Assembly: GCF_040256645.1 (NCBI RefSeq)
Contig: NZ_CP158281.1
Coordinates: 434,001-498,000 of the forward strand
Direction of reading: 5' to 3'
Origin: Brevibacterium sp. CBA3109
GTDB taxonomy: Bacteria; Actinomycetota; Actinomycetes; Actinomycetales; Brevibacteriaceae
DNA length: 64,000 bases
Under the pieces are notes generated by a model. The model did no database searches. It worked only from the letters and a program-made list of their open reading frames with translations, and was not told the origin of the DNA. The translations under genes were made by a program, and so were the position numbers. This document shows, piece after piece, positions 1 to 64,000 of the stretch (the stretch's first letter is position 1; the number at the start of each line of letters is the position of its first letter).

Positions 1-242
1 GTCCCGCTGTGGTCGCTGAGCAGACTGCATTGCCGGAGTTCCCGGCAGGTGAAGTGCTGACCGGCGACGTGGTTGATCTCGCTGTCCGAGCGGTCGAGAC
101 TACCGTGGCCACGATGCGGCAAGTGCATGATGAAGTTGATGAGGCGGATGCGACCACCGCCGACATCTTCCATGACTTCATCGCGCGTCTCGAGCAGCAG
201 GCCTGGTTCCTCAGCGCCGAGAATCGACGTCCCGAGAACTGA
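1..242 (+). CDS. dps: Dps family DNA-binding ferritin-like protein, 3' end only
   Basis: Only the last ~80 codons are inside the window; the gene enters from the left edge, so no start is visible. Dps proteins form 12-subunit shells that oxidise and store iron and bind DNA under stress. The visible stretch (AVVAEQTALPEFPAGEV near its beginning, QQAWFLSAENRRPEN at the end) matches the C-terminal helices of Dps and is about 85-90% identical by eye to the complete Dps at 34825-35352. That family match gives the identification. A strong hairpin follows 36 bases after the stop. Whether this copy is functional cannot be judged from the fragment. Confidence 0.9.
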   Translation, partial: PAVVAEQTALPEFPAGEVLTGDVVDLAVRAVETTVATMRQVHDEVDEADATTADIFHDFIARLEQQAWFLSAENRRPEN

Positions 243-278
243 CAGGTAGGGCCTGAGGTCCGCTCTTCAGGCTGACTA

Positions 279-319
279 TGCGCCGCTGGCGAGTCGATCG
301 TCGACTCACCAGCGGCGCA
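279..319 (+). terminator. Hairpin terminator after the partial dps
   Basis: Two 19-base arms (279-297 and 301-319) pair with one mismatch around a three-base loop, a very stable stem immediately downstream of the dps stop. The following sequence has only a short T-rich patch. The rest of 320-566 shows no gene that I can support. Confidence 0.8.
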
Positions 320-566
320 CTCACGTTCCTCCCCGAAAGACAATAACCAGATCCTGCCGTGACCGGCTGCTGAGCGGTCTCATACATTGCCTTTCTCCAC
401 GCGATCATTGACAGGCGCCGCCCGGCGCCGAGAAAGTTCTAAGGCAAATGACGCCGACGCCTGTCTTCACCGCAGAACGCTCGGTGAGCTAGTTCAGCAG
501 CAACGCGATGATCGCGCTGACGAGTACGGGCTTTGGTCGCCCGAGCATTCAAAGCTGTGCTGCGCT

Positions 567-863
567 TCAGCTGGTCTCGGCTGAGGCGTGCCCCGGCTGG
601 CGTATCTCGGTGAAGCTCGTCGTTGATGAGCCGGCATCCTCCGGGCGCTTGTTCATCGCATGATTGAGGTCACGCAGAAACCGAGTGACGACACCTCGCT
701 CGTGGGGAGTCATCGCATCAGTGACGTCCAGCATTCGGGCGTGCATGTCTACGAGTCTCCGCCGTACATCACGACTCGCCAAGTCGGTGGGTTCCACGGC
801 GATTGAGCGCCTGTCGTCAGGGTGAGGGAGATCCTGTCTGAGAAGTGTTCGGCTGCCTGTGCG
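567..863 (-). pseudogene. MarR family regulator remnant (C-terminal wing and dimerisation helix)
   Basis: Read on the minus strand, the frame running from 863 down to 567 gives HPDDRRSIAVEPTD followed by a long amphipathic helix with MTPHERGVVTRFLRDL. The DDRR wing signature followed by a hydrophobic strand and a long C-terminal helix is typical of the second half of MarR proteins; the recognition helix and N-terminal half are absent. The fragment lies in the same frame as, and begins directly after, the TGA of the YflT-like gene (864-866), so it has no start of its own apart from internal GTG codons. Most likely a truncated pseudogene fused to the end of the stress-protein gene by deletion. 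Confidence 0.6.
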
Positions 864-1190
864 TCAGCTGTTGATCAGCAGCAGGATCTTGCCGTGGTCG
901 AGCTTCTCTTCGAGGTCGTCGGACTCGTTCGACGTGAAGCCGAACTCCTCGAAGATCGCGCGCAGCTCGTCGCCCTTCTTGTCATACCGCGTGCCTACGA
1001 GATTGCTGAGATCGTCGGGTTCGTTGGCATTGACACTGCCTGCGACGCGGTCGGTGCGGTCATCGTCATGTGAGATGACGAAGAGGTCATCTTTGGCGAT
1101 GCCCGCTGCCGCCTGGCGGTTCACTTCACCCATCAGCTCGGTATCGTCCTGGAATTCTTTGACTGCGGGTTTTATGTCGACTCCTTTCAT
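864..1190 (-). CDS. General stress protein, YflT (GSP17M) domain
   Basis: A 108-residue acidic protein. The stretch around residues 35-100 (LFVISHDDDRTDRVAGSVNAN, later KKGDELRAIFEEFGFT and GKILLLI) matches the YflT/general stress protein 17M fold, a small cytoplasmic domain of unknown biochemical role found in stress-induced proteins of Firmicutes and Actinobacteria. The ATG lies at 1190; an AAAGGAG sits just inside the reading frame rather than upstream, so initiation could be leaderless. The gene ends with a TGA that is followed in frame by a MarR remnant, so its natural C-terminus may have been altered. It is divergent from the TetR gene at 1418. Confidence 0.7.
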   Translation of the reverse strand: MKGVDIKPAVKEFQDDTELMGEVNRQAAAGIAKDDLFVISHDDDRTDRVAGSVNANEPDDLSNLVGTRYDKKGDELRAIFEEFGFTSNESDDLEEKLDHGKILLLINS

Positions 1191-1327
1191 GTTTACGACG
1201 TAATCACGCTAACAGAAGCCATGCGTCTGACCGAGGGGCCGAAGCCGAACTTTCAAGGGGGTTCTCCTGGTGGCGGAGTCGATGTGGCCTAGAGGGCGCA
1301 ACCCAAAAATGTTTACACACTAATCGC
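1189..1327. promoter_or_regulatory. Divergent promoter region with a repeated ATGTTTAC-N4-TAATC-N-CG element
   Basis: The element ATGTTTAC-N4-TAATC-R-CG occurs twice in direct orientation, at 1189-1208 and 1309-1328, bracketing the intergenic space between the YflT-like gene and the TetR gene. In the second copy GTTT is followed 17 bases later by GGGAAT, which resembles the stress sigma (SigB-type GTTT/GGGTA) arrangement. Whether these are sigma elements or a TetR operator is inference. Confidence 0.35.
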
Positions 1328-1417
1328 GTCAGGGAATTGAGAGGATGTGTTCGCCTGTGTGACACGCAAGATGAGCGAGCAGGTTCAACCTTCGTCAATC
1401 CGGGCAGGGAGGATCCC

Positions 1418-2080
1418 ATGGCCCAGAACCGTCTGACCAGAAACGACATCGTGCGAGCGGCGATCACATTCGTCGACGTACACGGACTCGATGCGCTGAC
1501 AATGCGACGTCTCGGGCAGTCCCTCGGGGTCGAAGCCATGGCGTTGTATAGGCATGTTTCCGGACGCGAAGACCTTCTCGAAGCGATGGTCGAAGCTCTC
1601 ATCGACAGTCTGTTCGATAACCGGCTGATGAGGCAGACGCCGTCGTCGTGGGAGGACTATCTCCAGCGGGTGGCAAATACGACGAAAGAACTGGCGCTCG
1701 ATCATCCCGGGATCTTTCCTCTGATTGCTACTCAACCGTCCCAAGCTCCGTGGCTGCGCCCTCCGTTGCGCAGCCTGCGCTGGGTCGAAGAGTTCCTTTC
1801 CACGCTGCAGCAATTCGAGTTCTCCGATGCGGCCGCGGTCGGTGCCTACAAATCGTTCACCAGCTTCCTCATCGGGGATCTGCTCCTGCAAGTCCATTCC
1901 ACGAATTTCGCCATCACCGACGAAGACGATCACGAGAGGTCCGATGACGACTCCGACTTATCGGAGTATCCCACCGTGAACGAGCTGAGTGACCTGCTCA
2001 GCGAAGATCATCGCCAACGCCAGTTCGACGATGCCCTCGACGAACTCATAGAACGCATCCGCCTCTCACCAACCAATTAG
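1418..2080 (+). CDS. TetR/AcrR family transcriptional regulator (TetR_C_1 type)
   Basis: A 220-residue repressor. Residues 1-50 form the TetR helix-turn-helix (LTRNDIVRAAITFVDVHGLD, then MRRLGQSLGVEAMALYRHV), and the rest fits the tetracycline-repressor-like C-terminal ligand domain. The start at 1418 is chosen because GGGAGGA lies 5 bases upstream and the domain begins at once; an upstream in-frame start at 1337 would add 27 unconserved residues. Only 40 bases separate it from the membrane protein downstream, so they probably form one operon. Ligand unknown. The acidic tail (DEDDHERSDDDSDLSE, roughly 170-185) is an uncommon insertion. Confidence 0.85.
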   Translation: MAQNRLTRNDIVRAAITFVDVHGLDALTMRRLGQSLGVEAMALYRHVSGREDLLEAMVEALIDSLFDNRLMRQTPSSWEDYLQRVANTTKELALDHPGIFPLIATQPSQAPWLRPPLRSLRWVEEFLSTLQQFEFSDAAAVGAYKSFTSFLIGDLLLQVHSTNFAITDEDDHERSDDDSDLSEYPTVNELSDLLSEDHRQRQFDDALDELIERIRLSPTN

Positions 2081-2120
2081 CCATACACTCAGACAGCTCA
2101 CTGAGCTGAGAAGGATCAAT

Positions 2121-3209
2121 ATGCTCGACACCTCTTCAGAGGCCCTCCAGGTCCTTCTCGTGGCCGACCCGGGCCTGCCCAGCCGCCGAGCCACGGCTAT
2201 TCATCAACGGCTCGAAAGGCTTCTGCAAGACGCGTATGGGGTCACAACGACCCTGTACACGGCGACTGACACCATCCGCTTGACACCGGAAAGCGAACTC
2301 GACCTCAGCGCTGTCGAGGACCTTCGGGCCGACTACCCGGACGTCAACATCGTTCTGATCCTCACCGAGATCCCGCGCCATACTCAGGGCGACCCGCTGA
2401 TCGCCGAGGTCCATTCCGACAGCAACTTAGCGATCGTGTCCTGTCCCACTCTTGGCGCATGGTCGACCAAGCGCCGCATCATCAAAGTGCTGATGAGTTC
2501 GGTCAACAAGTTGGTGCCGTGGGATCCCGAAGAGGCGACCCGACGATTCCTGCTGCGCTGGTCGAACTGGTCGAGGAACGAAGACACGCAGCACCAATCG
2601 CTGCACGCCCACACCTTCACTGGAGGCCCACGTCTGGTGCTGGGAATGACGATGGCCAACGACCCGTGGCGCACCGTCCCGAAGCTCTCCGGAGCGCTCG
2701 CGGCGGCGTCGGCTACAGGAGCTTTCGGCATCTTCTACAGCTCGATCTGGCAGATGTCGACCTATCTGTCCACCGCGCGGCTGCTGTCGATCGGTGCAAC
2801 AGCCATTCTGGTCATGGTCTCCTGGCTGATCGTCAACCACAAACTCTGGGACGAGCCACGCAGCGATAGCCTGGCCACGGTAGTGATGTACTACAACCTC
2901 TCCACCGTCCTGACGCTGCTGATCACGGTGTTCGCGCTCTACGCTGGACTGGTGGGCCTCATTCTGCTGGGTGGGCTCATCGTCATCGATCCCGAGTTCA
3001 TGACGGCCCAGATCCGGCAGGAGGCGACGGTGGCGAACTATCTCGATCTCGCCTGGTTGAGTGCAGCGATGGGCGTCGTCGCCGGCGGTATCGGTGCGAG
3101 CTTCGACTCAGACCTAGATGTGAAGCGACTGACTCACGGACAGCGGATGCGACAGCGGGTATACACCGACAACGACCCGGACACCGATGATGTCAGCCAG
3201 AACTCCTGA
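2121..3209 (+). CDS. Hypothetical protein with C-terminal four-helix membrane domain
   Basis: A 362-residue protein that I do not recognise by name. Residues 1-180 are soluble and begin with a strand-rich stretch (LQVLLVADPGLPSRRAT) and a later segment IVLILTEIPRH resembling a Rossmann-like alpha/beta sheet. Residues ~190-330 contain four hydrophobic helices (around SGALAAASATGAFGIFYSS, LLSIGATAILVMVSWLIV, STVLTLLITVFALYAGLVGL and LSAAMGVVAGGIGASF). It lies 40 bases after the TetR gene and is probably co-transcribed with, and controlled by, it; a small-molecule or envelope stress role is plausible but unproven. Confidence 0.6.
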   Translation: MLDTSSEALQVLLVADPGLPSRRATAIHQRLERLLQDAYGVTTTLYTATDTIRLTPESELDLSAVEDLRADYPDVNIVLILTEIPRHTQGDPLIAEVHSDSNLAIVSCPTLGAWSTKRRIIKVLMSSVNKLVPWDPEEATRRFLLRWSNWSRNEDTQHQSLHAHTFTGGPRLVLGMTMANDPWRTVPKLSGALAAASATGAFGIFYSSIWQMSTYLSTARLLSIGATAILVMVSWLIVNHKLWDEPRSDSLATVVMYYNLSTVLTLLITVFALYAGLVGLILLGGLIVIDPEFMTAQIRQEATVANYLDLAWLSAAMGVVAGGIGASFDSDLDVKRLTHGQRMRQRVYTDNDPDTDDVSQNS

Positions 3210-3251
3210 TGGCTGATGAGGACACGTCCAGCGACTCCAGAAAGAAATGAC

Positions 3252-4142
3252 ATGAACACGCAGCATCGTTTAGATGTCACCGGGATGATTTCAATGCCTC
3301 TGGCCTCCTGGCGCAACGAACCTTCCTGCCAGGATGATCTCAGGAAGCTGGTCACCAGCACTGCGCAGACCGCTAACAAGGTTCTCGCCATAGGTCGATG
3401 TCTCGAACTCACCAGGACCTCGTCTCGCATGCGGCAGTGGGAGTCGCTGATCGAGGTGGCGGCCATCGATGTCGCTGTCGCTCGGATGCTCGAACCCCAT
3501 GTGGATGCGCTGGGCATCCTTGCCGAAGCCGGACACGACGCACCTGATGGCTCGACCTGGGGCGTCTACGCCGCCGAGTCTCCAGCTCACGTCCTCACCG
3601 TGTGTACAGATGGCGAACAGACCGTAATCGATGGGGAGAAAGCTTGGTGTTCCTTGGCCGCCGAGCTCACGCACGCGATCGTCATCGCCGGCAGCGACGG
3701 GGGATCGTACGCCTGTACCGTGGACCTCAGGGACCCCCGAGTGCAGGTCCAGCCGACTGCCTGGCCGAGCGTAGGGCTGCAAGAGATCCCGAGCGGAAGT
3801 GTCGCGTTCACGAAAGCACCCGTCGCCGTCCTCGGATCGCCGAACTGGTATCTGGAGCGAACTGCATTCGCATGGGGAGGCATCCGAGTGGCAGCGTGCT
3901 GGTTCGGCGCAGCCGTGGGACTGGCAAGAAACGCCGTGCGACGGCACAGCAAGCGCTCCAACCCATCCTCAGTCGGTCAGATGCTCATCGGTCAGCTCGA
4001 GGCTGAGATCTTCTCGATTCGCAGCGTCCTCGCGCAGGCAGCGGCCGCAGCCGACGGGTGTGACGAGTATTCCCGCGCACGTGCCTGGACTCTGGCCCTG
4101 ACGGTGCGCAATATCATCTGCTCAGGAGTTCGCAGGATCCAG
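3252..4142 (+). pseudogene. Acyl-CoA dehydrogenase-like protein, 3' end lost
   Basis: From ATG 3252 the protein shows the middle and C-terminal layout of acyl-CoA dehydrogenases: a beta-domain stretch (residues ~100-185), then WYLERTAFAWGGIRVAACW and a helical region ending in TLALTVRNIICSGVRRIQ. Normal relatives continue for another ~40 residues; here the frame runs into sequence antisense to a dctA remnant after about 4142, and the translated tail (HGRGRRRGRSRSS) is junk. The N-terminal helical domain is also short. It is best read as a gene truncated at a rearrangement junction. It follows the membrane protein by 42 bases and may have belonged to the same operon. Confidence 0.65.
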
Positions 4143-4499
4143 CACGGGCGCGGGCGACGTCGAGGTCGATCTCGTTCGTCCACTTGCCGATGAGCAGGGT
4201 GGCGACGGCGTTGCCGGTGAAGTTCGTCAGCGCACGGCACTCGGACATGAACTTGTCGATGCCGACGATGACACCCATGCCATCGAGCAGCTCCGGGCGG
4301 TGCGACTGCAGACCAGCGGCCAGAGTTGCCAGACCCGCACCGGAGACACCGGCGGCACCCTTGGATGCGATGATCATGAACACCAGCAGCGAGATCTGCT
4401 CGCCCAGACTCATCGGCATGCCCATCGCGGTGGAGACGAACAGCGAGGCCATGGTCAGGTAGATCGCGGTGCCGTCGAGGTTGAACGAATACCCGGTGG
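4140..4499 (-). pseudogene. dctA: Dicarboxylate/glutamate:cation symporter (DctA/GltP) remnant
   Basis: The minus strand encodes ~120 residues of the C-terminal half of a DAACS symporter: TGYSFNLDGTAIYLTMASLF, then SKGAAGVSGAG and FTGNAVATLLIGKWTNEID. These carry the conserved NLDGT and SKG.AGV..SG segments of the transport core. Both ends are abrupt: at ~4140 it abuts the acyl-CoA dehydrogenase stump, and at ~4499 it abuts the 5' end of a sensor kinase on the opposite strand. No start codon or first half is present, so it is non-functional. In related genomes C4-dicarboxylate carriers commonly neighbour such two-component systems, as would fit here. Confidence 0.85.
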
Positions 4500-5688
4500 C
4501 GCGTGGTCGCGCCCGAGGCCGGCGTCGCAGCGGACCTCTCGCGCGCAGGCTCTTCTTCGCACAGCTCGCGCTCATCACCGTCGTCTGCACCGCATTGTCC
4601 ATCACCAGCCACGTTTCGACGCTGGGCTTCACCCGGGCCGCCACCTCGCAGCGTGTTTTGTCCATCGCCGAAACACTGGCCCACGACCCCTTCGTTGTCG
4701 AGTCCGTCGAGGCCTCGGAAGCTTCTGCTGCCTCTGCGAAGCTGCAACCGTATGCGCTGACAGTCACCTCCACCACCGACGTCGACTTCGTGACGATCAT
4801 GGACCGCGATCGCACCCGCTACACCCACCCGGACCCCCAGCAGTTGGGTAAGCCGTACATCGGCAGCATCGACCGCGCACTCGCCGGCCACAGTCACATC
4901 GAGACCTACGCGGGAACCCTGGGAGAGTATGTGCGAGCGATGGTGCCCATCACCGACTCATCCGATGAGGTCACGGCGATGGTGACGCTTCGCGATCGCA
5001 CGGACATTCAGGAGCTGACCGGGGAGCTTGAGACGATGAGCACGCTCTCCGATGCGCTGTGAGCCCAGACGCACGAGCATGCGAACCGGCTGCACACGGT
5101 GGCCACCCTCATCGAGTTGGGGCGCTCGAGCGAAGCGCTCGACTTCGCGGTTCGCGACGAGCAGGAGTCGCAGCGGCTGACCGACTCCTTCGTAGATTCC
5201 CTCGACGAACCATTCATCACGGCGCTGATGATCGGCAAGGTCGCCCAGGCGCACGAGCGAGGGATCGAACTGACGCTGTCGGCGACGGGCGAGCTTCCGC
5301 CGGGCAGTCTCGATGCTCGAGATCTGGTCACGGTGGCCGGGAACCTGCTCGACAATGCCTTCGTCGCGGCCGCGGAGTCCGCGGCCGCGTCATGTGTAGG
5401 CGGACTTCGCGGCAGCCGATGGGGAGCTCATCATTTCGATCGCAGATTCCGGACCGGGTGTGGACGAGACGGACCGGGATGCGATCTTCCGCCTCGGCGC
5501 AACGGTTAAAGAGGCAGTGCTGTACTTGGGTCGGGCGTGGGTTCGGGCTCCTGCTGGTGCGGCAGGCGGGGGCGCGCATCGGCGGGGAATTGGACGTTGA
5601 TTGCGATGGTGGGGCGATCTTCACGGTGACACTGCCCCTGACCTCGGATCGGCGTGTGGACAATGAAAGAGGCAACGATGGGACGTGA
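4500..5688 (+). pseudogene. CitA/DctS-type sensor histidine kinase, decayed (copy 1)
   Basis: An N-terminal membrane helix (FFAQLALITVVCTALSI), a periplasmic PAS-like sensor stretch (DFVTIMDRDRTRYTHPDP), the phosphoacceptor H-box region (QTHEHANRLHTVATLIEL) and ATPase parts (DLVTVAGNLLDNAF, then ADSGPGVDETD, then GGAIFTVTLPL) are all recognisable but not in one frame. A TGA at 5060-5062 replaces a codon just before the H-box, probably CGA to TGA. Further indels near 5390 and 5505 move the ATPase domain through the other frames, and the region after the N-box looks deleted. The citrate/dicarboxylate sensor family is the best match. Its response regulator partner follows, overlapping by a few bases. 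Confidence 0.85.
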
Positions 5689-6316
5689 GCGCGAGCTGCG
5701 GGTTCTCATCGTCGAGGATGACCCCATGACGGCTGAGGCACACGCGGAATTCGTCCGGCGAGTGTCGGGATTCGCCGTCGCGGCGGTGGCACCGAGTGGG
5801 CACGATGCGCTCGAGCGCTACGACCTGCTGGTCGCCGCGGGAACTCCCGTTGACATCGTTTTGCTGGTAATAAATCTCACGGATTCCCACGGACTCGATG
5901 TGGCTAAACGCCTGAACGGGCGCGGGCATGGCACTGACATCATCGCGATCACCGCGGTGCGTCATCTCCAGGTCATTCGCTCGGCGATCGCGACGGGAAT
6001 GACGCAGTATCTGATCAAGCCGTTCACGTTCGCGGTGTTTCGGGAGAAGCTGGAGAATCAGCGGGCGTTTCGGCTCAACCTCACCGGCAATGGGTCGTCG
6101 GCGGCGCAGTCTTCGGTCGATGACGCGCTGAGTGCGCTGCGATAGGTGTCCTCGGAGCGCTTGCCCAAGGGTCTTATCGAAGAGACGTTGGCGGCGATCT
6201 CGACGCAGGTGCGCACCGCGTCTGCACCGGTGTCGGCGACGGAGGTCGCGACCGCGTTGAAGCAGCCGCGGCACGGGACGCCGGGACGGCCGGAGTATGA
6301 GTACCGGTGGGGGTGA
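5678..6316 (+). pseudogene. CitB/DctR-type response regulator, decayed (copy 1)
   Basis: The receiver domain (ELRVLIVEDDPMTAEAH to YLIKPFTFAVF) is intact in frame, but the phosphoacceptor position reads LLVINL, with Val64 where the second copy at 10198 has Asp (LLDMYL). A TAG at 6143-6145 stops translation after residue 155; beyond it the frame continues with ERLPKGLIEETLAAIS. Comparison with copy 2 also shows an in-frame loss of about 22 residues that removes the helix-turn-helix (TALALSRVTVRRHLEHL in copy 2). Three independent lesions make this a clear pseudogene. ATG 5678 is preceded by AGAGG and overlaps the end of the kinase remnant. Confidence 0.9.
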
Positions 6317-6329
6317 GACTGTTTCAGCC

Positions 6330-7232
6330 TCAGGACGCCGGTGAGGTCGCAGCCTCCGTCGGGGCCGTTTCATGCGCGGACTCTCCGTCTTCGGTCATCT
6401 GAAGCAGCTGAGCCATCATCGCCTCATCGGCGGCGATCTCCCGTTGCCTCTCAGCCGGCAGCATCTGCTGGAAGTTGAAGGTCTGACGCGCCAGGGGCAC
6501 AGACAGCATTTCGGCGACCTGGATGGAACGGCGAGGGACCTCCAGCTGATCGGCGAGTTCGTCGCCATGGATGATGCGGATATGTGCCTGCGTGCGCTCG
6601 GCCAGAGGCTCTTTGGGCAGCTGGAGGACCACAGCGAGCTGTTCTGCCGCAGCGTTGACAAGGGCATCGACGAGTGCACGTGAGTCGTTATTGGGTTCAC
6701 CGGCGACCATGCCCAGTGCCGCCACAGTCTCCTCCGAGGACTCGTGATCGTCGAGACCCTCGAGCAGGTCGTGGGCGATGCCGAGGACCCGGCCGACCAC
6801 ACGCCAGAAATAGCAGACATCGCGGATCTGCTCGTCTGCGACTTCGTAGCCCATGTTGTGCAGCGCGCGATAGGACACATACGTGAAGTCGAACCATGTG
6901 CGCAGCATGTCGACAGCGTTGATCGGGACCCCGTAGTCCTCGGTTCCACCGTCTCGACTGAAGTACTGAGCGCGTGAGAAGGCATGCATTGCTCGCACCA
7001 TGCCAGTGTGCTCGAAGCCTCCCTGGCCGGGGCGCAGAGCATCGGCGAAGACTATGTGTTAGGTCCAGTTTCGTGTATCGGTCAGTCGCCGCAGCTCACC
7101 ATCGACCAGCCGACCCGTGCCGGCGAGGACAGAGGCGATCGCTGGGCTCGAACAGGTGTGTGTCAGGGATAGACGGCCATCGGCGAACGGAATGCCAGAC
7201 AGGTGCGGCGCCGCCCTCCAAATCAGCAGTGA
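6330..7232 (-). pseudogene. MpaB-family oxygenase (DUF2236) with in-frame stop
   Basis: The minus strand reads from a segment around 7232 (SLLIWRAAPHLSGIPFA, then SSPAIASVLAGTGRLVDG) through GGFEHTGMVRAMHAFSRAQY and a long helical domain with YFWRVVGRVLGI to the end at 6330. This is the layout of the MpaB/rubber-oxygenase-like haem proteins (DUF2236), in which a conserved R..R.MHA..R segment lies mid-protein. A TAA at 7059-7061 interrupts the frame between RLTDTRNWT and HIVFADALRPG, and no good start codon lies between the break and the upstream MarR gene. The downstream open part (from an internal ATG at 7001) lacks the N-terminal third. The substrate is unknown. Confidence 0.7.
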
Positions 7233-7236
7233 GGGC

Positions 7237-7701
7237 CTAAGCGGACGACTGCTCTGAGTCGAGAGAATGCGTGATGTGGCGCAAAGTGTCTCGAAGTCGT
7301 TCCTCCGCGGCACGATCAAGGCCCAGCTGTGACGCGATCTGATACGGGATCGCTGTGGCTCGATCGCGGAGTTCTGCGCCAGCTGTGGTCAACGTAATGA
7401 GGACCCGACGCTCGTCGGCAGGGTCGCGACTTCGGCTCAAGAACCCGAGACTTTCGAGGCGTTTGAGCAGTGGGGTCAGCGTGCTGGTGTCAAGGTGCAG
7501 GCGGACACCGATCGCGCCGACGTGAAGAGGCCCGGATGCCTCCCAGAGCACCAGCATCGTGATGTATTGCGCGTAGGTGAGGCCGAGCTCGCCCAGCAGG
7601 GGGCCGTAAGCCCTGGTCACCGCGCGACTTGCGTCGTAGAGGGCGAAGCAGAGCTGGCTGTCTAGATCGAGGCTAAGGGCGGGTGTGGATCTCATCGACA
7701 C
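7237..7701 (-). CDS. MarR family regulator, OhrR-like
   Basis: A 154-residue MarR protein. The N-terminus LDSQLCFALYDASRAVTRAY carries the cysteine that OhrR proteins use to sense organic peroxides; the winged helix spans ~60-105 (LHLDTSTLTPLLKRLESLGF with wing DPADERRVLITLT). It may start at GTG 7701 or ATG 7695. It is divergent from the aldehyde dehydrogenase at 8118, with palindromic operator candidates between, so autoregulation and control of that gene are likely. Unlike the OhrR at 40780 it is not next to an ohr gene, so the effector might be an aldehyde or quinone instead; that is inference. Confidence 0.85.
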   Translation of the reverse strand: MSMRSTPALSLDLDSQLCFALYDASRAVTRAYGPLLGELGLTYAQYITMLVLWEASGPLHVGAIGVRLHLDTSTLTPLLKRLESLGFLSRSRDPADERRVLITLTTAGAELRDRATAIPYQIASQLGLDRAAEERLRDTLRHITHSLDSEQSSA

Positions 7702-7703
7702 AG

Positions 7704-7746
7704 TCTATCGTGTTCTCTCTTGCGCGATCTTAGCGTGCACGATAGA
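7704..7746. promoter_or_regulatory. Candidate operator of the OhrR-like regulator
   Basis: A 9-base inverted repeat TCTATCGTG (7704-7712) / CACGATAGA (7738-7746) brackets the region just upstream of the MarR start. The right arm also sits inside a compact 14-base palindrome, TAGCGTGCACGATA (7731-7744), with only one mismatched pair. This spacing suits one or two MarR dimers. Binding itself is inferred. Confidence 0.5.
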
Positions 7747-8117
7747 ATCGTCACGTACCCGATGGTTTCATCGGACCGCCAATAATGAATCGCGGTTGAC
7801 CCGATCTACTCGACAACTGCCAGCAGCGAAGATCGCACAAACACCGACGCCGACGTGCAAATATCCGACAGAGCAGGGCACGAACGGCCCGACACAGCTT
7901 CTCGGAGTCCTGCCCTGGGAATGACGGCAGATCTCATATCGACCGACCGGGAGTAGCCCCCATCGGTACAGGCACCACCTATACCGGGTGACTCCGCTCA
8001 TCGGACCGCATGCCTCCCGCTCAGCCTCGGGCCGCATGCTTCCCGGTGAGACCCCAACACCGCTCGTCGTCCGCGTGACGACGAGATCCCATAACAGCAA
8101 CGGAAAGGACATCACAC
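7747..8117. other. 371-base intergenic leader of the aldehyde dehydrogenase gene
   Basis: No credible gene is seen on either strand. A Shine-Dalgarno GGAAAGGA precedes the ATG at 8118. The leader is long for a simple promoter, but I recognise no riboswitch or hairpin series in it. Confidence 0.5.
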
Positions 8118-9500
8118 ATGTCCACGTACGTAACAGCTAACCCAGCAACCGGCCAGATCGAGCGCGAGTTCACTGAACTGACCGATGCCGAGGTTCCACA
8201 GGTCCTCTCCCGATCAACCGAGGCGTTCGCCTCGTGGCGGACAACACCGGTTGCGGAGCGCGCGAAGTTGTTGACACGCATCGCTGATGCCTATGACGCA
8301 CGGAAGGACGAGCTCGCGACGTTGATCTCCACTGAGATGGGCAAACCGCTGGCTGAAGCCCAAGGCGAGGCCGCCCTGGCCGGGGCAATCTATCGCTGGT
8401 ATGGAGAGCACGGACCGGACCTGCTCGCCCCGGAGGTTCTCGATCCGCAAGGCTCTGACGAATCGCTCGTTGAGACTGCACCCGTTGGCCCCCTCGTCGG
8501 GGTAATGCCGTGGAACTTCCCCTACTATCAGGTGGCTCGGTTCGCCGGCCCGAACCTGATGGCCGGAAACACCATCATTTTGAAGCACGCTTCGATTTGC
8601 GCGGCCTCTGCTCAGGTCATGGCCGAAATCGTTCATGAGGCCGGTATCCCTGAGGACGCCTATATCAACGTGTTTGCGACTAACGACCAGATCGCGGACA
8701 TGATTGCCGACCCTCGCGTGCAGGGTATTTCTCTGACCGGCAGTGAGCGTGCCGGGGCGTCCGTCGCCGAGACTGCCGGAAAGAACCTGAAGAAGGCCGT
8801 CCTGGAGCTCGGTGGTTCGGATGCACTGATTGTCCTTGATGACGGCGATATTGAGACAACCGCTAAGATCGCTGCGACAGCCCGAATGTCGAACACCGGG
8901 CAGGCATGCAATTCTCCCAAGCGCATGATCGTCCCGTCCGATCACGTCGATGACTTTGTCGCCACGATCGTGCGGGAATTCGATGCCGCGCAGGTGGGAG
9001 ATCCCACCGACCCGTCCACGACGGTGGGCCCGCTGTCCTCGGTCACGGCCCGCGACAACGTTGTGGCACAAGTCCAACGCGCGGTCGAGCAAGGCGCCAC
9101 GCTGCATACCGGAGGTGACGCGATCGCCGGGGACGGCGCTTTCATGCGTCCGGCCGTTTTGAGCGGTGTCACCAAGGACATGGACGCATACGCCGAGGAG
9201 ATCTTCGGTCCCGTTGCGGTTGTGTACGGCGTCGACTCGACCGATGACGCGGTCACACTCGCCAACGATGTGAGCTTCGGCCTGTCCGGTTCGGTCTGGG
9301 GCACGGACATCACGCATGCCCAGCAGATTGCCGACCGACTCGAGGTCGGAATGGCCTACGTCAACGAGCACGGCACGACGCTTCCCGGGTTGCCCTTCGG
9401 TGGCGTGAAGCGATCCGGATTCGGACGCGAACTCGGCCGCTGGGGAATGGGAGAATTCGTCAACACCCGGTTGCGTCGAACCTCGGCAACCAAGAAGTAA
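8118..9500 (+). CDS. NAD(P)-dependent aldehyde dehydrogenase, succinate-semialdehyde dehydrogenase type
   Basis: A 460-residue ALDH superfamily enzyme oxidising an aldehyde to a carboxylate. PWNFP at 131-135, cofactor loop SLTGSERAG (~205-213), general base Glu230 in LELGGSD and catalytic Cys264 in GQACNSPKRMIV are present, as is EEIFGPV in the C-terminal half. The family resembles GabD/SAD-type succinate-semialdehyde dehydrogenases, but substrate specificity cannot be set from sequence alone. It is preceded by GGAAAGGA and followed by a strong hairpin terminator, so it is monocistronic. The divergent OhrR-like gene is the likely regulator. Confidence 0.9.
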   Translation: MSTYVTANPATGQIEREFTELTDAEVPQVLSRSTEAFASWRTTPVAERAKLLTRIADAYDARKDELATLISTEMGKPLAEAQGEAALAGAIYRWYGEHGPDLLAPEVLDPQGSDESLVETAPVGPLVGVMPWNFPYYQVARFAGPNLMAGNTIILKHASICAASAQVMAEIVHEAGIPEDAYINVFATNDQIADMIADPRVQGISLTGSERAGASVAETAGKNLKKAVLELGGSDALIVLDDGDIETTAKIAATARMSNTGQACNSPKRMIVPSDHVDDFVATIVREFDAAQVGDPTDPSTTVGPLSSVTARDNVVAQVQRAVEQGATLHTGGDAIAGDGAFMRPAVLSGVTKDMDAYAEEIFGPVAVVYGVDSTDDAVTLANDVSFGLSGSVWGTDITHAQQIADRLEVGMAYVNEHGTTLPGLPFGGVKRSGFGRELGRWGMGEFVNTRLRRTSATKK

Positions 9501-9508
9501 ATAGCAGG

Positions 9509-9545
9509 TGCGGTGCGGGCCCCGGATTCCGGAGCCCGCACCGCA
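9509..9545 (+). terminator. Terminator after the aldehyde dehydrogenase
   Basis: Perfect 12-base arms TGCGGTGCGGGC (9509-9520) and GCCCGCACCGCA (9534-9545) around a 13-base loop, followed by GTTCTGTCT, nine bases downstream of the stop codon. Confidence 0.85.
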
Positions 9546-9777
9546 GTTCTGTCTGGGGTGCGTTCGCCAGGCCGGGCTGATCGGTCCGGGGCAGAGTCTC
9601 GGAACTGGCTTCAGGTGTCTGGGGGCCGTGTTGTGCGGCGGTGTGCGCGGGTCAAGTTCTTGAGACACTTCGTCATGCAGCGATCGGGTTTCATAGAGGC
9701 TGCTTTTCTTGGTTTCTCAAGCAGCGGATGGCTTGGCGGCACCGTGGTTGATCCATGCGGAGCACAAACTATTTGAC

Positions 9778-10197
9778 ATGCCCACGGTCACTGCTGCGAC
9801 ACTCCCCGCCCGGCACCGCGACCGTACCCGGGTACACGCACCCGAACCCCGGCAGCTGGGCAAGGCCTCTCAGGTCCACGAGCGGGGAATCGAGCTTACC
9901 GTCACCGTCGCGGTGGAGCTGCCGCCGAACAGTCTTGACGCCCGTGACTTGGTGGCCGCCGACGGGGAGCTGATCATCACGGTTGCGGGCTCAGGCCCGG
10001 GCATCGACACGGATGAGATCGACGCGATCTTCCACCTCGGCGCCTCTGCGAAAGCGGCTCCGGCAGGTTCCGGCGGTCGCGGGTTCTGGCGGGTGCTTGC
10101 ACGCCAGGCCGTGACAAGTCTCGGCGGGGATCTCGACGTCGAATCCGACGGGGGAGCGATCTTCACGGTGACATTGCCGTTGACCGAATTGGCAGCG
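9778..10197 (+). pseudogene. CitA/DctS-type sensor kinase remnant (copy 2)
   Basis: Short pieces of a sensor kinase are joined in frame: RDRTRVHAPEPRQLGKAS (sensor domain), QVHERGIELTVTVAVELP with NSLDARDLV (dimerisation/ATPase entry), then ADGELIITVAGSGPG (ATP lid) and DGGAIFTVTLPLTE (last strands). Compared with copy 1 (4500-5688), the membrane helix, most of the sensor domain, the phosphoacceptor His box and the N-box (GNLLDNAF) are deleted. It cannot be a kinase. The frame stays open into the response regulator, so one continuous polypeptide of 373 residues could be produced from ATG 9778, although no ribosome binding site is seen there. Confidence 0.8.
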
Positions 10198-10899
10198 ATG
10201 GTCAGTGAACGCGAACTGCGGGTGCTCATTGTTGAAGACGATCCGATGACTGCCGAAGCCCACGCGGACTTCGTGCGCAGAGTGCCCGGATTCTTAGTCG
10301 CCGGGACTTGCCTGTCCGGCCACGATGCTCTCGAGAAATTCGAGTCGCTCGGAGCTGCTGAGGATCCGATGGACATCGTTCTGCTGGACATGTACCTCAC
10401 CGATTCGCACGGCATCGATGTGGCCAAGCGGATGAACGCCAAGGGGTATGGCGCCGGCATCATCGCGATCACCGCCGTGCGCCACCTCCAGGTCATCCGT
10501 TCGGCGATCTCGGGTGGGGTGACGCAGTATCTGATCAAACCGTTCACCTTCGCCATCTTCCGCGAGAAGCTGGAGAACCAGCGAGACTGCCGCCTTAACC
10601 AGGGCAGGGGAGGGGCATTGGCGACGCAGGCCACCGTCGACAATGCACTCAGCGCCCTGCGGTCGGTCTCGTCGGGACGGTTGCCCAAGGGGCTGATCGA
10701 GGAGACTCTCACAGCGATCTCTGGTGTTGTGCGGGACGCTGGTTCTACGGTGTCCGCGACCGAGGTCGCAACGGCATTGGCTCTCTCACGTGTGACGGTG
10801 CGCCGGCACCTGGAGCATCTGGTCAAGATCAAGCAGGCGGTCAAGCAGCCCCGACACGGTACACCGGGCCGGCCTGAGTATGAGTATCGGTGGGTGTGA
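10198..10899 (+). CDS. CitB/DctR-type response regulator (copy 2, intact)
   Basis: A 233-residue two-domain regulator. The receiver domain has the acidic pocket (VEDDP, 12-16), phosphoacceptor Asp64 in LLDMYLTDSHG, and Lys114 in YLIKPF; the C-terminal part has a helix-turn-helix near 180-205 (ATALALSRVTVRRHLEHL) and ends with RHGTPGRPEYEYRWV. The family controls citrate and C4-dicarboxylate uptake genes. ATG 10198 corresponds to the normal start but has only a weak GGCAG upstream, and the frame is continuous with the kinase remnant before it. Without a working cognate kinase it may be inactive, phosphorylated by another kinase, or no longer under selection. Confidence 0.75.
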   Translation: MVSERELRVLIVEDDPMTAEAHADFVRRVPGFLVAGTCLSGHDALEKFESLGAAEDPMDIVLLDMYLTDSHGIDVAKRMNAKGYGAGIIAITAVRHLQVIRSAISGGVTQYLIKPFTFAIFREKLENQRDCRLNQGRGGALATQATVDNALSALRSVSSGRLPKGLIEETLTAISGVVRDAGSTVSATEVATALALSRVTVRRHLEHLVKIKQAVKQPRHGTPGRPEYEYRWV

Positions 10900-11035
10900 G
10901 GGGGAGCCTGTGTCCGAACGTGGCCTGAGATGAAGGCGCGTAGTCCTGGGAAGCATAATTGTCGTACGACCCCTGGACCCAAGTGGGCTGAAGCAGATGT
11001 TGACGACGACTCGGTCTCCCGAATCTGTCAAAACC

Positions 11036-11051
11036 GTACCGAAAATGGTAC
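11036..11051. promoter_or_regulatory. Inverted repeat at the AbiE promoter
   Basis: GTACC-gaaaat-GGTAC, 30 bases before the AbiEi ATG and just upstream of the Shine-Dalgarno AAGGAGAG. AbiEi-type antitoxins are known to repress their own promoters by binding inverted repeats, so this is a reasonable autoregulatory site. Confidence 0.45.
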
Positions 11052-11080
11052 AGTTCTGACATAAGGAGAGGGGCGGGATC

Positions 11081-11620
11081 ATGGGCTACCGACACGATCT
11101 GTGGGAGGTCGCTGCAGAACGGCACGGTGTCGTCACGATCACCGAGGCTGAGGATGCAGGAGTTCCCGCTGTGGAGGTGCGCAAGCTTGCCCATCGCGGC
11201 GCATTGCAGGCTTATGGCAAGGGCGTGTACGTCCACCGTAGTGTGCCCACGACAGAGCTGACCGAGCCGGCGGCGGCGGCGGCGCTGGCCGGTGACGGGG
11301 CATTCCTTGAGCGGGAGACCGTGCTCGATCTGCTGGATCTGGGACAGTTCAATCCGCACCGCATCCGGGTGGCGACCCGTCGCCGAGTGCGCAGGACCCT
11401 TCCCGAGTGGGTCGACCTCGAGACGCGGGTGGATGTCCCCGACGAGGACCTGACGCATTACGAAGGCATCCCCACGACCACTGTTCGTCGCGCTCTCGTC
11501 GACGTGCGTGACAGGATGCCACCGGAGCGGTGGAAAACGCTGGTCGAACAGGCACGTCAGCGCGAGATGATCGACAACCACGACGTCGCGAATCTGACAG
11601 GTCAACAGGGCGCTGCATGA
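11081..11620 (+). CDS. AbiEi-type antitoxin/transcriptional regulator
   Basis: A 179-residue antitoxin of the AbiE (type IV) toxin-antitoxin class. The N-terminus has the winged helix seen in these proteins (DLWEVAAERHGVVTITEAED, residues 5-25, with recognition helix VPAVEVRKLAHRGAL and wing YGKGVYVH); the C-terminal part (TTVRRALVDVRDRMPPE) belongs to the antitoxin domain. AAGGAGAG lies upstream of ATG 11081. It overlaps the toxin start by four bases (ATGA), the usual AbiEi-AbiEii arrangement. The reading frame is intact although the toxin downstream is broken. Confidence 0.85.
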   Translation: MGYRHDLWEVAAERHGVVTITEAEDAGVPAVEVRKLAHRGALQAYGKGVYVHRSVPTTELTEPAAAAALAGDGAFLERETVLDLLDLGQFNPHRIRVATRRRVRRTLPEWVDLETRVDVPDEDLTHYEGIPTTTVRRALVDVRDRMPPERWKTLVEQARQREMIDNHDVANLTGQQGAA

Positions 11621-12538
11621 ACATCGCGACACCACCTCTGAACTTTGCGCAGTTGAACACCCGGGTGGAAGGGGTTGCTCGAGACCTTCGGGTGCCTTCG
11701 ATTCGTGTGCGTAGAATGCTCTGCACGCTCATCGTGTCCCAAATGCTGCCTGAGGCCGTCGCCATCAAGGGCGGCATGGGCGTGAAGCTCCGAATGGGGG
11801 AGAGTGGAACACGAGCCACAGCCGACCTTGATGTCTCCACGCTGCGGCGGGGTGAGTAGTTTGAAGAGGCGTTCCGGGCAGGTCTGGCACCGGGCTGGGG
11901 CACGGTGCCCGCGACCAAGGGCGCACGCAAAAAAGGACCCTGACGCGCCGGATCGCGTGGCGTTTACTGCGGACTTGAAGCCTCGGCCGCTGCACGACCC
12001 GGGGCTTGCTCAGCCCCAGTACGTGATGCACCCCTACCGGGTCACATTGTCATTTCTCGGTAGGGAATGGGGCGGTCTCGATGTGGAGGAGGTATCCGAT
12101 CCTGAGATCGAGTCGCATGCTCATACCCGTCGCCAGATAGTTGGCGAGCTCATTGAGCTGAGTGATCGATTTGGCTTCGGAGCGCTGCAGCCAGTGGAGC
12201 TGATCGACCTGGAGTACCAGATTGCGCAGAAGATCCACGTCTTGACGGACCCCGACTCCTCTCGTGCCCATGACCTGGTGGATCTGCAGCTGCTGTGGGC
12301 CGCTGATCCTGAGCTGGACTCTGTGCGAGAGTTCTGTGTGCGCACATTCGACTTCCGTCGCGCACAGAAGTGGCCTCCCCTGCAGATGCGCCCGATGGAC
12401 GGCTGGGAGCCCGCATATCAACTTTCCCGCGAAGAGACAGAGATTGATGGTGACTCACTGGTGCTGGCAGATATAGATTCGGCACGAGCGTGGTTCAAGC
12501 AGATAGTCACGTCCATCAATTCAGCTGCAACGACGTGA
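11617..12538 (+). pseudogene. AbiEii nucleotidyltransferase toxin, broken
   Basis: AbiEii toxins are nucleotidyltransferase-fold proteins of roughly 280-300 residues. The start (MNIATPPLNFAQLNTRVEGV), the KGGMGVKLR and TADLDVS segments (nucleotidyltransferase G.. and D.D region) are in one frame up to a TAG at 11857-11859; reading through gives FEEAFRAGLAPGWG in the same frame. A second lesion lies in or near the A6 run at 11929-11934, after which the domain continues one frame over (AFTADLKPRP to LEYQIAQKIHVLTD, HDLVDLQLL and on to 12538). The latter carries the conserved lysine/DLVDL region of the family. One nonsense and one frameshift therefore disable the toxin. Confidence 0.85.
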
Positions 12539-12601
12539 AAGCACGACTACGGTCGGCGCGTGTCAGCGTGCCTTCCGGTATTGCTGCCTTCGCGCCTGAA
12601 A

Positions 12602-14137
12602 TCAAGTCCCCTGCGTGTACATGGCCACGATCTCGCGCTTGAGGATCTTGCCGCTCGGGCCTTTGGGCAGCTCTTCGACGAATTCGATGATCCGCGGAAT
12701 CTTGTAGGAGGCCAGGCTCTCCCGGGTGTACCTCTCCACCTCGGCGGCGTCGAGGTGTGCGCCGGGTGACAGGGCGATGACAGCGGTCACCTGCTGTCCG
12801 TACTTCTCATCCGGGGTTCCGACCACGCTGGCCTGGGCGACTCCCGGAATCTCGTAGAGAACCTCTTCGACTTCGCGTGGGTAGACGTTGTATCCGCCGT
12901 GAATGATGAGGTCCTTGATCCGGTCGACGATGAAGAGGTACCCGTCATCATCCAATCTGCCGAGATCTCCTGTGCGGAACCAACCCTCGGCATCGAGCAC
13001 CTCGGCGGTGGCTTCCGGTTTCTTCCAATAGCCGAGCATGACTGCGGGACCGCGCAACACGACCTCACCCACTTCGCCGGCCGGGAGTGAGGCACCTGCA
13101 GGATCGATGATCTTCACCTCGAAGCCGGGGGCGGTTACGCCCACACTGCCGACCTTCCTCGTCCCGAACAGCGGATTGAATGTTCCCAGTCCGGAGGTCT
13201 CCGTGAGCCCGTACCCTTCGGTAAGGGGAGCATCAAGTCGTGATTCGACCTTCCTGATGACCTCCCCTGCTATCGACGCGCCGCCTGAACTCACGAGGCG
13301 AAGATTCGGCGCCTGGCCATTCGGTGCGTTCGTGAGCACGGACATCCACATGGTCGGCACCCCGGAGATGATGGTCACTGCATCTTCGGCGAGAGCTGAG
13401 ACGAAGGCCTGCGGATCCCACCGCGGGAAGAGGGTGAGGGGCACACCAGCGGCCAAAGCAGGCAGGGACATGGCGGCAAGGCCGAACACGTGGAACAGGG
13501 GGAGACCGGTCGCGGACCGATCATCCGGGCTGATCCTGATCATCTCCCTGACAATGTCCGTGGCAGAGACGAAATTGCCCAGCGACAGCATCGCGCCCTT
13601 CGGCTTTCCTGTCGTTCCAGACGTGTAGAGGAGTGCGGCGAGATCGTTCCACTCAAAATCGGCACGATCAAAGCCGATGGCACCGTCGGGCCCTGCCTTG
13701 ACGACTGGCCCCTCATTGCCGACAAGCGGCAGCGCTTCGAAGCCGACCTCGTTTCCGGCGGCAGCGGCCTTTGCCGCGTCAGCCACAGCGGGGTGGGCCA
13801 CGAGCAGGCGAGCTCCTGAGTCATTGAGAATGTAGTCGAGCTCTCTGGTCGTCGACAGCGGATTGACCGCGACGACCGCCAACCCGGCGGCATGCGCGCC
13901 GAACAATTCGATGAGGAACTCGGGGCAGGAGGGGCAGATGAGGACGGTGCGATCGCCCGGGGCCAGTCCTGCCGCTCGGTACCGGTCGCGTGCCGCCCCG
14001 ATTTCGCCGAGGAAGCGTACGTGCGAGAGCGTGACCCGGGCAGGTCCAGGAGGTGTGCGAACGGCAACCGAATCGGGGATCGTCTCCGCCCAGGGGACAA
14101 GCAGATCAATGATTGAAGTGCGGTCGGTCGCGGCCAT
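12602..14137 (-). CDS. Acyl-CoA ligase (class I adenylate-forming)
   Basis: A 511-residue enzyme activating a carboxylic acid to its CoA thioester with ATP. P-loop YTSGTTGKPKG (171-181), GYGLTETSG, GWFRTGDLGR, the hinge DRIKDLIIHGGYN and the catalytic lysine in GPSGKILKREI are all present. Start at 14137 is set by AAAAGGAG eight bases upstream; an earlier in-frame ATG at 14173 overlaps the palindromic operator at 14152. It is divergent from the SDR at 14234 and probably supplies the acyl-CoA for the cluster that follows. The substrate is unknown; within the hypothesised 4-hydroxyacid route it would play the LvaE role. Confidence 0.9.
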   Translation of the reverse strand: MAATDRTSIIDLLVPWAETIPDSVAVRTPPGPARVTLSHVRFLGEIGAARDRYRAAGLAPGDRTVLICPSCPEFLIELFGAHAAGLAVVAVNPLSTTRELDYILNDSGARLLVAHPAVADAAKAAAAGNEVGFEALPLVGNEGPVVKAGPDGAIGFDRADFEWNDLAALLYTSGTTGKPKGAMLSLGNFVSATDIVREMIRISPDDRSATGLPLFHVFGLAAMSLPALAAGVPLTLFPRWDPQAFVSALAEDAVTIISGVPTMWMSVLTNAPNGQAPNLRLVSSGGASIAGEVIRKVESRLDAPLTEGYGLTETSGLGTFNPLFGTRKVGSVGVTAPGFEVKIIDPAGASLPAGEVGEVVLRGPAVMLGYWKKPEATAEVLDAEGWFRTGDLGRLDDDGYLFIVDRIKDLIIHGGYNVYPREVEEVLYEIPGVAQASVVGTPDEKYGQQVTAVIALSPGAHLDAAEVERYTRESLASYKIPRIIEFVEELPKGPSGKILKREIVAMYTQGT

Positions 14138-14151
14138 GAGACTCCTTTTAC

Positions 14152-14173
14152 TTGAAACTGAGTGCGGGTTCAA
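14152..14173. promoter_or_regulatory. 22-bp palindromic operator, site A
   Basis: Matches TTGAA-N2-TGA-N2-TCA-N2-TTCAA except that the third block is GCG. It lies between the divergent ligase and SDR genes. The same element occurs at 16149-16170 and 16742-16763. Confidence 0.6.
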
Positions 14174-14233
14174 CTATAGATGGGTGTGGCCCCGCACACA
14201 ATGAGGTGAGGGCGATTCGTGGAGAGGGAGACG

Positions 14234-15028
14234 ATGGAACTCAAGGGACGGAATGCAGTAGTCACCGGTGCGGCCGGAGGGATCGGTGCCGCAGTCGCAG
14301 CGGCCCTGCGCGAGCGCGGGGCGCGCGTGCTCCTCGCCGACCTCGCCGAGGAGGTGAGTGATACTGCGGCACAGCTGGGCCAACCGCACTGGAGAGGGGA
14401 CGTCTCCTCTGCGGACGGCGTGGCCGAGCTGGTGGACACCGCCGAGCGTGAACTGGGCCAGGTTGACCTCTACTTCGCCAACGCCGGGATCACCGGCGTC
14501 ACCGGGCTGGGAGGTGAAAGTGACTGGGACCGGATCATCGACGTCAATCTGCGTGCCCACATCCGCGCAGCCGAACGCCTGGTACCGAAGTGGCAGGCTC
14601 GTGGAGAAGGATATTTCGTCGCCACCGCCTCGGCGGCGGGACTGCTCACACAGATCGGATCGGCCGGGTACTCGGTGACCAAGCACGCCGCCCTCGCCTT
14701 CGCGGAATGGCTGTCCGTGACCTATGGCGATGATGGACTGCGCGTGTCAGTGCTCGCCCCCATGGGAGTGAACACGAAGATTCTGTGGGGAGACGGTTCC
14801 GAAGCGGCCACCGGGACAGCCCTGACGGGACAGCGCGCAGTCGCCGAAGCAGGCAATGTCCTCGAGCCGGCCGAGGTCGCCACGACCGTGATGGCCGCGA
14901 TCGAAGCAGAGACCTTCCTCATCCTGCCCCACCCCGAAGTCCTCGACATGTATCGCATGAAGGGATCCGACTACGACCGCTGGATCCGCGGAATGCGCCG
15001 CTACCAAGCCAAGCTGAGGCAGGGGTGA
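14234..15028 (+). CDS. Short-chain dehydrogenase/reductase
   Basis: A 264-residue classical SDR. The NAD(P)-binding TGAAGGIG (11-18), NAG (83-85) and catalytic Tyr146/Lys150 (YSVTK) are present. Start 14234 follows GAGAGGGAG; an upstream in-frame GTG adds five residues. It is divergent from the acyl-CoA ligase with a shared palindromic operator between them. Its likely job is oxidoreduction of a hydroxy/keto acyl intermediate; direction and substrate are not set by the sequence. Confidence 0.88.
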   Translation: MELKGRNAVVTGAAGGIGAAVAAALRERGARVLLADLAEEVSDTAAQLGQPHWRGDVSSADGVAELVDTAERELGQVDLYFANAGITGVTGLGGESDWDRIIDVNLRAHIRAAERLVPKWQARGEGYFVATASAAGLLTQIGSAGYSVTKHAALAFAEWLSVTYGDDGLRVSVLAPMGVNTKILWGDGSEAATGTALTGQRAVAEAGNVLEPAEVATTVMAAIEAETFLILPHPEVLDMYRMKGSDYDRWIRGMRRYQAKLRQG

Positions 15029-15097
15029 ACCTGCCTCAGCGTCGCCGCGCCTGAGATCAGCGGTGGTATCTGGTGCCGTGTGCGCCTGGCGTGGGTC

Positions 15098-16057
15098 CTA
15101 CTCGAAGTAGCGGCGCGGATTCTTCACCAGCATTGTGTCGATATCGTCTTCGCTGACACCACGTTTCAGCAGCGTCGGGATGACGTCGTCTGGGATGTGA
15201 CGGTAGTGCCAGTTGGGCTGGATTTCCGTCTTCTCCTCCTGCGAGAGGTAGTCGATGTAGCACGAGGCGTCATGGGCCAGCGTGATCTTCTCGGCGTAGC
15301 CGCGGCGGACGAGTTCGACGATCGTGTCGATGCGCTGCTGTGTCGGCAGATAGACGTCGAGACCGAAGCGATCCATACCCAGAAACGAGCCGTTGTCAGC
15401 GACCTTCATCAGATAGTCGAGGTCCGTCGAATCGCCCGAGTGCCCGATGACCACCTTGCTCAGATCCGCGCCTTCTTCCTTGAGTACCCGCTGCGCGACG
15501 AGCCCCGACTCTGTGTGCGGATTGGTGTGAACGGTGATCGGCGCGCCCGTCTGCGCGCTGGCCTGCCCGACCGCGCGCATTGCCCGCTCCACTCCGGTGG
15601 TCAGACCCGGTTCCTCAATGGCGCATTTGAGGAATGCTGCCTTGACCCCGGTGCCCGCGATTCCGTCGACGATGTCGCTGACGAACAGGCCGACGAGGGG
15701 CTCGGGCTCATCGATGAGGAGACCGGGTCCGCGAATGTCGAACCGGTGCGGTAGGTCGGTGTAGGTGTAGAGGCCGGTGGCTACGACGATGTTGAGGTCG
15801 GTCTGCTCCGCGACCTTCGCCACGCGCGGAATGTAGCGGCCAAGGCCCACGACTGTGGGGTCGAAGATCGTGTCGATTCCAGCATCCTTGAGGTCGTTGA
15901 GCTTTGCCACGGCATCGGCGATCTTCGCCTCTTCATCCCAGGTTGAGTCATAGTTCTGCCGCATCTCCTCGCTGAGAACGAATATGTGTTCATGGACAAG
16001 GGTCTTGCCGAAATTGCTGCTGTCGATGGTGCCGGTGACTGTCTGCACTTCTGCCAT
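15098..16057 (-). CDS. Phosphotriesterase-family metal-dependent hydrolase (possible lactonase)
   Basis: A 319-residue TIM-barrel amidohydrolase of the PTE family. Metal ligands are visible in order: VHEH (HxH near residue 20), the carbamylated lysine in GVKAAFLKCAIE, HTNPH, GHSGDS and the Asp in LAHDAS. Many PTE-family members outside organophosphate degraders are lactonases, opening gamma- or delta-lactones to hydroxyacids. ATG 16057 has AAAGGAG upstream. It is divergent from the MaoC gene with palindrome C between. In this cluster a lactone-opening role would fit the acyl-CoA ligase and kinase/dehydrogenase genes. Confidence 0.85.
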   Translation of the reverse strand: MAEVQTVTGTIDSSNFGKTLVHEHIFVLSEEMRQNYDSTWDEEAKIADAVAKLNDLKDAGIDTIFDPTVVGLGRYIPRVAKVAEQTDLNIVVATGLYTYTDLPHRFDIRGPGLLIDEPEPLVGLFVSDIVDGIAGTGVKAAFLKCAIEEPGLTTGVERAMRAVGQASAQTGAPITVHTNPHTESGLVAQRVLKEEGADLSKVVIGHSGDSTDLDYLMKVADNGSFLGMDRFGLDVYLPTQQRIDTIVELVRRGYAEKITLAHDASCYIDYLSQEEKTEIQPNWHYRHIPDDVIPTLLKRGVSEDDIDTMLVKNPRRYFE

Positions 16058-16148
16058 GCGTGCTGCTCCTTTGCATACGTAGCTCGGCCGTGTGGTGGGC
16101 ACTGGCGCCACTTGAAGTGATGGTGCTCACACGGTTAGCCTTACGTTA

Positions 16149-16170
16149 TCGAATATGAAGTCAATTTCAA
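16149..16170. promoter_or_regulatory. 22-bp palindromic operator, site C
   Basis: Fits TTGAA-N2-TGA-N2-TCA-N2-TTCAA with one change (TCGAA in the first block). Located in the divergent promoter of the PTE-like hydrolase and the MaoC gene; followed by GTATGG like the other sites. Confidence 0.6.
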
Positions 16171-16236
16171 GTATGGCTTCGGATTCCTTCATTCTGCGCT
16201 CGCCTGCACTGCGCTGCGCCAACCGAAAGGCAGACA

Positions 16237-16716
16237 ATGACAAGCCCTATTCGCCCCACTTCGATCTCTGACCTAGAGGCACTCGTCGGCCAGGAGCTTG
16301 GCCCGACCGGCTGGCACATGTTGGTTCAGGACGACATCAACGCTTTCGCCGACCTGACGAATGATCATCAGTGGATCCACGTCGACGAGGAGCGGGCGGC
16401 GACGGGGCCGTTCGCGGGAACGATCGGCCACGGCCTGTTCACCCTCTCCCTGGGTCCGGCATTCATGGAGGAGCTGATGGCCTTCGACGGCTTCGCGCAC
16501 AGCCTCAACTACGGGTACGGGAAGGTGCGCTTCCCGAATCCTCGCCCCGTGGGCTCGCGGGTTCGTATGCGCGCCACGGTCACCGAGGTGGAGCGGCGTA
16601 AGACCGGTTCCGCTCAGATCACGACGACTCAAGTATTTGAGGCCGAGGGGATCGAGAAGCCGGTCTGCGTTGCCGAGTCGATCGGGTTCTTCACCGAGCA
16701 CGGCGCCGAGGTCTGA
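16237..16716 (+). CDS. MaoC family (R)-enoyl-CoA hydratase
   Basis: A 159-residue single hot-dog fold protein. DDINAFADLTNDHQWIHVDE (~32-51) and FAGTIGHGLFTLSL (~58-71) carry the catalytic Asp/His pair of the hydratase-2 motif. It hydrates a trans-2-enoyl-CoA to the (R)-3-hydroxyacyl-CoA, or the reverse. It lies upstream of an SDR, an oxidoreductase, an acyl-CoA dehydrogenase and a kinase, with palindromic operators on both sides. Confidence 0.88.
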   Translation: MTSPIRPTSISDLEALVGQELGPTGWHMLVQDDINAFADLTNDHQWIHVDEERAATGPFAGTIGHGLFTLSLGPAFMEELMAFDGFAHSLNYGYGKVRFPNPRPVGSRVRMRATVTEVERRKTGSAQITTTQVFEAEGIEKPVCVAESIGFFTEHGAEV

Positions 16717-16741
16717 GCGTCGCGGTAGTGAAGCCACAGTA

Positions 16742-16763
16742 TTGAAGTTGAGGTCAGGTTCAA
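16742..16763. promoter_or_regulatory. 22-bp palindromic operator, site B (perfect)
   Basis: All four blocks of TTGAA-N2-TGA-N2-TCA-N2-TTCAA match, 71 bases before the SDR start at 16834. This is the promoter of the SDR-oxidoreductase-dehydrogenase-kinase operon. The TetR gene at 21025 is the best candidate for the binding protein. Confidence 0.65.
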
Positions 16764-16833
16764 CTATGGTCGGATCACACTCAAAGACGAGGGCGACGGA
16801 CCTGAACCACCCGACCCGAACGAAGGAATCCGA

Positions 16834-17637
16834 ATGACCAAGTCAGACCACATGAACATGTCGACACTGTTCGATCTGGACGGACGCTGCGCACTCATCA
16901 CCGGCGGTTCACGCGGCATCGGCCGAATGATCGCAGAAGGGTTCGTCCAACTGGGCGTGCGCGTCTACATCACCGCACGCAAGGCCGATGAGTGCGACGC
17001 AGCCGCCGCCGAGATGTCCGAGCAGGGAACCTGCATCTCCATCCCCGGCGACATCTCCACACCGGAGGGACTCGAATCAGTCGTCTCCCGACTCCGTGAG
17101 CACGAATCGACCTTGGACATCCTGGTCAACAACGCGGGAGCCGCCTGGGGCGCACCTTTTGATGAGTTCCCGGAAGACGGCTGGGACAAGGTCATGGACC
17201 TCAACCTCAAGGCATTGTTCTTCCTCACCCAGAAGCTCGCCCCCGAACTGCGGGCAGCCGCTGCCGGTGGGGACCACCTCGCCAAGGTCATCAACGTCGC
17301 CTCCATCGACGGCATCCGAACAAACCCGAACGAGACGTACAGCTATCACGCGAGCAAGGCCGGAGTCATCCACCTGACCAAACGTCTGGCCGCCCGACTC
17401 GCACCAGAGGGCGTGATCGTCAGTGGAATCGCACCCGGAGCCTTCCCCTCACGGATGAACAAGGAAGCCCGTGACCACGGTGATGAAGTCCAGCAGCGCG
17501 TCCCCGCCGGGCGCATCGGCGGACCCGAGGACATGGCCGGAGTCGCGACCTACCTTGCCTCGCGTGCCGGTGACTACGTAGTCGGGGACACCATCGTCGT
17601 CGATGGCGGCGTCGTCGCATCCACCGGAATCATCTAG
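16834..17637 (+). CDS. SDR family oxidoreductase, RhlG/gluconate-5-dehydrogenase-like
   Basis: A 267-residue SDR with ITGGSRGIGRMIAEGF at 22-37, NNAG at 99-102, Ser in VASIDG, and Tyr171/Lys175 (YHASK). The spacing and the motifs ITARKADECDAAA and CISIPGDIS resemble RhlG-type 3-oxoacyl reductases. GAAGGAA lies ahead of ATG 16834. It leads an operon (29-base gap to the next gene) under palindrome B. A 3-hydroxyacyl-CoA or hydroxyacid oxidoreductase role is likely. Confidence 0.88.
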   Translation: MTKSDHMNMSTLFDLDGRCALITGGSRGIGRMIAEGFVQLGVRVYITARKADECDAAAAEMSEQGTCISIPGDISTPEGLESVVSRLREHESTLDILVNNAGAAWGAPFDEFPEDGWDKVMDLNLKALFFLTQKLAPELRAAAAGGDHLAKVINVASIDGIRTNPNETYSYHASKAGVIHLTKRLAARLAPEGVIVSGIAPGAFPSRMNKEARDHGDEVQQRVPAGRIGGPEDMAGVATYLASRAGDYVVGDTIVVDGGVVASTGII

Positions 17638-17666
17638 ATCGAAGTCAACAAAGAAGACGGAGCATC

Positions 17667-18662
17667 ATGAGAGCAGTACAGCTGAGTGCAACAGACGGGC
17701 CGAGTTCGCTCGCGCTCGCAGACGTCGACACACCCGCAGCCGAACCGGGCACGGTGCTCATCGACGTGGCCTATGCAGGCGTCACATTTCCCGAACTGCT
17801 GCAATCGCGCGGCCAGTACCAGATGCAGCCACCGCTGCCCTACACAATGGGTTCGGAAGTCGCCGGCACGGTACGCGAACTCGGTGAAGGAGTCACCGGC
17901 TTCACCGTCGGTGACCGCGTCGTCGGCGTCGCAGGTACCGGAGCATACGCAGAAGTCATGGCAGTACCCGCCGCGAGTGTCCTTCCGCTGCCCGAGTCAG
18001 TGTCCCTGCGATCCGGTGCCGGAATGCCGATGAACCTGCTGACGGCAGACTTCGCACTTCGTGTGCGGGGGAAACTCGAAGCAGGGCAGAGCGTCCTCGT
18101 CCACGGTGCTGCCGGCGGTCTCGGCAGCGCACTGGTCCAGGTCGCACTCGCCTACGGTGCACAGGTTGTCGCCGTCGTCTCCACTGAGGAGAAGGCGGAC
18201 ACGGTGGCCAACCTCGGCGCACAGCATGTGGTCTTCGCCGATGGTTTCAAGGACGCGGTGAAAGAGATCTTCCCGCACGGAGTCGACCTTGTCGCAGATC
18301 CTGTCGGTGGAGATCGCTTCACGGATTCTCTGCGATGCCTGACGACGTTCGGTACGCTCCTCGTGCTCGGATTCACGGCGGGAGACATTCCCGAGGTGAA
18401 GGTCAACCGCCTGCTGCTGGGCAACATCTCCGTGGCGGGAGTGGGATGGGGCGCTGCTCTGGCAGGCCTGCCCGACATGGTCGCGAAGCAGTGGGAATCT
18501 CTGTGGCCGCATCTGTCAACAGGAGTGCTCGACCCGACCATCCACACTGTCCTCCCGCTGCCACAGGCAGAGGAGGCGCTGAAGATCATCGACTCCCGCT
18601 CAGTTCGAGGCAAAGTACTCCTCGAAGTCAACGGCGAAGGCAAGGAGCCTGCTGCCCAATGA
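17667..18662 (+). CDS. NADPH:quinone oxidoreductase family (MDR/zinc-independent)
   Basis: A 331-residue medium-chain reductase. It has the N-terminal GroES-like domain (VDVAYAGVTFPELLQSRGQY) and the Rossmann motif VLVHGAAGGLGSALVQVA (~143-160). Zinc ligands of alcohol dehydrogenases are absent, as in quinone oxidoreductases. Second gene of the operon that starts at 16834, with ~66 bases to the acyl-CoA dehydrogenase. It may reduce an enoyl-CoA or quinone. Confidence 0.85.
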   Translation: MRAVQLSATDGPSSLALADVDTPAAEPGTVLIDVAYAGVTFPELLQSRGQYQMQPPLPYTMGSEVAGTVRELGEGVTGFTVGDRVVGVAGTGAYAEVMAVPAASVLPLPESVSLRSGAGMPMNLLTADFALRVRGKLEAGQSVLVHGAAGGLGSALVQVALAYGAQVVAVVSTEEKADTVANLGAQHVVFADGFKDAVKEIFPHGVDLVADPVGGDRFTDSLRCLTTFGTLLVLGFTAGDIPEVKVNRLLLGNISVAGVGWGAALAGLPDMVAKQWESLWPHLSTGVLDPTIHTVLPLPQAEEALKIIDSRSVRGKVLLEVNGEGKEPAAQ

Positions 18663-18728
18663 CGCTGACAACGTCGCTGTACTGAAGAAATTCGTTTACT
18701 TGAGAGAACTGACCAGAAAGCAGGAACT

Positions 18729-19952
18729 ATGGACTTCGCACCTGACGAGAAGACCCACGAATATCAAACCAGGCTCAACGCCTTCATGGACGAATTCGTC
18801 TACCCCGCAGAGTCGGTCTATCACCACCAGCGGGCGGAGTCCGGGGATCCGAACTTCCACCCGCCGATCCTGGAAGACCTCAAGCAAGAGGCGAAATCTC
18901 AGGGACTGTGGAACCTGTTCCTGCCGTATGAGGGCTGGGGTGCGGGACTGACGAACCTGCAGTACGCCCACCTCGCAGAGATCACAGGACGCAGCCCGGA
19001 GATCGCCCCCGAAGCCATCAACTGCAATGCACCGGACACGGGAAACATGGAAGTGCTCACCCTCTTCGGGACCGAGGAGCACAAAGAGAAGTGGCTCAAG
19101 CCGCTGTTGGCAGGCGAGATCGCCTCCGCCTTCTGCATGACAGAACCCGCCGTCGCCAGCTCCGATGCGACGAACATCGAAATGAGCATCGTGGCCGACG
19201 GCGATGACTACGTGCTCAACGGGCGGAAATGGTTCGCCTCGAACGCGCTGCACGCCAACTGCCAGGTCTTCATCGTCATGGGCAAGACCGACCCGAATGC
19301 TGAGGCTCACCGTCAGCAATCGATGCTGGTTGTGCCCAAGGACACTCCCGGAATCACCATTGTCCGTGGGTTGCCCGTGTTCGGATACATGGACCGCGAA
19401 GGCCATGCCGAAATCCTCTTCGAGGATGTCCGTGTGCCGAAGTCCGCACTGCTCTCCGGCGAAGGCGAAGGATTCGCCATCAGCCAGGCCCGCTTGGGTC
19501 CAGGCCGCATCCACCACTGCATGCGGACAATCGGTATGGCAGAACGCTCACTCGAGCTGATGATCGATCGTGCCCAGGAGAGGGTCACATTCGGACAGCC
19601 GGTCGCGGAGCGGGCCAACATCCAGGACTGGATCGCCGAAGCGCGCATCGAGATCGAAGCCACTCGCCTCCTCGTGCTCAAAGCGGCATGGATGATGGAC
19701 ACCGTGGGCAACAGGGAAGCGGCGACGGAGATCGCAGCCATCAAGGTCAAGGCCCCAGAGATGGCGCTGACCATCATCGACCGTGCCATCCAGGTCCACG
19801 GTGGCGGCGGTGTCACAGATGACTTCCCGCTGGCTGGCTTCTACGCTCATCTGCGCACCCTGCGACTGGCTGACGGACCCGACGAGGTGCATAAGCGCTC
19901 GATCGCCAGGCGCGAACTGCGCCGCAGGAAGACCGCTCGGGAAGCCGGATGA
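18729..19952 (+). CDS. Acyl-CoA dehydrogenase (ACAD10/11-like)
   Basis: A 407-residue FAD-dependent dehydrogenase. [15 protein letters not shown] (~135-150) binds FAD and substrate, and the C-terminal helices carry [15 protein letters not shown]. Overlap by four bases (ATGA) with the downstream kinase-like gene mirrors the fused kinase/dehydrogenase of eukaryotic ACAD10 and ACAD11 and the LvaA/LvaC pair of levulinate catabolism. The expected reaction there is elimination or rearrangement of a 4-phosphoacyl-CoA; that function is inferred from context. Confidence 0.85.
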
Positions 19953-20974
19953 GCGTCGAACTCGACCTGGGTGCGCTCGCCGTTTGGATGCGGAGTGCGG
20001 GGGAGTCGGTGGTCGGCGAACTCACGGGGAGACGAGTCGGGCAAGGACAGTCGAATCTCACGTACCGCATCGACGACGAGGCCGGACATTCCTGGATTGC
20101 GCGCCGGCCCCCACTGGGGAAGCTTCTGGCCTCGGCGCACGACGTCGCACGGGAGTACCGGATCATGTCGGCGCTGCGGGGATCGGGGGTTCCTGTGCCG
20201 CCCACAATCGGTGTCTGCACCGACGTGGGTGTTGCCGATGTTCCGGTCTTCGTCATGGCTCATGTCGAAGGCACGGTTGTCGATGATGAGGAGACCGCCC
20301 GTGCACTGACCCCAGATGTGCGTCGGAGGCTCGGCCTCGACCTCGCACGGACGCTTGCGAAGATCCACGCGGTCGACATCGATGCTGTGGGACTGGGCGA
20401 CCTGGCCTCACGGAAGCCGTACGCGCCAAGGCAGCTCAAACGGTGGGCCCGGCAACTGGAGGAGAGTCGAACTCAGGACCGACCCGACCTCGACGCCCTC
20501 ACCGAATTACTCCGCGAGAACATCCCGGAGCCGGATGAGATCGCACTGGTCCATGGTGACTTCCACGTCCGCAACGTCATCATCGACGAAGCCACAGGTG
20601 GCATTCGTGCTGTTCTGGATTGGGAGCTCTCGACCCTGGGCGATCCTCTGGCTGATATGGGCAGTGCGCTGGCCTATTGGACGCAGGCCGGTGACATGCC
20701 GGGCGGAATGTTCGCTGCTTCCACATTGGACGGGTTTCCTACGCGGGCGGAGATGGCAGCGGAATATCTGCGTGCCTCGGGGCGCAGCGGGCAGGCTCTG
20801 GGATTCTGGCATGTGCTGGGAGTGTGGAAGGTCGCCATCATCGCTGAGGGGGTCTATCGCAGGGTCCTCGACGAACCTGAGAACGCCGCCGGGGTCACCC
20901 TCACCCCGGAGAACATCCAGGCGCTGGTCGACCATGGCTGGGATGTTGCCAAGGAGAACGGGCTGGTGACATGA
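19949..20974 (+). CDS. Aminoglycoside-phosphotransferase-fold kinase (ACAD10 N-domain/LvaA-like)
   Basis: A 341-residue kinase. [11 protein letters not shown] is the glycine-rich loop, the catalytic loop reads [14 protein letters not shown] (Asp and Asn of the HGD.H..N motif), and [18 protein letters not shown] supplies the metal-binding DWE. Related proteins phosphorylate the 4-hydroxyl of 4-hydroxyacyl-CoAs for the partner acyl-CoA dehydrogenase. It overlaps that dehydrogenase by four bases, supporting translational coupling. The acyl substrate is not known. Confidence 0.85.
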
Positions 20975-21024
20975 AATCGTCAGTTGGCCAGAGCTCCGAA
21001 GGCGGATTGTAAGATGGGCTGATC

Positions 21025-21735
21025 ATGACGAAGACCGAAGACCAGGGTGAAGACCTCCCGACACTCGTGGATGCCGCTTTGCTGCGCGATCTGCCCTCGA
21101 CTGCCAGGGGAGTGCGCACACGAGCCTCCCTGGTAGCCGCTGCTCGCGCCGTCTTCGAAAGAGACGGGTTCATCGATTCCCGGCTGACGGACATCACCAA
21201 GGAAGCCCAGTGCTCCACTGGCACCTTCTATACCTATTTCGACAGCAAGGAAGAGGCCTTCACTGCAGTTCTGCAGGAAGCCCAAGACGATATGCTCCAT
21301 CCCGGACCTCCGGATGGCAATAACGAGGATCGCACTGTCGTCGAGTCACTCGACGCCGGAAATCGAGCGTATATCGAATCGTACAAGCGCAATGCGAAGC
21401 TGATGCTCCTGCTGGAGCAGGTTGCGGCGATCGACCCGAAGTTTCGCCGGCTCCGGCTCAAACGGGGGCGAGCTTTCGCTGAGCGCAACTGCCGATGGAT
21501 TACGAAGCTCCAAGAAGGAGGCTTCGCTGATCCCGATCTCGACCCGGACATGTCGGCACGCGCGTTATCGGCAATGGTCGGACGAATGGCGTATCACAAG
21601 TACGCATTGGAAGAGTCGGGCTGGGGCAGCGACGACCTTCTCATCGAGAACGCCACGAAGCTGTGGGTCAATGCCCTGGGCATCCCGGGGGATGGTTCTC
21701 GTCGAGGCCCAAGCGCACAGGGTCTTAGACACTGA
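21025..21735 (+). CDS. TetR/AcrR family regulator
   Basis: A 236-residue repressor with the helix-turn-helix at ~27-75 (TRASLVAAARAVFERDGFID then GTFYTYFDSKEEAF). The remainder is helical and resembles regulators of lipid catabolism. It follows the kinase gene by 50 bases and is the nearest candidate to bind the 22-bp palindromes at 14152, 16149 and 16742, possibly with an acyl-CoA ligand. The C-terminal tail (GDGSRRGPSAQGLRH) appears unstructured. Confidence 0.85.
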   Translation: MTKTEDQGEDLPTLVDAALLRDLPSTARGVRTRASLVAAARAVFERDGFIDSRLTDITKEAQCSTGTFYTYFDSKEEAFTAVLQEAQDDMLHPGPPDGNNEDRTVVESLDAGNRAYIESYKRNAKLMLLLEQVAAIDPKFRRLRLKRGRAFAERNCRWITKLQEGGFADPDLDPDMSARALSAMVGRMAYHKYALEESGWGSDDLLIENATKLWVNALGIPGDGSRRGPSAQGLRH

Positions 21736-21798
21736 ACAATGCCTGTATCGGTGAAGGCAGGTAAAACAACGGATTGTGTTCAGCGAGGAGGCTGACCT

Positions 21799-22755
21799 AT
21801 GGCATCGACAACGACGTCTGACTTGAACAGTGGTGACCCATTCGACAACGCGTCGGTGGCAGCTCGCTTGGCCGAACTGCCCTCGACTGCGCACGCGCAA
21901 GCACTGACGGTAAGCACAGAGCACGGGGACTTCGCCGGATTCCGGGCGACGCCGGCTCATCCGGATCCGCAGCTCGGCGATGCGCTGCTGCTGCACGGGT
22001 GGCCCGAATTCGCGTCCTGCTGGGAGCAGACCGCAGCGATCCTCCTTGAACACGGAATGAGTGTCTTCGCCTATGACCAGCGGGGATATTCTCCTGGAGC
22101 ACGGCCCGAATCCGTGGACGAGTACACGATGCCCCACCTGGTCGCCGACCTCGACGAGATCTCTCGTGCTGTGGGGCTCGACCGTTTCCATCTTGTCGGT
22201 CACGACTGGGGTGGGATGGTTGCCTGGCATTTTGCGGCAAACCATCCGGAACGTCTGCGCACGAGCACCGTTGTGTCGACCCCGCACCCGATCGCCCATG
22301 TCAAGCAGGTGCAGACGGACCCAGATCAGTACCAGCGCATGGGCTACATGCGAGCGATCCAGGACCATCCGGAAGGAGTTGCGCGAACTCTTCTGCGAGG
22401 TGAGGGTCAACGACTCATCGATCTGTATGCCGGCGACGTCCCCGATGACATGGCGGCGTCCTACGTATCGCGCCTGAGTGAGCCTGGAGCTATGGACGCT
22501 GTGCTGAAGTACTACCAGGCGGCGGACGGTCGCGCTCGGTTGTCGAGCACCCCCGTCACCGTGCCGACGAGCTTTGTGTGGGGCAGCCGCGATATCGCCT
22601 TCCCGCGGGCCACCGCGGAGCTCAGCGCCGACTACGTCGAAGGCCCCTACCGATTCGTCCCTCTCGAGGGTGCATCTCACTGGCTCCCGGAATCGCATCC
22701 CGGTGAGATTGCGCGCGAGGTCCTCGATCTGGCTCGGGAGCACAAAGGGGTATAG
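21799..22755 (+). CDS. Alpha/beta hydrolase, epoxide hydrolase-like
   Basis: A 318-residue hydrolase. The oxyanion HGWPEF (~72-77), nucleophile elbow GHDWGG with Asp, and a later acid/His (EGASHWLPE) match the soluble epoxide hydrolase/haloalkane dehalogenase branch with an Asp nucleophile. GAGGAGG sits ahead of ATG 21799. Placement right after the TetR gene suggests it belongs to the cluster, but it could also be separate. A 3'-side gap of ~50 bases separates it from a convergent gene. Confidence 0.85.
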   Translation: MASTTTSDLNSGDPFDNASVAARLAELPSTAHAQALTVSTEHGDFAGFRATPAHPDPQLGDALLLHGWPEFASCWEQTAAILLEHGMSVFAYDQRGYSPGARPESVDEYTMPHLVADLDEISRAVGLDRFHLVGHDWGGMVAWHFAANHPERLRTSTVVSTPHPIAHVKQVQTDPDQYQRMGYMRAIQDHPEGVARTLLRGEGQRLIDLYAGDVPDDMAASYVSRLSEPGAMDAVLKYYQAADGRARLSSTPVTVPTSFVWGSRDIAFPRATAELSADYVEGPYRFVPLEGASHWLPESHPGEIAREVLDLAREHKGV

Positions 22756-22804
22756 ACCCCCAGACGTCGTCCCCAGAATTCGACGGAAGTGCCTCAGATA
22801 CCGG

Positions 22805-23458
22805 TCATCGGTAGGTCACCTGGTCCAGCGGCAGATGGCTGTGATCGTTGAAGGAGATCAGGCTGACCCCAGTCGATCCCTTGACGATCTTCGTGATTCC
22901 CGAATTCACCGTGACACGGTTGAGTGCGAGCCACTGGCTGAATCCTCCGCCGAGCAGCTGTGCCGCTGCCCAGGCGATCGCACCTGAACTCGACACGACG
23001 ATTTTCTGCTCTCCTGAGCCCAGCGTTCCGACCGCCTTGTCGAGGGCACGATCGACTCGACCGGTGAACGCTGCGAAGGTCTCCTCGTAGTCACCGTCAT
23101 TCTTACCGCCGGCCCAGCGCGCCGACGCCTCTTCGAGTACCTTTTGGAAGATCCTGGAATCCGTCTTGGCCCGTGGATCGTGGTCGGGGAGGGCGGCGAG
23201 GAGCTCGCTGGCGTTGAACTCATTCCACCCGGAATCGATGTGCAGGTCCCGCTCGCTGCCGAGGCCGGAGACGATGCCCTCAGCGGTCTGGCGCTGTCGG
23301 AGCATGTCGCCGTGGACCAGATGCGAGGGGGAGGCCTCGAGGCGGGCCAGCATCTGGCCGACATTCCGGCTCTGCTTCTTGCCCAGGTCCGATAGGCGGT
23401 CGTAGTCGTCTGTGCCGAAAGACGCCTGCCCATGCCGGACTAGATACACAACGCTCAT
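22805..23458 (-). CDS. Histidine phosphatase family protein
   Basis: A 217-residue protein of the phosphoglycerate mutase-like superfamily. The RHG motif appears in YLVRHGQASFG (~6-16); the distal conserved His of the usual catalytic set is not obvious, with SSSGAIAW in the place normally occupied by SHG. That could make it inactive or atypical. TTGGAG precedes ATG 23458; a longer frame up to 23539 has no support. It is convergent with the hydrolase gene and tandem with the LysR gene upstream. Confidence 0.75.
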   Translation of the reverse strand: MSVVYLVRHGQASFGTDDYDRLSDLGKKQSRNVGQMLARLEASPSHLVHGDMLRQRQTAEGIVSGLGSERDLHIDSGWNEFNASELLAALPDHDPRAKTDSRIFQKVLEEASARWAGGKNDGDYEETFAAFTGRVDRALDKAVGTLGSGEQKIVVSSSGAIAWAAAQLLGGGFSQWLALNRVTVNSGITKIVKGSTGVSLISFNDHSHLPLDQVTYR

Positions 23459-23520
23459 GTCACTCCAATTTGCTCTGCCTGCTCTGGTGTCAGGGAGATC
23501 CTCGTCGATCATGCACGAGT

Positions 23521-24492
23521 CTACGGCCCTTCGGGGCATAATCGATCGTTCGGTTGAGTCAATTCCGATTCGTCATCCCCAGGCGACTGCCCCGGCCCTG
23601 ATGAAGTCGGGAACAGCTGTTCGGACAGGCGCAGAACCTCACGCAGTGCTGGACTGTCGTCATATTTTCGCCAGGCCATGAGCAGTGGGAAGGGTCCCTG
23701 GGCATCATCAAGTGGGATGAACGAAACGTTGGGGAAAGTGAAGTTTCGAGGCACCGATGACACGGTGACCGAACACCCGAACTCGGCTCCGACCAGCGAG
23801 AGTATGGTCCAGCTGTCCGGTGCCACCTGCGCCACGTTGGGGCTGAATCCCGCTGCTTGGGCCAGAGTGTAGAGGCGTTCGATGGTGGTCGACCCTGGGT
23901 TCGGCGGCAAGGTGATGAAGTCCTCCGACGCCAATTCCGCCATAGAGACAGATTCGCGATCGGCCAGCGGGTGGTCGTTGTGGACGGCAACGACCACAGA
24001 CTCCTCCGCGATAGTCCGCGTCGAGACCGACTGCGGGACGAACGGATAATGACCGAAGGCCAAGTCGAACGTGCCGTCGGCGACACTGTCCATGGCGGGA
24101 AGGGCGAATGACGAACTCTGCAGGCTCAGATGGATCCCCGGATGCGTGTTGCGAACCAGCTTCGACAGTCTGCCCACTAGGGTGTGGGTCGCAATTCCGG
24201 TGAAGCCAAGACGCAGATGCCCGATCTCGCCCTTCCCGGCCGCCGTCACCGCGGCCTCGGCGAGCTGATAGCTGATGAGAATATCCCGCGCGGGCTCGAT
24301 CAGCGCCTCGCCTGCTGCCGTCAATCTCACGGTTCGGGTGCTGCGCTCGAAGAGCTGAGCCGACATCTCCCGTTCCAGATTCCGGATGAGACGGCTGACA
24401 GGAGGCTGCGTCATGCGCAGGCGTTCGGCCGCCCGACCGAAATGGAGCTCCTCGGCGACAACGAGGAACGCCTTGATGTGTTTGACGTCCAT
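23521..24492 (-). CDS. LysR family transcriptional regulator
   Basis: A 323-residue LysR regulator. The N-terminal winged helix (FLVVAEELHFGRAAERLRM, PVSRLIRNLEREM) occupies 8-50, followed by a type-2 periplasmic-binding-fold effector domain. It is divergent from the two-subunit CoA-transferase at 24683, so it likely activates that operon in response to its acid or CoA substrate. A TGCA-N5-TGCA palindrome near 24601 has the T-N11-A form of LysR sites. Confidence 0.88.
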   Translation of the reverse strand: MDVKHIKAFLVVAEELHFGRAAERLRMTQPPVSRLIRNLEREMSAQLFERSTRTVRLTAAGEALIEPARDILISYQLAEAAVTAAGKGEIGHLRLGFTGIATHTLVGRLSKLVRNTHPGIHLSLQSSSFALPAMDSVADGTFDLAFGHYPFVPQSVSTRTIAEESVVVAVHNDHPLADRESVSMAELASEDFITLPPNPGSTTIERLYTLAQAAGFSPNVAQVAPDSWTILSLVGAEFGCSVTVSSVPRNFTFPNVSFIPLDDAQGPFPLLMAWRKYDDSPALREVLRLSEQLFPTSSGPGQSPGDDESELTQPNDRLCPEGP

Positions 24493-24600
24493 GTCTGAGT
24501 CTCCAATGACATCGCTAGGGCCGAACAGCGGGGGTAGGTCGGCGTGAAGCGGCGCCGATCAGCGCCACCAGAGAATAATGCTCAAATTGTCTTAATAGCC

Positions 24601-24613
24601 TGCATGAATTGCA
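24601..24613. promoter_or_regulatory. Candidate LysR binding site
   Basis: TGCATGAATTGCA fits the T-N11-A rule with a partial dyad, and lies 70 bases before the CoA-transferase ATG in the divergent interval 24493-24682. Weak on its own. Confidence 0.3.
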
Positions 24614-24682
24614 TTGGACTAGCATAAATGATTTTGGCAGGATGATCGACGTCACAGTCAATCGATGCTCAAGGAGGACGCG

Positions 24683-25597
24683 ATGGACAAGACGACGAGC
24701 CTGTCAGAGGCGATCAGCACCCATCTCAACGATGGCGATACCGTCGCGCTGGAAGGCTTCGGCCACCTCGTGCCGGTCGCTGCTGCGCATGAGATCATCC
24801 GACAGAAATTCTCGAACCTCACCTTGGCGCGCATGTCCTGCGATGTCATCGTCGACCAGCTCCTCGGTGGCAACTGCCTCACCGGTCTGATCGCTGCCTT
24901 CGTGGCCAACAGTTCGGCCGGCTCTCTCTACGAACTTCGCCGCAGAGTAGAGCATTCGGATCCGGAGCCGCTGTGGTTCGACGAGTACAGCCACGGCGGG
25001 ATGGTGGCCAGATACCAGGCTGGTGCCTCGAAGCTCCCGTTCCAGCCGATCGCCTCCTACCGGGGCAGTGATCTCGCACAGAAGAATCCTCGTATCAGAT
25101 CCGTGCCAGATCCCTATGGCGGATCGCCGATCTACGTCGTCCCCGCGCTCAACCCAGACCTCACGGTCATCCACGCCCAACGCGCTGACTCCGCCGGCAA
25201 TGTGCAGGCCTGGGGCATGTTGGGCATTCAGACCGAGGCAGCCTTCGCAGGCCGTCGACTCATCGTCACCGTTGAAGAGATCGTCGACGAGTCCATCATC
25301 CGCTCCGACCCGAACCGCACGATCGTTCCCTCCCACATCGTTGACGCTGTCGTTGAAGTTCCGCGCGGCGCGCACCCGCACGCTGTGCAGGGATACTACG
25401 ATCGCGACGACGCCTTCTCCCGAGACTGGTCAGCTCTCGCCCGTGACGCCGAGGCGGTCAAAGAGTGGCTGCAGACCAATATCCATGACACTGCAGATCA
25501 TGAGGGGTTCCTGGAATTGCTCGGAGCCGACCACTTCGACACATTGGGCATCCGTGACGCCTATTCGACACCCGTCAACTATGGAGGCCGGGAATGA
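24683..25597 (+). CDS. CoA-transferase subunit alpha (GctA/IpdA family)
   Basis: A 304-residue class I CoA-transferase alpha subunit. It resembles glutaconate CoA-transferase A and the IpdA subunit of steroid ring-cleaving hydrolase: GDTVALEGFGHLVPVAAAHE, LTLARMSCDVIVDQLLGG and VTVEEIVDES are conserved. Start 24683 follows AAGGAGGA by 5 bases. It overlaps the beta subunit by four bases. The reaction is either CoA transfer between acids or, as in IpdAB, hydrolytic cleavage of a cyclic CoA ester; sequence does not decide. Confidence 0.85.
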   Translation: MDKTTSLSEAISTHLNDGDTVALEGFGHLVPVAAAHEIIRQKFSNLTLARMSCDVIVDQLLGGNCLTGLIAAFVANSSAGSLYELRRRVEHSDPEPLWFDEYSHGGMVARYQAGASKLPFQPIASYRGSDLAQKNPRIRSVPDPYGGSPIYVVPALNPDLTVIHAQRADSAGNVQAWGMLGIQTEAAFAGRRLIVTVEEIVDESIIRSDPNRTIVPSHIVDAVVEVPRGAHPHAVQGYYDRDDAFSRDWSALARDAEAVKEWLQTNIHDTADHEGFLELLGADHFDTLGIRDAYSTPVNYGGRE

Positions 25598-26406
25598 CCG
25601 ATGGCACACCTGAACACACCGTTGAGACGAATGATGGTGAGATCATCACCAGCAGTGAGCTGCTCACCATCCATTCGGCTCGAGCCCTCGCCGGACGCCG
25701 AGTGGTCTTTGCCGGACACGGGTTGCCGACGCTGGCCACCGCGCTGGCTCAGCGCACCGTGGCACCGGAGATCGAAATCGTCTACGAGTCAGGAGTCACC
25801 GGGGCCAGGCCACCGGACCTGCCCCGCACCATCTCCGACTCCGTGCTGGTACCGGGGGCCGCCTCGGTGATTCCGATGACTCATCTGTTCAACTATGTCC
25901 TGCAGGGGCAGCGGATCGATGTCGGATTCCTCGGCGCTGCTCAGGTCGACCGTTACGGCAGCCTCAACTCCACCTTGATCGGCTCCGACTGGGAGCACCC
26001 CGACAGCAGGCTTCCTGGGTCGGGCGGAGCCATCGAGGCCATGGCAGGGGCAGCCGAGATCTTCCTCGTCATGCGTCGGCACACCCCGCGCACGTTCGTC
26101 GAGACCCTCGACTTCGTCACTTCGCCCAGCCCTCACCGGGCCGCACAGTCCGATGTCGGGACCATGCCCGCCGGTGCCGGAGTCACACATGTGATCACGG
26201 ACTTGGGAATCATGACTCGGTTCGCACAGGACGAGGAGCTGATCTTGAGCGCGGTGCATCCGGGAGTCGATCCTGCCGAGGTCGTTTCGCAGACAGGCTG
26301 GGATCTGCAGGTCGCGGCCGATCTCGAAACGACTCAGGAACCGACCCCAGAAGAGTTGGCGGTGCTCAGGGACGATCTCGACCCCACCCGCATCTATCTG
26401 CGCTGA
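25594..26406 (+). CDS. CoA-transferase subunit beta (GctB/IpdB family)
   Basis: A 270-residue partner of the alpha subunit, overlapping it by four bases (ATGA). The glycine-rich segment (PGSGGAIEAMAGAAEIFLVM) and the later GVTHVITDLGIM match GctB/IpdB beta subunits. In classical transferases a glutamate in this subunit carries the CoA; I cannot confidently place it, so transferase versus hydrolase remains open. Controlled with the alpha gene by the divergent LysR. Confidence 0.85.
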   Translation: MTDGTPEHTVETNDGEIITSSELLTIHSARALAGRRVVFAGHGLPTLATALAQRTVAPEIEIVYESGVTGARPPDLPRTISDSVLVPGAASVIPMTHLFNYVLQGQRIDVGFLGAAQVDRYGSLNSTLIGSDWEHPDSRLPGSGGAIEAMAGAAEIFLVMRRHTPRTFVETLDFVTSPSPHRAAQSDVGTMPAGAGVTHVITDLGIMTRFAQDEELILSAVHPGVDPAEVVSQTGWDLQVAADLETTQEPTPEELAVLRDDLDPTRIYLR

Positions 26407-26778
26407 GGAGACCGATCAGTCGGCGTCTCGCAGACGAGGCCTCGGTGCTCCTGTTCAGGGACCGAGCGATCTCGCGTCCGCGTCGCACGTGCCACACAGC
26501 GAGGACGACATCTCTCCGGCACGGTGAATGCGGCCGCAGTCGCTACGCCGGCACCACCGTTGGAGCCGCAGCTGGCGCCGGTGACGACCACCGTACGACC
26601 CTCCAGGGAGGGCATATCATCTGCGGTCCACCGATACTTCACCATCACCCGAGACTACTCGCCCTCCTCGGCGGTTGAGGGTTCAGAGCTGCGAGTACAG
26701 GACTTCTCCCATTGCTGCTCCGGCAGCAGTCCCTACCGTCGAACACCCGGGGCTTCCGGTGAGGCATAGGCTGGGGCC
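26407..26778. other. Intergenic stretch holding an SDR scrap
   Basis: 372 bases between the CoA-transferase and the broken reductase. Apart from the short SDR remnant listed separately I see no gene. GC content and codon texture look like eroded coding DNA. Confidence 0.4.
26560..26648 (-). pseudogene. N-terminal scrap of a short-chain dehydrogenase
   Basis: The minus strand from ATG 26648 reads VKYRWTADDMPSLEGRTVVV followed by TGA as residues, the usual N-terminus and first strand of an SDR (W....MP.L.GRTVVVTGA). After the TGA residues the NAD-binding loop should be GIG but reads SCGSNGG and the protein dissolves into junk. About 30 codons of a once longer gene remain. Confidence 0.5.
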
Positions 26779-27786
26779 ATGGACGCATACTAAGTACAGC
26801 TGGCCAGCTACCCTGACGGCGCTATCGAGGCGAAGAACTTCAGGATCGAACCTGTGGCCGTTCCGGAGCTGCGTGACGGTCAAGTGAAGGTGCGGCTGCG
26901 CAGGCTGGGACTCAACGCCGGGCTCGCCAACCGGATCGGTGGCCCGGACACCACCTACGGGCCGGGCATCAACCCTGGAGACGTGCCAGGCAGCGACGGC
27001 GTGATGGAGATCCTCGAATCCCGCAGCCAGTCATTCGAACCAGGCGACCTCGCCGTTGGGAAGACGCTGTGGCGCAGCATCGACGTCGCCGATGCGAAGG
27101 AGCTGCGCCGCATCCCCGCATCCGAGGCCGATGTTCCCCTGGAGACGCACCTGACGGTGCTCGGACATGTCGGCTTCACCGCATACACAGGTTTGAGACG
27201 TTTCGGTGATCTGCGAGCCGAAGACATCGTCTACGTGTCCGGAGCTGCGGGAGGAGTGGGCAGCTGCGCCGTCCAGTTCGCCAAGGCCGTCGGAGCCACA
27301 GTCATCGGCAGTGCCGGCACAGCCGAAAAGGTCAGACTTCTGCGTGAGTTGGGAGTCGATGCGGCCATCAACCACCATGATGGGCCGGCACTGGATCTGC
27401 TTCGGCAGGCCGCACCGGATGGAATCGATCTGTTCTATGACAATGTAGGCGGAGAACAGCTGGAAGCCGCACTTGAGACCCTGCGCTTCCGCGGACGCAT
27501 CGTGATCTGCGGGGCCGCCTCACAGTACGGGAAAGGCAGTGACCGCCAAGGACTGGCGAACTACCAGCGAATGATCTTCGGGCAGCTGACCATGCGCGGC
27601 TTCGACGTGAGTTCGAACGAAGACCTGCGCAAGGACTACGAGGCGGCCGTAGCCAGTTGGCTGCATGAGGGTAAGGTCCGCAGCCTGCACACACTCAACA
27701 CGGGCTTCAGCCAGACACCCGAGGCCTTCGCCTCACTGCTTTCCGGCGGCAATCTGGGCCGCATGATCGTCGACTGCGACAGCTGA
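26779..27786 (+). pseudogene. NADP-dependent 2-alkenal/15-oxoprostaglandin-type reductase with early stop
   Basis: From ATG 26779 the frame reads MDAY, then TAA (26791-26793), then continues without interruption as VQLASYPDGAIEAKNFRIEP to the end. The body carries the GroES-like domain and the NADPH motif VSGAAGGVGSCAVQFAKAVG, with DLFYDNVGGE, typical of leukotriene B4 12-hydroxydehydrogenase/curcumin reductase proteins. The stop sits at codon 5, so synthesis needs either readthrough or internal initiation (GTG 26854 would remove ~25 residues). The rest shows no damage, so this is a recent mutation or a sequencing error. Confidence 0.65.
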
Positions 27787-27870
27787 CGGCTGACGCTTCT
27801 GCCTTCCGGGGACGAAGCAGTCGGTCTACCTTAAACACGTTGTCGCTCGGGTTCTCGGACGCGAACGCGT

Positions 27871-29184
27871 TCAGGAACCGGACACGTCGTTGAGGGCGGC
27901 GCGGCCGGCGAGCATGCCGCCGACAGCGGTGATCAGCATGCTCAGTGCCAGCAGAACAGCGGTGACCCAGATCGTCCCACTGAATATTGCCACCGAGGCC
28001 AACGCAATCGAAGGGGCGAAGCCGCCGATGGCGCCGGCGACATTGTAGGAGACGGCGACGGCCGTGTACCGAGAATTGCCGGGGAACATGTTCGTCATCA
28101 TGGAACCCAGCGCACCATAGGGTAGGCCGAGAAGTCCGATGCCGATGCCGATGCCGAGAATCACCAGTGGTGGTGAAGCCGTACCGACCATTGCCATCAG
28201 GGGGAAGGCGAGGACCACGGAGATCAGGGCTGTGCCGGCGACGGCCTTCCAGGGGGTGAACCGGTCGCCGAGCTGACCTCCGAAGAAGATGGCGATGCCC
28301 TCGAGCACCGCCCCGAGCATTGTTCCTGTCAGGAGGATGCCGGCTGCCAGCTGCAGCGTCTCGGTGCCGAAGTTGACGATGAATGTCGTCAGCAGATAGA
28401 ACGGTGCGCTGCCGACGAGGCTGGCACATACGCCGATGAGCACGCGGCGCCAATTGGTTCGAAGCACATGAACCAAAGGGATCTTGACAGTGCGATCTTG
28501 CTTGACGATTTTTTTGAATTCCGGGGATTCGTCGACCCGGAGGCGAATGTAGATCGCAATGCCCATGAGGACGAATGACATCAGGAACGGAATTCGCCAT
28601 CCCCACGCGACGAACTGTTCGTGCGGCAGCAGTGTCACCAACGCGACGACTCCACTCGATCCCAAGTTGCCGATCGGGGAACCGTATTGAGGCATGGCGC
28701 CGTACAATGCGCGCTTCTCTGGTGGGGCGTGTTCGACGACCATCAGCACAGCACCGCCCCACTCACCGCCCACGGACAGACCCTCGATGATGCGCAGCAC
28801 GACGAGAAGAATGGGTGCCCACACCCCGATCGTGTTGTAGGTGGGCAGCAGGCCGATACAGCCCGAGCTGACGCCCATGATGAGCACGGTGGCGATGAGG
28901 GTGTTTCTGCGACCGATCTTGTCCCCGAGGTGGCCGAAGACGATGGAGCCCAGGGGCCGTACGACGAAGCCGATGGCAAACGTCAGAAACGCCACAATGG
29001 TGCCGACCTTGGGGTCGAAGGCGGGGAAGAAGAGTTCGTTGAAGATCAGTGCCGCGATGAGACCGTAGACGAAGTAGTCGTACCACTCGATGGCGGTGCC
29101 GATGAGCGACCCCGCCGAGACACGGCGCAATTGGGCTGTGTCGACAGACGGCGATTGAGAGTTGTCGGCGCTATCTGCAGTCAT
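27871..29184 (-). CDS. MFS transporter, metabolite:H+ symporter (MHS) family
   Basis: A 437-residue 12-helix permease. IGTAIEWYDYFVYG (~27-40), the loop GHLGDKIGRRNTL (~80-92) and EGLSVGGEWGGAVLMVVEHA are MHS signatures (ShiA/KgtP/PcaT type), symporters of organic acids with protons. Gene order near the CoA-transferase suggests uptake of the acid handled there, but it is transcribed in the opposite direction. Substrate unknown. Confidence 0.9.
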   Translation of the reverse strand: MTADSADNSQSPSVDTAQLRRVSAGSLIGTAIEWYDYFVYGLIAALIFNELFFPAFDPKVGTIVAFLTFAIGFVVRPLGSIVFGHLGDKIGRRNTLIATVLIMGVSSGCIGLLPTYNTIGVWAPILLVVLRIIEGLSVGGEWGGAVLMVVEHAPPEKRALYGAMPQYGSPIGNLGSSGVVALVTLLPHEQFVAWGWRIPFLMSFVLMGIAIYIRLRVDESPEFKKIVKQDRTVKIPLVHVLRTNWRRVLIGVCASLVGSAPFYLLTTFIVNFGTETLQLAAGILLTGTMLGAVLEGIAIFFGGQLGDRFTPWKAVAGTALISVVLAFPLMAMVGTASPPLVILGIGIGIGLLGLPYGALGSMMTNMFPGNSRYTAVAVSYNVAGAIGGFAPSIALASVAIFSGTIWVTAVLLALSMLITAVGGMLAGRAALNDVSGS

Positions 29185-29446
29185 TCGACCTCATCCTCCA
29201 TTGCACTGAGTCGATCATCAGGGCGAACGTGACGGGATCGATGTGCATCCGCGAATACCGCAGGGCTCGCGCCTGAGACAGGCAGGTTGTCATTGCATGC
29301 CTGCCATCACGGATGTGACCAGAGCACTGTGGGCTTCGAAATGGTGCACCGGCCTCGCCGATACCCCCGCCGCGACAGTATGCGATGTGTCAATGATCGC
29401 ACCGTGGACGCGATTGTGCCGATCGGTTGGGCCGAGTAGAACTGAG

Positions 29447-30922
29447 ATGATGACGAGAACTTCTGAGACAACGGCCATGTCGGCGGGGCAGCGCCGCATC
29501 CTCGCAGTGATGCTCGTGCCGATGTTCATGTCGTTGCTGAGCGTGTCCATCGTCAACGTCATCCTGCCCGATATGCAGAGATCGATCGGGGCATCGAACT
29601 CCGCGATTCAGTGGGTGCTGTCGGGCTACACTCTGGCCTTCGGGGTGTTCCTCGTCGCCGCTGGTCGTGCCGGTGATCTCTTCGGCCGGGGCAAACTCTT
29701 CGTCACCGGTGTCAGCGTCTTCGCCCTGGGATCGCTCATCGCCGGGTTCGCACCCGATCCGGTGGTGCTCAACATTGCACGCATCGTCATGGGTATCGGT
29801 TCGGGCCTCCTCAGCCCTCAGGGTGTGGGAATGCTGCAACAGTACTTCCACGGCAAACTGCGGGGCCGTGCCTTCGGCATGTTCGGCACGATCGTCGGCG
29901 TCTCCGTCGGCATCGGGCCGGTCCTCGGCGGTGGTCTCATCGCGGTGCTCGGACAGGAGTGGGGATGGCGTTCGGCCTTCCTCATCAACGTCCCCATCGC
30001 GCTGGCCGCTATCATCCTGGGGTGGTTCTGGCTGCCGAAGAGCGCATGGACCGGCAGCGACGCCGAGAACAAAAAATCCGGTGGCAGTCGCGCCGACTTC
30101 GATCCGGTCGGCCTGGTGCTGCTTGCGCTGGGAACCCTGCTCGTCATGCTTCCGTTCCTCGAACGCGCTGCTGGTGCCTGGATCTACGCCCTGGTGCCTT
30201 TGGGCGCCATCGTCATCTGGCTATGGGTGCGCTGGGAGAACCGATACGCTCGCCGAGGTGGTTCGCCGATGGTCGACATGGCACTGTTCCGGACCCGAAC
30301 CTTCGCCTACGGTGCCTCGCTGACGTCGATGTACTTCGTCGGTATGCCCGGCGTCTGGGTCATCGTTGCGCTCTACCTCCAGAACGGTCTCGGCTTCCCC
30401 GCCCTCGAGGCAGGGCTCATGGGCCTGCCCTCGGCGCTCTTCGCAGCGGTGAGTGCCCAAGTCGCCGGCCGGGTGGTCCTCACCTTCGGCCGCAAGATGG
30501 TCGTGCTCGGGGTCGGCATCGCTCTCGTCGGCGTCGTGTGCTCAGCTCTGCTCGTACTCGCTCATGAAGGGTTGGGCATCAGCATCTGGTGGATGCTGGC
30601 GACTCTTGCTCTGACCGGGATGGGACAGGGTATGGCGATCAGCCCCAATCAGACACTGACCCTGGCCGATGTGCCGGTCGAATACGCGGGCAGCTCCGGT
30701 GGGGTCATGCAGACGGGCCAGCGTGTGGGCACAGCGATCGGCATCGCGATCGTCACGGCTGTATTCTTCGTCGTCCAGGATTTGGCCGGGTATGGTGGCG
30801 CGATCGTCGCCGGATTCGGTTTCATCGCCCTGGCTATGGTCATCGCCGGTGTCATCGGAATCGTGGACCTGGCTCGCGGGCGCTCAAAGGAAGGGCAGGT
30901 CGCGGCCGTGGCCGGAAGCTGA
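29447..30922 (+). CDS. MFS drug transporter, DHA2 (EmrB/QacA) family
   Basis: A 491-residue 14-helix efflux protein. The motif LSGYTLAFGVFLVAAGRAGD with LFGRGKLFVTG (motif A) and the later GIGSGLLSPQG region fit the DHA2 drug:H+ antiporters. The frame stays open 68 codons upstream, but those residues are not membrane-like; ATG 29447 is the best start, though its ribosome site is weak. It is divergent from the MHS permease. Confidence 0.88.
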   Translation: MMTRTSETTAMSAGQRRILAVMLVPMFMSLLSVSIVNVILPDMQRSIGASNSAIQWVLSGYTLAFGVFLVAAGRAGDLFGRGKLFVTGVSVFALGSLIAGFAPDPVVLNIARIVMGIGSGLLSPQGVGMLQQYFHGKLRGRAFGMFGTIVGVSVGIGPVLGGGLIAVLGQEWGWRSAFLINVPIALAAIILGWFWLPKSAWTGSDAENKKSGGSRADFDPVGLVLLALGTLLVMLPFLERAAGAWIYALVPLGAIVIWLWVRWENRYARRGGSPMVDMALFRTRTFAYGASLTSMYFVGMPGVWVIVALYLQNGLGFPALEAGLMGLPSALFAAVSAQVAGRVVLTFGRKMVVLGVGIALVGVVCSALLVLAHEGLGISIWWMLATLALTGMGQGMAISPNQTLTLADVPVEYAGSSGGVMQTGQRVGTAIGIAIVTAVFFVVQDLAGYGGAIVAGFGFIALAMVIAGVIGIVDLARGRSKEGQVAAVAGS

Positions 30923-30942
30923 GGACTCGGCCGATCGCGGTC

Positions 30943-31833
30943 TCACCGGGCCGCGATCTCGACGAGCTCGGCGAGCGCTCCCACGGGGATTCTGGCTCCG
31001 GACCACACCGCGGTCAGCGGGCGTCGGGGTACGGTGATGTCGAGAGGCACCTGCAGCACCTCGCCTGTGGCCAGTTGGCTGGCCACGGCAAGCTGACTGA
31101 GTACCGCGGGACCCGCTCCGGAGGCCACGCCTGTGCGCACCGCAGTGTTGCTGTGCAGCACCTGGGCAGGCGGAACGGGATCGCAGCCGACGAGCATCTG
31201 CTCGAGAGCCTCCCGGGTTCCTGAACCGCGTTCACGCACGATGAGTGGTGTGCGTGCCAATTCTTCGAGGCTGAGTCTGCCGCTGAGCTCGGCCCACGGG
31301 TGGTCAGAGGAGACGATGACGACGAGTTCGTCCTCGGCGACGACGCTGGCATTGATGCCGACCGGCAGTTGGGGGGTCTCGACGAACCCTAGGTCGATCT
31401 CTGAAAGTTTGATCTTCGCGATGACTTCACTCGAATTGAGCACCTCGAGCGTGGTTCGGGCCTGGGGGACCTCGCGTCGCCACTGCGCCATCCAGCGAGG
31501 CAGGAGGCTTTCGGCCACGGTCATGCTCGCGGCCACTCGGATGTCTTCGACGCGGCGGTCGTCGTCGGCCCGGAGAGTCGAATCGAAGGCATGAGCCTGA
31601 GTGAGCAGCGCCTGCGCCGCGGTCAGGACGGTCGCACCGCGGGCCGTGAGCTGTGATCCCCGAGGTCCGCGCTGGAGCAGCGTGGTTCCCGCCGCCGCTT
31701 CGAGCTGCCGCATCAGCTTGCTGGCATTCGGCTGAGCCATACCGACTCGCCTGGCACCGCTGCCGATGCTGCCCGCCTCGGCGATGGCTACGAAGAGCTC
31801 GAGCGTCGGCAGATCGGGAAACGATAAGGGCAT
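30943..31833 (-). CDS. LysR family regulator, YeiE-like
   Basis: A 296-residue LysR protein (HTH at ~8-52: LELFVAIAEAGSIGSGARRV, PNASKLMRQLEAAAG). It is divergent from a YeiH family permease, the same pairing seen for YeiE/YeiH in enterobacteria, so it probably controls it in response to sulfite or a related ligand. The 9-base inverted repeat at 31828-31850 spans its own start codon. Confidence 0.85.
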   Translation of the reverse strand: MPLSFPDLPTLELFVAIAEAGSIGSGARRVGMAQPNASKLMRQLEAAAGTTLLQRGPRGSQLTARGATVLTAAQALLTQAHAFDSTLRADDDRRVEDIRVAASMTVAESLLPRWMAQWRREVPQARTTLEVLNSSEVIAKIKLSEIDLGFVETPQLPVGINASVVAEDELVVIVSSDHPWAELSGRLSLEELARTPLIVRERGSGTREALEQMLVGCDPVPPAQVLHSNTAVRTGVASGAGPAVLSQLAVASQLATGEVLQVPLDITVPRRPLTAVWSGARIPVGALAELVEIAAR

Positions 31834-31850
31834 ATGTCAATCATATGCCC
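31828..31850. promoter_or_regulatory. Palindrome across the YeiE-like start codon
   Basis: GGGCATATG-tcaat-CATATGCCC, arms perfect over nine bases; the LysR ATG is inside the left arm. A natural autoregulation site for the LysR protein, or a hairpin in the mRNA leader. Confidence 0.5.
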
Positions 31851-31903
31851 CCATAGTCGAGCATCGTCTACTCAGACTGTGCGTCAGATGAGAATCTGTT
31901 GAT

Positions 31904-32947
31904 ATGAGCACACGCACCGATCATCCCAGCGCAGAGACCTCAGCGCCGCCGCACATTCTCCGCACCTATGCACCGGGCTTGGGGGTCTGCCTCGTTGCCG
32001 TCGCCATCGCGATGGGCGTCAACCACTTCTTCACCGGGCTCAGCCCACTCATCGTCGCGATCGTCCTCGGCATCCTCACGACCAACCTCGTGCGACTGCC
32101 CGAAGCCACTTCTCCCGGCATCACCTTCGCTTCGAAGAAGCTCCTGCGGGTGGGCATCGTGTTCCTCGGTCTCCAGCTCGTCCTCGGTGACATCGTGTCG
32201 CTGGGGGCCCCGATGCTCATCGTCATCATCTGCATCGTCGCGGGCGGGATATTCGGCACCGTGCTTCTCGGCAAGCTGCTGAAGATGCGACCGGGCCAGA
32301 CCATCCTCATCGCCTGCGGATTCTCCATCTGTGGTGCCGCCGCGGTGGCGGGTGTCGAAGGCGTCACCGATTCCGATGAAGAGGATGTCGTGACCGCAGT
32401 CGCTCTCGTCGTCATCTTCGGCACCCTGATGATCCCCCTCGTTCCGCTCGTCGGGGGAGCGCTCGGATTGAGCGCCGAGCTCAACGGACTGTGGGCCGGG
32501 GGATCGATCCATGAGATCGCTCAGGTCGTCGCGGCCGGCGGTGTCATCGGCGGCGGAGCGCTTGCGGTGGCCGTCATCGTCAAGCTCGCCCGAGTCCTCA
32601 TGCTCGCTCCTGTCGTCGCCGTTCTCAGCCTCATGCAGCGGCGCAAAACCAAGTCCGAGGGGACAAACGCCGGTGCGCGTCCGCCCATCGTGCCGCTGTT
32701 CATCATCGCCTTCCTCGCGCTGGTCATCCTACGCTCGAGTGTCGATCTGCCCGAGGTGGTGCTGTCGACGGGACACTTCATCCAGACCGCACTGCTGGCC
32801 GCTGCGATGTTCGGCCTCGGTTGCGGAGTCAAGATTCGCAATCTCATTCGGGTCGGACTCCGTCCCTTCGTCCTCGCCTCACTGTCGACCATCCTCGTCG
32901 CGGGCATCGCCCTGGCAGGCATCGTGCTCGTCCATCCAGCCGGCTGA
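31904..32947 (+). CDS. YeiH family membrane protein (putative sulfur-anion exporter)
   Basis: A 347-residue protein with about ten hydrophobic helices and the YeiH/Cons_hypoth698 features: TTNLVRLPEATSPGITFASK, LLRVGIVFLGLQL and HEIAQVVAAGGVIGGGALAVA. Family members are thought to export sulfite, sulfate or related anions. It is followed by a universal stress protein with a 13-base gap, so an operon is likely. Regulation by the divergent LysR is expected. Confidence 0.88.
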   Translation: MSTRTDHPSAETSAPPHILRTYAPGLGVCLVAVAIAMGVNHFFTGLSPLIVAIVLGILTTNLVRLPEATSPGITFASKKLLRVGIVFLGLQLVLGDIVSLGAPMLIVIICIVAGGIFGTVLLGKLLKMRPGQTILIACGFSICGAAAVAGVEGVTDSDEEDVVTAVALVVIFGTLMIPLVPLVGGALGLSAELNGLWAGGSIHEIAQVVAAGGVIGGGALAVAVIVKLARVLMLAPVVAVLSLMQRRKTKSEGTNAGARPPIVPLFIIAFLALVILRSSVDLPEVVLSTGHFIQTALLAAAMFGLGCGVKIRNLIRVGLRPFVLASLSTILVAGIALAGIVLVHPAG

Positions 32948-32960
32948 AAGCAGGTCACTC

Positions 32961-33398
32961 ATGCACTCGAAGAACTCCTCACAGACCATCCTGGTCGGCG
33001 TCGACGGCTCTGCCTCTTCGATCGCGGCACTGCGCCACGCGGCAGACCTGGCCGGGGATCTCGACTGCAGCCTGGTGGCAGTGATGTGCTGGCAGAAGCC
33101 TCAGTTCTACATGGCCGACCTCGACCTCGAAGACGGGCCGTTCGCACGAGATGCCGAAGGTAAGCTCGAAGCCGCGGTGCTCACCGCCCTCGGTTCGCAG
33201 CCCGATGTCACCTGCCGCACGAGTGTGCGCAACGGACGCCCCGGTGAAGTGCTCGTCGACGAGTCAGCCTCGGCGCGACTGCTGGTGATGGGCACTCGTG
33301 GGCACAGCGAGTTCGTCTCAATGCTCCTGGGGTCCGTGTCCCTGGAGTGCATCGCCCACGCCCATGTGCCGGTGGTGACGGTCCGCGCCGACCTCTGA
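32961..33398 (+). CDS. Universal stress protein (UspA domain)
   Basis: A 145-residue single Usp domain. ILVGVDGSASSIAALRHA at the N-terminus and the nucleotide-binding GTRGHSEFVSMLLGSVS (G-2x-G-9x-G-S) near residue 115 are present, so ATP binding is expected. Start 32961 lies 13 bases after the YeiH stop. Usp proteins act in the cytoplasm during starvation and oxidative stress; the partner is unknown. Confidence 0.9.
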   Translation: MHSKNSSQTILVGVDGSASSIAALRHAADLAGDLDCSLVAVMCWQKPQFYMADLDLEDGPFARDAEGKLEAAVLTALGSQPDVTCRTSVRNGRPGEVLVDESASARLLVMGTRGHSEFVSMLLGSVSLECIAHAHVPVVTVRADL

Positions 33399-33610
33399 AC
33401 CTCGGTGCGGAGCAACCTCCGCCGGTGGTGGCGGGGCCCTCGGCCGATATCGGACAGAAGATTCTCTCTGATTGGACGCTCGGTCTCGGCTCGATACCGC
33501 CGGCCAGGCGTTTCTGTGTCACGATGGTCATCGACCAGCCGGCATTTCTCTCAGACAGACTGCGTCCTGGAGACGCCAGCTCCGAGCCATTCAGCAGAGG
33601 AGATACCTCA

Positions 33611-34720
33611 GTGACTCACAGCGTTTCCCACCGGATCGCGGACTTCCTCCGCAGACCCGAGATCATCACCGATCTGATCCAAGTCATCAAGAGCGTGCTC
33701 GCGGCCACCTTCGCCTGGTGGCTCTCCGGTGTCGTTCTGGACTCACAGATGGCATTCCTGGCGCCATGGACGGCGCTGCTGACCGTCCATGCCACTGTGT
33801 ACCGATCGCTGTCTCGCGGGGTCCAATCAACGGTGGCATCGACGATCGGGGTGGGGATCTCATTCCTCATCGGCAACTTCCTGGGGGTGAGTCTCTGGAC
33901 CTTCGCCCTGGCACTGCTCGTCGGCCTGGTCGGAGCCAGACTGTCGTGGATCCGCGATGAGGGAGTGGCCATCGCGACGACGGCTATCTTCGTCCTCGGC
34001 GCGGGCTTTGACTCCCAGCAGCCTCTGCTCACCGATCGCATCCTCGAGATCGCTCTGGGCGTGGCAGTCGGGCTCGTGGTCAACCTCATCGTCGTTCCCC
34101 CGGTGCGCGACCAACAGGCTGCGCGCTATGTCGACAGCATCAACCGCCAGATAGGCGACGTGCTCGTCGACATGTCGGACGAGTTCAGCCGGTCCTGGGA
34201 CACGGACCAGGCCGAGAACTGGTTCAGCGAGACCGAGGCGATGAGCCAGGAGCTCAACACCGCATGGCAGTCGGTGCGCTTCGCCCGCGAGAGCCGCCGG
34301 GTCAACCCGCGTGCCAGGCTTCTACAGCGGGGACACGAAGCGAACTCCAAGCCTGCACCGGCGGAGAATTACGAGAGCATTCTGCAAAGGGTCGATGAAG
34401 GGGTCTCTCACCTGCGGAACTTGGCGCGGACCCTGCGCGAGGCAACCTACGCCGAAGGCGAATGGGACACCCGCTTCCGCGAGCAGTGGACGGCGATCGT
34501 CGCCGACGCCGGACATTCCATCGCCGATCCCGACGCGGACGTCGAACCGGTCTTCGACCGCTTGGAGCAGCTGGCCATCGGCCTCTCCGACGACCAGCTG
34601 CTGCCGAAAGCCTCCTGGCCGCTCTACGGTGCACTCATCACCAGCCTGCGCCACATCGTCGTCATCGTCGATGATGTCGCCTCGGCGCGAGAAGCCAGGC
34701 AGACCGAGCGCCGGAAGTAG
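33611..34720 (+). CDS. FUSC family inner membrane protein
   Basis: A 369-residue protein with N-terminal membrane helices (SVLAATFAWWLSGVVL, MAFLAPWTALLTVHATVY, a pair near 90-130) and a soluble C-terminal helical half, as in the aromatic-acid exporter/FUSC family (AaeB, YccS). GTG 33611 is preceded by GAGGAG; the upstream open frame overlaps the Usp gene and is not supported. Function is probably efflux of small acids; substrate unknown. Confidence 0.8.
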   Translation: MTHSVSHRIADFLRRPEIITDLIQVIKSVLAATFAWWLSGVVLDSQMAFLAPWTALLTVHATVYRSLSRGVQSTVASTIGVGISFLIGNFLGVSLWTFALALLVGLVGARLSWIRDEGVAIATTAIFVLGAGFDSQQPLLTDRILEIALGVAVGLVVNLIVVPPVRDQQAARYVDSINRQIGDVLVDMSDEFSRSWDTDQAENWFSETEAMSQELNTAWQSVRFARESRRVNPRARLLQRGHEANSKPAPAENYESILQRVDEGVSHLRNLARTLREATYAEGEWDTRFREQWTAIVADAGHSIADPDADVEPVFDRLEQLAIGLSDDQLLPKASWPLYGALITSLRHIVVIVDDVASAREARQTERRK

Positions 34721-34739
34721 CAGCGAGTGCTTTTGGGGG

Positions 34740-34767
34740 TTGATAGTCCTGAGGCATCCGTTACGCT
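34740..34767 (+). promoter_or_regulatory. Candidate vegetative promoter of dps
   Basis: TTGATA (34740-34745), a 16-base spacer, and TACGCT (34762-34767) about 58 bases before the dps ATG. Plausible housekeeping -35/-10 pair, untested. Confidence 0.4.
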
Positions 34768-34824
34768 GAAGGAACAGGGAGTCATTGCTGGCTCCCTTCG
34801 TCGAAACTCTAGGAGGAACCAGTC

Positions 34825-35352
34825 ATGGTTGACACCGTAGGAGTCCCGCAGCCTGCAGGAACCAAGACCACGAAGACCGAGAATGCCGAGCACGGATTTG
34901 AGGCATCACCGTCGCTGGCCAAGAACCTCCAGACCGTGCTGGTCGATTTCATCGCCCTGCAGCTCGTCGGAAAACAAGCCCACTGGAACGTCGTGGGGCC
35001 CAACTTCCGGGACCTGCACCTCAACCTCGACGAGGTGGTGAGCATCGCCCGTGAAGGTGCCGACACGATCGCCGAGCGGATGCGCGCGCTCCATGCCACA
35101 GCAGACGGCCGCCCGGCAGTCGTTGCCGAACAGACCGCACTGCCGGAATTCCCCGCCGGGGAGGTGCACACCCACGACGCGATTGACCTCGCAGTGCGCG
35201 CCGTTGAAACGACCGTGGCCACGATGCGTGGAGTCCATGACGAGGTCGACGAAGCCGATCCGACGACTGCTGATATCTTCCACGATTTCATCGGACAGTT
35301 GGAACAGCAGGCGTGGTTCCTCAGCGCGGAGACCCGTCAACCGTCGAACTGA
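34825..35352 (+). CDS. dps: Dps family DNA-binding ferritin-like protein
   Basis: A 175-residue Dps. The ferroxidase ligands His/Asp/Glu lie in LVGKQAHWNVVGPNFRDLHL (~50-69) and NLDEVVSIAREGADTIAERM (~71-90). Chain ends with QQAWFLSAETRQPSN. GGAGGA lies upstream of ATG 34825. It protects DNA by iron oxidation and compaction. A near-identical paralogue enters the window at 1-242. A hairpin terminator follows. Confidence 0.95.
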   Translation: MVDTVGVPQPAGTKTTKTENAEHGFEASPSLAKNLQTVLVDFIALQLVGKQAHWNVVGPNFRDLHLNLDEVVSIAREGADTIAERMRALHATADGRPAVVAEQTALPEFPAGEVHTHDAIDLAVRAVETTVATMRGVHDEVDEADPTTADIFHDFIGQLEQQAWFLSAETRQPSN

Positions 35353-35369
35353 GTGCATCGGCTGAGTCT

Positions 35370-35405
35370 TCGCCGGCGACTGTCTTCACTGCGAGTCGCC
35401 GGCGA
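35370..35405 (+). terminator. Terminator after dps
   Basis: Twelve-base perfect arms (35370-35381 and 35394-35405) flank a 12-base loop, 17 bases after the stop. The other dps copy carries a comparable hairpin. Sequence from 35406 to 35599 shows nothing else. Confidence 0.8.
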
Positions 35406-35599
35406 TCCTCATTCATCACCGGCATCATTGGACTCTTCAGCCCTCGTGGTGGCCATAGGGGCAACGTATGAGAACTCCCGCCTCGCGTGCTTCGCGGCCC
35501 TTTGAGGTCAGGTTGAGTCGTCCTGTGGCAATCGCATCACAGGACTAGTGTTGAGCTTCACCGGGGGCAGAAGCCTTTCTGGGAGCGAAGGAGCTCATC

Positions 35600-35860
35600 A
35601 TGGACAGCAATACGCCGCGCGAAACACCTACGGACGAGGTGTCGGGCCCTGACCCTCTCTCAATCGGAGACTGGTCAGACCTCGGGCGTGAAATGTGATC
35701 GTACCTGACAGGTCGTCAAGCCACCGTCAGTTATGCCTTCGACGACATGGTCGTCGAAGTTCCGCGCGACATAGGACCCCATGCGCCCCGGGCCACATGG
35801 CGGATCAACGGAACCATTCGAGTCACGACAAGTGACAACTCCGTATCTGACATCTCTTAG
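35600..35860 (+). pseudogene. Small hypothetical protein with in-frame TGA
   Basis: ATG 35600 has GAAGGAG upstream. The frame reads DWSDLGREM, TGA at 35696-35698, then SYLTGRQATVSYAFDDMVVE and VPRDIGPHAPRATWRINGTI to TAG 35858. From memory, related actinobacterial proteins of ~85 residues read LGREIWSYLTG here, so a TGG to TGA change is likely. Nine bases separate it from the FHA gene, its usual neighbour as I recall. The function is unknown. It could be read as a recent pseudogene or a site of readthrough. Confidence 0.6.
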
Positions 35861-35869
35861 GATGCTGCG

Positions 35870-36744
35870 ATGATCACCGTCGACGCGGATCTCAGCATCT
35901 CTCTCGACGAGGAGAAAGGGGACCTGCCATTCGACATCACCGTCACCGGTGCAGAATCAACACTGACAGTCCACATCAGTGATCCCACTCGGCTGCCGGC
36001 TGGTGACCGAAGTCGCCTCCATGATCTGGCAGCCTTCGCCGATTCGTTGGCCGGCGAGGGTGTCCGTGTGCAAGTTGTGGGACCTGATGGTCTGATCCTG
36101 GAATTCGGCGCAGTGAACGCAGGCGTGATCGGGCGCCTAATCTCGGGATCGTCACATATTCGATTGGGTTCTCCCGAGGTTCGTAGGGCTCTGGGATTTC
36201 GGGCCCCAAAAAAGCGACACTGCCGATTCCTCCAATCGCCCCGATGCTAAGACCTCTGCTGCCAATGATCCGGCGCGGCAGCCACTCGCCGGTGACGACG
36301 ACTCACTACGCGCGGGGGGCAGGGCGGCCGCGGCTGATATTCACTCGTGAAGCCGATGTCTGGGACGGATCACCGTCAGGAATCTTCGAGCTCACAAGTG
36401 ATGTCATACTACTGGGCTCTGCTCCGAGCTGCGATCTGGTTCTCCCCGGACTCGCTGAGGTTCACGCAGAAATCCGACATGATGACGATGACGAGTATGT
36501 CGTCTTCCCGCGCGAACCGATCGGCGGAGGAGCCCAGGATCCGGCGTTCGAGGCGACAGCAGGGCGGGTTCTGCGTACAGGAGCACGCCTGACCATCGGA
36601 AAATGGCGTTTGGCGTTCTTCCGGGAGGAGTATGCGGACCATGGGAGACTATACGGCGGTCGACAAGGTGGCGAACTCTCCCAGCAGCGTCGGCAGCCGC
36701 CGCGCAGCGAGATCATGGGCAATCGCTCGGACCACCGCACCTGA
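35870..36744 (+). pseudogene. FHA domain protein disrupted by two frameshifts
   Basis: The N-terminal domain (MITVDADLSISLDEEKGDLP to RRALGFRAPKK) is in frame one; the linker SDTADSSNRPDAKTSAANDP is in a second frame; and the FHA domain (GRPRLIFTREADVWDG, LLGSAPSCDLVLPGL, AEIRHDDDDEYVVF) with tail FFREEYADHGRLYGGRQGGE is in a third. The first shift falls in an A6 run (36208-36213), the second near a G6 run (~36313). FHA domains bind phosphothreonine peptides. Start and stop positions suit a ~290-residue ancestor. Because both indels are in homopolymers, sequencing error is possible. Confidence 0.75.
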
Positions 36745-36854
36745 CTGGCCCGCTGCCATTTCAAACCCACATTGCATAGTCGGCCCCGCACCTGGACCAC
36801 AGTCTCAGAGGCAGGACCGAGAAGACGAGTTTCACACGATGAGAGGTCAAAGCT

Positions 36855-37319
36855 ATGACGGATACGAGTATCACAGCATCGAGGATCATCGACGCCTCAT
36901 CGGACGCCATCTTCAATGTGCTCTCCAATCCGGAGAGACACGCACAGATCGATGGTTCGGGCATGGTGCAATCCGATGAGAAGACAGATCGCATCACCGC
37001 GGTCGGGCAGGTCTTCACGATGAACATGTACTGGGACAAGCTTGGCGGCAACTACCGAACGGACAATCACGTCGTCGGCTTCGACGAGAACAAGCTGCTG
37101 GCCTGGAAGACCGCTGACAGTGGACAGGAGCCTGCGGGGTGGGAATGGGTCTGGGAGCTCGAACCTCAGGGACCTGACTCAACGAACGTCTCGGTGACCT
37201 ATGACTGGAGTTCGGTCACGGACAAGGACGTTCTGAAGAAGATCAGCTTTCCTGTGGTCGAACAGGAATCACTCGAGGAGTCGTTGGGCAAACTGGCCTC
37301 CGCAGTCTCGCAGGTCTGA
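36855..37319 (+). CDS. SRPBCC (START-like) family protein
   Basis: A 154-residue single-domain protein beginning ASRIIDASSDAIFNVLSNPERHAQID, the first strand and helix of the helix-grip fold, ending in a long helix. Polyketide cyclase/dehydrase-like SRPBCC proteins bind hydrophobic ligands; this one has no clear substrate. Solitary gene; 53 bases separate it from the AI-2E family permease. Confidence 0.85.
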   Translation: MTDTSITASRIIDASSDAIFNVLSNPERHAQIDGSGMVQSDEKTDRITAVGQVFTMNMYWDKLGGNYRTDNHVVGFDENKLLAWKTADSGQEPAGWEWVWELEPQGPDSTNVSVTYDWSSVTDKDVLKKISFPVVEQESLEESLGKLASAVSQV

Positions 37320-37372
37320 TCTGTCGGCGGCTGCGGCACCACTGGGATCGAATGAGAGAGTGTGGGTGAAAT

Positions 37373-38530
37373 ATGGCGGGAGGCGAGCAGGTTCCATCTC
37401 CGAAAAGCAGAGATGATCCCATTCCTGAAGGTCTGAAGGTGGGCGCCCGCTTCACTGGCTATCTGCTGGTGATCATCGCGGGGCTCACGGTCGCGGGTTT
37501 CATCGCGTTCCAGCTGGCGGAGATCGTCATCCCCTTCTTGGCAGGGCTGATCCTCTCGGCTCTCCTGGTTCCGATGTCGTCGTTCCTGCAGCGTCATCGT
37601 TGGCCGAAATGGTTGGCCGTGATCACGGTATGGGTGATTGTGCTCGGCGCCCTGGCCGGGTTGATCTTCCTCATCGTCTATCAGGTCAAAAACGAACTCT
37701 CTGCAATCCAGGATCAGGTGGGCGTGTCGCTTGAAGCTGGGCAGAAGTTTCTCGCAAGCGAACCTTTCGGATTGACCGATCAGAAGGTCAATGACTTCAT
37801 TGCTTCCTCGGGCCAATGGCTCAAAGACCATGCGGCGGGTCTGCAGTCGGGAGCTGCGGAGGTCGGAGCCACCGCCGCTCATATCGTTGAAGGCATCCTC
37901 ATCGTCTTGTTCGTGACCCTGTTCGCGCTGATCGACGGCAGAGGGATCTGGTCCTGGGCGGTGCACATATGGCCGGCCAAATCGCATTCGCGAATCGAAG
38001 AAGCCGGAGAAGCCGGGTGGAAGACCCTGTCGAACTTCATCAGAATCCAGCTCGTCGTGGCCGCCACCGACGCCGTCGGAATCGGAGTGGGCGCGCTGAT
38101 CCTCGGTGTGCCGTTGGCCGTTCCCATCGCAACCGTCGTGTTCCTGGGTGCCTTCGTCCCCTTCGTCGGAGCCATCATCGGCGGTGTCTTCGCGGTCGGG
38201 CTGGCGCTGCTGTTCAACGGGTGGATCCATGCTCTGATCCTGCTCGGAATCGTGATCCTGGTGCAGCAGATCGAAAGTCACGTCCTCCACCCGCTGCTGA
38301 CCGGTTCAAGGGTGAAGATCCACCCCCTGGCGGTGATCCTCGGCGTGACAGCAGGGGCAGCCATGGCCGGCATCGCCGGGGCATTCTTCGCGGTGCCCGT
38401 CATCGCAACACTGAACGCGATGGTCCGCGCTGCCCGGCATCACACCGACGCCCCCGCAGTCGTGGCACCTCAGATGCCGAGTGGAGACGAAGACGGGGCT
38501 CATCATTGTGATGACGATGCCCCTGAGTGA
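37373..38530 (+). CDS. AI-2E family transporter (PerM/TqsA superfamily)
   Basis: A 385-residue membrane protein. Helix-rich N-terminus (YLLVIIAGLTVAGFIAFQLA), a soluble middle, and the conserved GVPLAVPIATVVFLGAFVPF and IGGVFAVGLAL segments of the AI-2 exporter family. Family members include putative AI-2 exporters and Na+/Li+ antiporters; the role here is not determined. The last ~30 residues are acidic and unstructured. Confidence 0.88.
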   Translation: MAGGEQVPSPKSRDDPIPEGLKVGARFTGYLLVIIAGLTVAGFIAFQLAEIVIPFLAGLILSALLVPMSSFLQRHRWPKWLAVITVWVIVLGALAGLIFLIVYQVKNELSAIQDQVGVSLEAGQKFLASEPFGLTDQKVNDFIASSGQWLKDHAAGLQSGAAEVGATAAHIVEGILIVLFVTLFALIDGRGIWSWAVHIWPAKSHSRIEEAGEAGWKTLSNFIRIQLVVAATDAVGIGVGALILGVPLAVPIATVVFLGAFVPFVGAIIGGVFAVGLALLFNGWIHALILLGIVILVQQIESHVLHPLLTGSRVKIHPLAVILGVTAGAAMAGIAGAFFAVPVIATLNAMVRAARHHTDAPAVVAPQMPSGDEDGAHHCDDDAPE

Positions 38531-38930
38531 TTGAAGAAGAGTTCCCCCGCCAGGAGCAGGGCTTCGTGCACAGGCCGTCGTCAAAGGTATTCAAAACATG
38601 CCATCTGAACGGTCGGCAACCTCGGCGAAATCGTTGATTTCAGGTGATCTGCCCTGGGTGATGAGCTATGCTGGCGAAGTTGCACGACGTGACCTATGAG
38701 GTCAGAGCTCGCCTTTATGCGAGTTGGTCCTGCCCTGCGCGCCCTTGGTTCGTCCTTCACAAAGGATGTGATCCACGCACTGCGCAGACGTCACCGCCAC
38801 ATCCTTGCTGGTGACTTCTCTTCGATTCGACCGCTGCCAGATATGCCCCGTGGTACGGCACTGCGGTTTGACGAACACTGATGACGGCCTCGGCGCGAAG
38901 CCTGCCGTCACACGACCACGAGGATCAATT
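38531..38930. other. 400-base intergenic region before malic enzyme
   Basis: No convincing gene on either strand. GAGGATCAATT ahead of ATG 38931 provides the ribosome site. No clear riboswitch, repeat or terminator seen; a promoter must lie here but I cannot place it. Confidence 0.4.
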
Positions 38931-40145
38931 ATGACGACACTGCCCGATGCTTCCACCACGACCGATTCCACACCGACCCGGCTGAGGGCCATCACCGACG
39001 AGGAGATCTTCTCCGCCCACGAGGGTGGCAAACTCTCTGCCGAGCTCACTCGACCGCTGGAAACGCAGCGCGATCTCTCGATTGCCTACACCCCAGGTGT
39101 CGCCAAGGTCTGCACCGCCATCAAGGACACACCGGAGCTGGCTCGGACCCACACGTGGACGGGCCGCCTCGTCGCTGTCGTCTCCGATGGCTCCGCCGTA
39201 CTAGGGCTCGGCGACATCGGGGCGAAGGCCTCCCTGCCGGTCATGGAGGGCAAGTGCGCCCTGTTCAAACGCTTCTCCGGCCTCGACGCGATCCCGATCG
39301 TCCTCGACACAAATGATGTCGACGAGATCGTCGAGACCTTGGTACGACTGCGCCCCTCCTTCGGCGCCGTCAACCTCGAAGACATCTCGGCTCCGCGCTG
39401 CTTCGAAGTCGAAGAGCGTGTCAAAGCCGCCCTCGACATTCCCGTCATGCATGACGATCAGCACGGAACCGCGATCGTCGTGCTCGCCGCGTTGACGAAT
39501 GCGCTGCGCGTGGTCGGCAAGTCGTTTGACTCGGTGCGGGTGGTCCTCTCCGGTGCAGGCGCGGCAGGCGTGGCTGTGACCAAGATCCTCGGCGATGCGG
39601 GAGTCGGTGATGTCACCGTGCTCGACTCCAAGGGCATCATCGATTCCAGTCGCGGCGATCTCACCGAGACGAAAGAATGGATTGCCTCTAATACGAATCC
39701 GCGGGGCGTCTCGGGCGGGATCGACACCGCCCTCGACGGTGCGGACGTGTTCATCGGCGTCTCCGGCGGCACCATTGATGAGTCGCACCTGCCGCAGATG
39801 GCCGAGGACGCGGTGATCTTCGCGCTGTCGAATCCGGATCCGGAGATCATGCCCAACATCGCCTCGAAGTATGCCTCGGTCGTGGCCACCGGGCGCAGCG
39901 ACTTCCCGAATCAGATCAACAACGTCCTCGCGTTCCCCGGCATCTTCCGCGGGGCGCTGGATGCCGGTGCCACCGACATCACCGATGCGATGAAGCTGGC
40001 CGCTGCTCGTGCGATCGCCGATCTGGTCGGCGATGACCTGGCCCCGGACTATGTTGTCCCTGGCGCACTGGACGAGCGGGTCGCCCCAGCTGTGGCAGAT
40101 GCCGTCGAATCGGCCGCCAACGCCGCAGGAGTGGCGCGAGTCTGA
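38931..40145 (+). CDS. NAD(P)-dependent malic enzyme
   Basis: A 404-residue enzyme converting malate to pyruvate and CO2. The catalytic Tyr in SIAYTPGVAKVC, LGLGDIGAKASLPVMEGK, Lys in the latter, Asp-containing DISAPRCFEVEE and MHDDQHGTAIVVLAAL, and NADP-fold GAGAAGVAVTKILGD are all present. The length fits the small bacterial form lacking the phosphotransacetylase tail. A strong hairpin lies between it and the convergent ohr gene. Confidence 0.92.
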   Translation: MTTLPDASTTTDSTPTRLRAITDEEIFSAHEGGKLSAELTRPLETQRDLSIAYTPGVAKVCTAIKDTPELARTHTWTGRLVAVVSDGSAVLGLGDIGAKASLPVMEGKCALFKRFSGLDAIPIVLDTNDVDEIVETLVRLRPSFGAVNLEDISAPRCFEVEERVKAALDIPVMHDDQHGTAIVVLAALTNALRVVGKSFDSVRVVLSGAGAAGVAVTKILGDAGVGDVTVLDSKGIIDSSRGDLTETKEWIASNTNPRGVSGGIDTALDGADVFIGVSGGTIDESHLPQMAEDAVIFALSNPDPEIMPNIASKYASVVATGRSDFPNQINNVLAFPGIFRGALDAGATDITDAMKLAAARAIADLVGDDLAPDYVVPGALDERVAPAVADAVESAANAAGVARV

Positions 40146-40206
40146 GCAGGCCAAGAGCTTGCCTGGCGCCTGTTCGACCCCCTCCTGGTGAGGTTTGGAA
40201 CAACAG

Positions 40207-40244
40207 TTCGGGGACCGGATGCGATCATGCATCCGGTCCCCGAA
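40207..40244. terminator. Bidirectional terminator between malic enzyme and ohr
   Basis: Sixteen-base perfect arms (40207-40222 and 40229-40244) around a six-base loop, between convergent genes. Strong stem; no long T tract. Confidence 0.85.
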
Positions 40245-40291
40245 CCCGTGGGCGGGTCGCCCTCCTCAGGAGGGGCGCCAACGATCTGGAG

Positions 40292-40714
40292 TCAGTCGTC
40301 GCTGACGGTGACGGTCACCTCGATGTTGCCCCGGGTGGCATTGGAATACGGGCAGACCTCGTGGGCCTTGTCTGCAAGCACCTGGGCTTCGGCCGAATCG
40401 AGGTGGGGGAGCGTGACCTCGAGTGTCACGGCGAGCTGGAAGCCGCCCGCGTCGTTCTTGCCGATGCTCACCTGTGCTCCGACGGAGGAATCGTCGACGT
40501 TCGCCTTGGACTGGCCGGCCACGAGCCGCAGCGCCGAGTGGAAGCACGCGGCATAGCCGACGGCGAAGAGCTGTTCCGGATTCGTGCCTTCGCCGGATCC
40601 GCCCATCTCTGTGGGTGTGGAGAGGCCGAGGTCGACTTTTCCGTCGCTGGTGCGGCTGCGACCATCACGTCCTTCTCCGGTGGCAAGTGCTTCTGCTGTG
40701 TAGAGAGCCTTCAT
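40292..40714 (-). CDS. ohr: Organic hydroperoxide resistance protein
   Basis: A 140-residue OsmC/Ohr protein that reduces organic hydroperoxides with a pair of cysteines. Both are visible: Cys in FAVGYAACFHSALRL (~60) and in AHEVCPYSNATRGN (~124). Start 40714 has GGAAGGAACC upstream. It lies just downstream of the OhrR gene and is expected to be repressed by it. Length is exactly typical. Confidence 0.95.
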   Translation of the reverse strand: MKALYTAEALATGEGRDGRSRTSDGKVDLGLSTPTEMGGSGEGTNPEQLFAVGYAACFHSALRLVAGQSKANVDDSSVGAQVSIGKNDAGGFQLAVTLEVTLPHLDSAEAQVLADKAHEVCPYSNATRGNIEVTVTVSDD

Positions 40715-40779
40715 TGTGGTTCCTTCCATTGGTCGTGTATTCCGTGGTGGGTCGATGGTGTCTGAGGGGCGGAGGCGGA

Positions 40780-41283
40780 TCAGTCGCGGTCTGCGACAGC
40801 CTCTGCCCGCAGATTGAGGGTGAGTAGCTGCAGGGAGTCGAGCATCTTCTCCAATTCGTCGGGGTCGATTTTCGTGCGCCCGACCACTTCTCGTGGCACA
40901 CATTCAGCGAGTGCCTGACTCGCCGCACCTTCGGGGGTGAGGCGGACGAACACGCTGCGGGAGTCCTCGCTCGAGCGATGCCGCGTGACATAGCCGTGAT
41001 TCTCGAGTCGAGACAGCAGTGGCGACAGTGTTCCGGAGTCCAGCTGCAGGCGCTCTCCGAGTGCCTTGACCGTGATGCCGTCTGCCACGGAATCTGCCGG
41101 TCCGTGGCTGAGGGGCTCGGTCATATCCGTCGCGGCGTCCTCCTCCCACAGCACCAGCATCACCAGATACTGCGGGTAGGTGATGCCGAGTTCTGCGAGG
41201 AGCTCACGGTAGGTCGCGGTCATGGCCCGCGAAGCCGAATAGAGGACGAAGCAGAGCTGCTTGTCGAGTGCGAGCGTGTTCAT
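40780..41283 (-). CDS. ohrR: OhrR, peroxide-sensing MarR family repressor
   Basis: A 167-residue MarR regulator. The sensing Cys is in LDKQLCFVLYSASRAMTATY (~7-26), the DNA-binding helix in LQLDSGTLSPLLSRLENHGY with wing SSEDSRSVFVRLT. An insert (DMTEPLSHGPADSV) before the HTH is unusual. Start 41283 is chosen as first domain residue. It sits directly upstream of ohr, with the palindrome at 41299 ahead of it, so peroxide-induced derepression of both genes is expected. Confidence 0.92.
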   Translation of the reverse strand: MNTLALDKQLCFVLYSASRAMTATYRELLAELGITYPQYLVMLVLWEEDAATDMTEPLSHGPADSVADGITVKALGERLQLDSGTLSPLLSRLENHGYVTRHRSSEDSRSVFVRLTPEGAASQALAECVPREVVGRTKIDPDELEKMLDSLQLLTLNLRAEAVADRD

Positions 41284-41298
41284 AGCTAAATGATTGCA

Positions 41299-41313
41299 CA
41301 CAATTGAATTGTG
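41299..41313. promoter_or_regulatory. OhrR operator
   Basis: CACAATT-g-AATTGTG, a perfect 15-base palindrome 16 bases upstream of ohrR, closely matching the AATT-rich OhrR boxes known from other bacteria. The wider context TTGCA...TGCAA extends the symmetry. Confidence 0.7.
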
Positions 41314-41558
41314 CACAACTAATTACGGTGAGTCTGCCTGCTGAGCTCACGTGCCTTCGTCGCTACGGCATGAGTCGGCCGGCCGGTCGACAGTGAACGG
41401 CTCTCCAGATTCGGCAGGGATGAGGAAATCGGGGACGGCGAATCTGCTTTCGGGCACACGCCCAATTCGCGCGATCCGGCACGGATCACTGCAGGCTCGA
41501 GTTCCGGGACGGCTGCTCTCATCGCCGGTGGCGGTGAAGCGATCAGCTGGTGAGGCGA

Positions 41559-42371
41559 TCAGCTGGTGAAGCGCGGTGTCCGTTTCTCCAGCATCGCAGC
41601 CACCGCCTCATGGTGGTCCGGCTGGAAGTGCGCTGTGGCCTGAAGTGAGGCACAGTCTTCGAGCATCGAGGCCAGAGTGTGGCGTTCCGAGTCGAGGAGG
41701 AGCTGCTTGGTCGCTCGGACCGAATAGACAGGGTTGGCCGCGACCCGACCGGCCAGCTCGAGCGCGCGTTCGATGAGCTCGTCAGCGGGGACCACGTAGT
41801 TGACCAGGCCCCACCGCTCGGCGGTGACGGCATCGACACGGTCGCCGGTCAGTGCCATCTCGGCCGCGCGAGCCGCACCGATGAGGCGAGGGAGGAACCA
41901 GGCACCGCCATCACCGGCGATGAGTCCCAGCTGCACGAACGACTCCGCGAACCACGCGTGATCGGAAGCCACTCGCATATCGCACATGGTCGTCAGGTCC
42001 ATGCCGGCGCCGACGGCAGGCCCGTTGACCGCTGCGATGAACGGAACGTCGACGGACCGCATCGCCAGCGGAATCCGCTGCACCCCGTCACGGTATCCCT
42101 GGCGGATCTCCTCGAGGTCCCCGCCGAACATCCCTGACTTGTCGGCCATCTTCTTGATGTTGCCGCCGGCAGAGAACGCCTTGCCCTCACCGGTGAGGAC
42201 GACGCATTTGACCGTCTCGTCCTCGCGGATTCGGTCGATGTTGCCCACCAGAGCATCGATCATCGGTTCGTCGGTGATCGGGTTGCGCTGCTCGGGAAGG
42301 TTGAGACTCCACAGCTCGATGGCCGGGGCCGGTCGTGTGATCAGGATGAGATCGGGGGAGTGGTCGGTCAT
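41559..42371 (-). CDS. Enoyl-CoA hydratase/isomerase family protein
   Basis: A 270-residue crotonase. KAFSAGGNIKKMAD (~63-76) and NGPAVGAGMDLTTMCDMRVA (~116-135) form the oxyanion hole; LIAGDGGAWFLPRLIG contains the second catalytic region, with GDGG in place of the usual catalytic Glu pattern, so the reaction is uncertain. It overlaps the CaiB-type transferase by four bases and ends the operon that runs from 45788 to 41559. Confidence 0.88.
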   Translation of the reverse strand: MTDHSPDLILITRPAPAIELWSLNLPEQRNPITDEPMIDALVGNIDRIREDETVKCVVLTGEGKAFSAGGNIKKMADKSGMFGGDLEEIRQGYRDGVQRIPLAMRSVDVPFIAAVNGPAVGAGMDLTTMCDMRVASDHAWFAESFVQLGLIAGDGGAWFLPRLIGAARAAEMALTGDRVDAVTAERWGLVNYVVPADELIERALELAGRVAANPVYSVRATKQLLLDSERHTLASMLEDCASLQATAHFQPDHHEAVAAMLEKRTPRFTS

Positions 42372-43642
42372 GGGGTGCTCTTTTCTCTCGTCGTCTGTGC
42401 TCTCACGTCTGCTTTTTCTGTCTGTGCCTGCTCTGCTGCGACTTGCGACTCGGCCATCGGCTGCGACTCGGCCGTGACCGCACCGGAGTTCTGCAGCGCG
42501 GTGACCTCATCCTTGCCGAATCCGCATTCTTCGAGGATCTGCACCGAATGCTGGCCCGTCCTGGCGGGGCGCCTCGGCACCGGCGCATCCTGAGTCGAGA
42601 GGACGATGGGATTGCGTACGCCCTTGAACCCTGTTTCGTCTTCGAAGAACAGTTTCCGGTGCTGGACCTGTGGCTCCTCGTACATCTCGGGCACCGTATT
42701 GACCGGTGACGCCGGTATTCCCTTCGCGGCAAGAGCCTGGAGAAGATCGGCCCGAGCCTGCGATGAGACTCGTGACTGCAGGAGTGCCTTCAGCTCGGCT
42801 CGATTCGCGCTTCTGGAACCATTGTCGGCAAACCGTGGGTCGTCGACCAGCTCCATCAGGTCGAGATGCTGGCAGATTTTGGCGAACTGGCCGTCATTTC
42901 CACCGGCGATGAACAGGTCGCCGTCCCTGCAGCTGAACACCTCATACGGGGCGACTGTGGGATGGGCGGCACCCGTGCGATGCGGGGTTCCGCCACCGTA
43001 GAGCCAATTCGAGGCCTGCGGGATCAGCATGCTCACGGCGCTGTCGAGGAGAGTCGAGTCCAGAAGCTGGCCTCTGCCGGTCACATCCCGGTCGCGCAGG
43101 GCCAGGAGGATTGCCGAGAAGCTGTGCAGCGCGGTGACCATGTCGACGGCGGGCATTCCGAGGCGAACGGGTGACCCCTCGGGCTCTCCGGTGATGCTCA
43201 TCAGCCCGCCGAAGGCCTGCATGACAGCGTCATAGCCGGGCCGACCGCCCAGAGGACCGTCGACTCCATAGCCGGTGATCCGGCAGTGGATCAGCCGCGG
43301 GAAGTCTCGTTCGATCCGCTCGGGGTCGAATCCCCACTTGTCCAAGGTGCCGGCCTTGAAGTTGTCGATGAGGATATCGGCGCCTGCGAGCAGTCTGGCC
43401 AGGACCACTTGACCCTCGACCAACTTCAGGTCGAGGCAGATATTGCGTTTGTTCCGATTGAGCGCGTTGTAGTACCCGGTGGTTCCGTCATCGGCGAAGG
43501 GGGGACCCCATTTGCGGGTGTCGTCGAGTTGAGGACCTTCAACCTTGATCACATCAGCACCGTGGTCGGCCAGGTACTGGGCGGTCAGAGGCCCCGCCAT
43601 GATCCGGCACAGGTCGATGACCTTGAGCCCGTTGAGAATCAT
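42368..43642 (-). CDS. CaiB/BaiF (class III) CoA-transferase
   Basis: A 424-residue class III CoA-transferase. LNGLKVIDLCRIMAGPLTAQ and YLADHGADVIKVEGP open the chain, and ADILIDNFKAGTLDKWGF holds the catalytic Asp region. It transfers CoA between acids by a ping-pong mechanism. Overlap with neighbours at both ends (42371, 43639) indicates translational coupling. It would supply or recycle acyl-CoA for the two dehydrogenases upstream. The Ala/Gln-rich tail is likely disordered. Confidence 0.9.
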   Translation of the reverse strand: MILNGLKVIDLCRIMAGPLTAQYLADHGADVIKVEGPQLDDTRKWGPPFADDGTTGYYNALNRNKRNICLDLKLVEGQVVLARLLAGADILIDNFKAGTLDKWGFDPERIERDFPRLIHCRITGYGVDGPLGGRPGYDAVMQAFGGLMSITGEPEGSPVRLGMPAVDMVTALHSFSAILLALRDRDVTGRGQLLDSTLLDSAVSMLIPQASNWLYGGGTPHRTGAAHPTVAPYEVFSCRDGDLFIAGGNDGQFAKICQHLDLMELVDDPRFADNGSRSANRAELKALLQSRVSSQARADLLQALAAKGIPASPVNTVPEMYEEPQVQHRKLFFEDETGFKGVRNPIVLSTQDAPVPRRPARTGQHSVQILEECGFGKDEVTALQNSGAVTAESQPMAESQVAAEQAQTEKADVRAQTTREKSTP

Positions 43643-44652
43643 GAGGCGATCATCTCCCAGACGCTCTCCTCATCGGAGGAGACGAGGTCAGACAGCGCGT
43701 CGAGCAGCTCTTCGGGAGCATCCATCTGCCGCCGCGTCTGCAGCACACCCCTGGTGTACCTCTGGAGGGAATGTTCCAGCGTCGTCCCGATGGCACCGAG
43801 CGCCTGATGGGAGTTGCGGACCACGACCTCGATCGCGTCGAATGACGCCAGGCAGCCGGAGACGATCTCCAACCTGGCAGCCGGGGTCGGGCCATGGTCG
43901 GATGACAGGTGGTGAAGCGCATTTGCCGCCGCCGAGGCGACCATCTCCGACTGCGCGGCGCAGTCGGCAATGAGCTTCTGGACCGCCTGGAATCGACCCA
44001 CAGGACGCCCGAACTGGGTACGTTCGGTGGCATAGCGAACCGTCATCTCCACGATTTCCGACAGCTGTACTGCCGCGACCGCCAAGGCGCTGGCCTGACG
44101 GACCCCCGTGATCCAGTCATGATCCTCCAGCGAGGCGGCGACCCAGTTTGGTACAGAGGCGGTGGTGACCCGGGCGGCAGGGGAACCGTCGATGCTCACG
44201 ATCGGCGCGGAGAGCTGGAAGTCAGAGATCAGGGCGATCTCGACCCCAGTCGAGGTTGAACGGTGGGTCAGGATCGCCGCGGCGTGGGTGGCCCACGGAA
44301 CGGGCTCTGCGCCGTCGATCGCCGTCCACGGCACCAACAGGGTGCGCGCGGGCAGAGTGCCATCGAGCTCGGTCCCCGAGGTGAGCCTGATTGGGTACAG
44401 ATCGAAGTCAGCGTTGGGGTAGACGATCCCCGCACGCGCCAGCCCCACCTGGGTGCCGATGGTCGCGGCAAGGACTTCGAGGCTCTGAGCGTCACCGGAT
44501 TCGCAGGCGATATCGGTCAGACCCGCCTCGGTGAGGGCGGTCAGCAACCCAGTCAGATCGGGGGTCTCCACACAGGTGTGGGCCAGGCTCGCGTCGTCTG
44601 CGATGGCAGCGGCGAGGTCGCGGACTTGGTCGAGGTCATCAGTGAATGTCAT
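43639..44652 (-). CDS. Acyl-CoA dehydrogenase, small (beta-like) subunit
   Basis: A 337-residue protein, shorter than usual ACADs. The C-terminal half is well conserved (YATERTQFGRPVGRFQAVQK, HQALGAIGTTLEHSLQRYTR). The length and weak N-terminal half resemble the catalytically reduced subunit of heterotetrameric ACADs such as mycobacterial FadE28. It lies next to a second ACAD of typical length (14-base gap), supporting an alpha2beta2 complex. Confidence 0.8.
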   Translation of the reverse strand: MTFTDDLDQVRDLAAAIADDASLAHTCVETPDLTGLLTALTEAGLTDIACESGDAQSLEVLAATIGTQVGLARAGIVYPNADFDLYPIRLTSGTELDGTLPARTLLVPWTAIDGAEPVPWATHAAAILTHRSTSTGVEIALISDFQLSAPIVSIDGSPAARVTTASVPNWVAASLEDHDWITGVRQASALAVAAVQLSEIVEMTVRYATERTQFGRPVGRFQAVQKLIADCAAQSEMVASAAANALHHLSSDHGPTPAARLEIVSGCLASFDAIEVVVRNSHQALGAIGTTLEHSLQRYTRGVLQTRRQMDAPEELLDALSDLVSSDEESVWEMIAS

Positions 44653-44666
44653 TGTTCTTCTCTCTT

Positions 44667-45788
44667 TCAGCGCAGGCCAAGCTGCCGAGCGATGATTCCG
44701 TCGAGGATCTCGGTGGTGCCGCCGCGCAAGGTGAATCCCGGTCGCTGCAGGACGCTGGCGGAGACCATGGAATTCAGGTCCTCGAAGCCGTCGAGGCGGA
44801 CCCTGTCAGCGGTCTCGGCGATGTCGCCTTCGAGCTTGGTGCCGAGGACCTTGACGATGGCGGCCGCGGTGTCGGGCGTCTCTCCGCGGGCCAGTGCATT
44901 GGCGATGCCGAAGGACATTGTGCGCAGACTGACAACGCGAGCCAGATGGGGGAGGAAGGCGCGCCGGTGTGGGGAGGCCAGGCCCTTCTCCAGCAGTGGA
45001 TAGGTCGAGAGCACACGTTCGGGCCCGCTGCGCTCATAGGACAGTTCCGAGGTGACCTGCTCCCAACCGTTGCCGATTGTGCCGAAGACATGGTCATCGG
45101 GAACGAACACCGAGTTGAGGACGACCTCGTTGAAGTGCTGGGAGCCGTTCATCGACGTGATGACGTTGACGTCAACGGCGGGATCCTTGAGGTCGACGAT
45201 GAACTGGGACAGCCCGGCGTGCCGGTCGGAGGTGTCAAGGGCCTCAGTGCGCGCCAGGACGATGAACCGGTCGGCGTGATGGGCGCCGGAAGTCCACACC
45301 TTGGTGCCCGTGATCTGCCAACCTCCCGATGCGCGCACACCCTTGGTCTTCACGCTGGCCAGGTCGGAGCCGGAGTCGGGTTCGGACATTCCGATGCCGA
45401 AGCTGACGTCACCCGCGGCGATCCGGGGCAGGTAGGTCTGCTTCTGATGATCGGTGCCGTATTTGAGGAAGGAGGGGGCGATCTGGCGATCAGCCACCCA
45501 GTGCGCGGCGAGGGGGGCGCCGCCAGCCAGGAGCTCTTCGGTGACGACGAATCGTTCGAGGAAGGTCTTGCCGTGGCCGCCGTGCTCGGTGGGGATCGTC
45601 ATGCCCAGCCAGCCCTGATCGGCCAGCTTCTTCGTGAAGTCCGTGTCCCAGCGCGTCAGCCAGGTGTCGACCCAGGGCGTGTAGCTGCCGGCCTCGCGTT
45701 CCCGTTGGAGAAATGCTCTCACCATATGGCGGAGCTGGGTCAGCTGCTCGGTTTCGTCCGCTGGGGCGGGAAACAATCCGATAGGCAA
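44667..45788 (-). CDS. Acyl-CoA dehydrogenase, large (catalytic) subunit
   Basis: A 373-residue ACAD. LGMTIPTEHGGHGKTFLERF, GIGMSEPDSGSDLASVKTKG and TGTKVWTSGAHHADRF provide FAD and substrate contacts, and YERSGPERVLSTYPLLEK near residue 245 carries the likely catalytic base, resembling FadE29-type subunits. First gene of the operon, divergent from the IclR regulator; an upstream palindrome (45848-45863) lies between them. Confidence 0.85.
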   Translation of the reverse strand: MPIGLFPAPADETEQLTQLRHMVRAFLQREREAGSYTPWVDTWLTRWDTDFTKKLADQGWLGMTIPTEHGGHGKTFLERFVVTEELLAGGAPLAAHWVADRQIAPSFLKYGTDHQKQTYLPRIAAGDVSFGIGMSEPDSGSDLASVKTKGVRASGGWQITGTKVWTSGAHHADRFIVLARTEALDTSDRHAGLSQFIVDLKDPAVDVNVITSMNGSQHFNEVVLNSVFVPDDHVFGTIGNGWEQVTSELSYERSGPERVLSTYPLLEKGLASPHRRAFLPHLARVVSLRTMSFGIANALARGETPDTAAAIVKVLGTKLEGDIAETADRVRLDGFEDLNSMVSASVLQRPGFTLRGGTTEILDGIIARQLGLR

Positions 45789-45847
45789 TGTGGTCTCCTC
45801 ATAGACTGCGTTGTCACCATCACGTTACTACATAAAGGAGTAGTTAT

Positions 45848-45863
45848 CTACGTATGTACGTAG
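45848..45863. promoter_or_regulatory. IclR operator candidate
   Basis: CTACGTA-TG-TACGTAG, a perfect 7-base inverted repeat between the divergent acyl-CoA dehydrogenase and IclR genes. A related but degenerate sequence (ATCTATATGTATAT) sits at 47382-47395, in front of the TRAP scar. Confidence 0.6.
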
Positions 45864-45895
45864 TACGGCCGATATGCGTGAAGTATCCTGAACCC

Positions 45896-46642
45896 ATGAC
45901 TGCGCACAACTCTTCGCCCGTGGCCACGAACCGGCCGAACCACCGGATGGTCGATCGGGTGTCGGCGATCCTGGAGGCGGCCGCGCGGAGTCGGGCGGGC
46001 CTGACGCTGACGGAGTTGGCCGCTCATATCGACGCGCCGCTGTCATCGACCCAGGGCCTGGCCAACGGGTTGGTCGCTACCGGTTATCTCATTGAGCGTG
46101 ACCGGACCTACCACCTGGGGCCCGCGCCCTTCTTCCTCACCCGACTCGCTGGAGCATCACCGGTGGATGCGGTGGCGAGTGAGCACCTGCAGGAGATCCA
46201 CGCGGCGACCGGCCACACGGTCGTCCTCGCTATCGCCGTCGGCGATGGCCTCTACTACGTCGATCACGTGGCCGAATCCGCCCGGTACAGCTATCTGGCA
46301 GAGAACTTCATCAAGCGCTCTCTGATCCGCGCCTCTTCGGGGTGGATTCTGCTCAGCGGCATGTCCCGCAGGGATCTGTGGAGCTACCTGTCGCTGCTTC
46401 CGCCCGAGGACGAGCCCTTCGCCGATGAGTTCCTCGACTCCCTGCATCAGATCCAGACCGACCAGATCGTCGTCGCCCCGACGGTGTCGACATCGGGCAT
46501 CGAGGGCATCGCCACATCTGTGACCTCCGAGGGGGAGATCATCGGCTCAGTTGCTGTGATCGGCGACCACGAGGAGATCCTCAACGACGCCGATACCATC
46601 TCCTCGATCCTCCTCGACTACCGCAGCAGATGGAGTTCGTGA
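45896..46642 (+). CDS. IclR family transcriptional regulator
   Basis: A 248-residue IclR regulator. N-terminal winged helix (VDRVSAILEAAARSRAGLTL, AHIDAPLSSTQGLANGLV) and C-terminal effector domain (VLAIAVGDGLYYVDHVAES, IRASSGWILLSG, IEGIATSVTSEG). The start at 45896 is preferred because the alternative at 45854 lies within the palindrome. It presumably controls the divergent acyl-CoA operon and perhaps the TRAP genes downstream. Confidence 0.88.
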   Translation: MTAHNSSPVATNRPNHRMVDRVSAILEAAARSRAGLTLTELAAHIDAPLSSTQGLANGLVATGYLIERDRTYHLGPAPFFLTRLAGASPVDAVASEHLQEIHAATGHTVVLAIAVGDGLYYVDHVAESARYSYLAENFIKRSLIRASSGWILLSGMSRRDLWSYLSLLPPEDEPFADEFLDSLHQIQTDQIVVAPTVSTSGIEGIATSVTSEGEIIGSVAVIGDHEEILNDADTISSILLDYRSRWSS

Positions 46643-46661
46643 GGCGTGACGCGTTCGGTCC

Positions 46662-47093
46662 TCACTTCATATACGTGGGCAACCACAGGACGAGCTCGGG
46701 CCAGATCAGGAATACCAGCGCGACGATGAGCATCGCGACAATATAGGGGATCGCGCCGAGGAACACCTCACCGACGGGACGGCCCGCTGAGCGTGCGACA
46801 ACGAACGCGTTGAGGCCCATGGGCGGAGTCACCAGCCCCACCTCAGCGAGGAGGACGATGAAGATGCCGAACCACACGGGATCATAGCCGAACTGCTCCA
46901 CCAGCGGCAGGACCACCGGAACCGTCAACGCCAAGATGGCGATCTGATCCAGGAAGAAGCCGAGGATCAGATAGAAGACCGCGATGATGAGCATGACGGC
47001 GAACGGTGAGATCGGCAGGCCCGACATCCAGTCGACGAGATTCGGTGCCACCCGTGTTTCGACGAGGAAGTGTCCGAAGATCTCCGCGCTGGC
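46662..47093 (-). pseudogene. TRAP transporter large permease (DctM) C-terminal remnant
   Basis: The minus strand encodes the last ~145 residues of a DctM-type permease (EIFGHFLVETRVAPNLVDWM, VFYLILGFFLDQIAILALTV, LLAEVGLVTPPMGLNAFVVA). DctM is the 12-helix membrane subunit that imports organic acids with sodium. All of the N-terminal ~280 residues are missing and the piece is joined at 47087-47107 to a substrate-binding protein stump. Convergent with IclR. Confidence 0.85.
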
Positions 47094-47107
47094 CGCTGGC
47101 CGCTGGC
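47087..47107. repeat. Three tandem copies of CGCTGGC at a deletion junction
   Basis: The heptamer occurs at 47087, 47094 and 47101, exactly where the DctP stump meets the DctM stump. It is the probable recombination point of the deletion. Confidence 0.8.
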
Positions 47108-47350
47108 GTAGTACTCGAGGTCGATCCCGAGGTCCTTGGCCTCATCGGATTGGAGTGTCTCGACCATCTCGTTCGTCCCGCCCAAGGCGAGCGGGTGCGT
47201 CTGCGGGAACGAGTCCGCCATCACCAGGGTCACCTCGTCGGGGTCGGCTGCCTGGGCGGCGCATCCGCTCAGCAGCGCGAGCGAGGCCAGTCCTGCGATC
47301 AGGCTTCGACCTGGTTTGCTGCAGGCGGGTGTGTAGGGACGGCGCATCAT
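47101..47350 (-). pseudogene. TRAP substrate-binding lipoprotein (DctP) N-terminal remnant
   Basis: From ATG 47350 (GGGAGC upstream) the chain has a lipoprotein signal (SLIAGLASLALLSGCAAQ, lipobox LLSGC) and the DctP opening PDEVTLVMADSFPQTHPLAL and LGIDLEYYASGQ. After ~80 residues it changes frame at the repeat junction into DctM. DctQ and most of DctP and DctM are deleted. The surviving lipoprotein stub could still be secreted but cannot bind a substrate. Confidence 0.85.
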
Positions 47351-47470
47351 CGAGCTCCCGAAAGTTGCGTACTTATGAATATCTATATGTATATCCGTAG
47401 TTCGCACTTTATGAGAGACCGTGGGTGTGTGTCAACGGAGGTCGTGGTCAGTGGCTGTGACCGGGGACGA

Positions 47471-47510
47471 AAACGGGCGCCAACGCGAAATATCGCATTG
47501 GCGCCCGTTT
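47471..47510. terminator. Terminator after the SPFH gene
   Basis: AAACGGGCGCCAA (47471-47483) pairs perfectly with TTGGCGCCCGTTT (47498-47510) around a 14-base loop, 45 bases after the SPFH stop. On the minus strand it is followed by TTTCG. Confidence 0.8.
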
Positions 47511-47554
47511 CGCGATCGCAGGACCGCGGTGGGAGATGCTCTGTGGCGCTCGCC

Positions 47555-48610
47555 TCAGGAGTCGTGGGTCGTCGGACCCTCTCGAGCAGCCCGATTCTTC
47601 GCCGCCTTGGCGTCATTCGCTGCTGTCTTCGAGACTGCATACCCGTAGGACTGGGGGCCGGATTCGCCCTCAAGACCCATGGTGTTTGCGGCGTCCTCAG
47701 ACGCATTGGCCGCGAACAGTGCGGTCCTGATCTCGCTCCCGATCTCTCCGAGTCCGCCGGGGTTCGAGGGCATGAACAGCACATTCGAGCGACCTTCTTG
47801 GGCCACGTTCTGCATGGTGTCGAAGTACTGGGTCATCATGAGCAGCTGCTCGGCGGTTTTGTCGATGCCCACCTCCTGCAGCTTGGAGTACTGTTCGGCG
47901 ATGCCTTGGGCAATGGCCTTTCGCTGGGCGGCCACACCTTCACCGTGCAGGCGCATCGCCTCGGATTCTGCCTGAGCCTGGGTGACTCGCTTGATCTTGT
48001 CGGCTTCCGCCAGGGACTGCGCCGCCACTCGATCTCGCTGCGCGGCATTGATCGAGTTCATGGAATCGCGGACCTTGGAGTCCGGGGTGATGTCGGTGAC
48101 CAGCGTGCTCACGATCTTGAACCCGTACCGGCGCATCGACTCCGAGAGGCGACGTTCGACGTTCTCCGCGATGTCGTCCTTCGATTCGAAGGCCGTGTCC
48201 AGGGTCAGGCCCGAGAGTGCGGAGCGCACGGTGTCGAAGACATAGGATCTGATCTGCTCCTCGGAATTCGCCAGCTTGTAGTAGGCGTCGGTGACGTTGT
48301 CTTCCTCGACGACATACTGCACGGCCACAGGGACGGTGACGAACACGTTGTCACTCGTCTTCGACTCAATATTTACCTCGAGCTGCTGGACGCGCAGCGA
48401 GATCGGCTTGCTGATCGTTTCGACGAGAGGCATTTTGAAGCTCAGGCCCGGTTTTGCGACCTTCTTGAACTTGCCGAATCGTTCGACGATGACGTTCTCC
48501 TGCGTCTTGACGGTGAAGAACATGCTGGTCCTCAGCTTGCCGAACAGCAGTACGGCGAGGACGATGACGATGATCACGATAGTGATGACGCTACCGGTGA
48601 GGATTTCCAT
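47555..48610 (-). CDS. SPFH/Band 7 (stomatin-like) membrane protein
   Basis: A 351-residue protein. One N-terminal membrane helix (VITIVIIVIVLAVLLFG), the SPFH domain (FTVKTQENVIVERFGKFKKV, then LSFKMPLVETISKPISL), and a long coiled-coil (AAQRDRVAAQSLAEADKIKR) followed by EQYSKLQEVGIDKTAEQLLM. Such proteins form oligomeric rings in membrane microdomains. There is no NfeD neighbour here. It is expressed alone, between the terminator and the TetR gene. Confidence 0.9.
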   Translation of the reverse strand: MEILTGSVITIVIIVIVLAVLLFGKLRTSMFFTVKTQENVIVERFGKFKKVAKPGLSFKMPLVETISKPISLRVQQLEVNIESKTSDNVFVTVPVAVQYVVEEDNVTDAYYKLANSEEQIRSYVFDTVRSALSGLTLDTAFESKDDIAENVERRLSESMRRYGFKIVSTLVTDITPDSKVRDSMNSINAAQRDRVAAQSLAEADKIKRVTQAQAESEAMRLHGEGVAAQRKAIAQGIAEQYSKLQEVGIDKTAEQLLMMTQYFDTMQNVAQEGRSNVLFMPSNPGGLGEIGSEIRTALFAANASEDAANTMGLEGESGPQSYGYAVSKTAANDAKAAKNRAAREGPTTHDS

Positions 48611-48712
48611 GGCTGCTCCGAGCTCGTGTAGGTATGCTGCCGATCACAACATCTGTTGCTGACCCACTCTAGTGGTCATCGAGCCTGAAGTGTGAGGGTG
48701 AGGCTGCCCGGC

Positions 48713-49399
48713 TCATTGTGCAGCCTTGACCTCGACCTTCAGCTCCGGACGCGTGGCCGGCTGCTCGTCGGCGGGGAACGAATCGACGATCTGATCGACG
48801 AGTGGCTGCAGGAAGAGCCTGCCGAGTTGGCGCACCATCACCGTGACAACCTGTTCCACCCGGTCACGGCTGGAAGAGGCATGCCCCGCGTCGCGCATCG
48901 CCTCGACGCTTTCCAAGGACAGAGACGCCAGGCGTGAGATGAGGGTCCCCTCGGTGGGCAGTTCCAGGACCTGCCGGCGCAGGTAGCCGACGACGAGGGG
49001 ATTGTCCTCGAGCATCTGAGCCACGCTCGCATCGCGGACCGTGACGTCTGCGACCCCGTCCGCGGACCGGGCGTCGGCACGGTCGAGAGCCGCGGCGAAG
49101 AGCTCGACGATCCAGCGCTCGACCCCTTCGCGGGTGCCCTCCTTCGACCCGAAGTAGTGGCCGATGAGGCCGATGGCAACCCGGGCCTCTGAGGCAATGG
49201 CGCGCAGGGGCGTGCCAGCGAAGCCTTTGACCGCGAACTGGTGGAGAGCGGCATTGCGAATACGGGCACGACTCGTCAGGTCATCAGGTGCGGCTTCCTC
49301 GAAACCGCTGTCGCCGGTCGCCGCCATCTCATCTGTCACAGTCTCGTTCCGTCCTTCTTGTCCATCATCGGCAATTCTCGCACGCAATCCATTGAACAA
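48713..49399 (-). CDS. TetR/AcrR family regulator
   Basis: A TetR regulator; HTH at RIRNAALHQFAVKGFAGTPL and EARVAIGLIGHYFGSKEGTR (~45-90 of the longest form). The start is uncertain: ATG 49399 overlaps the palindrome ATTGAA-N6-TTCAAT, whereas GTG 49339 has AAGGACGG nine bases upstream and would give 208 residues. The latter is more likely. Divergent from the CoA-transferase at 49470, so it probably represses the beta-oxidation operon 49470-55261. Confidence 0.82.
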   Translation of the reverse strand: MFNGLRARIADDGQEGRNETVTDEMAATGDSGFEEAAPDDLTSRARIRNAALHQFAVKGFAGTPLRAIASEARVAIGLIGHYFGSKEGTREGVERWIVELFAAALDRADARSADGVADVTVRDASVAQMLEDNPLVVGYLRRQVLELPTEGTLISRLASLSLESVEAMRDAGHASSSRDRVEQVVTVMVRQLGRLFLQPLVDQIVDSFPADEQPATRPELKVEVKAAQ

Positions 49400-49408
49400 C
49401 CTTTCAAT
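49391..49408. promoter_or_regulatory. Candidate TetR operator
   Basis: ATTGAA-caacct-TTCAAT: perfect 6-base arms in the divergent promoter of the TetR and CoA-transferase genes. The TTGAA/TTCAA ends recall those of the palindromes at 14.1-16.8 kb, but with different spacing. Confidence 0.45.
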
Positions 49409-49469
49409 ATCTTATACAGTTATTCAAAAGCGGTGAACAATCCGTCTGTGCGCAACAGGAGGCAACTCA

Positions 49470-50342
49470 ATGAACGACCATGAACCACTGGCCGGCATCA
49501 CGGTCATCAACCTGGCGATCAACCTGCCCGGGCCTCTCGCCGCGGCGCGCCTCTTCGCACTCGGCGCGCGGGTCATCAAGGTCGAGCCGCCGGCAGGCGA
49601 TCCGGTCGCACAGATTGCTCCCGAGTACTACAAGGAACTGTCTGCGGGACACGAGGTCGTCACGATCAATCTCAAGGACGACGCAGGGATCGCGCAGCTG
49701 AACTCACTCGCCGCTGAAGCCGATATTCTCATCACCGCGATGCGACCGCGAGCCGCACAGGGCCTCGGACTGCCCGGCATCGTCGAACAGCACGGACTCG
49801 TTCATGTCGAGATCGTCGGGTTCGCCGGAGACCGGGCGGACGTCCCCGGACACGACCTCACTTATCAGGCAGCTCACGGAACCCTCCTTCCGGGCAGCAC
49901 ACCAACCATTCCCGTCGCCGACATCGTCGGCGGCGAGAGCGCAGCGACCGCCGCGCTGGCCGGCTTGCACCAGCGCGAATCGCAGACCGAGGGGGCGAGG
50001 ACCGGCATCGTCAGGCGCGTCGTTCTCGATGACGCTGCAGCCTGGGCCGCAGGTCCGGCCCGTCATGGGCTCACCTCACCGGGAGGCCCATTGGGCGGAG
50101 GGTCACCGTTCTACCGGACCTACGACACGGCAGACGGAACGATCGCCGTCGGCTGCGTCGAACCGGCCTTCGCCAAGGCCCTAGCGCAGTACGTCGGCAG
50201 CGACTTCGACACCCTCGAGCGTGCATTCGCCGTGAAGTCCACGAGCGAATGGATGGAGCTTGCCAGGGCCCACGACCTTCCCTTTGAGCCCGTCGCCATG
50301 GCCACGTCGCCAGCTGCAATCCCGGCTCAGCGGCAGGCCTGA
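49470..50342 (+). CDS. CaiB/BaiF CoA-transferase, short form
   Basis: A 290-residue class III CoA-transferase; most homologues are 350-400 residues. LAGITVINLAINLPGPLAAA, FALGARVIKVEPPAGDPVAQ and the Asp region ADILITAMRPRAAQGLG are present, although ITAMRPR replaces the usual L..NFRPG. The C-terminal domain is reduced. The first gene of the operon; 43 bases to the ligase. It may be a genuine short subfamily or a contracted gene. Confidence 0.78.
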   Translation: MNDHEPLAGITVINLAINLPGPLAAARLFALGARVIKVEPPAGDPVAQIAPEYYKELSAGHEVVTINLKDDAGIAQLNSLAAEADILITAMRPRAAQGLGLPGIVEQHGLVHVEIVGFAGDRADVPGHDLTYQAAHGTLLPGSTPTIPVADIVGGESAATAALAGLHQRESQTEGARTGIVRRVVLDDAAAWAAGPARHGLTSPGGPLGGGSPFYRTYDTADGTIAVGCVEPAFAKALAQYVGSDFDTLERAFAVKSTSEWMELARAHDLPFEPVAMATSPAAIPAQRQA

Positions 50343-50385
50343 ACGCCACACCTGAAACCAACCACCCGCCGACGAAGGAGTCGAT

Positions 50386-51909
50386 ATGCCAACACTGCCA
50401 GGAATACTTCGTACCACCGCCCATGCCTATCCCGACCGTCCCGCGCTGACCTTCGAGTCACATACGACGACCTATGGCGAGTTCGATGCCAAGGTTGATC
50501 AGCTTGCCGCCGAACTCATCGCTCGCGGAGTCACCCCGGGCGATCGGATCGTCATCGTCTCGCTGAACACCGATGCGTTCGCCATCGGCGCCTATGCCGG
50601 TCTGCGCGCGGGAGCAATCATCGCCCCGGTCAACCCGAAGTCCGCCTCGGCCGAGATCGAGCACTTCATCACCGACACAAGCGCCACCGTCCTCCTGTTC
50701 GGACCGGACTGCGCCGGACCGGTCAGCGCCTGGGCCGGCGATCATCCCGAAACCGCCGCTGGAGTCTCCGCCCTGTCGTTGGGACCGGCGGAGTTCGGTG
50801 AGGACGTCTTCGCTGCGGCGTCGGGCCGCCTGGCCGAGGAAGTCAACCTCGACATCGCTGAGGATGGTGACGCCGTCATCATCTATACCTCCGGCACAAC
50901 CGGGAAGCCGAAGGGCGCCCTGTTCGATCATCACCGGATCATCTGGGTCGGGGTCAACACCACGCTGGCCTTCGGGCTGAGGCTGCACGACCGGATCCTC
51001 CATGTCGCCCCGCTCTACCATTCGGCGGCGCTGAACCTACTCTTCTTCCCCGGAATGATGGCCGGCGCCCATCAGGTCATCCATTCGACCTTCGACCCCG
51101 AGGCGGTTCTCGCCGCCTTCGAGGAACACCAGATCAGCGTCTTCTTCGGAGTCCCGACGATGTACGCATTCCTCCTGCGTGCACCCGGTCTGTCCAGTCG
51201 TGACACCTCGAGCCTGCGCGTTGCGATCTACGGCGCGGCACCGATGCCGAGCACCGTCGCCGAGCGCATCTTCGAAGCCTTCCCTCACACAGAGATCATC
51301 CAAGCGTGCGGACAGACAGAGGGCGGACCCGGCGGCATCATCCTCACCCATGACGACGTCAAACAGAAGCCCTCTGCCTCGGGACGCTTCCCCATCCCGA
51401 ACACCGAAGTCCGCATTGTCGGCGCCGACGGCGAAGACACTCAGCCCGGCGAGGTGGGCGAGATGATCATGCGCGGGGAGACGATGATGAAGGGGTACTG
51501 GGGCCGACCCGACGCGACCGCACAGACCATCGTCGACGGCTGGGTGCACACCGGTGACCTCGTCTTGGTCGACGACGAAGGCTTCATGACCATCGTCGAC
51601 CGGCTCAAGGACATGATCATCACAGGCGGACACAACGTGTACTCGGCCGAAGTGGAGAACGCGCTCGCCGCCTACCCGGAGATCATCGACATCGCGATCA
51701 TCTCGCGGCCGAATGAGGATTGGGGCGAGTCCATAGTCGCCGTCGTCACCCCGGCCCAAAACGGGCAGCCCACCCTCGAAGGCCTCAAGGAGTTCGCGCA
51801 GCCGCGGCTCTCGTCCTACAAGATCCCGCGCGAGATCGTCATCTCCGAGATCCCGCGCAATCCTTCCGGCAAAATCCAGAAGCACAAGATCAGAGAGAGG
51901 TTCCAGTGA
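50386..51909 (+). CDS. Acyl-CoA ligase (class I adenylate-forming)
   Basis: A 507-residue AMP-forming ligase. IIYTSGTTGKPKGALFDHHR (~164-183), IIQACGQTEGG, GWVHTGDLVLVDDEG, DRLKDMIITGGHN and the Lys in NPSGKIQKHKIRE are present. It activates the acid that feeds the operon. ACGAAGGAG sits upstream of ATG 50386. Its stop overlaps the thiolase start (TGATG). Confidence 0.9.
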   Translation: MPTLPGILRTTAHAYPDRPALTFESHTTTYGEFDAKVDQLAAELIARGVTPGDRIVIVSLNTDAFAIGAYAGLRAGAIIAPVNPKSASAEIEHFITDTSATVLLFGPDCAGPVSAWAGDHPETAAGVSALSLGPAEFGEDVFAAASGRLAEEVNLDIAEDGDAVIIYTSGTTGKPKGALFDHHRIIWVGVNTTLAFGLRLHDRILHVAPLYHSAALNLLFFPGMMAGAHQVIHSTFDPEAVLAAFEEHQISVFFGVPTMYAFLLRAPGLSSRDTSSLRVAIYGAAPMPSTVAERIFEAFPHTEIIQACGQTEGGPGGIILTHDDVKQKPSASGRFPIPNTEVRIVGADGEDTQPGEVGEMIMRGETMMKGYWGRPDATAQTIVDGWVHTGDLVLVDDEGFMTIVDRLKDMIITGGHNVYSAEVENALAAYPEIIDIAIISRPNEDWGESIVAVVTPAQNGQPTLEGLKEFAQPRLSSYKIPREIVISEIPRNPSGKIQKHKIRERFQ

Positions 51910-53099
51910 TGGCGCAGACAGATACAGGTGCACACGAGGCAGTCATCGTCGACGCGGTCCGCACTCCCGTCGGCAAGTTCCGTGGAGCACTGCGCGAGAA
52001 CCACCCCGTCGACCTCCTGGCGAGCACGATGAGCCACCTCGTCGAACGGGCCGGGGTTGAGCCACACGCCATCGATGATGTGATCATCGGTGTGGGTCGC
52101 CAGTGCGGAGAGCAGTCGGGAAATGTCGCCCGCAACGCCCTCCTCGGCGCCGGGCTGCCGACATCCCTGCCGGGGACGACACTCGATCGGCAGTGCGGAT
52201 CGGGCCAGCAGGCCGTGCAGTTCGCCGCCCAAGCCATCCGCGCCGGTGACTACCGCTACGCCATCGCCGGGGGAGTCGAATCGATGAGCCGGGTCGACAT
52301 GGGTCCCCTCTTCGACCCGGCCGGTCCCCGTGGCGACTGGTACGGGCAGAAGGCTCTGGCTCGCTTCGACGGAGACCTGCCCTCACAGGGGCGATCCATC
52401 GAACTCGTCGTCAAGGAATTCGGCTTCGACCGTGAGAAACTCGATGCCTTCGCCGTCCGCAGCCACCACCGTGCCGCCGCGGCCACTGACGCCTCACGGT
52501 TCGCCGATGACCTCGTGCCACTCACCGGGCTGACCAAGGACGGCGCCGAGGTGGCCCTGACCTCGGATGAGGGCATCCGTCCCAATGTGGATTCGGACAA
52601 GGTCGCCTCACTGCCCACGGTCTTCGCGGCTGACGGTGCCGTCACTGCCGGCAACTCCTCTCAGATCTCCGACGGTGCCGGAGCACTGCTGCTTGCCGAT
52701 CGCAGTGTCGCGGAGTCAGCCGGCCTGCGACCGCGGGCGCGGATCGTGGCCAGTGTCGCCGCCGCCGCTGATCCGGTCCTCCAGTTCACCGCGGTCCTGC
52801 CTGCCAGCCACAGAGTCCTGGAGAAGGCGGGACTGTCCATCTCAGACATCGACCTCGTCGAGGTCAACGAGGCCTTCGCCCCGGTTCCTCTGCTCTTCCA
52901 ACGGGAGTTCGGCGTCGATGATGAGATCCTCAACGTCAACGGCGGCTCCATCGCGATCGGCCACCCGATCGGCTCGACGGGAGCACGACTGCTCACGGGG
53001 CTGGTCTCCGAACTCGAACGTCGCGGCGCCCGCTACGGTCTGCTCACGATCTGCGAGGGCGGCGGCATGGCCAACGCCACCATCGTCGAAAGGATCTGA
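51909..53099 (+). CDS. Acetyl-CoA acyltransferase (thiolase)
   Basis: A 396-residue thiolase. Catalytic Cys in LDRQCGSGQQAV (~93), VNEAFAPVPL, NVNGGSIAIGHPIGSTGARL with the His, and the second Cys in LTICEGGGMANA. It cleaves 3-ketoacyl-CoA to acetyl-CoA (or propionyl-CoA) plus a shortened acyl-CoA. The start at 51909 overlaps the ligase stop by one base. Confidence 0.92.
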   Translation: MAQTDTGAHEAVIVDAVRTPVGKFRGALRENHPVDLLASTMSHLVERAGVEPHAIDDVIIGVGRQCGEQSGNVARNALLGAGLPTSLPGTTLDRQCGSGQQAVQFAAQAIRAGDYRYAIAGGVESMSRVDMGPLFDPAGPRGDWYGQKALARFDGDLPSQGRSIELVVKEFGFDREKLDAFAVRSHHRAAAATDASRFADDLVPLTGLTKDGAEVALTSDEGIRPNVDSDKVASLPTVFAADGAVTAGNSSQISDGAGALLLADRSVAESAGLRPRARIVASVAAAADPVLQFTAVLPASHRVLEKAGLSISDIDLVEVNEAFAPVPLLFQREFGVDDEILNVNGGSIAIGHPIGSTGARLLTGLVSELERRGARYGLLTICEGGGMANATIVERI

Positions 53100-53102
53100 A
53101 CG

Positions 53103-53273
53103 ATGACCGACACGAGATCTGGAACCACGGCACCGCCTCGGCGAGTCACCGGGGACCTGGTCACGGTCGAGGACCGTGGAGATGTCCGCGTCCTGACCCT
53201 CAACCAGCCGAAGGCTCTCAACGCACTCAACGCCGACCTCGAACGACGCCACCCCACCTGCAAAGGAGAATGA
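53103..53273 (+). pseudogene. Enoyl-CoA hydratase (crotonase) N-terminal remnant
   Basis: A 56-codon frame beginning ATG 53103, reading DLVTVEDRGDVRVLTLNQPK followed by ALNALNADLE, which is the first strand and helix of a crotonase, then HPTCKGE and a TGA that overlaps the next gene's ribosome site. The oxyanion hole and catalytic residues, about 200 residues, are missing. It sits where a hydratase would be expected between thiolase and dehydrogenase. Confidence 0.8.
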
Positions 53274-53275
53274 CA

Positions 53276-54430
53276 ATGATTCTTGACGGATACAGAGGTT
53301 CCTGGGAAACACAGGAAACAGACGATCTGCGCGAACTCGTACGCAACTTCATGAACAAGGAGATCGTGCCCAATCAGGCCAAGTTCGTCGAAGACCACCA
53401 GGTCGATCGCGAACTGTGGAACCGGGCCGGCGATGCGGGTCTGCTCTGCATCTCCATCCCCGAGGAATACGGTGGCGGTGGCGGTACCTTCGCCCATGAA
53501 GCTGTCATCCTGCAGGAACAGGGTTTTGTTGGTGATTCGGCCTGGGCCAACAGTGTTCACTCGACGATCATCGCCCACTACATCTATGCGTTCGGCACCG
53601 AAGAGCAGAAGAAGAAGTGGCTGCCGGGAATGGCCTCGGGCGAACTGGTCGCGGCAATCGCGATGACCGAACCCGGCACCGGCTCGGATCTGCAGAGCGT
53701 GAAGACGAAGGCCGTGCGTGATGGCGATGAGTACGTCATCAATGGGTCAAAGACTTTCATCTCCAACGGCACCCACTGTGACATCGTCGTCATCGTCGCT
53801 CGCACGAGCGAGGACGGCGGTGGCAAGGGTGTGTCCCTCATCGTCGCCGAGGTGGCCGATCTTCCAGGGTTCTCCCGTGGGCGCGTCCTCGATAAGGTCG
53901 GACAGCGAGGCCAGGACACCAGGGAGCTGTTCTTCGAGGACATGAGGGTGCCTGTCGACAACGTCCTCGGCGGTGTCGAGGGGCGGGGGTTCGTCCAGCT
54001 CATGCAGCAGCTGCCTCAGGAGCGACTGGCCTTGGCAGTGATCGGTGCGACGACCGCCGAGGCTGCCGTGCGTGAGGCGGTTGCGTATGCGAAGGAGCGT
54101 GAGGCGTTCGGCCAGCCGATCCTCAAATTCCAGAACACGAAGTTCGTTCTCGCCGAATGTGCCACGGAGACATTGTCGACCAGGGCATTCGTCGACCATC
54201 TCACGCAGCTGCACATCGACGGCAAGCTGACGACCGAGCAGGCTTCGGCCGGCAAGTACTGGGCGACGGACGCGCAGACCAATGTCATCGACCGCTGCCT
54301 GCAGATCTTCGGCGGGTACGGCTACATGCTCGAATACCCGATCGCGCGCATGTATGCCGATGCCCGGGTGCAGAAGATCTACGGTGGCACGAACGAGATC
54401 ATGAAGGAGCTCATCTCCCGCGGGCTCTGA
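53276..54430 (+). CDS. Acyl-CoA dehydrogenase
   Basis: A 384-residue ACAD with AIAMTEPGTGSDLQSVKTKA, GSKTFISNGTHCDIVVIVAR, IFGGYGYMLEYPIARMYADA and ADARVQKIYGGTNEIMKELI; the latter region contains the catalytic Glu of short/medium-chain ACADs. ATG 53276 follows AAAGGAG by 7 bases; an alternative ATG at 53270 is closer to the Shine-Dalgarno. It oxidises acyl-CoA to 2-enoyl-CoA with electrons passed to ETF. Confidence 0.92.
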   Translation: MILDGYRGSWETQETDDLRELVRNFMNKEIVPNQAKFVEDHQVDRELWNRAGDAGLLCISIPEEYGGGGGTFAHEAVILQEQGFVGDSAWANSVHSTIIAHYIYAFGTEEQKKKWLPGMASGELVAAIAMTEPGTGSDLQSVKTKAVRDGDEYVINGSKTFISNGTHCDIVVIVARTSEDGGGKGVSLIVAEVADLPGFSRGRVLDKVGQRGQDTRELFFEDMRVPVDNVLGGVEGRGFVQLMQQLPQERLALAVIGATTAEAAVREAVAYAKEREAFGQPILKFQNTKFVLAECATETLSTRAFVDHLTQLHIDGKLTTEQASAGKYWATDAQTNVIDRCLQIFGGYGYMLEYPIARMYADARVQKIYGGTNEIMKELISRGL

Positions 54431-54520
54431 GCTCGGCGCCCGATCACGCCACCAAACTTCGACCTCACAGCAGGTCGCAAACTGACTTCACAACAGATGG
54501 AAATGGGAAGGAAAACCCTC

Positions 54521-55261
54521 ATGCAGTTCAAGGACAAGACGTTCATCGTCACCGGAGGCGCCTCGGGGCTCGGAGCAGCCACCACAGCAGCGCTCATCGA
54601 GCGCGGCGCACGCGTCGTCGTCGCCGATATCGCAGGCGAAGCGCCTGCCGGCGCTGAGTTCGTCCAGACCGATGTCACGAACGAGGACAGCGTCGCCGCC
54701 GCAGTTGAGGCAGCGAACAAGGACGGTGGCCTCGCCGGCGTCGTCAACTGTGCTGGCATCGGAGTGGCGCAGAAGACCGTGAGCAAGAAGGGTCCACACG
54801 ATCTGAGTGCCTTCAGCAAGGTCATCGGCATCAACCTCATCGGCACCTTCAACGTGATCCGTCTGGCCGCCGCCGCGATGGCGGAGAACGAGCCGGGGGA
54901 GGACGGAGAACGCGGAGTCGTCGTCAACACCGCATCTGTGGCCGCCTATGACGGTCAGATCGGTCAGGCTGCGTATTCGGCATCGAAGGGCGGAATCGTC
55001 GGAATGACTCTGCCGATCGCTCGCGATCTGGCAAGTGTCGGCGTCCGCGTCGTCACGATCGCGCCGGGACTCTTCTTCACCCCGATGATGGCGTCCATCC
55101 CCGAGGAGGCACGCGATTCCCTGGGCAGTCAGGTTCCCTTCCCCTCACGTTTGGGCAAGCCGGAGGAGTACGCCGAACTCGTCACTCAGATCGTGACGAA
55201 CAGGATGCTCAACGGTGAGGTCATCCGCCTCGACGGAGCGATCCGGATGGCACCGCGCTGA
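54521..55261 (+). CDS. SDR, 3-hydroxyacyl-CoA dehydrogenase type II (HSD17B10-like)
   Basis: A 246-residue [23 protein letters not shown] (8-27) binds NAD, VNCAGIG, and the catalytic YSASKGG follow; the sequence [18 protein letters not shown] is typical of type II 3-hydroxyacyl-CoA dehydrogenases. Start 54521 has GGAAGGAAAA upstream. Last gene of the operon; it completes a beta-oxidation set for a short or 2-methyl branched acyl-CoA. A terminator follows. Confidence 0.9.
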
Positions 55262-55271
55262 TCAGCACTTA

Positions 55272-55319
55272 AAGAGCCGCGCTCCTCGAACTGCATCGCA
55301 GTCGGGGAGCGCGGCTCTT
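55272..55319 (+). terminator. Terminator of the beta-oxidation operon
   Basis: Fourteen-base perfect arms AAGAGCCGCGCTCC (55272-55285) and GGAGCGCGGCTCTT (55306-55319) with a 20-base loop, 10 bases after the SDR stop. Confidence 0.85.
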
Positions 55320-55428
55320 GGGGTGCCGGTCTGGGTGAAGGACCGGCAGTCAACCACAAGAATGAGCGGTGCGATGATCCTTCTGCTTCTCGCTCGGACG
55401 ATTCCGCGCAGAGATCGTTGGATAAACA

Positions 55429-55440
55429 TCTGATGTCAGA
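55429..55440. promoter_or_regulatory. GntR/FadR-type operator candidate
   Basis: TCTGA-TG-TCAGA, a perfect dyad 45 bases before the GntR start. FadR-subfamily proteins bind short palindromes of about this length, so autoregulation is likely. Confidence 0.5.
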
Positions 55441-55484
55441 CGTATACTGGAACCTCGGTGCGGATCTATCTGTGGAGGGTGACC

Positions 55485-56225
55485 ATGGCGGTAACATCAA
55501 CGACGAGTCAGCCAGAACCTGCCACCGGAATCACCTATGGCAGCCGGAAGACGACGACCTCTGACCGGATTAAGGATCTCATCCTCTCAGACGGACTTCG
55601 ACCCGGTGACCTCCTGCCCACCGAAGGTGAACTGTGCACCCGACTCGGCGTCTCCCGATCGAACGTCAGGGAAGCCATCCGCAAGCTCACCACGCTCGAC
55701 ATTGTCGACGTCCGGCATGGGCACGGAACCTACGTCGGCGAGATGTCGCTGGACGCACTCGTCGAAACCCTGGTGTTCCGCGGGGTGCTGAGTCCCGGCG
55801 ATGACCTGCGGGCACTGCGGGACGTCGTCGAAGTCCGGGCGGCCCTCGACTGTGGAATGTCCGAGGCGATCGTAGCCAGACTGAAGGGCACGACGAATCC
55901 CGAACTGTCGGCGTTGGTCGACGATATGGTGGTGATGGCGAAGGACGGAAAGTCGTTTCCTCAGCAGGACCGAGCCTTCCACACGGGTCTGCTGGCGGTC
56001 TTGGACAATTCGCTCGTCGGTCAGCTTGTGGCTGCCTTCTGGGATGTGCACACCGCAGTGCTGCCGCGGCTCGAAGTCGCAGTCGCAGCCGACCTGGAGC
56101 AGACGGCTCAGGCACACGGCCAGATGCTCGAGGCTGCCCAGTCAGGAGACGTCGAAGCCTTCCACGCCGCGATCACGGTGCACTACGAGCCGATCGCCCG
56201 CGACCTCGACCGAGACGTCGGTTGA
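55485..56225 (+). CDS. GntR family regulator (FadR subfamily)
   Basis: A 246-residue regulator. Winged helix with DRIKDLILSDGLRPGDLLPT and RLGVSRSNVREAIRKLTTLD (~27-70), then the all-helical FCD ligand domain with DQ..FH (QQDRAFHTGL) and a C-terminal H (ITVHYEP) of the metal site. It lies 122 bases upstream of NagB and likely regulates amino sugar use, although those remnants nearby could mean the pathway is lost. Confidence 0.88.
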   Translation: MAVTSTTSQPEPATGITYGSRKTTTSDRIKDLILSDGLRPGDLLPTEGELCTRLGVSRSNVREAIRKLTTLDIVDVRHGHGTYVGEMSLDALVETLVFRGVLSPGDDLRALRDVVEVRAALDCGMSEAIVARLKGTTNPELSALVDDMVVMAKDGKSFPQQDRAFHTGLLAVLDNSLVGQLVAAFWDVHTAVLPRLEVAVAADLEQTAQAHGQMLEAAQSGDVEAFHAAITVHYEPIARDLDRDVG

Positions 56226-56347
56226 ATTCATCGCCCCAGCTGGACGCTGAATCGATTGCACCCGCTGGCGGCTGCGCGGACGGCTGGACAACGACCTGAA
56301 TGCACAGAGAACCGGCGAATACAGCGAACACAGAGAGTGGAGAACTC

Positions 56348-57130
56348 ATGGAAGTCATCATCGCCCCCGACCACGAGTTGGCGACACTGGTCGCCGATGC
56401 CGTCGAGAGGCTCCTGCGCGAGGAGTCCTCACCTGTGCTGGGCCTGGCCACCGGATCGAGCCCGCTGCGCGTCTACGATGAGCTGGCCCGACGCCACGAG
56501 CAGGACAAGCTGTCGTTCGCCGGAGCCCGCGGATTCATGCTCGACGAATATGTGGGACTTCCGATCTCGCATCCGCAGTGCTACCGCAATGTCATTGACG
56601 CGGAATTCGTCTCTCGCGTCGACTTCGGCGACGCTGCGGTGCAGGGCCCGAACGGTGCGGCTGAGGACCTCGTTGCCGCCTCGGCGGAGTACGACCACGC
56701 CATCGCCGAGGTGGGAGGAATCGACCTGCAGATCCTCGGCATCGGCACCGACGGCCATATCGCCTTCAACGAGCCGGGATCGTCCCTGTGCTCGCGTACC
56801 CGCGTGAAGACCTTGGCCGACCAGACTCGGCTCGACAACGCCCGCTTCTTCAACGGCGATGTCGATCAGGTGCCGCGGCACTGCCTGACTCAGGGCCTCG
56901 GCACGATCAGGGAGGCCCGCCACCTCATGCTCATCGCAACGGGTGGCAACAAAGCAGAGGCCGTGCATCAGATGGTGGAGGGCCCGGTCTCGTCGATGTG
57001 GCCGGCGACTGTGCTGCAGATGCATCCGCATGCCACGATCCTCGTCGACGACGCGGCCGCATCGCGGCTGCAGCTGGGTGACTACTACCGGCAGACGTAC
57101 GCGAACAAGCTCGACCGGCAGCGACTCTGA
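56348..57130 (+). CDS. nagB: Glucosamine-6-phosphate deaminase
   Basis: A 260-residue deaminase converting glucosamine-6-phosphate to fructose-6-phosphate and ammonia. LATGSSPLRVYDEL (~35-48), LDEYVGL with the catalytic Asp, ILGIGTDGHIAFNEPG with Asp and His, and MWPATVLQMHPHATILVDD near the end are all present. Start 56348 follows GAGTGGAGA. It sits downstream of GntR. NanE and a second NagB piece downstream are broken. Confidence 0.93.
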   Translation: MEVIIAPDHELATLVADAVERLLREESSPVLGLATGSSPLRVYDELARRHEQDKLSFAGARGFMLDEYVGLPISHPQCYRNVIDAEFVSRVDFGDAAVQGPNGAAEDLVAASAEYDHAIAEVGGIDLQILGIGTDGHIAFNEPGSSLCSRTRVKTLADQTRLDNARFFNGDVDQVPRHCLTQGLGTIREARHLMLIATGGNKAEAVHQMVEGPVSSMWPATVLQMHPHATILVDDAAASRLQLGDYYRQTYANKLDRQRL

Positions 57131-57154
57131 GTCGCTGCCCTCAGGTGGTGACGG

Positions 57155-57349
57155 TCACGTGGTTTCGCAGGCGTCGACAAACCAGGATGTGATGGTCGCC
57201 GGGTGTGTGATCGCCGTTCCCACGACCACTGCCTCGGCGCCGGCCGACAGCGCAGCTGCCGCGTCCGTTGGCGTGTGGATCCGCCCTTCAGCGACGAGCA
57301 TCGGACCTAATTCCGCCGCCCGGATCTCACGCAGGAGCTCAAGGTCTAT
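57155..57349 (-). pseudogene. NanE (N-acylmannosamine-6-P 2-epimerase) C-terminal remnant
   Basis: The minus strand reads IDLELLREIRAAELGPMLVA and EGRIHTPTDAAAALSAGAEA followed by VVVGTAITHP, the last two beta/alpha units of the NanE TIM barrel, which carry a phosphate-binding GT site. About 65 of ~225 residues survive. NanE and NagB act in the same amino sugar pathway, so the fragment is locally sensible. Confidence 0.8.
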
Positions 57350-57446
57350 TCTGATGACAAGATATGTGCTCCAGGCTGAAGTTCCACCCATTGCTATTCA
57401 AAAGTACCTGCCTCAGAGGTTTGGGTTCTGAGCAGCGCGCTTGACG

Positions 57447-57581
57447 ATGTGGCCGGCAAGCGTGCTGCAGATGCATCAGCACGCCACTGTCCTCGTCGAC
57501 GACTCGGCCGCGTCACGGCTGCAGTTGGGCGACTACTACCGGCAGACGTACGCGAGCAAGCTCGACAAAGAGAGGCTCTAG
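57447..57581 (+). pseudogene. Second nagB, C-terminal remnant
   Basis: 44 codons (MWPASVLQMHQHATVLVDDS to YASKLDKERL, then TAG) are colinear with nagB 56998-57130 and identical at 37 of 44 positions. No start or catalytic region survives. It must come from a second nagB copy or a duplication. Confidence 0.85.
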
Positions 57582-57800
57582 GGCGCAGCGAAAACGAAAT
57601 GGGACGCGGAGTCTCCCAGTGATCGATAGGTCTGCTCCGGAACGTGCGGCGAGCCGCTACTCAATCAGGCCGAGTTGTTCACGTACTCCCGCAGGCGATA
57701 CGTGTGGACTTCGGCGAGGAGCACGGCAAGGACAACTACGGTGACTTCCCCGACAGAGAGGCTCGCGTTAACGACTTCTCTGGTGCCGGCGAGCTTAACG

Positions 57801-57851
57801 CAGCCGATGGCTGGTGCCCTGCGTCGTTTGCAGGGCACCAGCCATCGGCTG
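57801..57851. terminator. Very strong hairpin downstream of the Cys-rich locus
   Basis: Twenty-two-base perfect arms (57801-57822, 57830-57851) with a 7-base loop. On the minus strand it sits 18 bases after the 64-residue gene and ends the halocin-like operon. Region 57582-57800 shows no gene. Confidence 0.85.
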
Positions 57852-57868
57852 TGGAGAAGCTTAGTCCG

Positions 57869-58063
57869 CTATTTCCGCTGTTTCATCCGATCATCACGGA
57901 ATCGAATGACAGCGATGACGAGGGCGCCGATCAGAAACGCGAACGACAGTCCCCAGAAGACTGCTGCAACACTGTGTAACCCCGGAGCGAAGACAAGGGC
58001 CTGGGAAGCGATCGCAAGTAGCAACAGTGCGACGATCCATCTGGCTTTCGGTGGAATTCTCAT
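57869..58063 (-). CDS. 64-residue two-helix membrane protein, candidate immunity protein
   Basis: A small basic protein. Two hydrophobic helices (WIVALLLLAIASQALVFA at ~9-26 and VFWGLSFAFLIGALVIAVI at ~35-53) and a charged tail RFRDDRMKQRK. GGAGGAACC immediately precedes ATG 58063, so it is a real gene. It lies 68 bases downstream of the second Cys-rich precursor on the same strand. A self-protection role for the peptide is inferred from position and size only. Confidence 0.7.
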   Translation of the reverse strand: MRIPPKARWIVALLLLAIASQALVFAPGLHSVAAVFWGLSFAFLIGALVIAVIRFRDDRMKQRK

Positions 58064-58131
58064 GGTTCCTCCAGTTGCTATCTAAACGCAAGGTAAGTTG
58101 CTTGTAAGGGCAATCATACCTCCTGGCTGCT

Positions 58132-58809
58132 TCAGGTACTCAGGCATTTTCCGACACTGGCTCCACCAACAGCAGTGAAGCCAGCCACGCAGACAACGCA
58201 GCCGACGCCTACCGTTGCGGCGCAGGCGGTAGCACAGGTGCTGATGATGATCAGTGCCACAGCCGTTGTGATGCCCAGGGCGTTCAGGCAGTCGAGGACA
58301 TTTGGGTCGGCGCCTTGGAGGGAAGCTGCCTGGGCATCGGAAGCCTCTGCCGATGTGTTCACATGCTTCGTTCCCTGCGAATCACCATTCACCCAAGTGG
58401 TTACCTGAGCTTCGGCGTCAGATGACTGCGTCGCCTTCACCTGAACCTGGTTGGAGGTCTTGCCGGTCTCGGGATTGACCACGACTCCCGCGAACGAGCC
58501 CTTGTCATAATCTTCGCCAGATAGCTGGACCGCGACCATCAGCTTGTCGGTGCCCTCGGGCTGTGAGACTTGGGCGTTGTCGAGATCTGCAACTGCCCCG
58601 TGAGGGAGGTCGTTCAGGACAGGGGACGCCGCCTCGATCGCCTCTTCCGCCTCGGTGTCACTGGATTCGAGCATGACGGTGTCGGCTGCTGCCGGCGCGC
58701 TCTGTTCCTTTGGTGTTGCTATCGTTGCAGTCGGATTGAGCACAGCGACAGAGGCGACGAGGAAAGCCGCCATTGATGTCGTGAGGGTACGTTTCGTTTG
58801 CACGCTCAT
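58132..58809 (-). CDS. Secreted precursor with six-Cys C-terminal module (halocin C8-like)
   Basis: A 225-residue preproprotein. A signal peptide (SMAAFLVASVAVLNPTATIA) is followed by an acidic pro-region (~35-165) with VAVQLSGEDYDKGSFAGVVV and a hydrophobic C-terminus with Cys at 174, 192, 196, 204, 207 and 222 (LDC, STCATAC, GVGCVVC, GKC). The spacing is C-x17-C-x3-C-x7-C-x2-C-x14-C. GGAGAA precedes ATG 58809. The paralogue upstream shares the spacing exactly. I recall halocin C8-like domain proteins of similar composition, but the resemblance is unverified. Mature size would be about 55 residues. Confidence 0.75.
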   Translation of the reverse strand: MSVQTKRTLTTSMAAFLVASVAVLNPTATIATPKEQSAPAAADTVMLESSDTEAEEAIEAASPVLNDLPHGAVADLDNAQVSQPEGTDKLMVAVQLSGEDYDKGSFAGVVVNPETGKTSNQVQVKATQSSDAEAQVTTWVNGDSQGTKHVNTSAEASDAQAASLQGADPNVLDCLNALGITTAVALIIISTCATACAATVGVGCVVCVAGFTAVGGASVGKCLST

Positions 58810-58867
58810 GATCTTCTCCTAATTGTTCTGAACTCGGTTGGGATCAACTGTCGATGTTGTCAAGGAC

Positions 58868-59596
58868 TCACTTCTGGGCTTGGTCGATGCAATAGCCAGC
58901 AACTCCTCCAGTCACGCCTGCGGCGGCTGCAATGCATCCGACGCAACCGACGCCAGCAGTACCGACACAGACTGCACTGCAGGCGACGCTGATGCCGGCA
59001 ACCACCCATGAGGAGATTCCTTGTGAGGACAGGCAGTCGTTGAGCTTTCCCCAAAATCCGTCGGATTGAGTGGAAGCTCTGTTTGAAGCAGCATCTTCGG
59101 CGGTGACATCGCGGTCTGCTGTCTTAGTTCCGTTATTCCATGCCTCGACGTGACCTGAGTCTTCCGACGTGGCCTTCATGACGATCTCGGCTGTCGCGAG
59201 GACCTTACCTTCAGGCGAGACCACGGCACCGATGTTCGAGACTCCCTCGATATCGCTATTGAACGAGTAGTTGACGTAGATGTTTCCATCGTCGAGTTCC
59301 CACGCCTTTGCGCTCGACGCATCGATGTCCTCTCCAGACTTTGAGGCAGACTCAAGATCGACCTTGTCCGCCAATGAGTCGGCACGTTCGTAGCCGAGCT
59401 CTGCGCCCAGTTGCTTGCCCGGAGAAGATGATTCGTCAGCCTGAGCCGATCTTGCATTCAGGCCCCCGCTCAACACGGCGGCGCAGACAAGGGCGAGCAC
59501 AAGGGCAAACCACCTTGTTGCTCGCCGCCATGATTCAGTTTGCGTCGACTGGTCAGGTGAGTTGTTGTCAGTCGAGGGCGTCGCTGTCAGTTGCAT
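58868..59596 (-). CDS. Secreted precursor with six-Cys C-terminal module, paralogue
   Basis: A 242-residue preproprotein from ATG 59596 (GAAGGGA upstream; nine extra codons at 59623 are unlikely). N-terminal signal (WFALVLALVCAAVLSGGLNA), pro-region with NIYVNYSFNSDIEGVSNIGA similar to that of the neighbour, and a C-terminal module LNDCLSSQGISSWVVAGIS followed by Cys at 206, 210, 218, 221 and 236 (first Cys 188). Spacing is identical to the 58132 protein. Probably first gene of a three-gene operon. Confidence 0.75.
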   Translation of the reverse strand: MQLTATPSTDNNSPDQSTQTESWRRATRWFALVLALVCAAVLSGGLNARSAQADESSSPGKQLGAELGYERADSLADKVDLESASKSGEDIDASSAKAWELDDGNIYVNYSFNSDIEGVSNIGAVVSPEGKVLATAEIVMKATSEDSGHVEAWNNGTKTADRDVTAEDAASNRASTQSDGFWGKLNDCLSSQGISSWVVAGISVACSAVCVGTAGVGCVGCIAAAAGVTGGVAGYCIDQAQK

Positions 59597-59960
59597 CTCG
59601 TTTCCCTTCCTCTTCACTGCCATCCGGAAGCTGGAATCAGCCGCCTATGGCGAGGCTATGAACCAACTTGTGACGTAGGCAACAGATGTGAAGAAAGTGA
59701 TAGATGGGGCGTGACTGTTCGGCGGTCCTGGTGTCCCGCAAGTGGATGGCGATCATCGCCGATCAGTGTCGAACTCATCGTTACTGTTTTGTTATATTCA
59801 GAGAGCCTTGTGCCACTGTGGTTTCCTGATATTCAGGACAACGCACAGGAGGTTTTGGCTGACTCATGTTGCGAACCGGGCAGGTTCGGGGTTCCCGGGT
59901 TCCGCCCACCTGAGCAACCCCTCAAGAGCACCAGACCGGGCATGTGGGAAGATTGAAGGC
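59597..59960. other. 364-base divergent intergenic region
   Basis: Between the Cys-rich precursor and the glycosyltransferase. Contains an AT-rich stretch (TTTTGTTATATT, 59789-59800) that may hold promoters. No credible gene or long repeat was seen. Confidence 0.4.
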
Positions 59961-61040
59961 GTGTCGAAAATTCTTGAGATCCTGACCCCGGAGGGCCTGC
60001 CGCCCCTGGCCGAACGACCCGGTGTCTCCTTCATCATGCCGGTCCTCAACGAGGCCGAGCACATTGCCAAAGCGATCACCACGATCCTGGCCCAGGACTA
60101 TGACGGGGACAAGGAAATCGTCCTCGCGCTCGGGCCCTCGACCGATGACACGAACCGCATCATTGCGGACATGGCAGCGCAGGACTCGCGGATTCAGACC
60201 GTCGACAATCCGCAGGCAGCCACGCCGATCGGACTCAACCTCGCCATCGCCGCCACTCACCACCCGGTGATCATCCGCGTCGACGCCCACTCCGGGCTGG
60301 GCACCGACTACACGAAGCAGGCCATCGACACCCTGCGCAGGACCAAGGCCGCCAACTGCGGCGGGCTCATGCTCGCCCGCGGCCGGACCTCCTTCCAGAA
60401 GGCCGTTGCCCGCGCCTACATGTCACCGGTCGGACTCGGCGGTCCTGCCTACCACTCCGGTGACGAAGCAGGCGAGGCCGAGTCGGCCTACCTCGGTGTG
60501 TATCGACGTGAGGTCTTTACCCACCTCGGCGGGTTCGATGAAGGCATCAAGCGCGGACAGGATTGGGAACTCAACCTGCGCATCCGCACCTCCGGGGGCC
60601 GGATCTGTTTCAACCCGGACATGGAGGTCACCTACTGGCCGCGGGATTCCTGGTCGAAGATCGCCCAGCAGTTCTGGGCCACCGGGATCTGGCGCGCGGA
60701 GCTCATCCGGCGCTACGGATCGCAGAACTCGATACGTTACTTCGCGCCACCGGTGCTTGTCCTCGGGGTGGGCGCCAGCGTCATCGAAGCCCTTCTGCAG
60801 ATGACGGGTACGACGAAGACTTGGCCCAAATTCCTGCGCCGCTTCACCTCTCTGGTCCACGTGCCCAGCCTGGGATACGTCTCGGGAATACTCGCGACCG
60901 CCTCGGCGGCCAAGGACTGTGGTCGACGCGAACGCGCCTGGTTCGGACTCATTCTGCCCACCATGCATCTGTGCTGGGGTGCCGGCTTCCTTCGGGGCCT
61001 GATCACCGGCGCCGGATCGACGAAGGACGGCAGCCGTTGA
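59961..61040 (+). CDS. Family 2 glycosyltransferase (ExoA-like)
   Basis: A 359-residue GT-A enzyme with C-terminal helices. VSFIMPVLNEAEHIAKAITT (~22-41), the sugar-nucleotide Asp region IIRVDAHSGLGTDY (DxH), and GGFDEGIKRGQDWELNLRIR (ED-like acceptor region). It resembles ExoA of succinoglycan synthesis. The GTG 59961 start follows GATTGAAGG. Its TGA overlaps the TTG of the next gene. Role: surface polysaccharide or lipid-linked sugar assembly. Confidence 0.85.
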   Translation: MSKILEILTPEGLPPLAERPGVSFIMPVLNEAEHIAKAITTILAQDYDGDKEIVLALGPSTDDTNRIIADMAAQDSRIQTVDNPQAATPIGLNLAIAATHHPVIIRVDAHSGLGTDYTKQAIDTLRRTKAANCGGLMLARGRTSFQKAVARAYMSPVGLGGPAYHSGDEAGEAESAYLGVYRREVFTHLGGFDEGIKRGQDWELNLRIRTSGGRICFNPDMEVTYWPRDSWSKIAQQFWATGIWRAELIRRYGSQNSIRYFAPPVLVLGVGASVIEALLQMTGTTKTWPKFLRRFTSLVHVPSLGYVSGILATASAAKDCGRRERAWFGLILPTMHLCWGAGFLRGLITGAGSTKDGSR

Positions 61041-61963
61041 GCAAGAAGAAACGCCGCTACGGTCGCAGCGAACGCGAACAGAGCAGCCGGGCCCAAGCAG
61101 GCGGGGAACAGCCTGTCGATGAAACGCTTGAGAATGGACGCGCTCCTGTGCCCGAGCGTCCGACACCGAAGAAATTCAACGCACCACTGTGGGCCGGCAT
61201 CATCGTCGTCATCGCTGTCGTCGCCGTCCTCGGGTTCAACATGTTCGGAAGCAAGGACCACCTGACCGTGGACTCGCTCAACAAGCCCGCGGTCGCCGCC
61301 CTCGACGGCGGTTCCGAGGTCTACCCCGCGAACTCCAAACTCGCCTTCACCGAGAACACGAAGTTCGGCTACCTGCCCGCACCGACCCTGTCTGAGCTGG
61401 GCGATGGCACCATTGTCGCCGCGGACCCGAAGACCGCGCGCAAGGAGATGGAGCTCAAGGACGACCTGTCGTCGTTGGATCGTGATTCGTTCCTGGACCA
61501 GACCATCAAGCCCCGGCGTAAGAACACCGCACCCGGCGAACCCATCACCTGGGACCAGATGGTCGATGAGATGGCTGGAGCCACTGTGCTCATGCCCCTG
61601 ATCGAAGCGCCCGAGGTGGCGACCCCGGTACTGAAAATGATCGCCGAGGCCGACATTGCCGAATCGGTGATCGTGCGGACCGACGACGCTGAGGTTGCCA
61701 AGGCAGCATCCGACGCGAAGGTGGCTGTGATGTTCACCGGTGACTATTCCTCGAGCTCGCCCGAGGACTTGGAGAAGTCGGGCTACAGTATGGTGGCCGT
61801 CGCACCCGATGCGGTGAGCACCTGGACCGAGTCGGATCTCAAGGTCTGGGTCACCGGAGTCAAGGATGAGAAACAGCTCAAGGAACTCGCTGATGCTGGG
61901 ATCTTCGGGGCCCTGAGCACCAACCCGTACACGATTCAACCCTCAGACGTGAAGTCCAACTGA
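61037..61963 (+). CDS. Membrane-anchored hypothetical protein, GDPD-like C-terminal fold
   Basis: A 308-residue protein starting at TTG 61037 (GAAGGACGG upstream), overlapping the glycosyltransferase. A basic N-terminus precedes one membrane helix (PLWAGIIVVIAVVAVLGFNM, ~52-71). The outer part ends with SDLKVWVTGVKDEKQLKELA and DAGIFGALSTNPY, resembling the last strand/helix of glycerophosphodiester phosphodiesterases, but the HRG...E catalytic site is absent. Therefore a degenerate GDPD-like protein, probably non-enzymatic. Likely functional partner of the glycosyltransferase. Confidence 0.6.
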   Translation: MSKKKRRYGRSEREQSSRAQAGGEQPVDETLENGRAPVPERPTPKKFNAPLWAGIIVVIAVVAVLGFNMFGSKDHLTVDSLNKPAVAALDGGSEVYPANSKLAFTENTKFGYLPAPTLSELGDGTIVAADPKTARKEMELKDDLSSLDRDSFLDQTIKPRRKNTAPGEPITWDQMVDEMAGATVLMPLIEAPEVATPVLKMIAEADIAESVIVRTDDAEVAKAASDAKVAVMFTGDYSSSSPEDLEKSGYSMVAVAPDAVSTWTESDLKVWVTGVKDEKQLKELADAGIFGALSTNPYTIQPSDVKSN

Positions 61964-62039
61964 CCCTGCGCGACTGCCGGGGACAGCCTCGGTGAGCGAG
62001 CAGCCACACACTGCACTCGACCAACGATCAGGAGATGAC

Positions 62040-62501
62040 ATGACACAGCCCATCGGCAACCCATCACACATCGGAAACCTCGACGCCACACAGCTGGGCC
62101 CACAGCCGACCTACCTGCCCGAGGACCACGCCGACGTGGAGGCGAAGAAGCGCCTCGACGCCGGCGAAGAACCGATCGACATCGCCGCCAGTCTGCCTGC
62201 CTCGTCACTGGCCTGGGCGATCCTGGCCGATGAAGCTCACGGTGAGGGCCGCCTCGTCGACTCATACGCCTATGCTCGCGTCGGCTACCACCGTGGCCTC
62301 GATTCCCTGCGCGCCGCCGGGTGGCGCGGTGCCGGACCAATCCCGTGGAAGCACGAGATCAACCGCGGATTCCTGCGCGCGCTCAACGCCCTGGGCCGCG
62401 CCGCCGGTGCGATCGGCGAGGGTGAAGAGGCTGCTCGGATCGAAGAGTTCCTGCGCTCGTCCGATCCCGCTGCCATCGACGCTATCGCTGCGGGGGAGTA
62501 G
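62040..62501 (+). CDS. DUF3151 family protein
   Basis: A 153-residue cytoplasmic protein of an actinobacterial family of unknown function. LGPQPTYLPEDHADVEAKKR, SSLAWAILADEAHGEGRLVD and RVGYHRGLDSLRAAGWRGAG with GPIPWKHEINRGFLRAL are its conserved blocks. AGGAGATGAC precedes ATG 62040. It belongs to the conserved core of high-GC Gram-positives, supporting the taxonomic reading. Confidence 0.88.
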   Translation: MTQPIGNPSHIGNLDATQLGPQPTYLPEDHADVEAKKRLDAGEEPIDIAASLPASSLAWAILADEAHGEGRLVDSYAYARVGYHRGLDSLRAAGWRGAGPIPWKHEINRGFLRALNALGRAAGAIGEGEEAARIEEFLRSSDPAAIDAIAAGE

Positions 62502-62528
62502 GGGCGTCGAAAACGCAGCCTTGAGCCG

Positions 62529-64000
62529 TCACTGATCCGGTGTCGGCTCGGGTGAGGCTTCGTCCTGTGCCCGCTTCACTGCCCGCTCCTGTGCCGCCTT
62601 GACGTCTATGGCTCTGCGCCTCTGGACTGACATGCTCTTCTCACCTGACGAGGTGAGATCCTCCCGATCGGGCCCCTTGGGTTGGATCGTGCCAGGAGCC
62701 AGCGTGCGCAGTACGTCGTCGGCGGTGAGGATCTCGTAGGAGTCGGTGTGGTCCACGTACCAATCGGTGAGGTCCGGATCCTGGCTGTTCAGCCAGGCGC
62801 CGGCACCTTCGTTCTTCGCCACTTCACTTGAGTCGAAGACGAAGTCATCACCGTAGTCGGCGATGCCGAGTCTGACACCCTGGGCGATCGCGGCACGCGC
62901 GTACTTGCGGCGCAGCATATACGGATCGGTCTTGAGATCTTTCGCCCACGCGACCATGATGCCCATGACGACGAAGGCGAATGGCAGTGCGGACACCACC
63001 ATGATGGACTGCAGCCCCGACAAAGCGTCTTGGCCCCCGGCAAGGAGCAGAGACACAGCGGTCAGGCCCAACAGCAGACCCCAGACGATCGTGACCCATG
63101 CCGTTGGTTCCGGTTTGCCTCGCTGGGACATCGACCCCATGACGATGGAGGCCGAGTCCGCTGAGGTGACGAAGAAGATGATGATCGAGATCATCGCCAG
63201 GACCGGAGTGACGGCGCCGAACGGCAGATTGCCCAGCAGGTTGAACAGCATCGCCTCTGCGGAGCCTCCGACCCCGACATCCGTTCCGTTCATGTCCATC
63301 CACATCGACGTTCCGCCGAAGATGCAGAACCACAGGAAGCACACAATCGACGGAACGATGATGACGACGGTGACGAACTCGCGCAGGGTTCGGCCGCGCG
63401 AGATCTTGGCGATGAACATGCCGACGAACGGCGTCCATGAGACCCACCAGGCCCAGTAGTAGGTGGTCCACGAAGACATGAAATCGGCGGTCTCGGGGCC
63501 CTGGTTCGGGTTTCGTGCGAGCATCGTCCCCAGGTCTCGCACGAAGTCGGCTGCGGCGGCGGGGATGAAGTTCAGCAAGAAGATCGTCGGCCCGACCACG
63601 AACATGAAAAGGGCGAGAAGCCCGGCGAGAACCATGTTGATGTTCGACAGCATGCGGATTCCGCGCTTGATGCCTGAAACCGCTGAGATGATGAAGAGAA
63701 CCGTGAGGATCGACATCGTCGCCACCAAGAAGGTATTGCCGACCTCCCCGATGCCGGTGACGAACTCGACGCCTCGTCCGATCTGCAGAGCGCCGATCCC
63801 CAGAGAAACCGCGGTGCCGAACAGTGTGACGACGATGGCGAATATATCGATGAAGGCACCGATCGGCCCGTCTGTCTTCGACCCGAAGATCGGTTGGAAG
63901 ATCGCCGAGATCAAAGGTCGACGGCCCTTCCGATAGGCGCTGTAGGCAATCGCACCGCCGACCAGTGCATAGAATGCCCAGGCGATCGGCCCCCAATGGA
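62529..64000 (-). CDS. BCCT family betaine/carnitine/choline transporter, 5' end outside window
   Basis: The gene runs off the right edge; about 490 C-terminal residues are seen, with about nine helices. WAFYALVGGAIAYSAYRKGR, IGALQIGRGVEFVTGIGEVG and SSWTTYYWAWWVSWTPFVGM (the W-rich BCCT signature) with FIAKISRGRTLREFV are diagnostic. The cytoplasmic tail from ~62800 is long and charged (KRAQDEASPEPTPDQ at the end), as in osmotically regulated BetP-like carriers. It imports compatible solutes with sodium or protons. Confidence 0.92.
   Translation of the reverse strand, partial: HWGPIAWAFYALVGGAIAYSAYRKGRRPLISAIFQPIFGSKTDGPIGAFIDIFAIVVTLFGTAVSLGIGALQIGRGVEFVTGIGEVGNTFLVATMSILTVLFIISAVSGIKRGIRMLSNINMVLAGLLALFMFVVGPTIFLLNFIPAAAADFVRDLGTMLARNPNQGPETADFMSSWTTYYWAWWVSWTPFVGMFIAKISRGRTLREFVTVVIIVPSIVCFLWFCIFGGTSMWMDMNGTDVGVGGSAEAMLFNLLGNLPFGAVTPVLAMISIIIFFVTSADSASIVMGSMSQRGKPEPTAWVTIVWGLLLGLTAVSLLLAGGQDALSGLQSIMVVSALPFAFVVMGIMVAWAKDLKTDPYMLRRKYARAAIAQGVRLGIADYGDDFVFDSSEVAKNEGAGAWLNSQDPDLTDWYVDHTDSYEILTADDVLRTLAPGTIQPKGPDREDLTSSGEKSMSVQRRRAIDVKAAQERAVKRAQDEASPEPTPDQ

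Follow-up and report, generated by a model that had tools for sequence, protein, structure and literature searches.

Some features of described toxin systems are useful at the outset. In the SDP system of Bacillus subtilis (SdpC/SdpI), a Sec-exported pro-protein carries an internal hydrophobic peptide with a disulfide, and a membrane protein confers immunity. The toxin halocin C8 is cysteine-rich, and the mature closticin 574 peptide begins with PNWTKIGKC and contains two cysteines.

Published accounts add the following. In the case of halocin C8, a single exported precursor (ProC8) gives rise to both the toxin and the immunity peptide, and export proceeds by the Tat route (PMC11509114). Closticin 574 of Clostridium tyrobutyricum is made as a precursor of 309 amino acids, with a probable signal peptide and a C-terminal bacteriocin of 82 amino acids that is processed after secretion; the mature part of a closticin-574-like protein from B. 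altitudinis (CLB) was inactive when made in vitro (PMC10888436). Sublancin 168 (SPbeta) is phage-borne and glycosylated, has cysteines that are oxidised by BdbA/BdbB, is exported by SunT with cleavage of its leader, and is countered by the immunity protein SunI (PMC8270828). The actifensins of Actinomyces are defensin-like peptides of 37 amino acids, preceded by a leader of 32 residues, in which six cysteines form three disulfides (PMC6989792).

The stretch of DNA considered here (‘the window’) comprises 64,000 nucleotides of a Brevibacterium genome (G000:C1:434001-498000, where G000 denotes the genome of the window), within a single contig of 3.67 Mb. On its minus strand, two precursor genes (B, then A) are followed by a small gene (C) and by a 22-bp hairpin (Table 1), with gaps of 58 bp between B and A and 68 bp between A and C. 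Shine-Dalgarno-like runs precede each start (GGAAGG for B, AGGAG for A and GGAGG for C), and a promoter scan listed no sigma-70-type promoter for the unit. The 22 pairs of the hairpin give -52.6 kcal/mol, against -22.9 +/- 2.9 in shuffled sequences (z -10.1); the element, which has no U-tract, is not among the listings of the terminator scan, and it likely marks the end of the A/B/C unit.

Table 1. Coordinates, within the window, of the operon, its subregions and the adjoining gene remnants.
Feature	Position	Strand	Description
Gene B	58868..59596	-	242-aa precursor with a six-cysteine module behind a predicted signal peptide and an acidic pro-domain
B residues 1-53	59438..59596	-	Predicted Sec signal peptide; putative cut after AQA
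B residues 54-179	59060..59437	-	Acidic pro-domain; modelled as short helices and a six- or seven-stranded sheet
B residues 180-242 + stop	58868..59059	-	Hydrophobic six-cysteine module; putative start of mature peptide
Gene A	58132..58809	-	225-aa precursor, architecture as in B
A residues 1-31	58717..58809	-	Predicted signal peptide; putative cut
A residues 32-165	58315..58716	-	Acidic pro-domain; modelled as a helix and a six- or seven-stranded sheet
A residues 166-225 + stop	58132..58314	-	Six-cysteine module
Gene C	57869..58063	-	Putative immunity protein of 64 aa (pI about 12) with two predicted membrane helices
22-bp hairpin 3' of gene C	57801..57851	-	z -10.1, no U-tract
Second nagB 3' end remnant	57441-57581	+	Edge of slot; 90% to nagB of G016
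nanE remnant	57155-57391	-	Edge of slot

The C-terminal modules of A and B have an identical cysteine spacing, C-x17-C-x3-C-x7-C-x2-C-x14-C. Identity between the two proteins is 24% overall and 20/49 within the module. With region limits chosen by the analyst, the pro-regions (126 residues in B, 134 in A) have calculated pI values of 4.14 and 4.05, respectively, and the modules GRAVY values of 0.89 and 1.37. AlphaFold2 models built from 15-row alignments (pLDDT 70.4 and pTM 0.63 for A; pLDDT 65.6 and pTM 0.59 for B) contain pro-domains of one or two helices plus six or seven beta strands, in blocks mostly at pLDDT 75-89, and tails corresponding to the modules that form four helices at pLDDT 59-78. 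Fold searches of the PDB with these models returned no match at E <= 0.001, and a sequence-profile search of the PDB returned a single chain, at E 0.82. Both genes appear constrained (dN/dS 0.09-0.10, rough values given the high dS). The initial annotation of this DNA had described two secreted precursors sharing a cysteine frame, with acidic pro-regions and hydrophobic C-terminal modules, a 64-residue two-helix protein preceded by a ribosome site, and a terminal hairpin of 22 base pairs, and each of these elements was recovered, the two helices of C as two hydrophobic segments in its hydropathy profile. Its further statement that the residues between the cysteines differ strongly is fair, 14 of 43 being identical once cysteines are removed, but A and B are, as judged from their sequences, plainly homologous.

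The chromosomal location of the operon is a variable slot, because a different gene occupies it in another genome of the same species (G016) and because gene remnants lie beside the window operon. In G016, nagB (82%) and a family 2 glycosyltransferase region flank that other gene and the operon is missing; from position 59942 on, the glycosyltransferase region of the window is 97% identical to that of G016. The occupant of the slot in G016 encodes a DUF2510-DUF4041-T5orf172/MUG113 protein (L106 4065-5804). Between positions 56300 and 57581 of the window, nagB is followed by a 3' remnant of nanE and then by a duplicate of its own 3' end, and these two remnants indicate a rearrangement of this region, which perhaps accompanied the filling of the slot.

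Within the genus, the distribution is patchy. Sequences resembling B occur in four of 57 Brevibacterium genomes (one match, in G002, being weak and probably unrelated) and sequences resembling A in three of 57, and the operon is intact in two, namely the window genome and G045. In G020, C is intact but the A next to it is broken, close to the same glycosyltransferase gene; at a second locus, this genome has an N-terminally truncated B-like gene with a partner of its own. The window genome also holds a second, decayed locus on the minus strand (L082 4380-4834, about G000:C1 2804380-2804833), with an open C-type frame and a weak remnant of the module (E 0.0036).

Beyond the genus, profile searches extended the family; they scored a few candidates in each genome (seven where there were more), and the counts are therefore lower bounds. 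Profile A1 matched at least 13 of 396 genomes of the order at E <= 0.01 (including the window genome, with G023 and G335 marginal), with real matches in six genera besides Brevibacterium; profile A2 matched at least three of 396 genomes of the phylum at E <= 0.01 (including the window genome, with G628 marginal) and at least four of 394 genomes of the class at E <= 0.001 (again including the window genome), adding four genera for a total of ten further genera of Actinomycetota. Searches with tblastn identified plasmids of Streptomyces and Arthrobacter and of four Bacillaceae (Terribacillus, Pseudalkalibacillus, Bacillus pumilus and B. licheniformis), and the phages Goe11, Goe13 and Goe14 of the SPbeta group, with weak matches to two Rhizobium plasmids (H4 and H5); matches H11, H13 and H14 were counted as copies of H10 and H12. 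Some of the first tblastn values were weak (E 0.06 for pBP6000 of B. pumilus, E 9 for pFL5 of B. licheniformis), and these two precursors were initially accepted on their cysteine frame and later checked with profile A2, which had been built without the plasmid and phage precursors. With E values calculated for 10,000 proteins, that profile matched pBP6000 at 7.6e-35, Terribacillus at 1.6e-27, pFL5 at 1.5e-26, Goe14 at 5.8e-26, Pseudalkalibacillus at 1e-10 and locus L113 at 1.9e-6, as compared with E 4 for the best of 231 shuffled or reversed controls. By sequence similarity, these matches show that homologues of the precursors span two phyla, Actinomycetota and Bacillota.

A strict or loose version of the cysteine pattern matched 22 rows in 1,016,600 six-frame residues from the window and the longer loci (65 short match loci were left out), and all 22 rows, among which the G045 pair is counted twice, are family members, with no chance matches. 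The exact spacing 17-3-7-2-14 occurs in 13 distinct modules from Brevibacterium to Bacillus, with locus L111 as one more. A spacing of 18-3-11-2-17 is found in G316, G175, G659, Arthrobacter and L112, with 18-3-9-2-17 in Pseudalkalibacillus and 17-3-9-2-17 in L113; the phage and Terribacillus modules have a spacing of 17-3-11-2-14 plus one extra cysteine placed x3 outside each end, for a total of eight. Across genera of Actinomycetota, plasmids and SPbeta-like phages, modules have either the spacing of the window or one that differs from it in loop length. Homologues without the cysteines would, by the initial annotation's own standard, have refuted its hypothesis; all six are present in the intact relatives examined, save the metagenome proteins P0006 and P0007, which each lack one cysteine, and P0012, in which the module is cut short. 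Homologues from metagenomes come without genomic context.

From the models and the sequences, we infer that the cysteines pair as a nested ladder (C1-C6, C2-C5 and C3-C4), with the added pair of the eight-cysteine versions lying outside. Both models place C2 and C3 at the end of one helix and C4 and C5 at the start of the following one, the loop between C3 and C4 varies (x7, x9 or x11), and the additional cysteines fall exactly x3 outside C1 and C6, all of which point to such an arrangement. On plasmid pFL5, two thiol-redox genes lie directly upstream of the six-cysteine precursor (L092 1283-2130). One is thioredoxin-like, with sub-threshold matches to TIGR01068 (2.5e-11) and to the PedC/BrcD family (7.5e-9); the other encodes a disulfide oxidoreductase and matches NF002849 at 137.7 bits against a cut-off of 124.

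The association of the module with a small membrane protein was surveyed at 25 loci containing a module or its remnant, all of which had been found through the precursor rather than the partner. These comprise five in Brevibacterium (the window, G045, two in G020 and the second locus of the window genome), ten in other genomes (G254, G343, G414, G260, G408, G218, G316, G175, G259 and G659), and those of Streptomyces BHT-5-2, Arthrobacter, Goe14 (gene pair UIS26582 and UIS26583), Terribacillus, pBP6000, pFL5, Pseudalkalibacillus, L111, L112 and L113. A protein with two hydrophobic segments lies beside the module, or is fused to the precursor, at 23 of the 25; all 23 pass one common hydropathy rule, and the three loci found last (L111, L112 and L113) each have such a partner. 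It lies downstream at 17 loci, upstream on the same strand at two (L083 and L111) and divergently in pBP6000, and in three genomes of one genus (G343, G414 and G260) it is fused in frame to the N-terminus, giving the order two segments, signal segment, precursor. The remaining loci are those of pFL5, where a four-TM protein takes its place, and of Pseudalkalibacillus, where the precursor is split and the partner is absent. An automatic rule restricted to downstream genes identified a partner for nine of 13 intact, unfused precursors and for four of 349 control ORFs (Fisher 1.8e-12); the controls include antisense ORFs, and two of the four control matches are themselves orphan homologues of C. 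The partners of Arthrobacter and Terribacillus are absent among the listed rows of the PLSDB tables, which are incomplete.

Whether these partners descend from a common ancestor was addressed with a profile of 20 Brevibacterium C proteins, with 267 two-segment pieces and 17 reversed sequences as controls. In a first pass, eight of 17 partner candidates scored above all controls and nine, including two of the three fusions, did not; five candidates were then added to the profile for a second pass. Two candidates gained in significance: the divergent gene of pBP6000 went from 1.6e-4 to 1.1e-7, and the N-terminal part of the G414 fusion from 2.9e-4 to 2.9e-6. The Goe14 partner, above the controls at first (0.004), fell to control level (0.54), where the fusions of G343 and G260 also lay. 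A claim of common descent is therefore limited to some of the partners: those of pBP6000 and G414 appear, on this profile evidence, to be related to C, and the others are too diverged to tell.

The pattern of decay at these loci is informative with respect to the role of C. At seven loci (L036, L054, L077, L080, L081, L082 and L113, the last near a contig end), the partner has an open frame beside a broken or truncated precursor, the split Pseudalkalibacillus precursor, without a partner, being the exception. At 17 further Brevibacterium loci, C is present and an intact module pattern is absent. The dN/dS of C is 0.13-0.20 (rough, given the high dS), including the copy beside the broken precursor of G020. 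Such persistence argues for C as an immunity protein, and would be unexpected of a lone helper in export or cleavage, which should not survive by itself. A cspA-type cold-shock gene is found at 11 of the 17 stand-alone C loci (L041, L043 and L045-L053); this recurrent place suggests that the orphan C is inherited vertically, and there it could have a housekeeping role.

The best reading of these data, to which we assign a probability of about 0.73, is that A, B and C encode a bacteriocin-type toxin with membrane immunity. A and B, predicted to be exported by the Sec pathway as inactive pro-proteins, would be cut by proteolysis immediately ahead of the module (near GFWGK in B and GADPN in A), freeing C-terminal six-cysteine peptides of about 60 residues; the pro-domain would cap the peptide and so prevent its activity. 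For cuts at these points, the predicted masses are 5996 Da for the reduced B peptide and 5586 Da for that of A, or near 5990 and 5580 Da with three disulfides. The freed peptide, braced by its disulfides, would act on the membrane of close relatives, and the two-helix C protein would protect the producer. Carriage by phages and plasmids, together with patchy presence, supports a bacteriocin. Weighing against the reading are the inactivity of the in vitro CLB peptide, whose precursor has an architecture of this sort, the nine partner candidates that did not exceed the controls and the later fall of Goe14, the exceptions pFL5 and Pseudalkalibacillus, the stand-alone C genes near cspA, the cysteine missing from P0006 and from P0007, the weak remnant of L082, the position of L113 near a contig end, and fold searches in which no match was convincing. 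Were C instead to assist in maturation or export, keeping the precursor in place while it is cleaved or its disulfides form, with the peptide being either a bacteriocin or a signal, its pairing with the module and the fusions would be equally expected; however, an open frame, with a dN/dS near 0.2, would hardly be expected of such a protein at loci where its substrate is broken (seven) or absent (17), and we regard this role as improbable. The modules might also be surface-active, adhesive or signalling peptides, beside which C is a recruited general small membrane protein. The company of cspA at 11 of the 17 orphan loci, as if C were vertically inherited, is in keeping with that idea, but carriage by small plasmids and SPbeta-like phages, the patchiness, the pattern of decay and the thiol oxidoreductases of pFL5 all fit a toxin better, which leaves a non-toxic function quite improbable.

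The initial annotation had proposed a two-peptide bacteriocin with an immunity gene. The immunity part is strengthened by the regular pairing and by the partner’s outliving the precursor; the two-peptide part finds no support as a general rule, as paired modules were seen in the window and G045 only. That A and B act only together, as a two-peptide bacteriocin with one common immunity protein, is doubtful: they are adjacent, kept together with a single C in both genomes, and similarly constrained, but the other scanned loci hold a single module within the flanks examined, so that one module seems to be enough, and each of the pair may be a toxin in its own right. On a broader scale, the toxin reading would make the locus part of a so far unrecognised toxin-immunity family across Actinomycetota, Bacillota and SPbeta-like phages, in which a ladder-braced helical peptide is released from a Sec-exported pro-protein, a two-helix immunity hairpin is encoded downstream, upstream, divergently or in fusion, and orphan immunity genes have been kept by Brevibacterium after loss of the toxin; taken as a whole, we consider this extended account slightly better than an even wager.

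The curated models that were scanned do not name such a family. In Pfam and NCBIfam, neither C nor any scanned precursor reached a cut-off, and among PHROGs at E below 0.001 the unnamed group 33667 was the sole match. The Goe14 protein is a member of this group, which is annotated as of unknown function, and the group's profile matches B of the window at 1.6e-9 over residues 86-233 and A at 0.15. No paper naming the six-cysteine family was found among the open-access papers searched. Judged by sequence, the family is a putative Sec-exported type of pro-bacteriocin with a C-terminal peptide, outside the curated families tested. This provides a functional hypothesis for precursors that the phage and plasmid records examined list as ‘hypothetical protein’, as well as for PHROG 33667 and for small membrane genes of a kind that readily escapes notice; the cysteine frame is a simple search pattern for additional members, and the fusions and orphan immunity genes offer a clean test of toxin-immunity co-evolution.

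The halocin C8-like domain had been put forward as the closest relative of the module, and that suggestion fails at the curated cut-offs. True membership of the locus in the halocin C8-like families (TIGR04449, TIGR04450 and NF040679) is unlikely. With TIGR04450, all scores lie below threshold: A reaches 12.5 bits, L073 11.6 and the precursor of Streptomyces, L083, 13.2 (the best obtained), the last in a co-linear alignment (77-221 to 88-235 of 240), and NF040679 gives 10.3 bits for B, but these scores are far under the respective cut-offs of 27 and 200 bits. TIGR04450 returned no row for B and matched 0 of 396 genomes of the phylum, and its sole control match, in Lactococcus lactis, was also below cut-off. 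TIGR04449 (cut-off 24 bits) returned no row for A, B or the relatives scanned, and a halocin C8 sequence, as a positive control, scored 61.5 bits. The joint production of toxin and immunity from one gene is nevertheless echoed by the fusions of G343, G414 and G260, of which that of G414 has sequence homology to C; in the window, C is a separate gene, and immunity would most likely reside in the two-helix protein.

The likeness to closticin 574 lies in a long exported precursor with a C-terminal peptide, an architecture that is predicted here from sequence and models. The start of closticin 574 quoted above resembles the FWSKLNDC start found in the family, and its two cysteines contrast with the six found here. 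When that mature peptide was used as a query, it matched two plasmids, of Priestia and Corynebacterium, that lack the six-cysteine frame, which speaks against a homologous mature peptide. The C. confusum plasmid (L110 611-1411) encodes a closticin-574-like precursor of 180 amino acids and, after it, a membrane-type ORF of 84 amino acids that is absent from the annotation, a layout parallel to the one described here. SDP differs from the present system in its sequence and in an immunity protein larger than C. The actifensins have six cysteines and an origin in Actinomycetota in common with it, and a defensin-like CS-alpha-beta fold was rejected for the module, which is modelled as all-helical, measures about 60 amino acids and lies behind a pro-domain of ~130 residues. 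With respect to class IIb two-peptide bacteriocins, A, B and C occur together in the window and G045, and single modules occur elsewhere. Sublancin 168 resembles the family in its carriage by a phage and in the oxidised cysteines and immunity protein proposed for the latter, and differs from it in its glycosylation and its SunT route.
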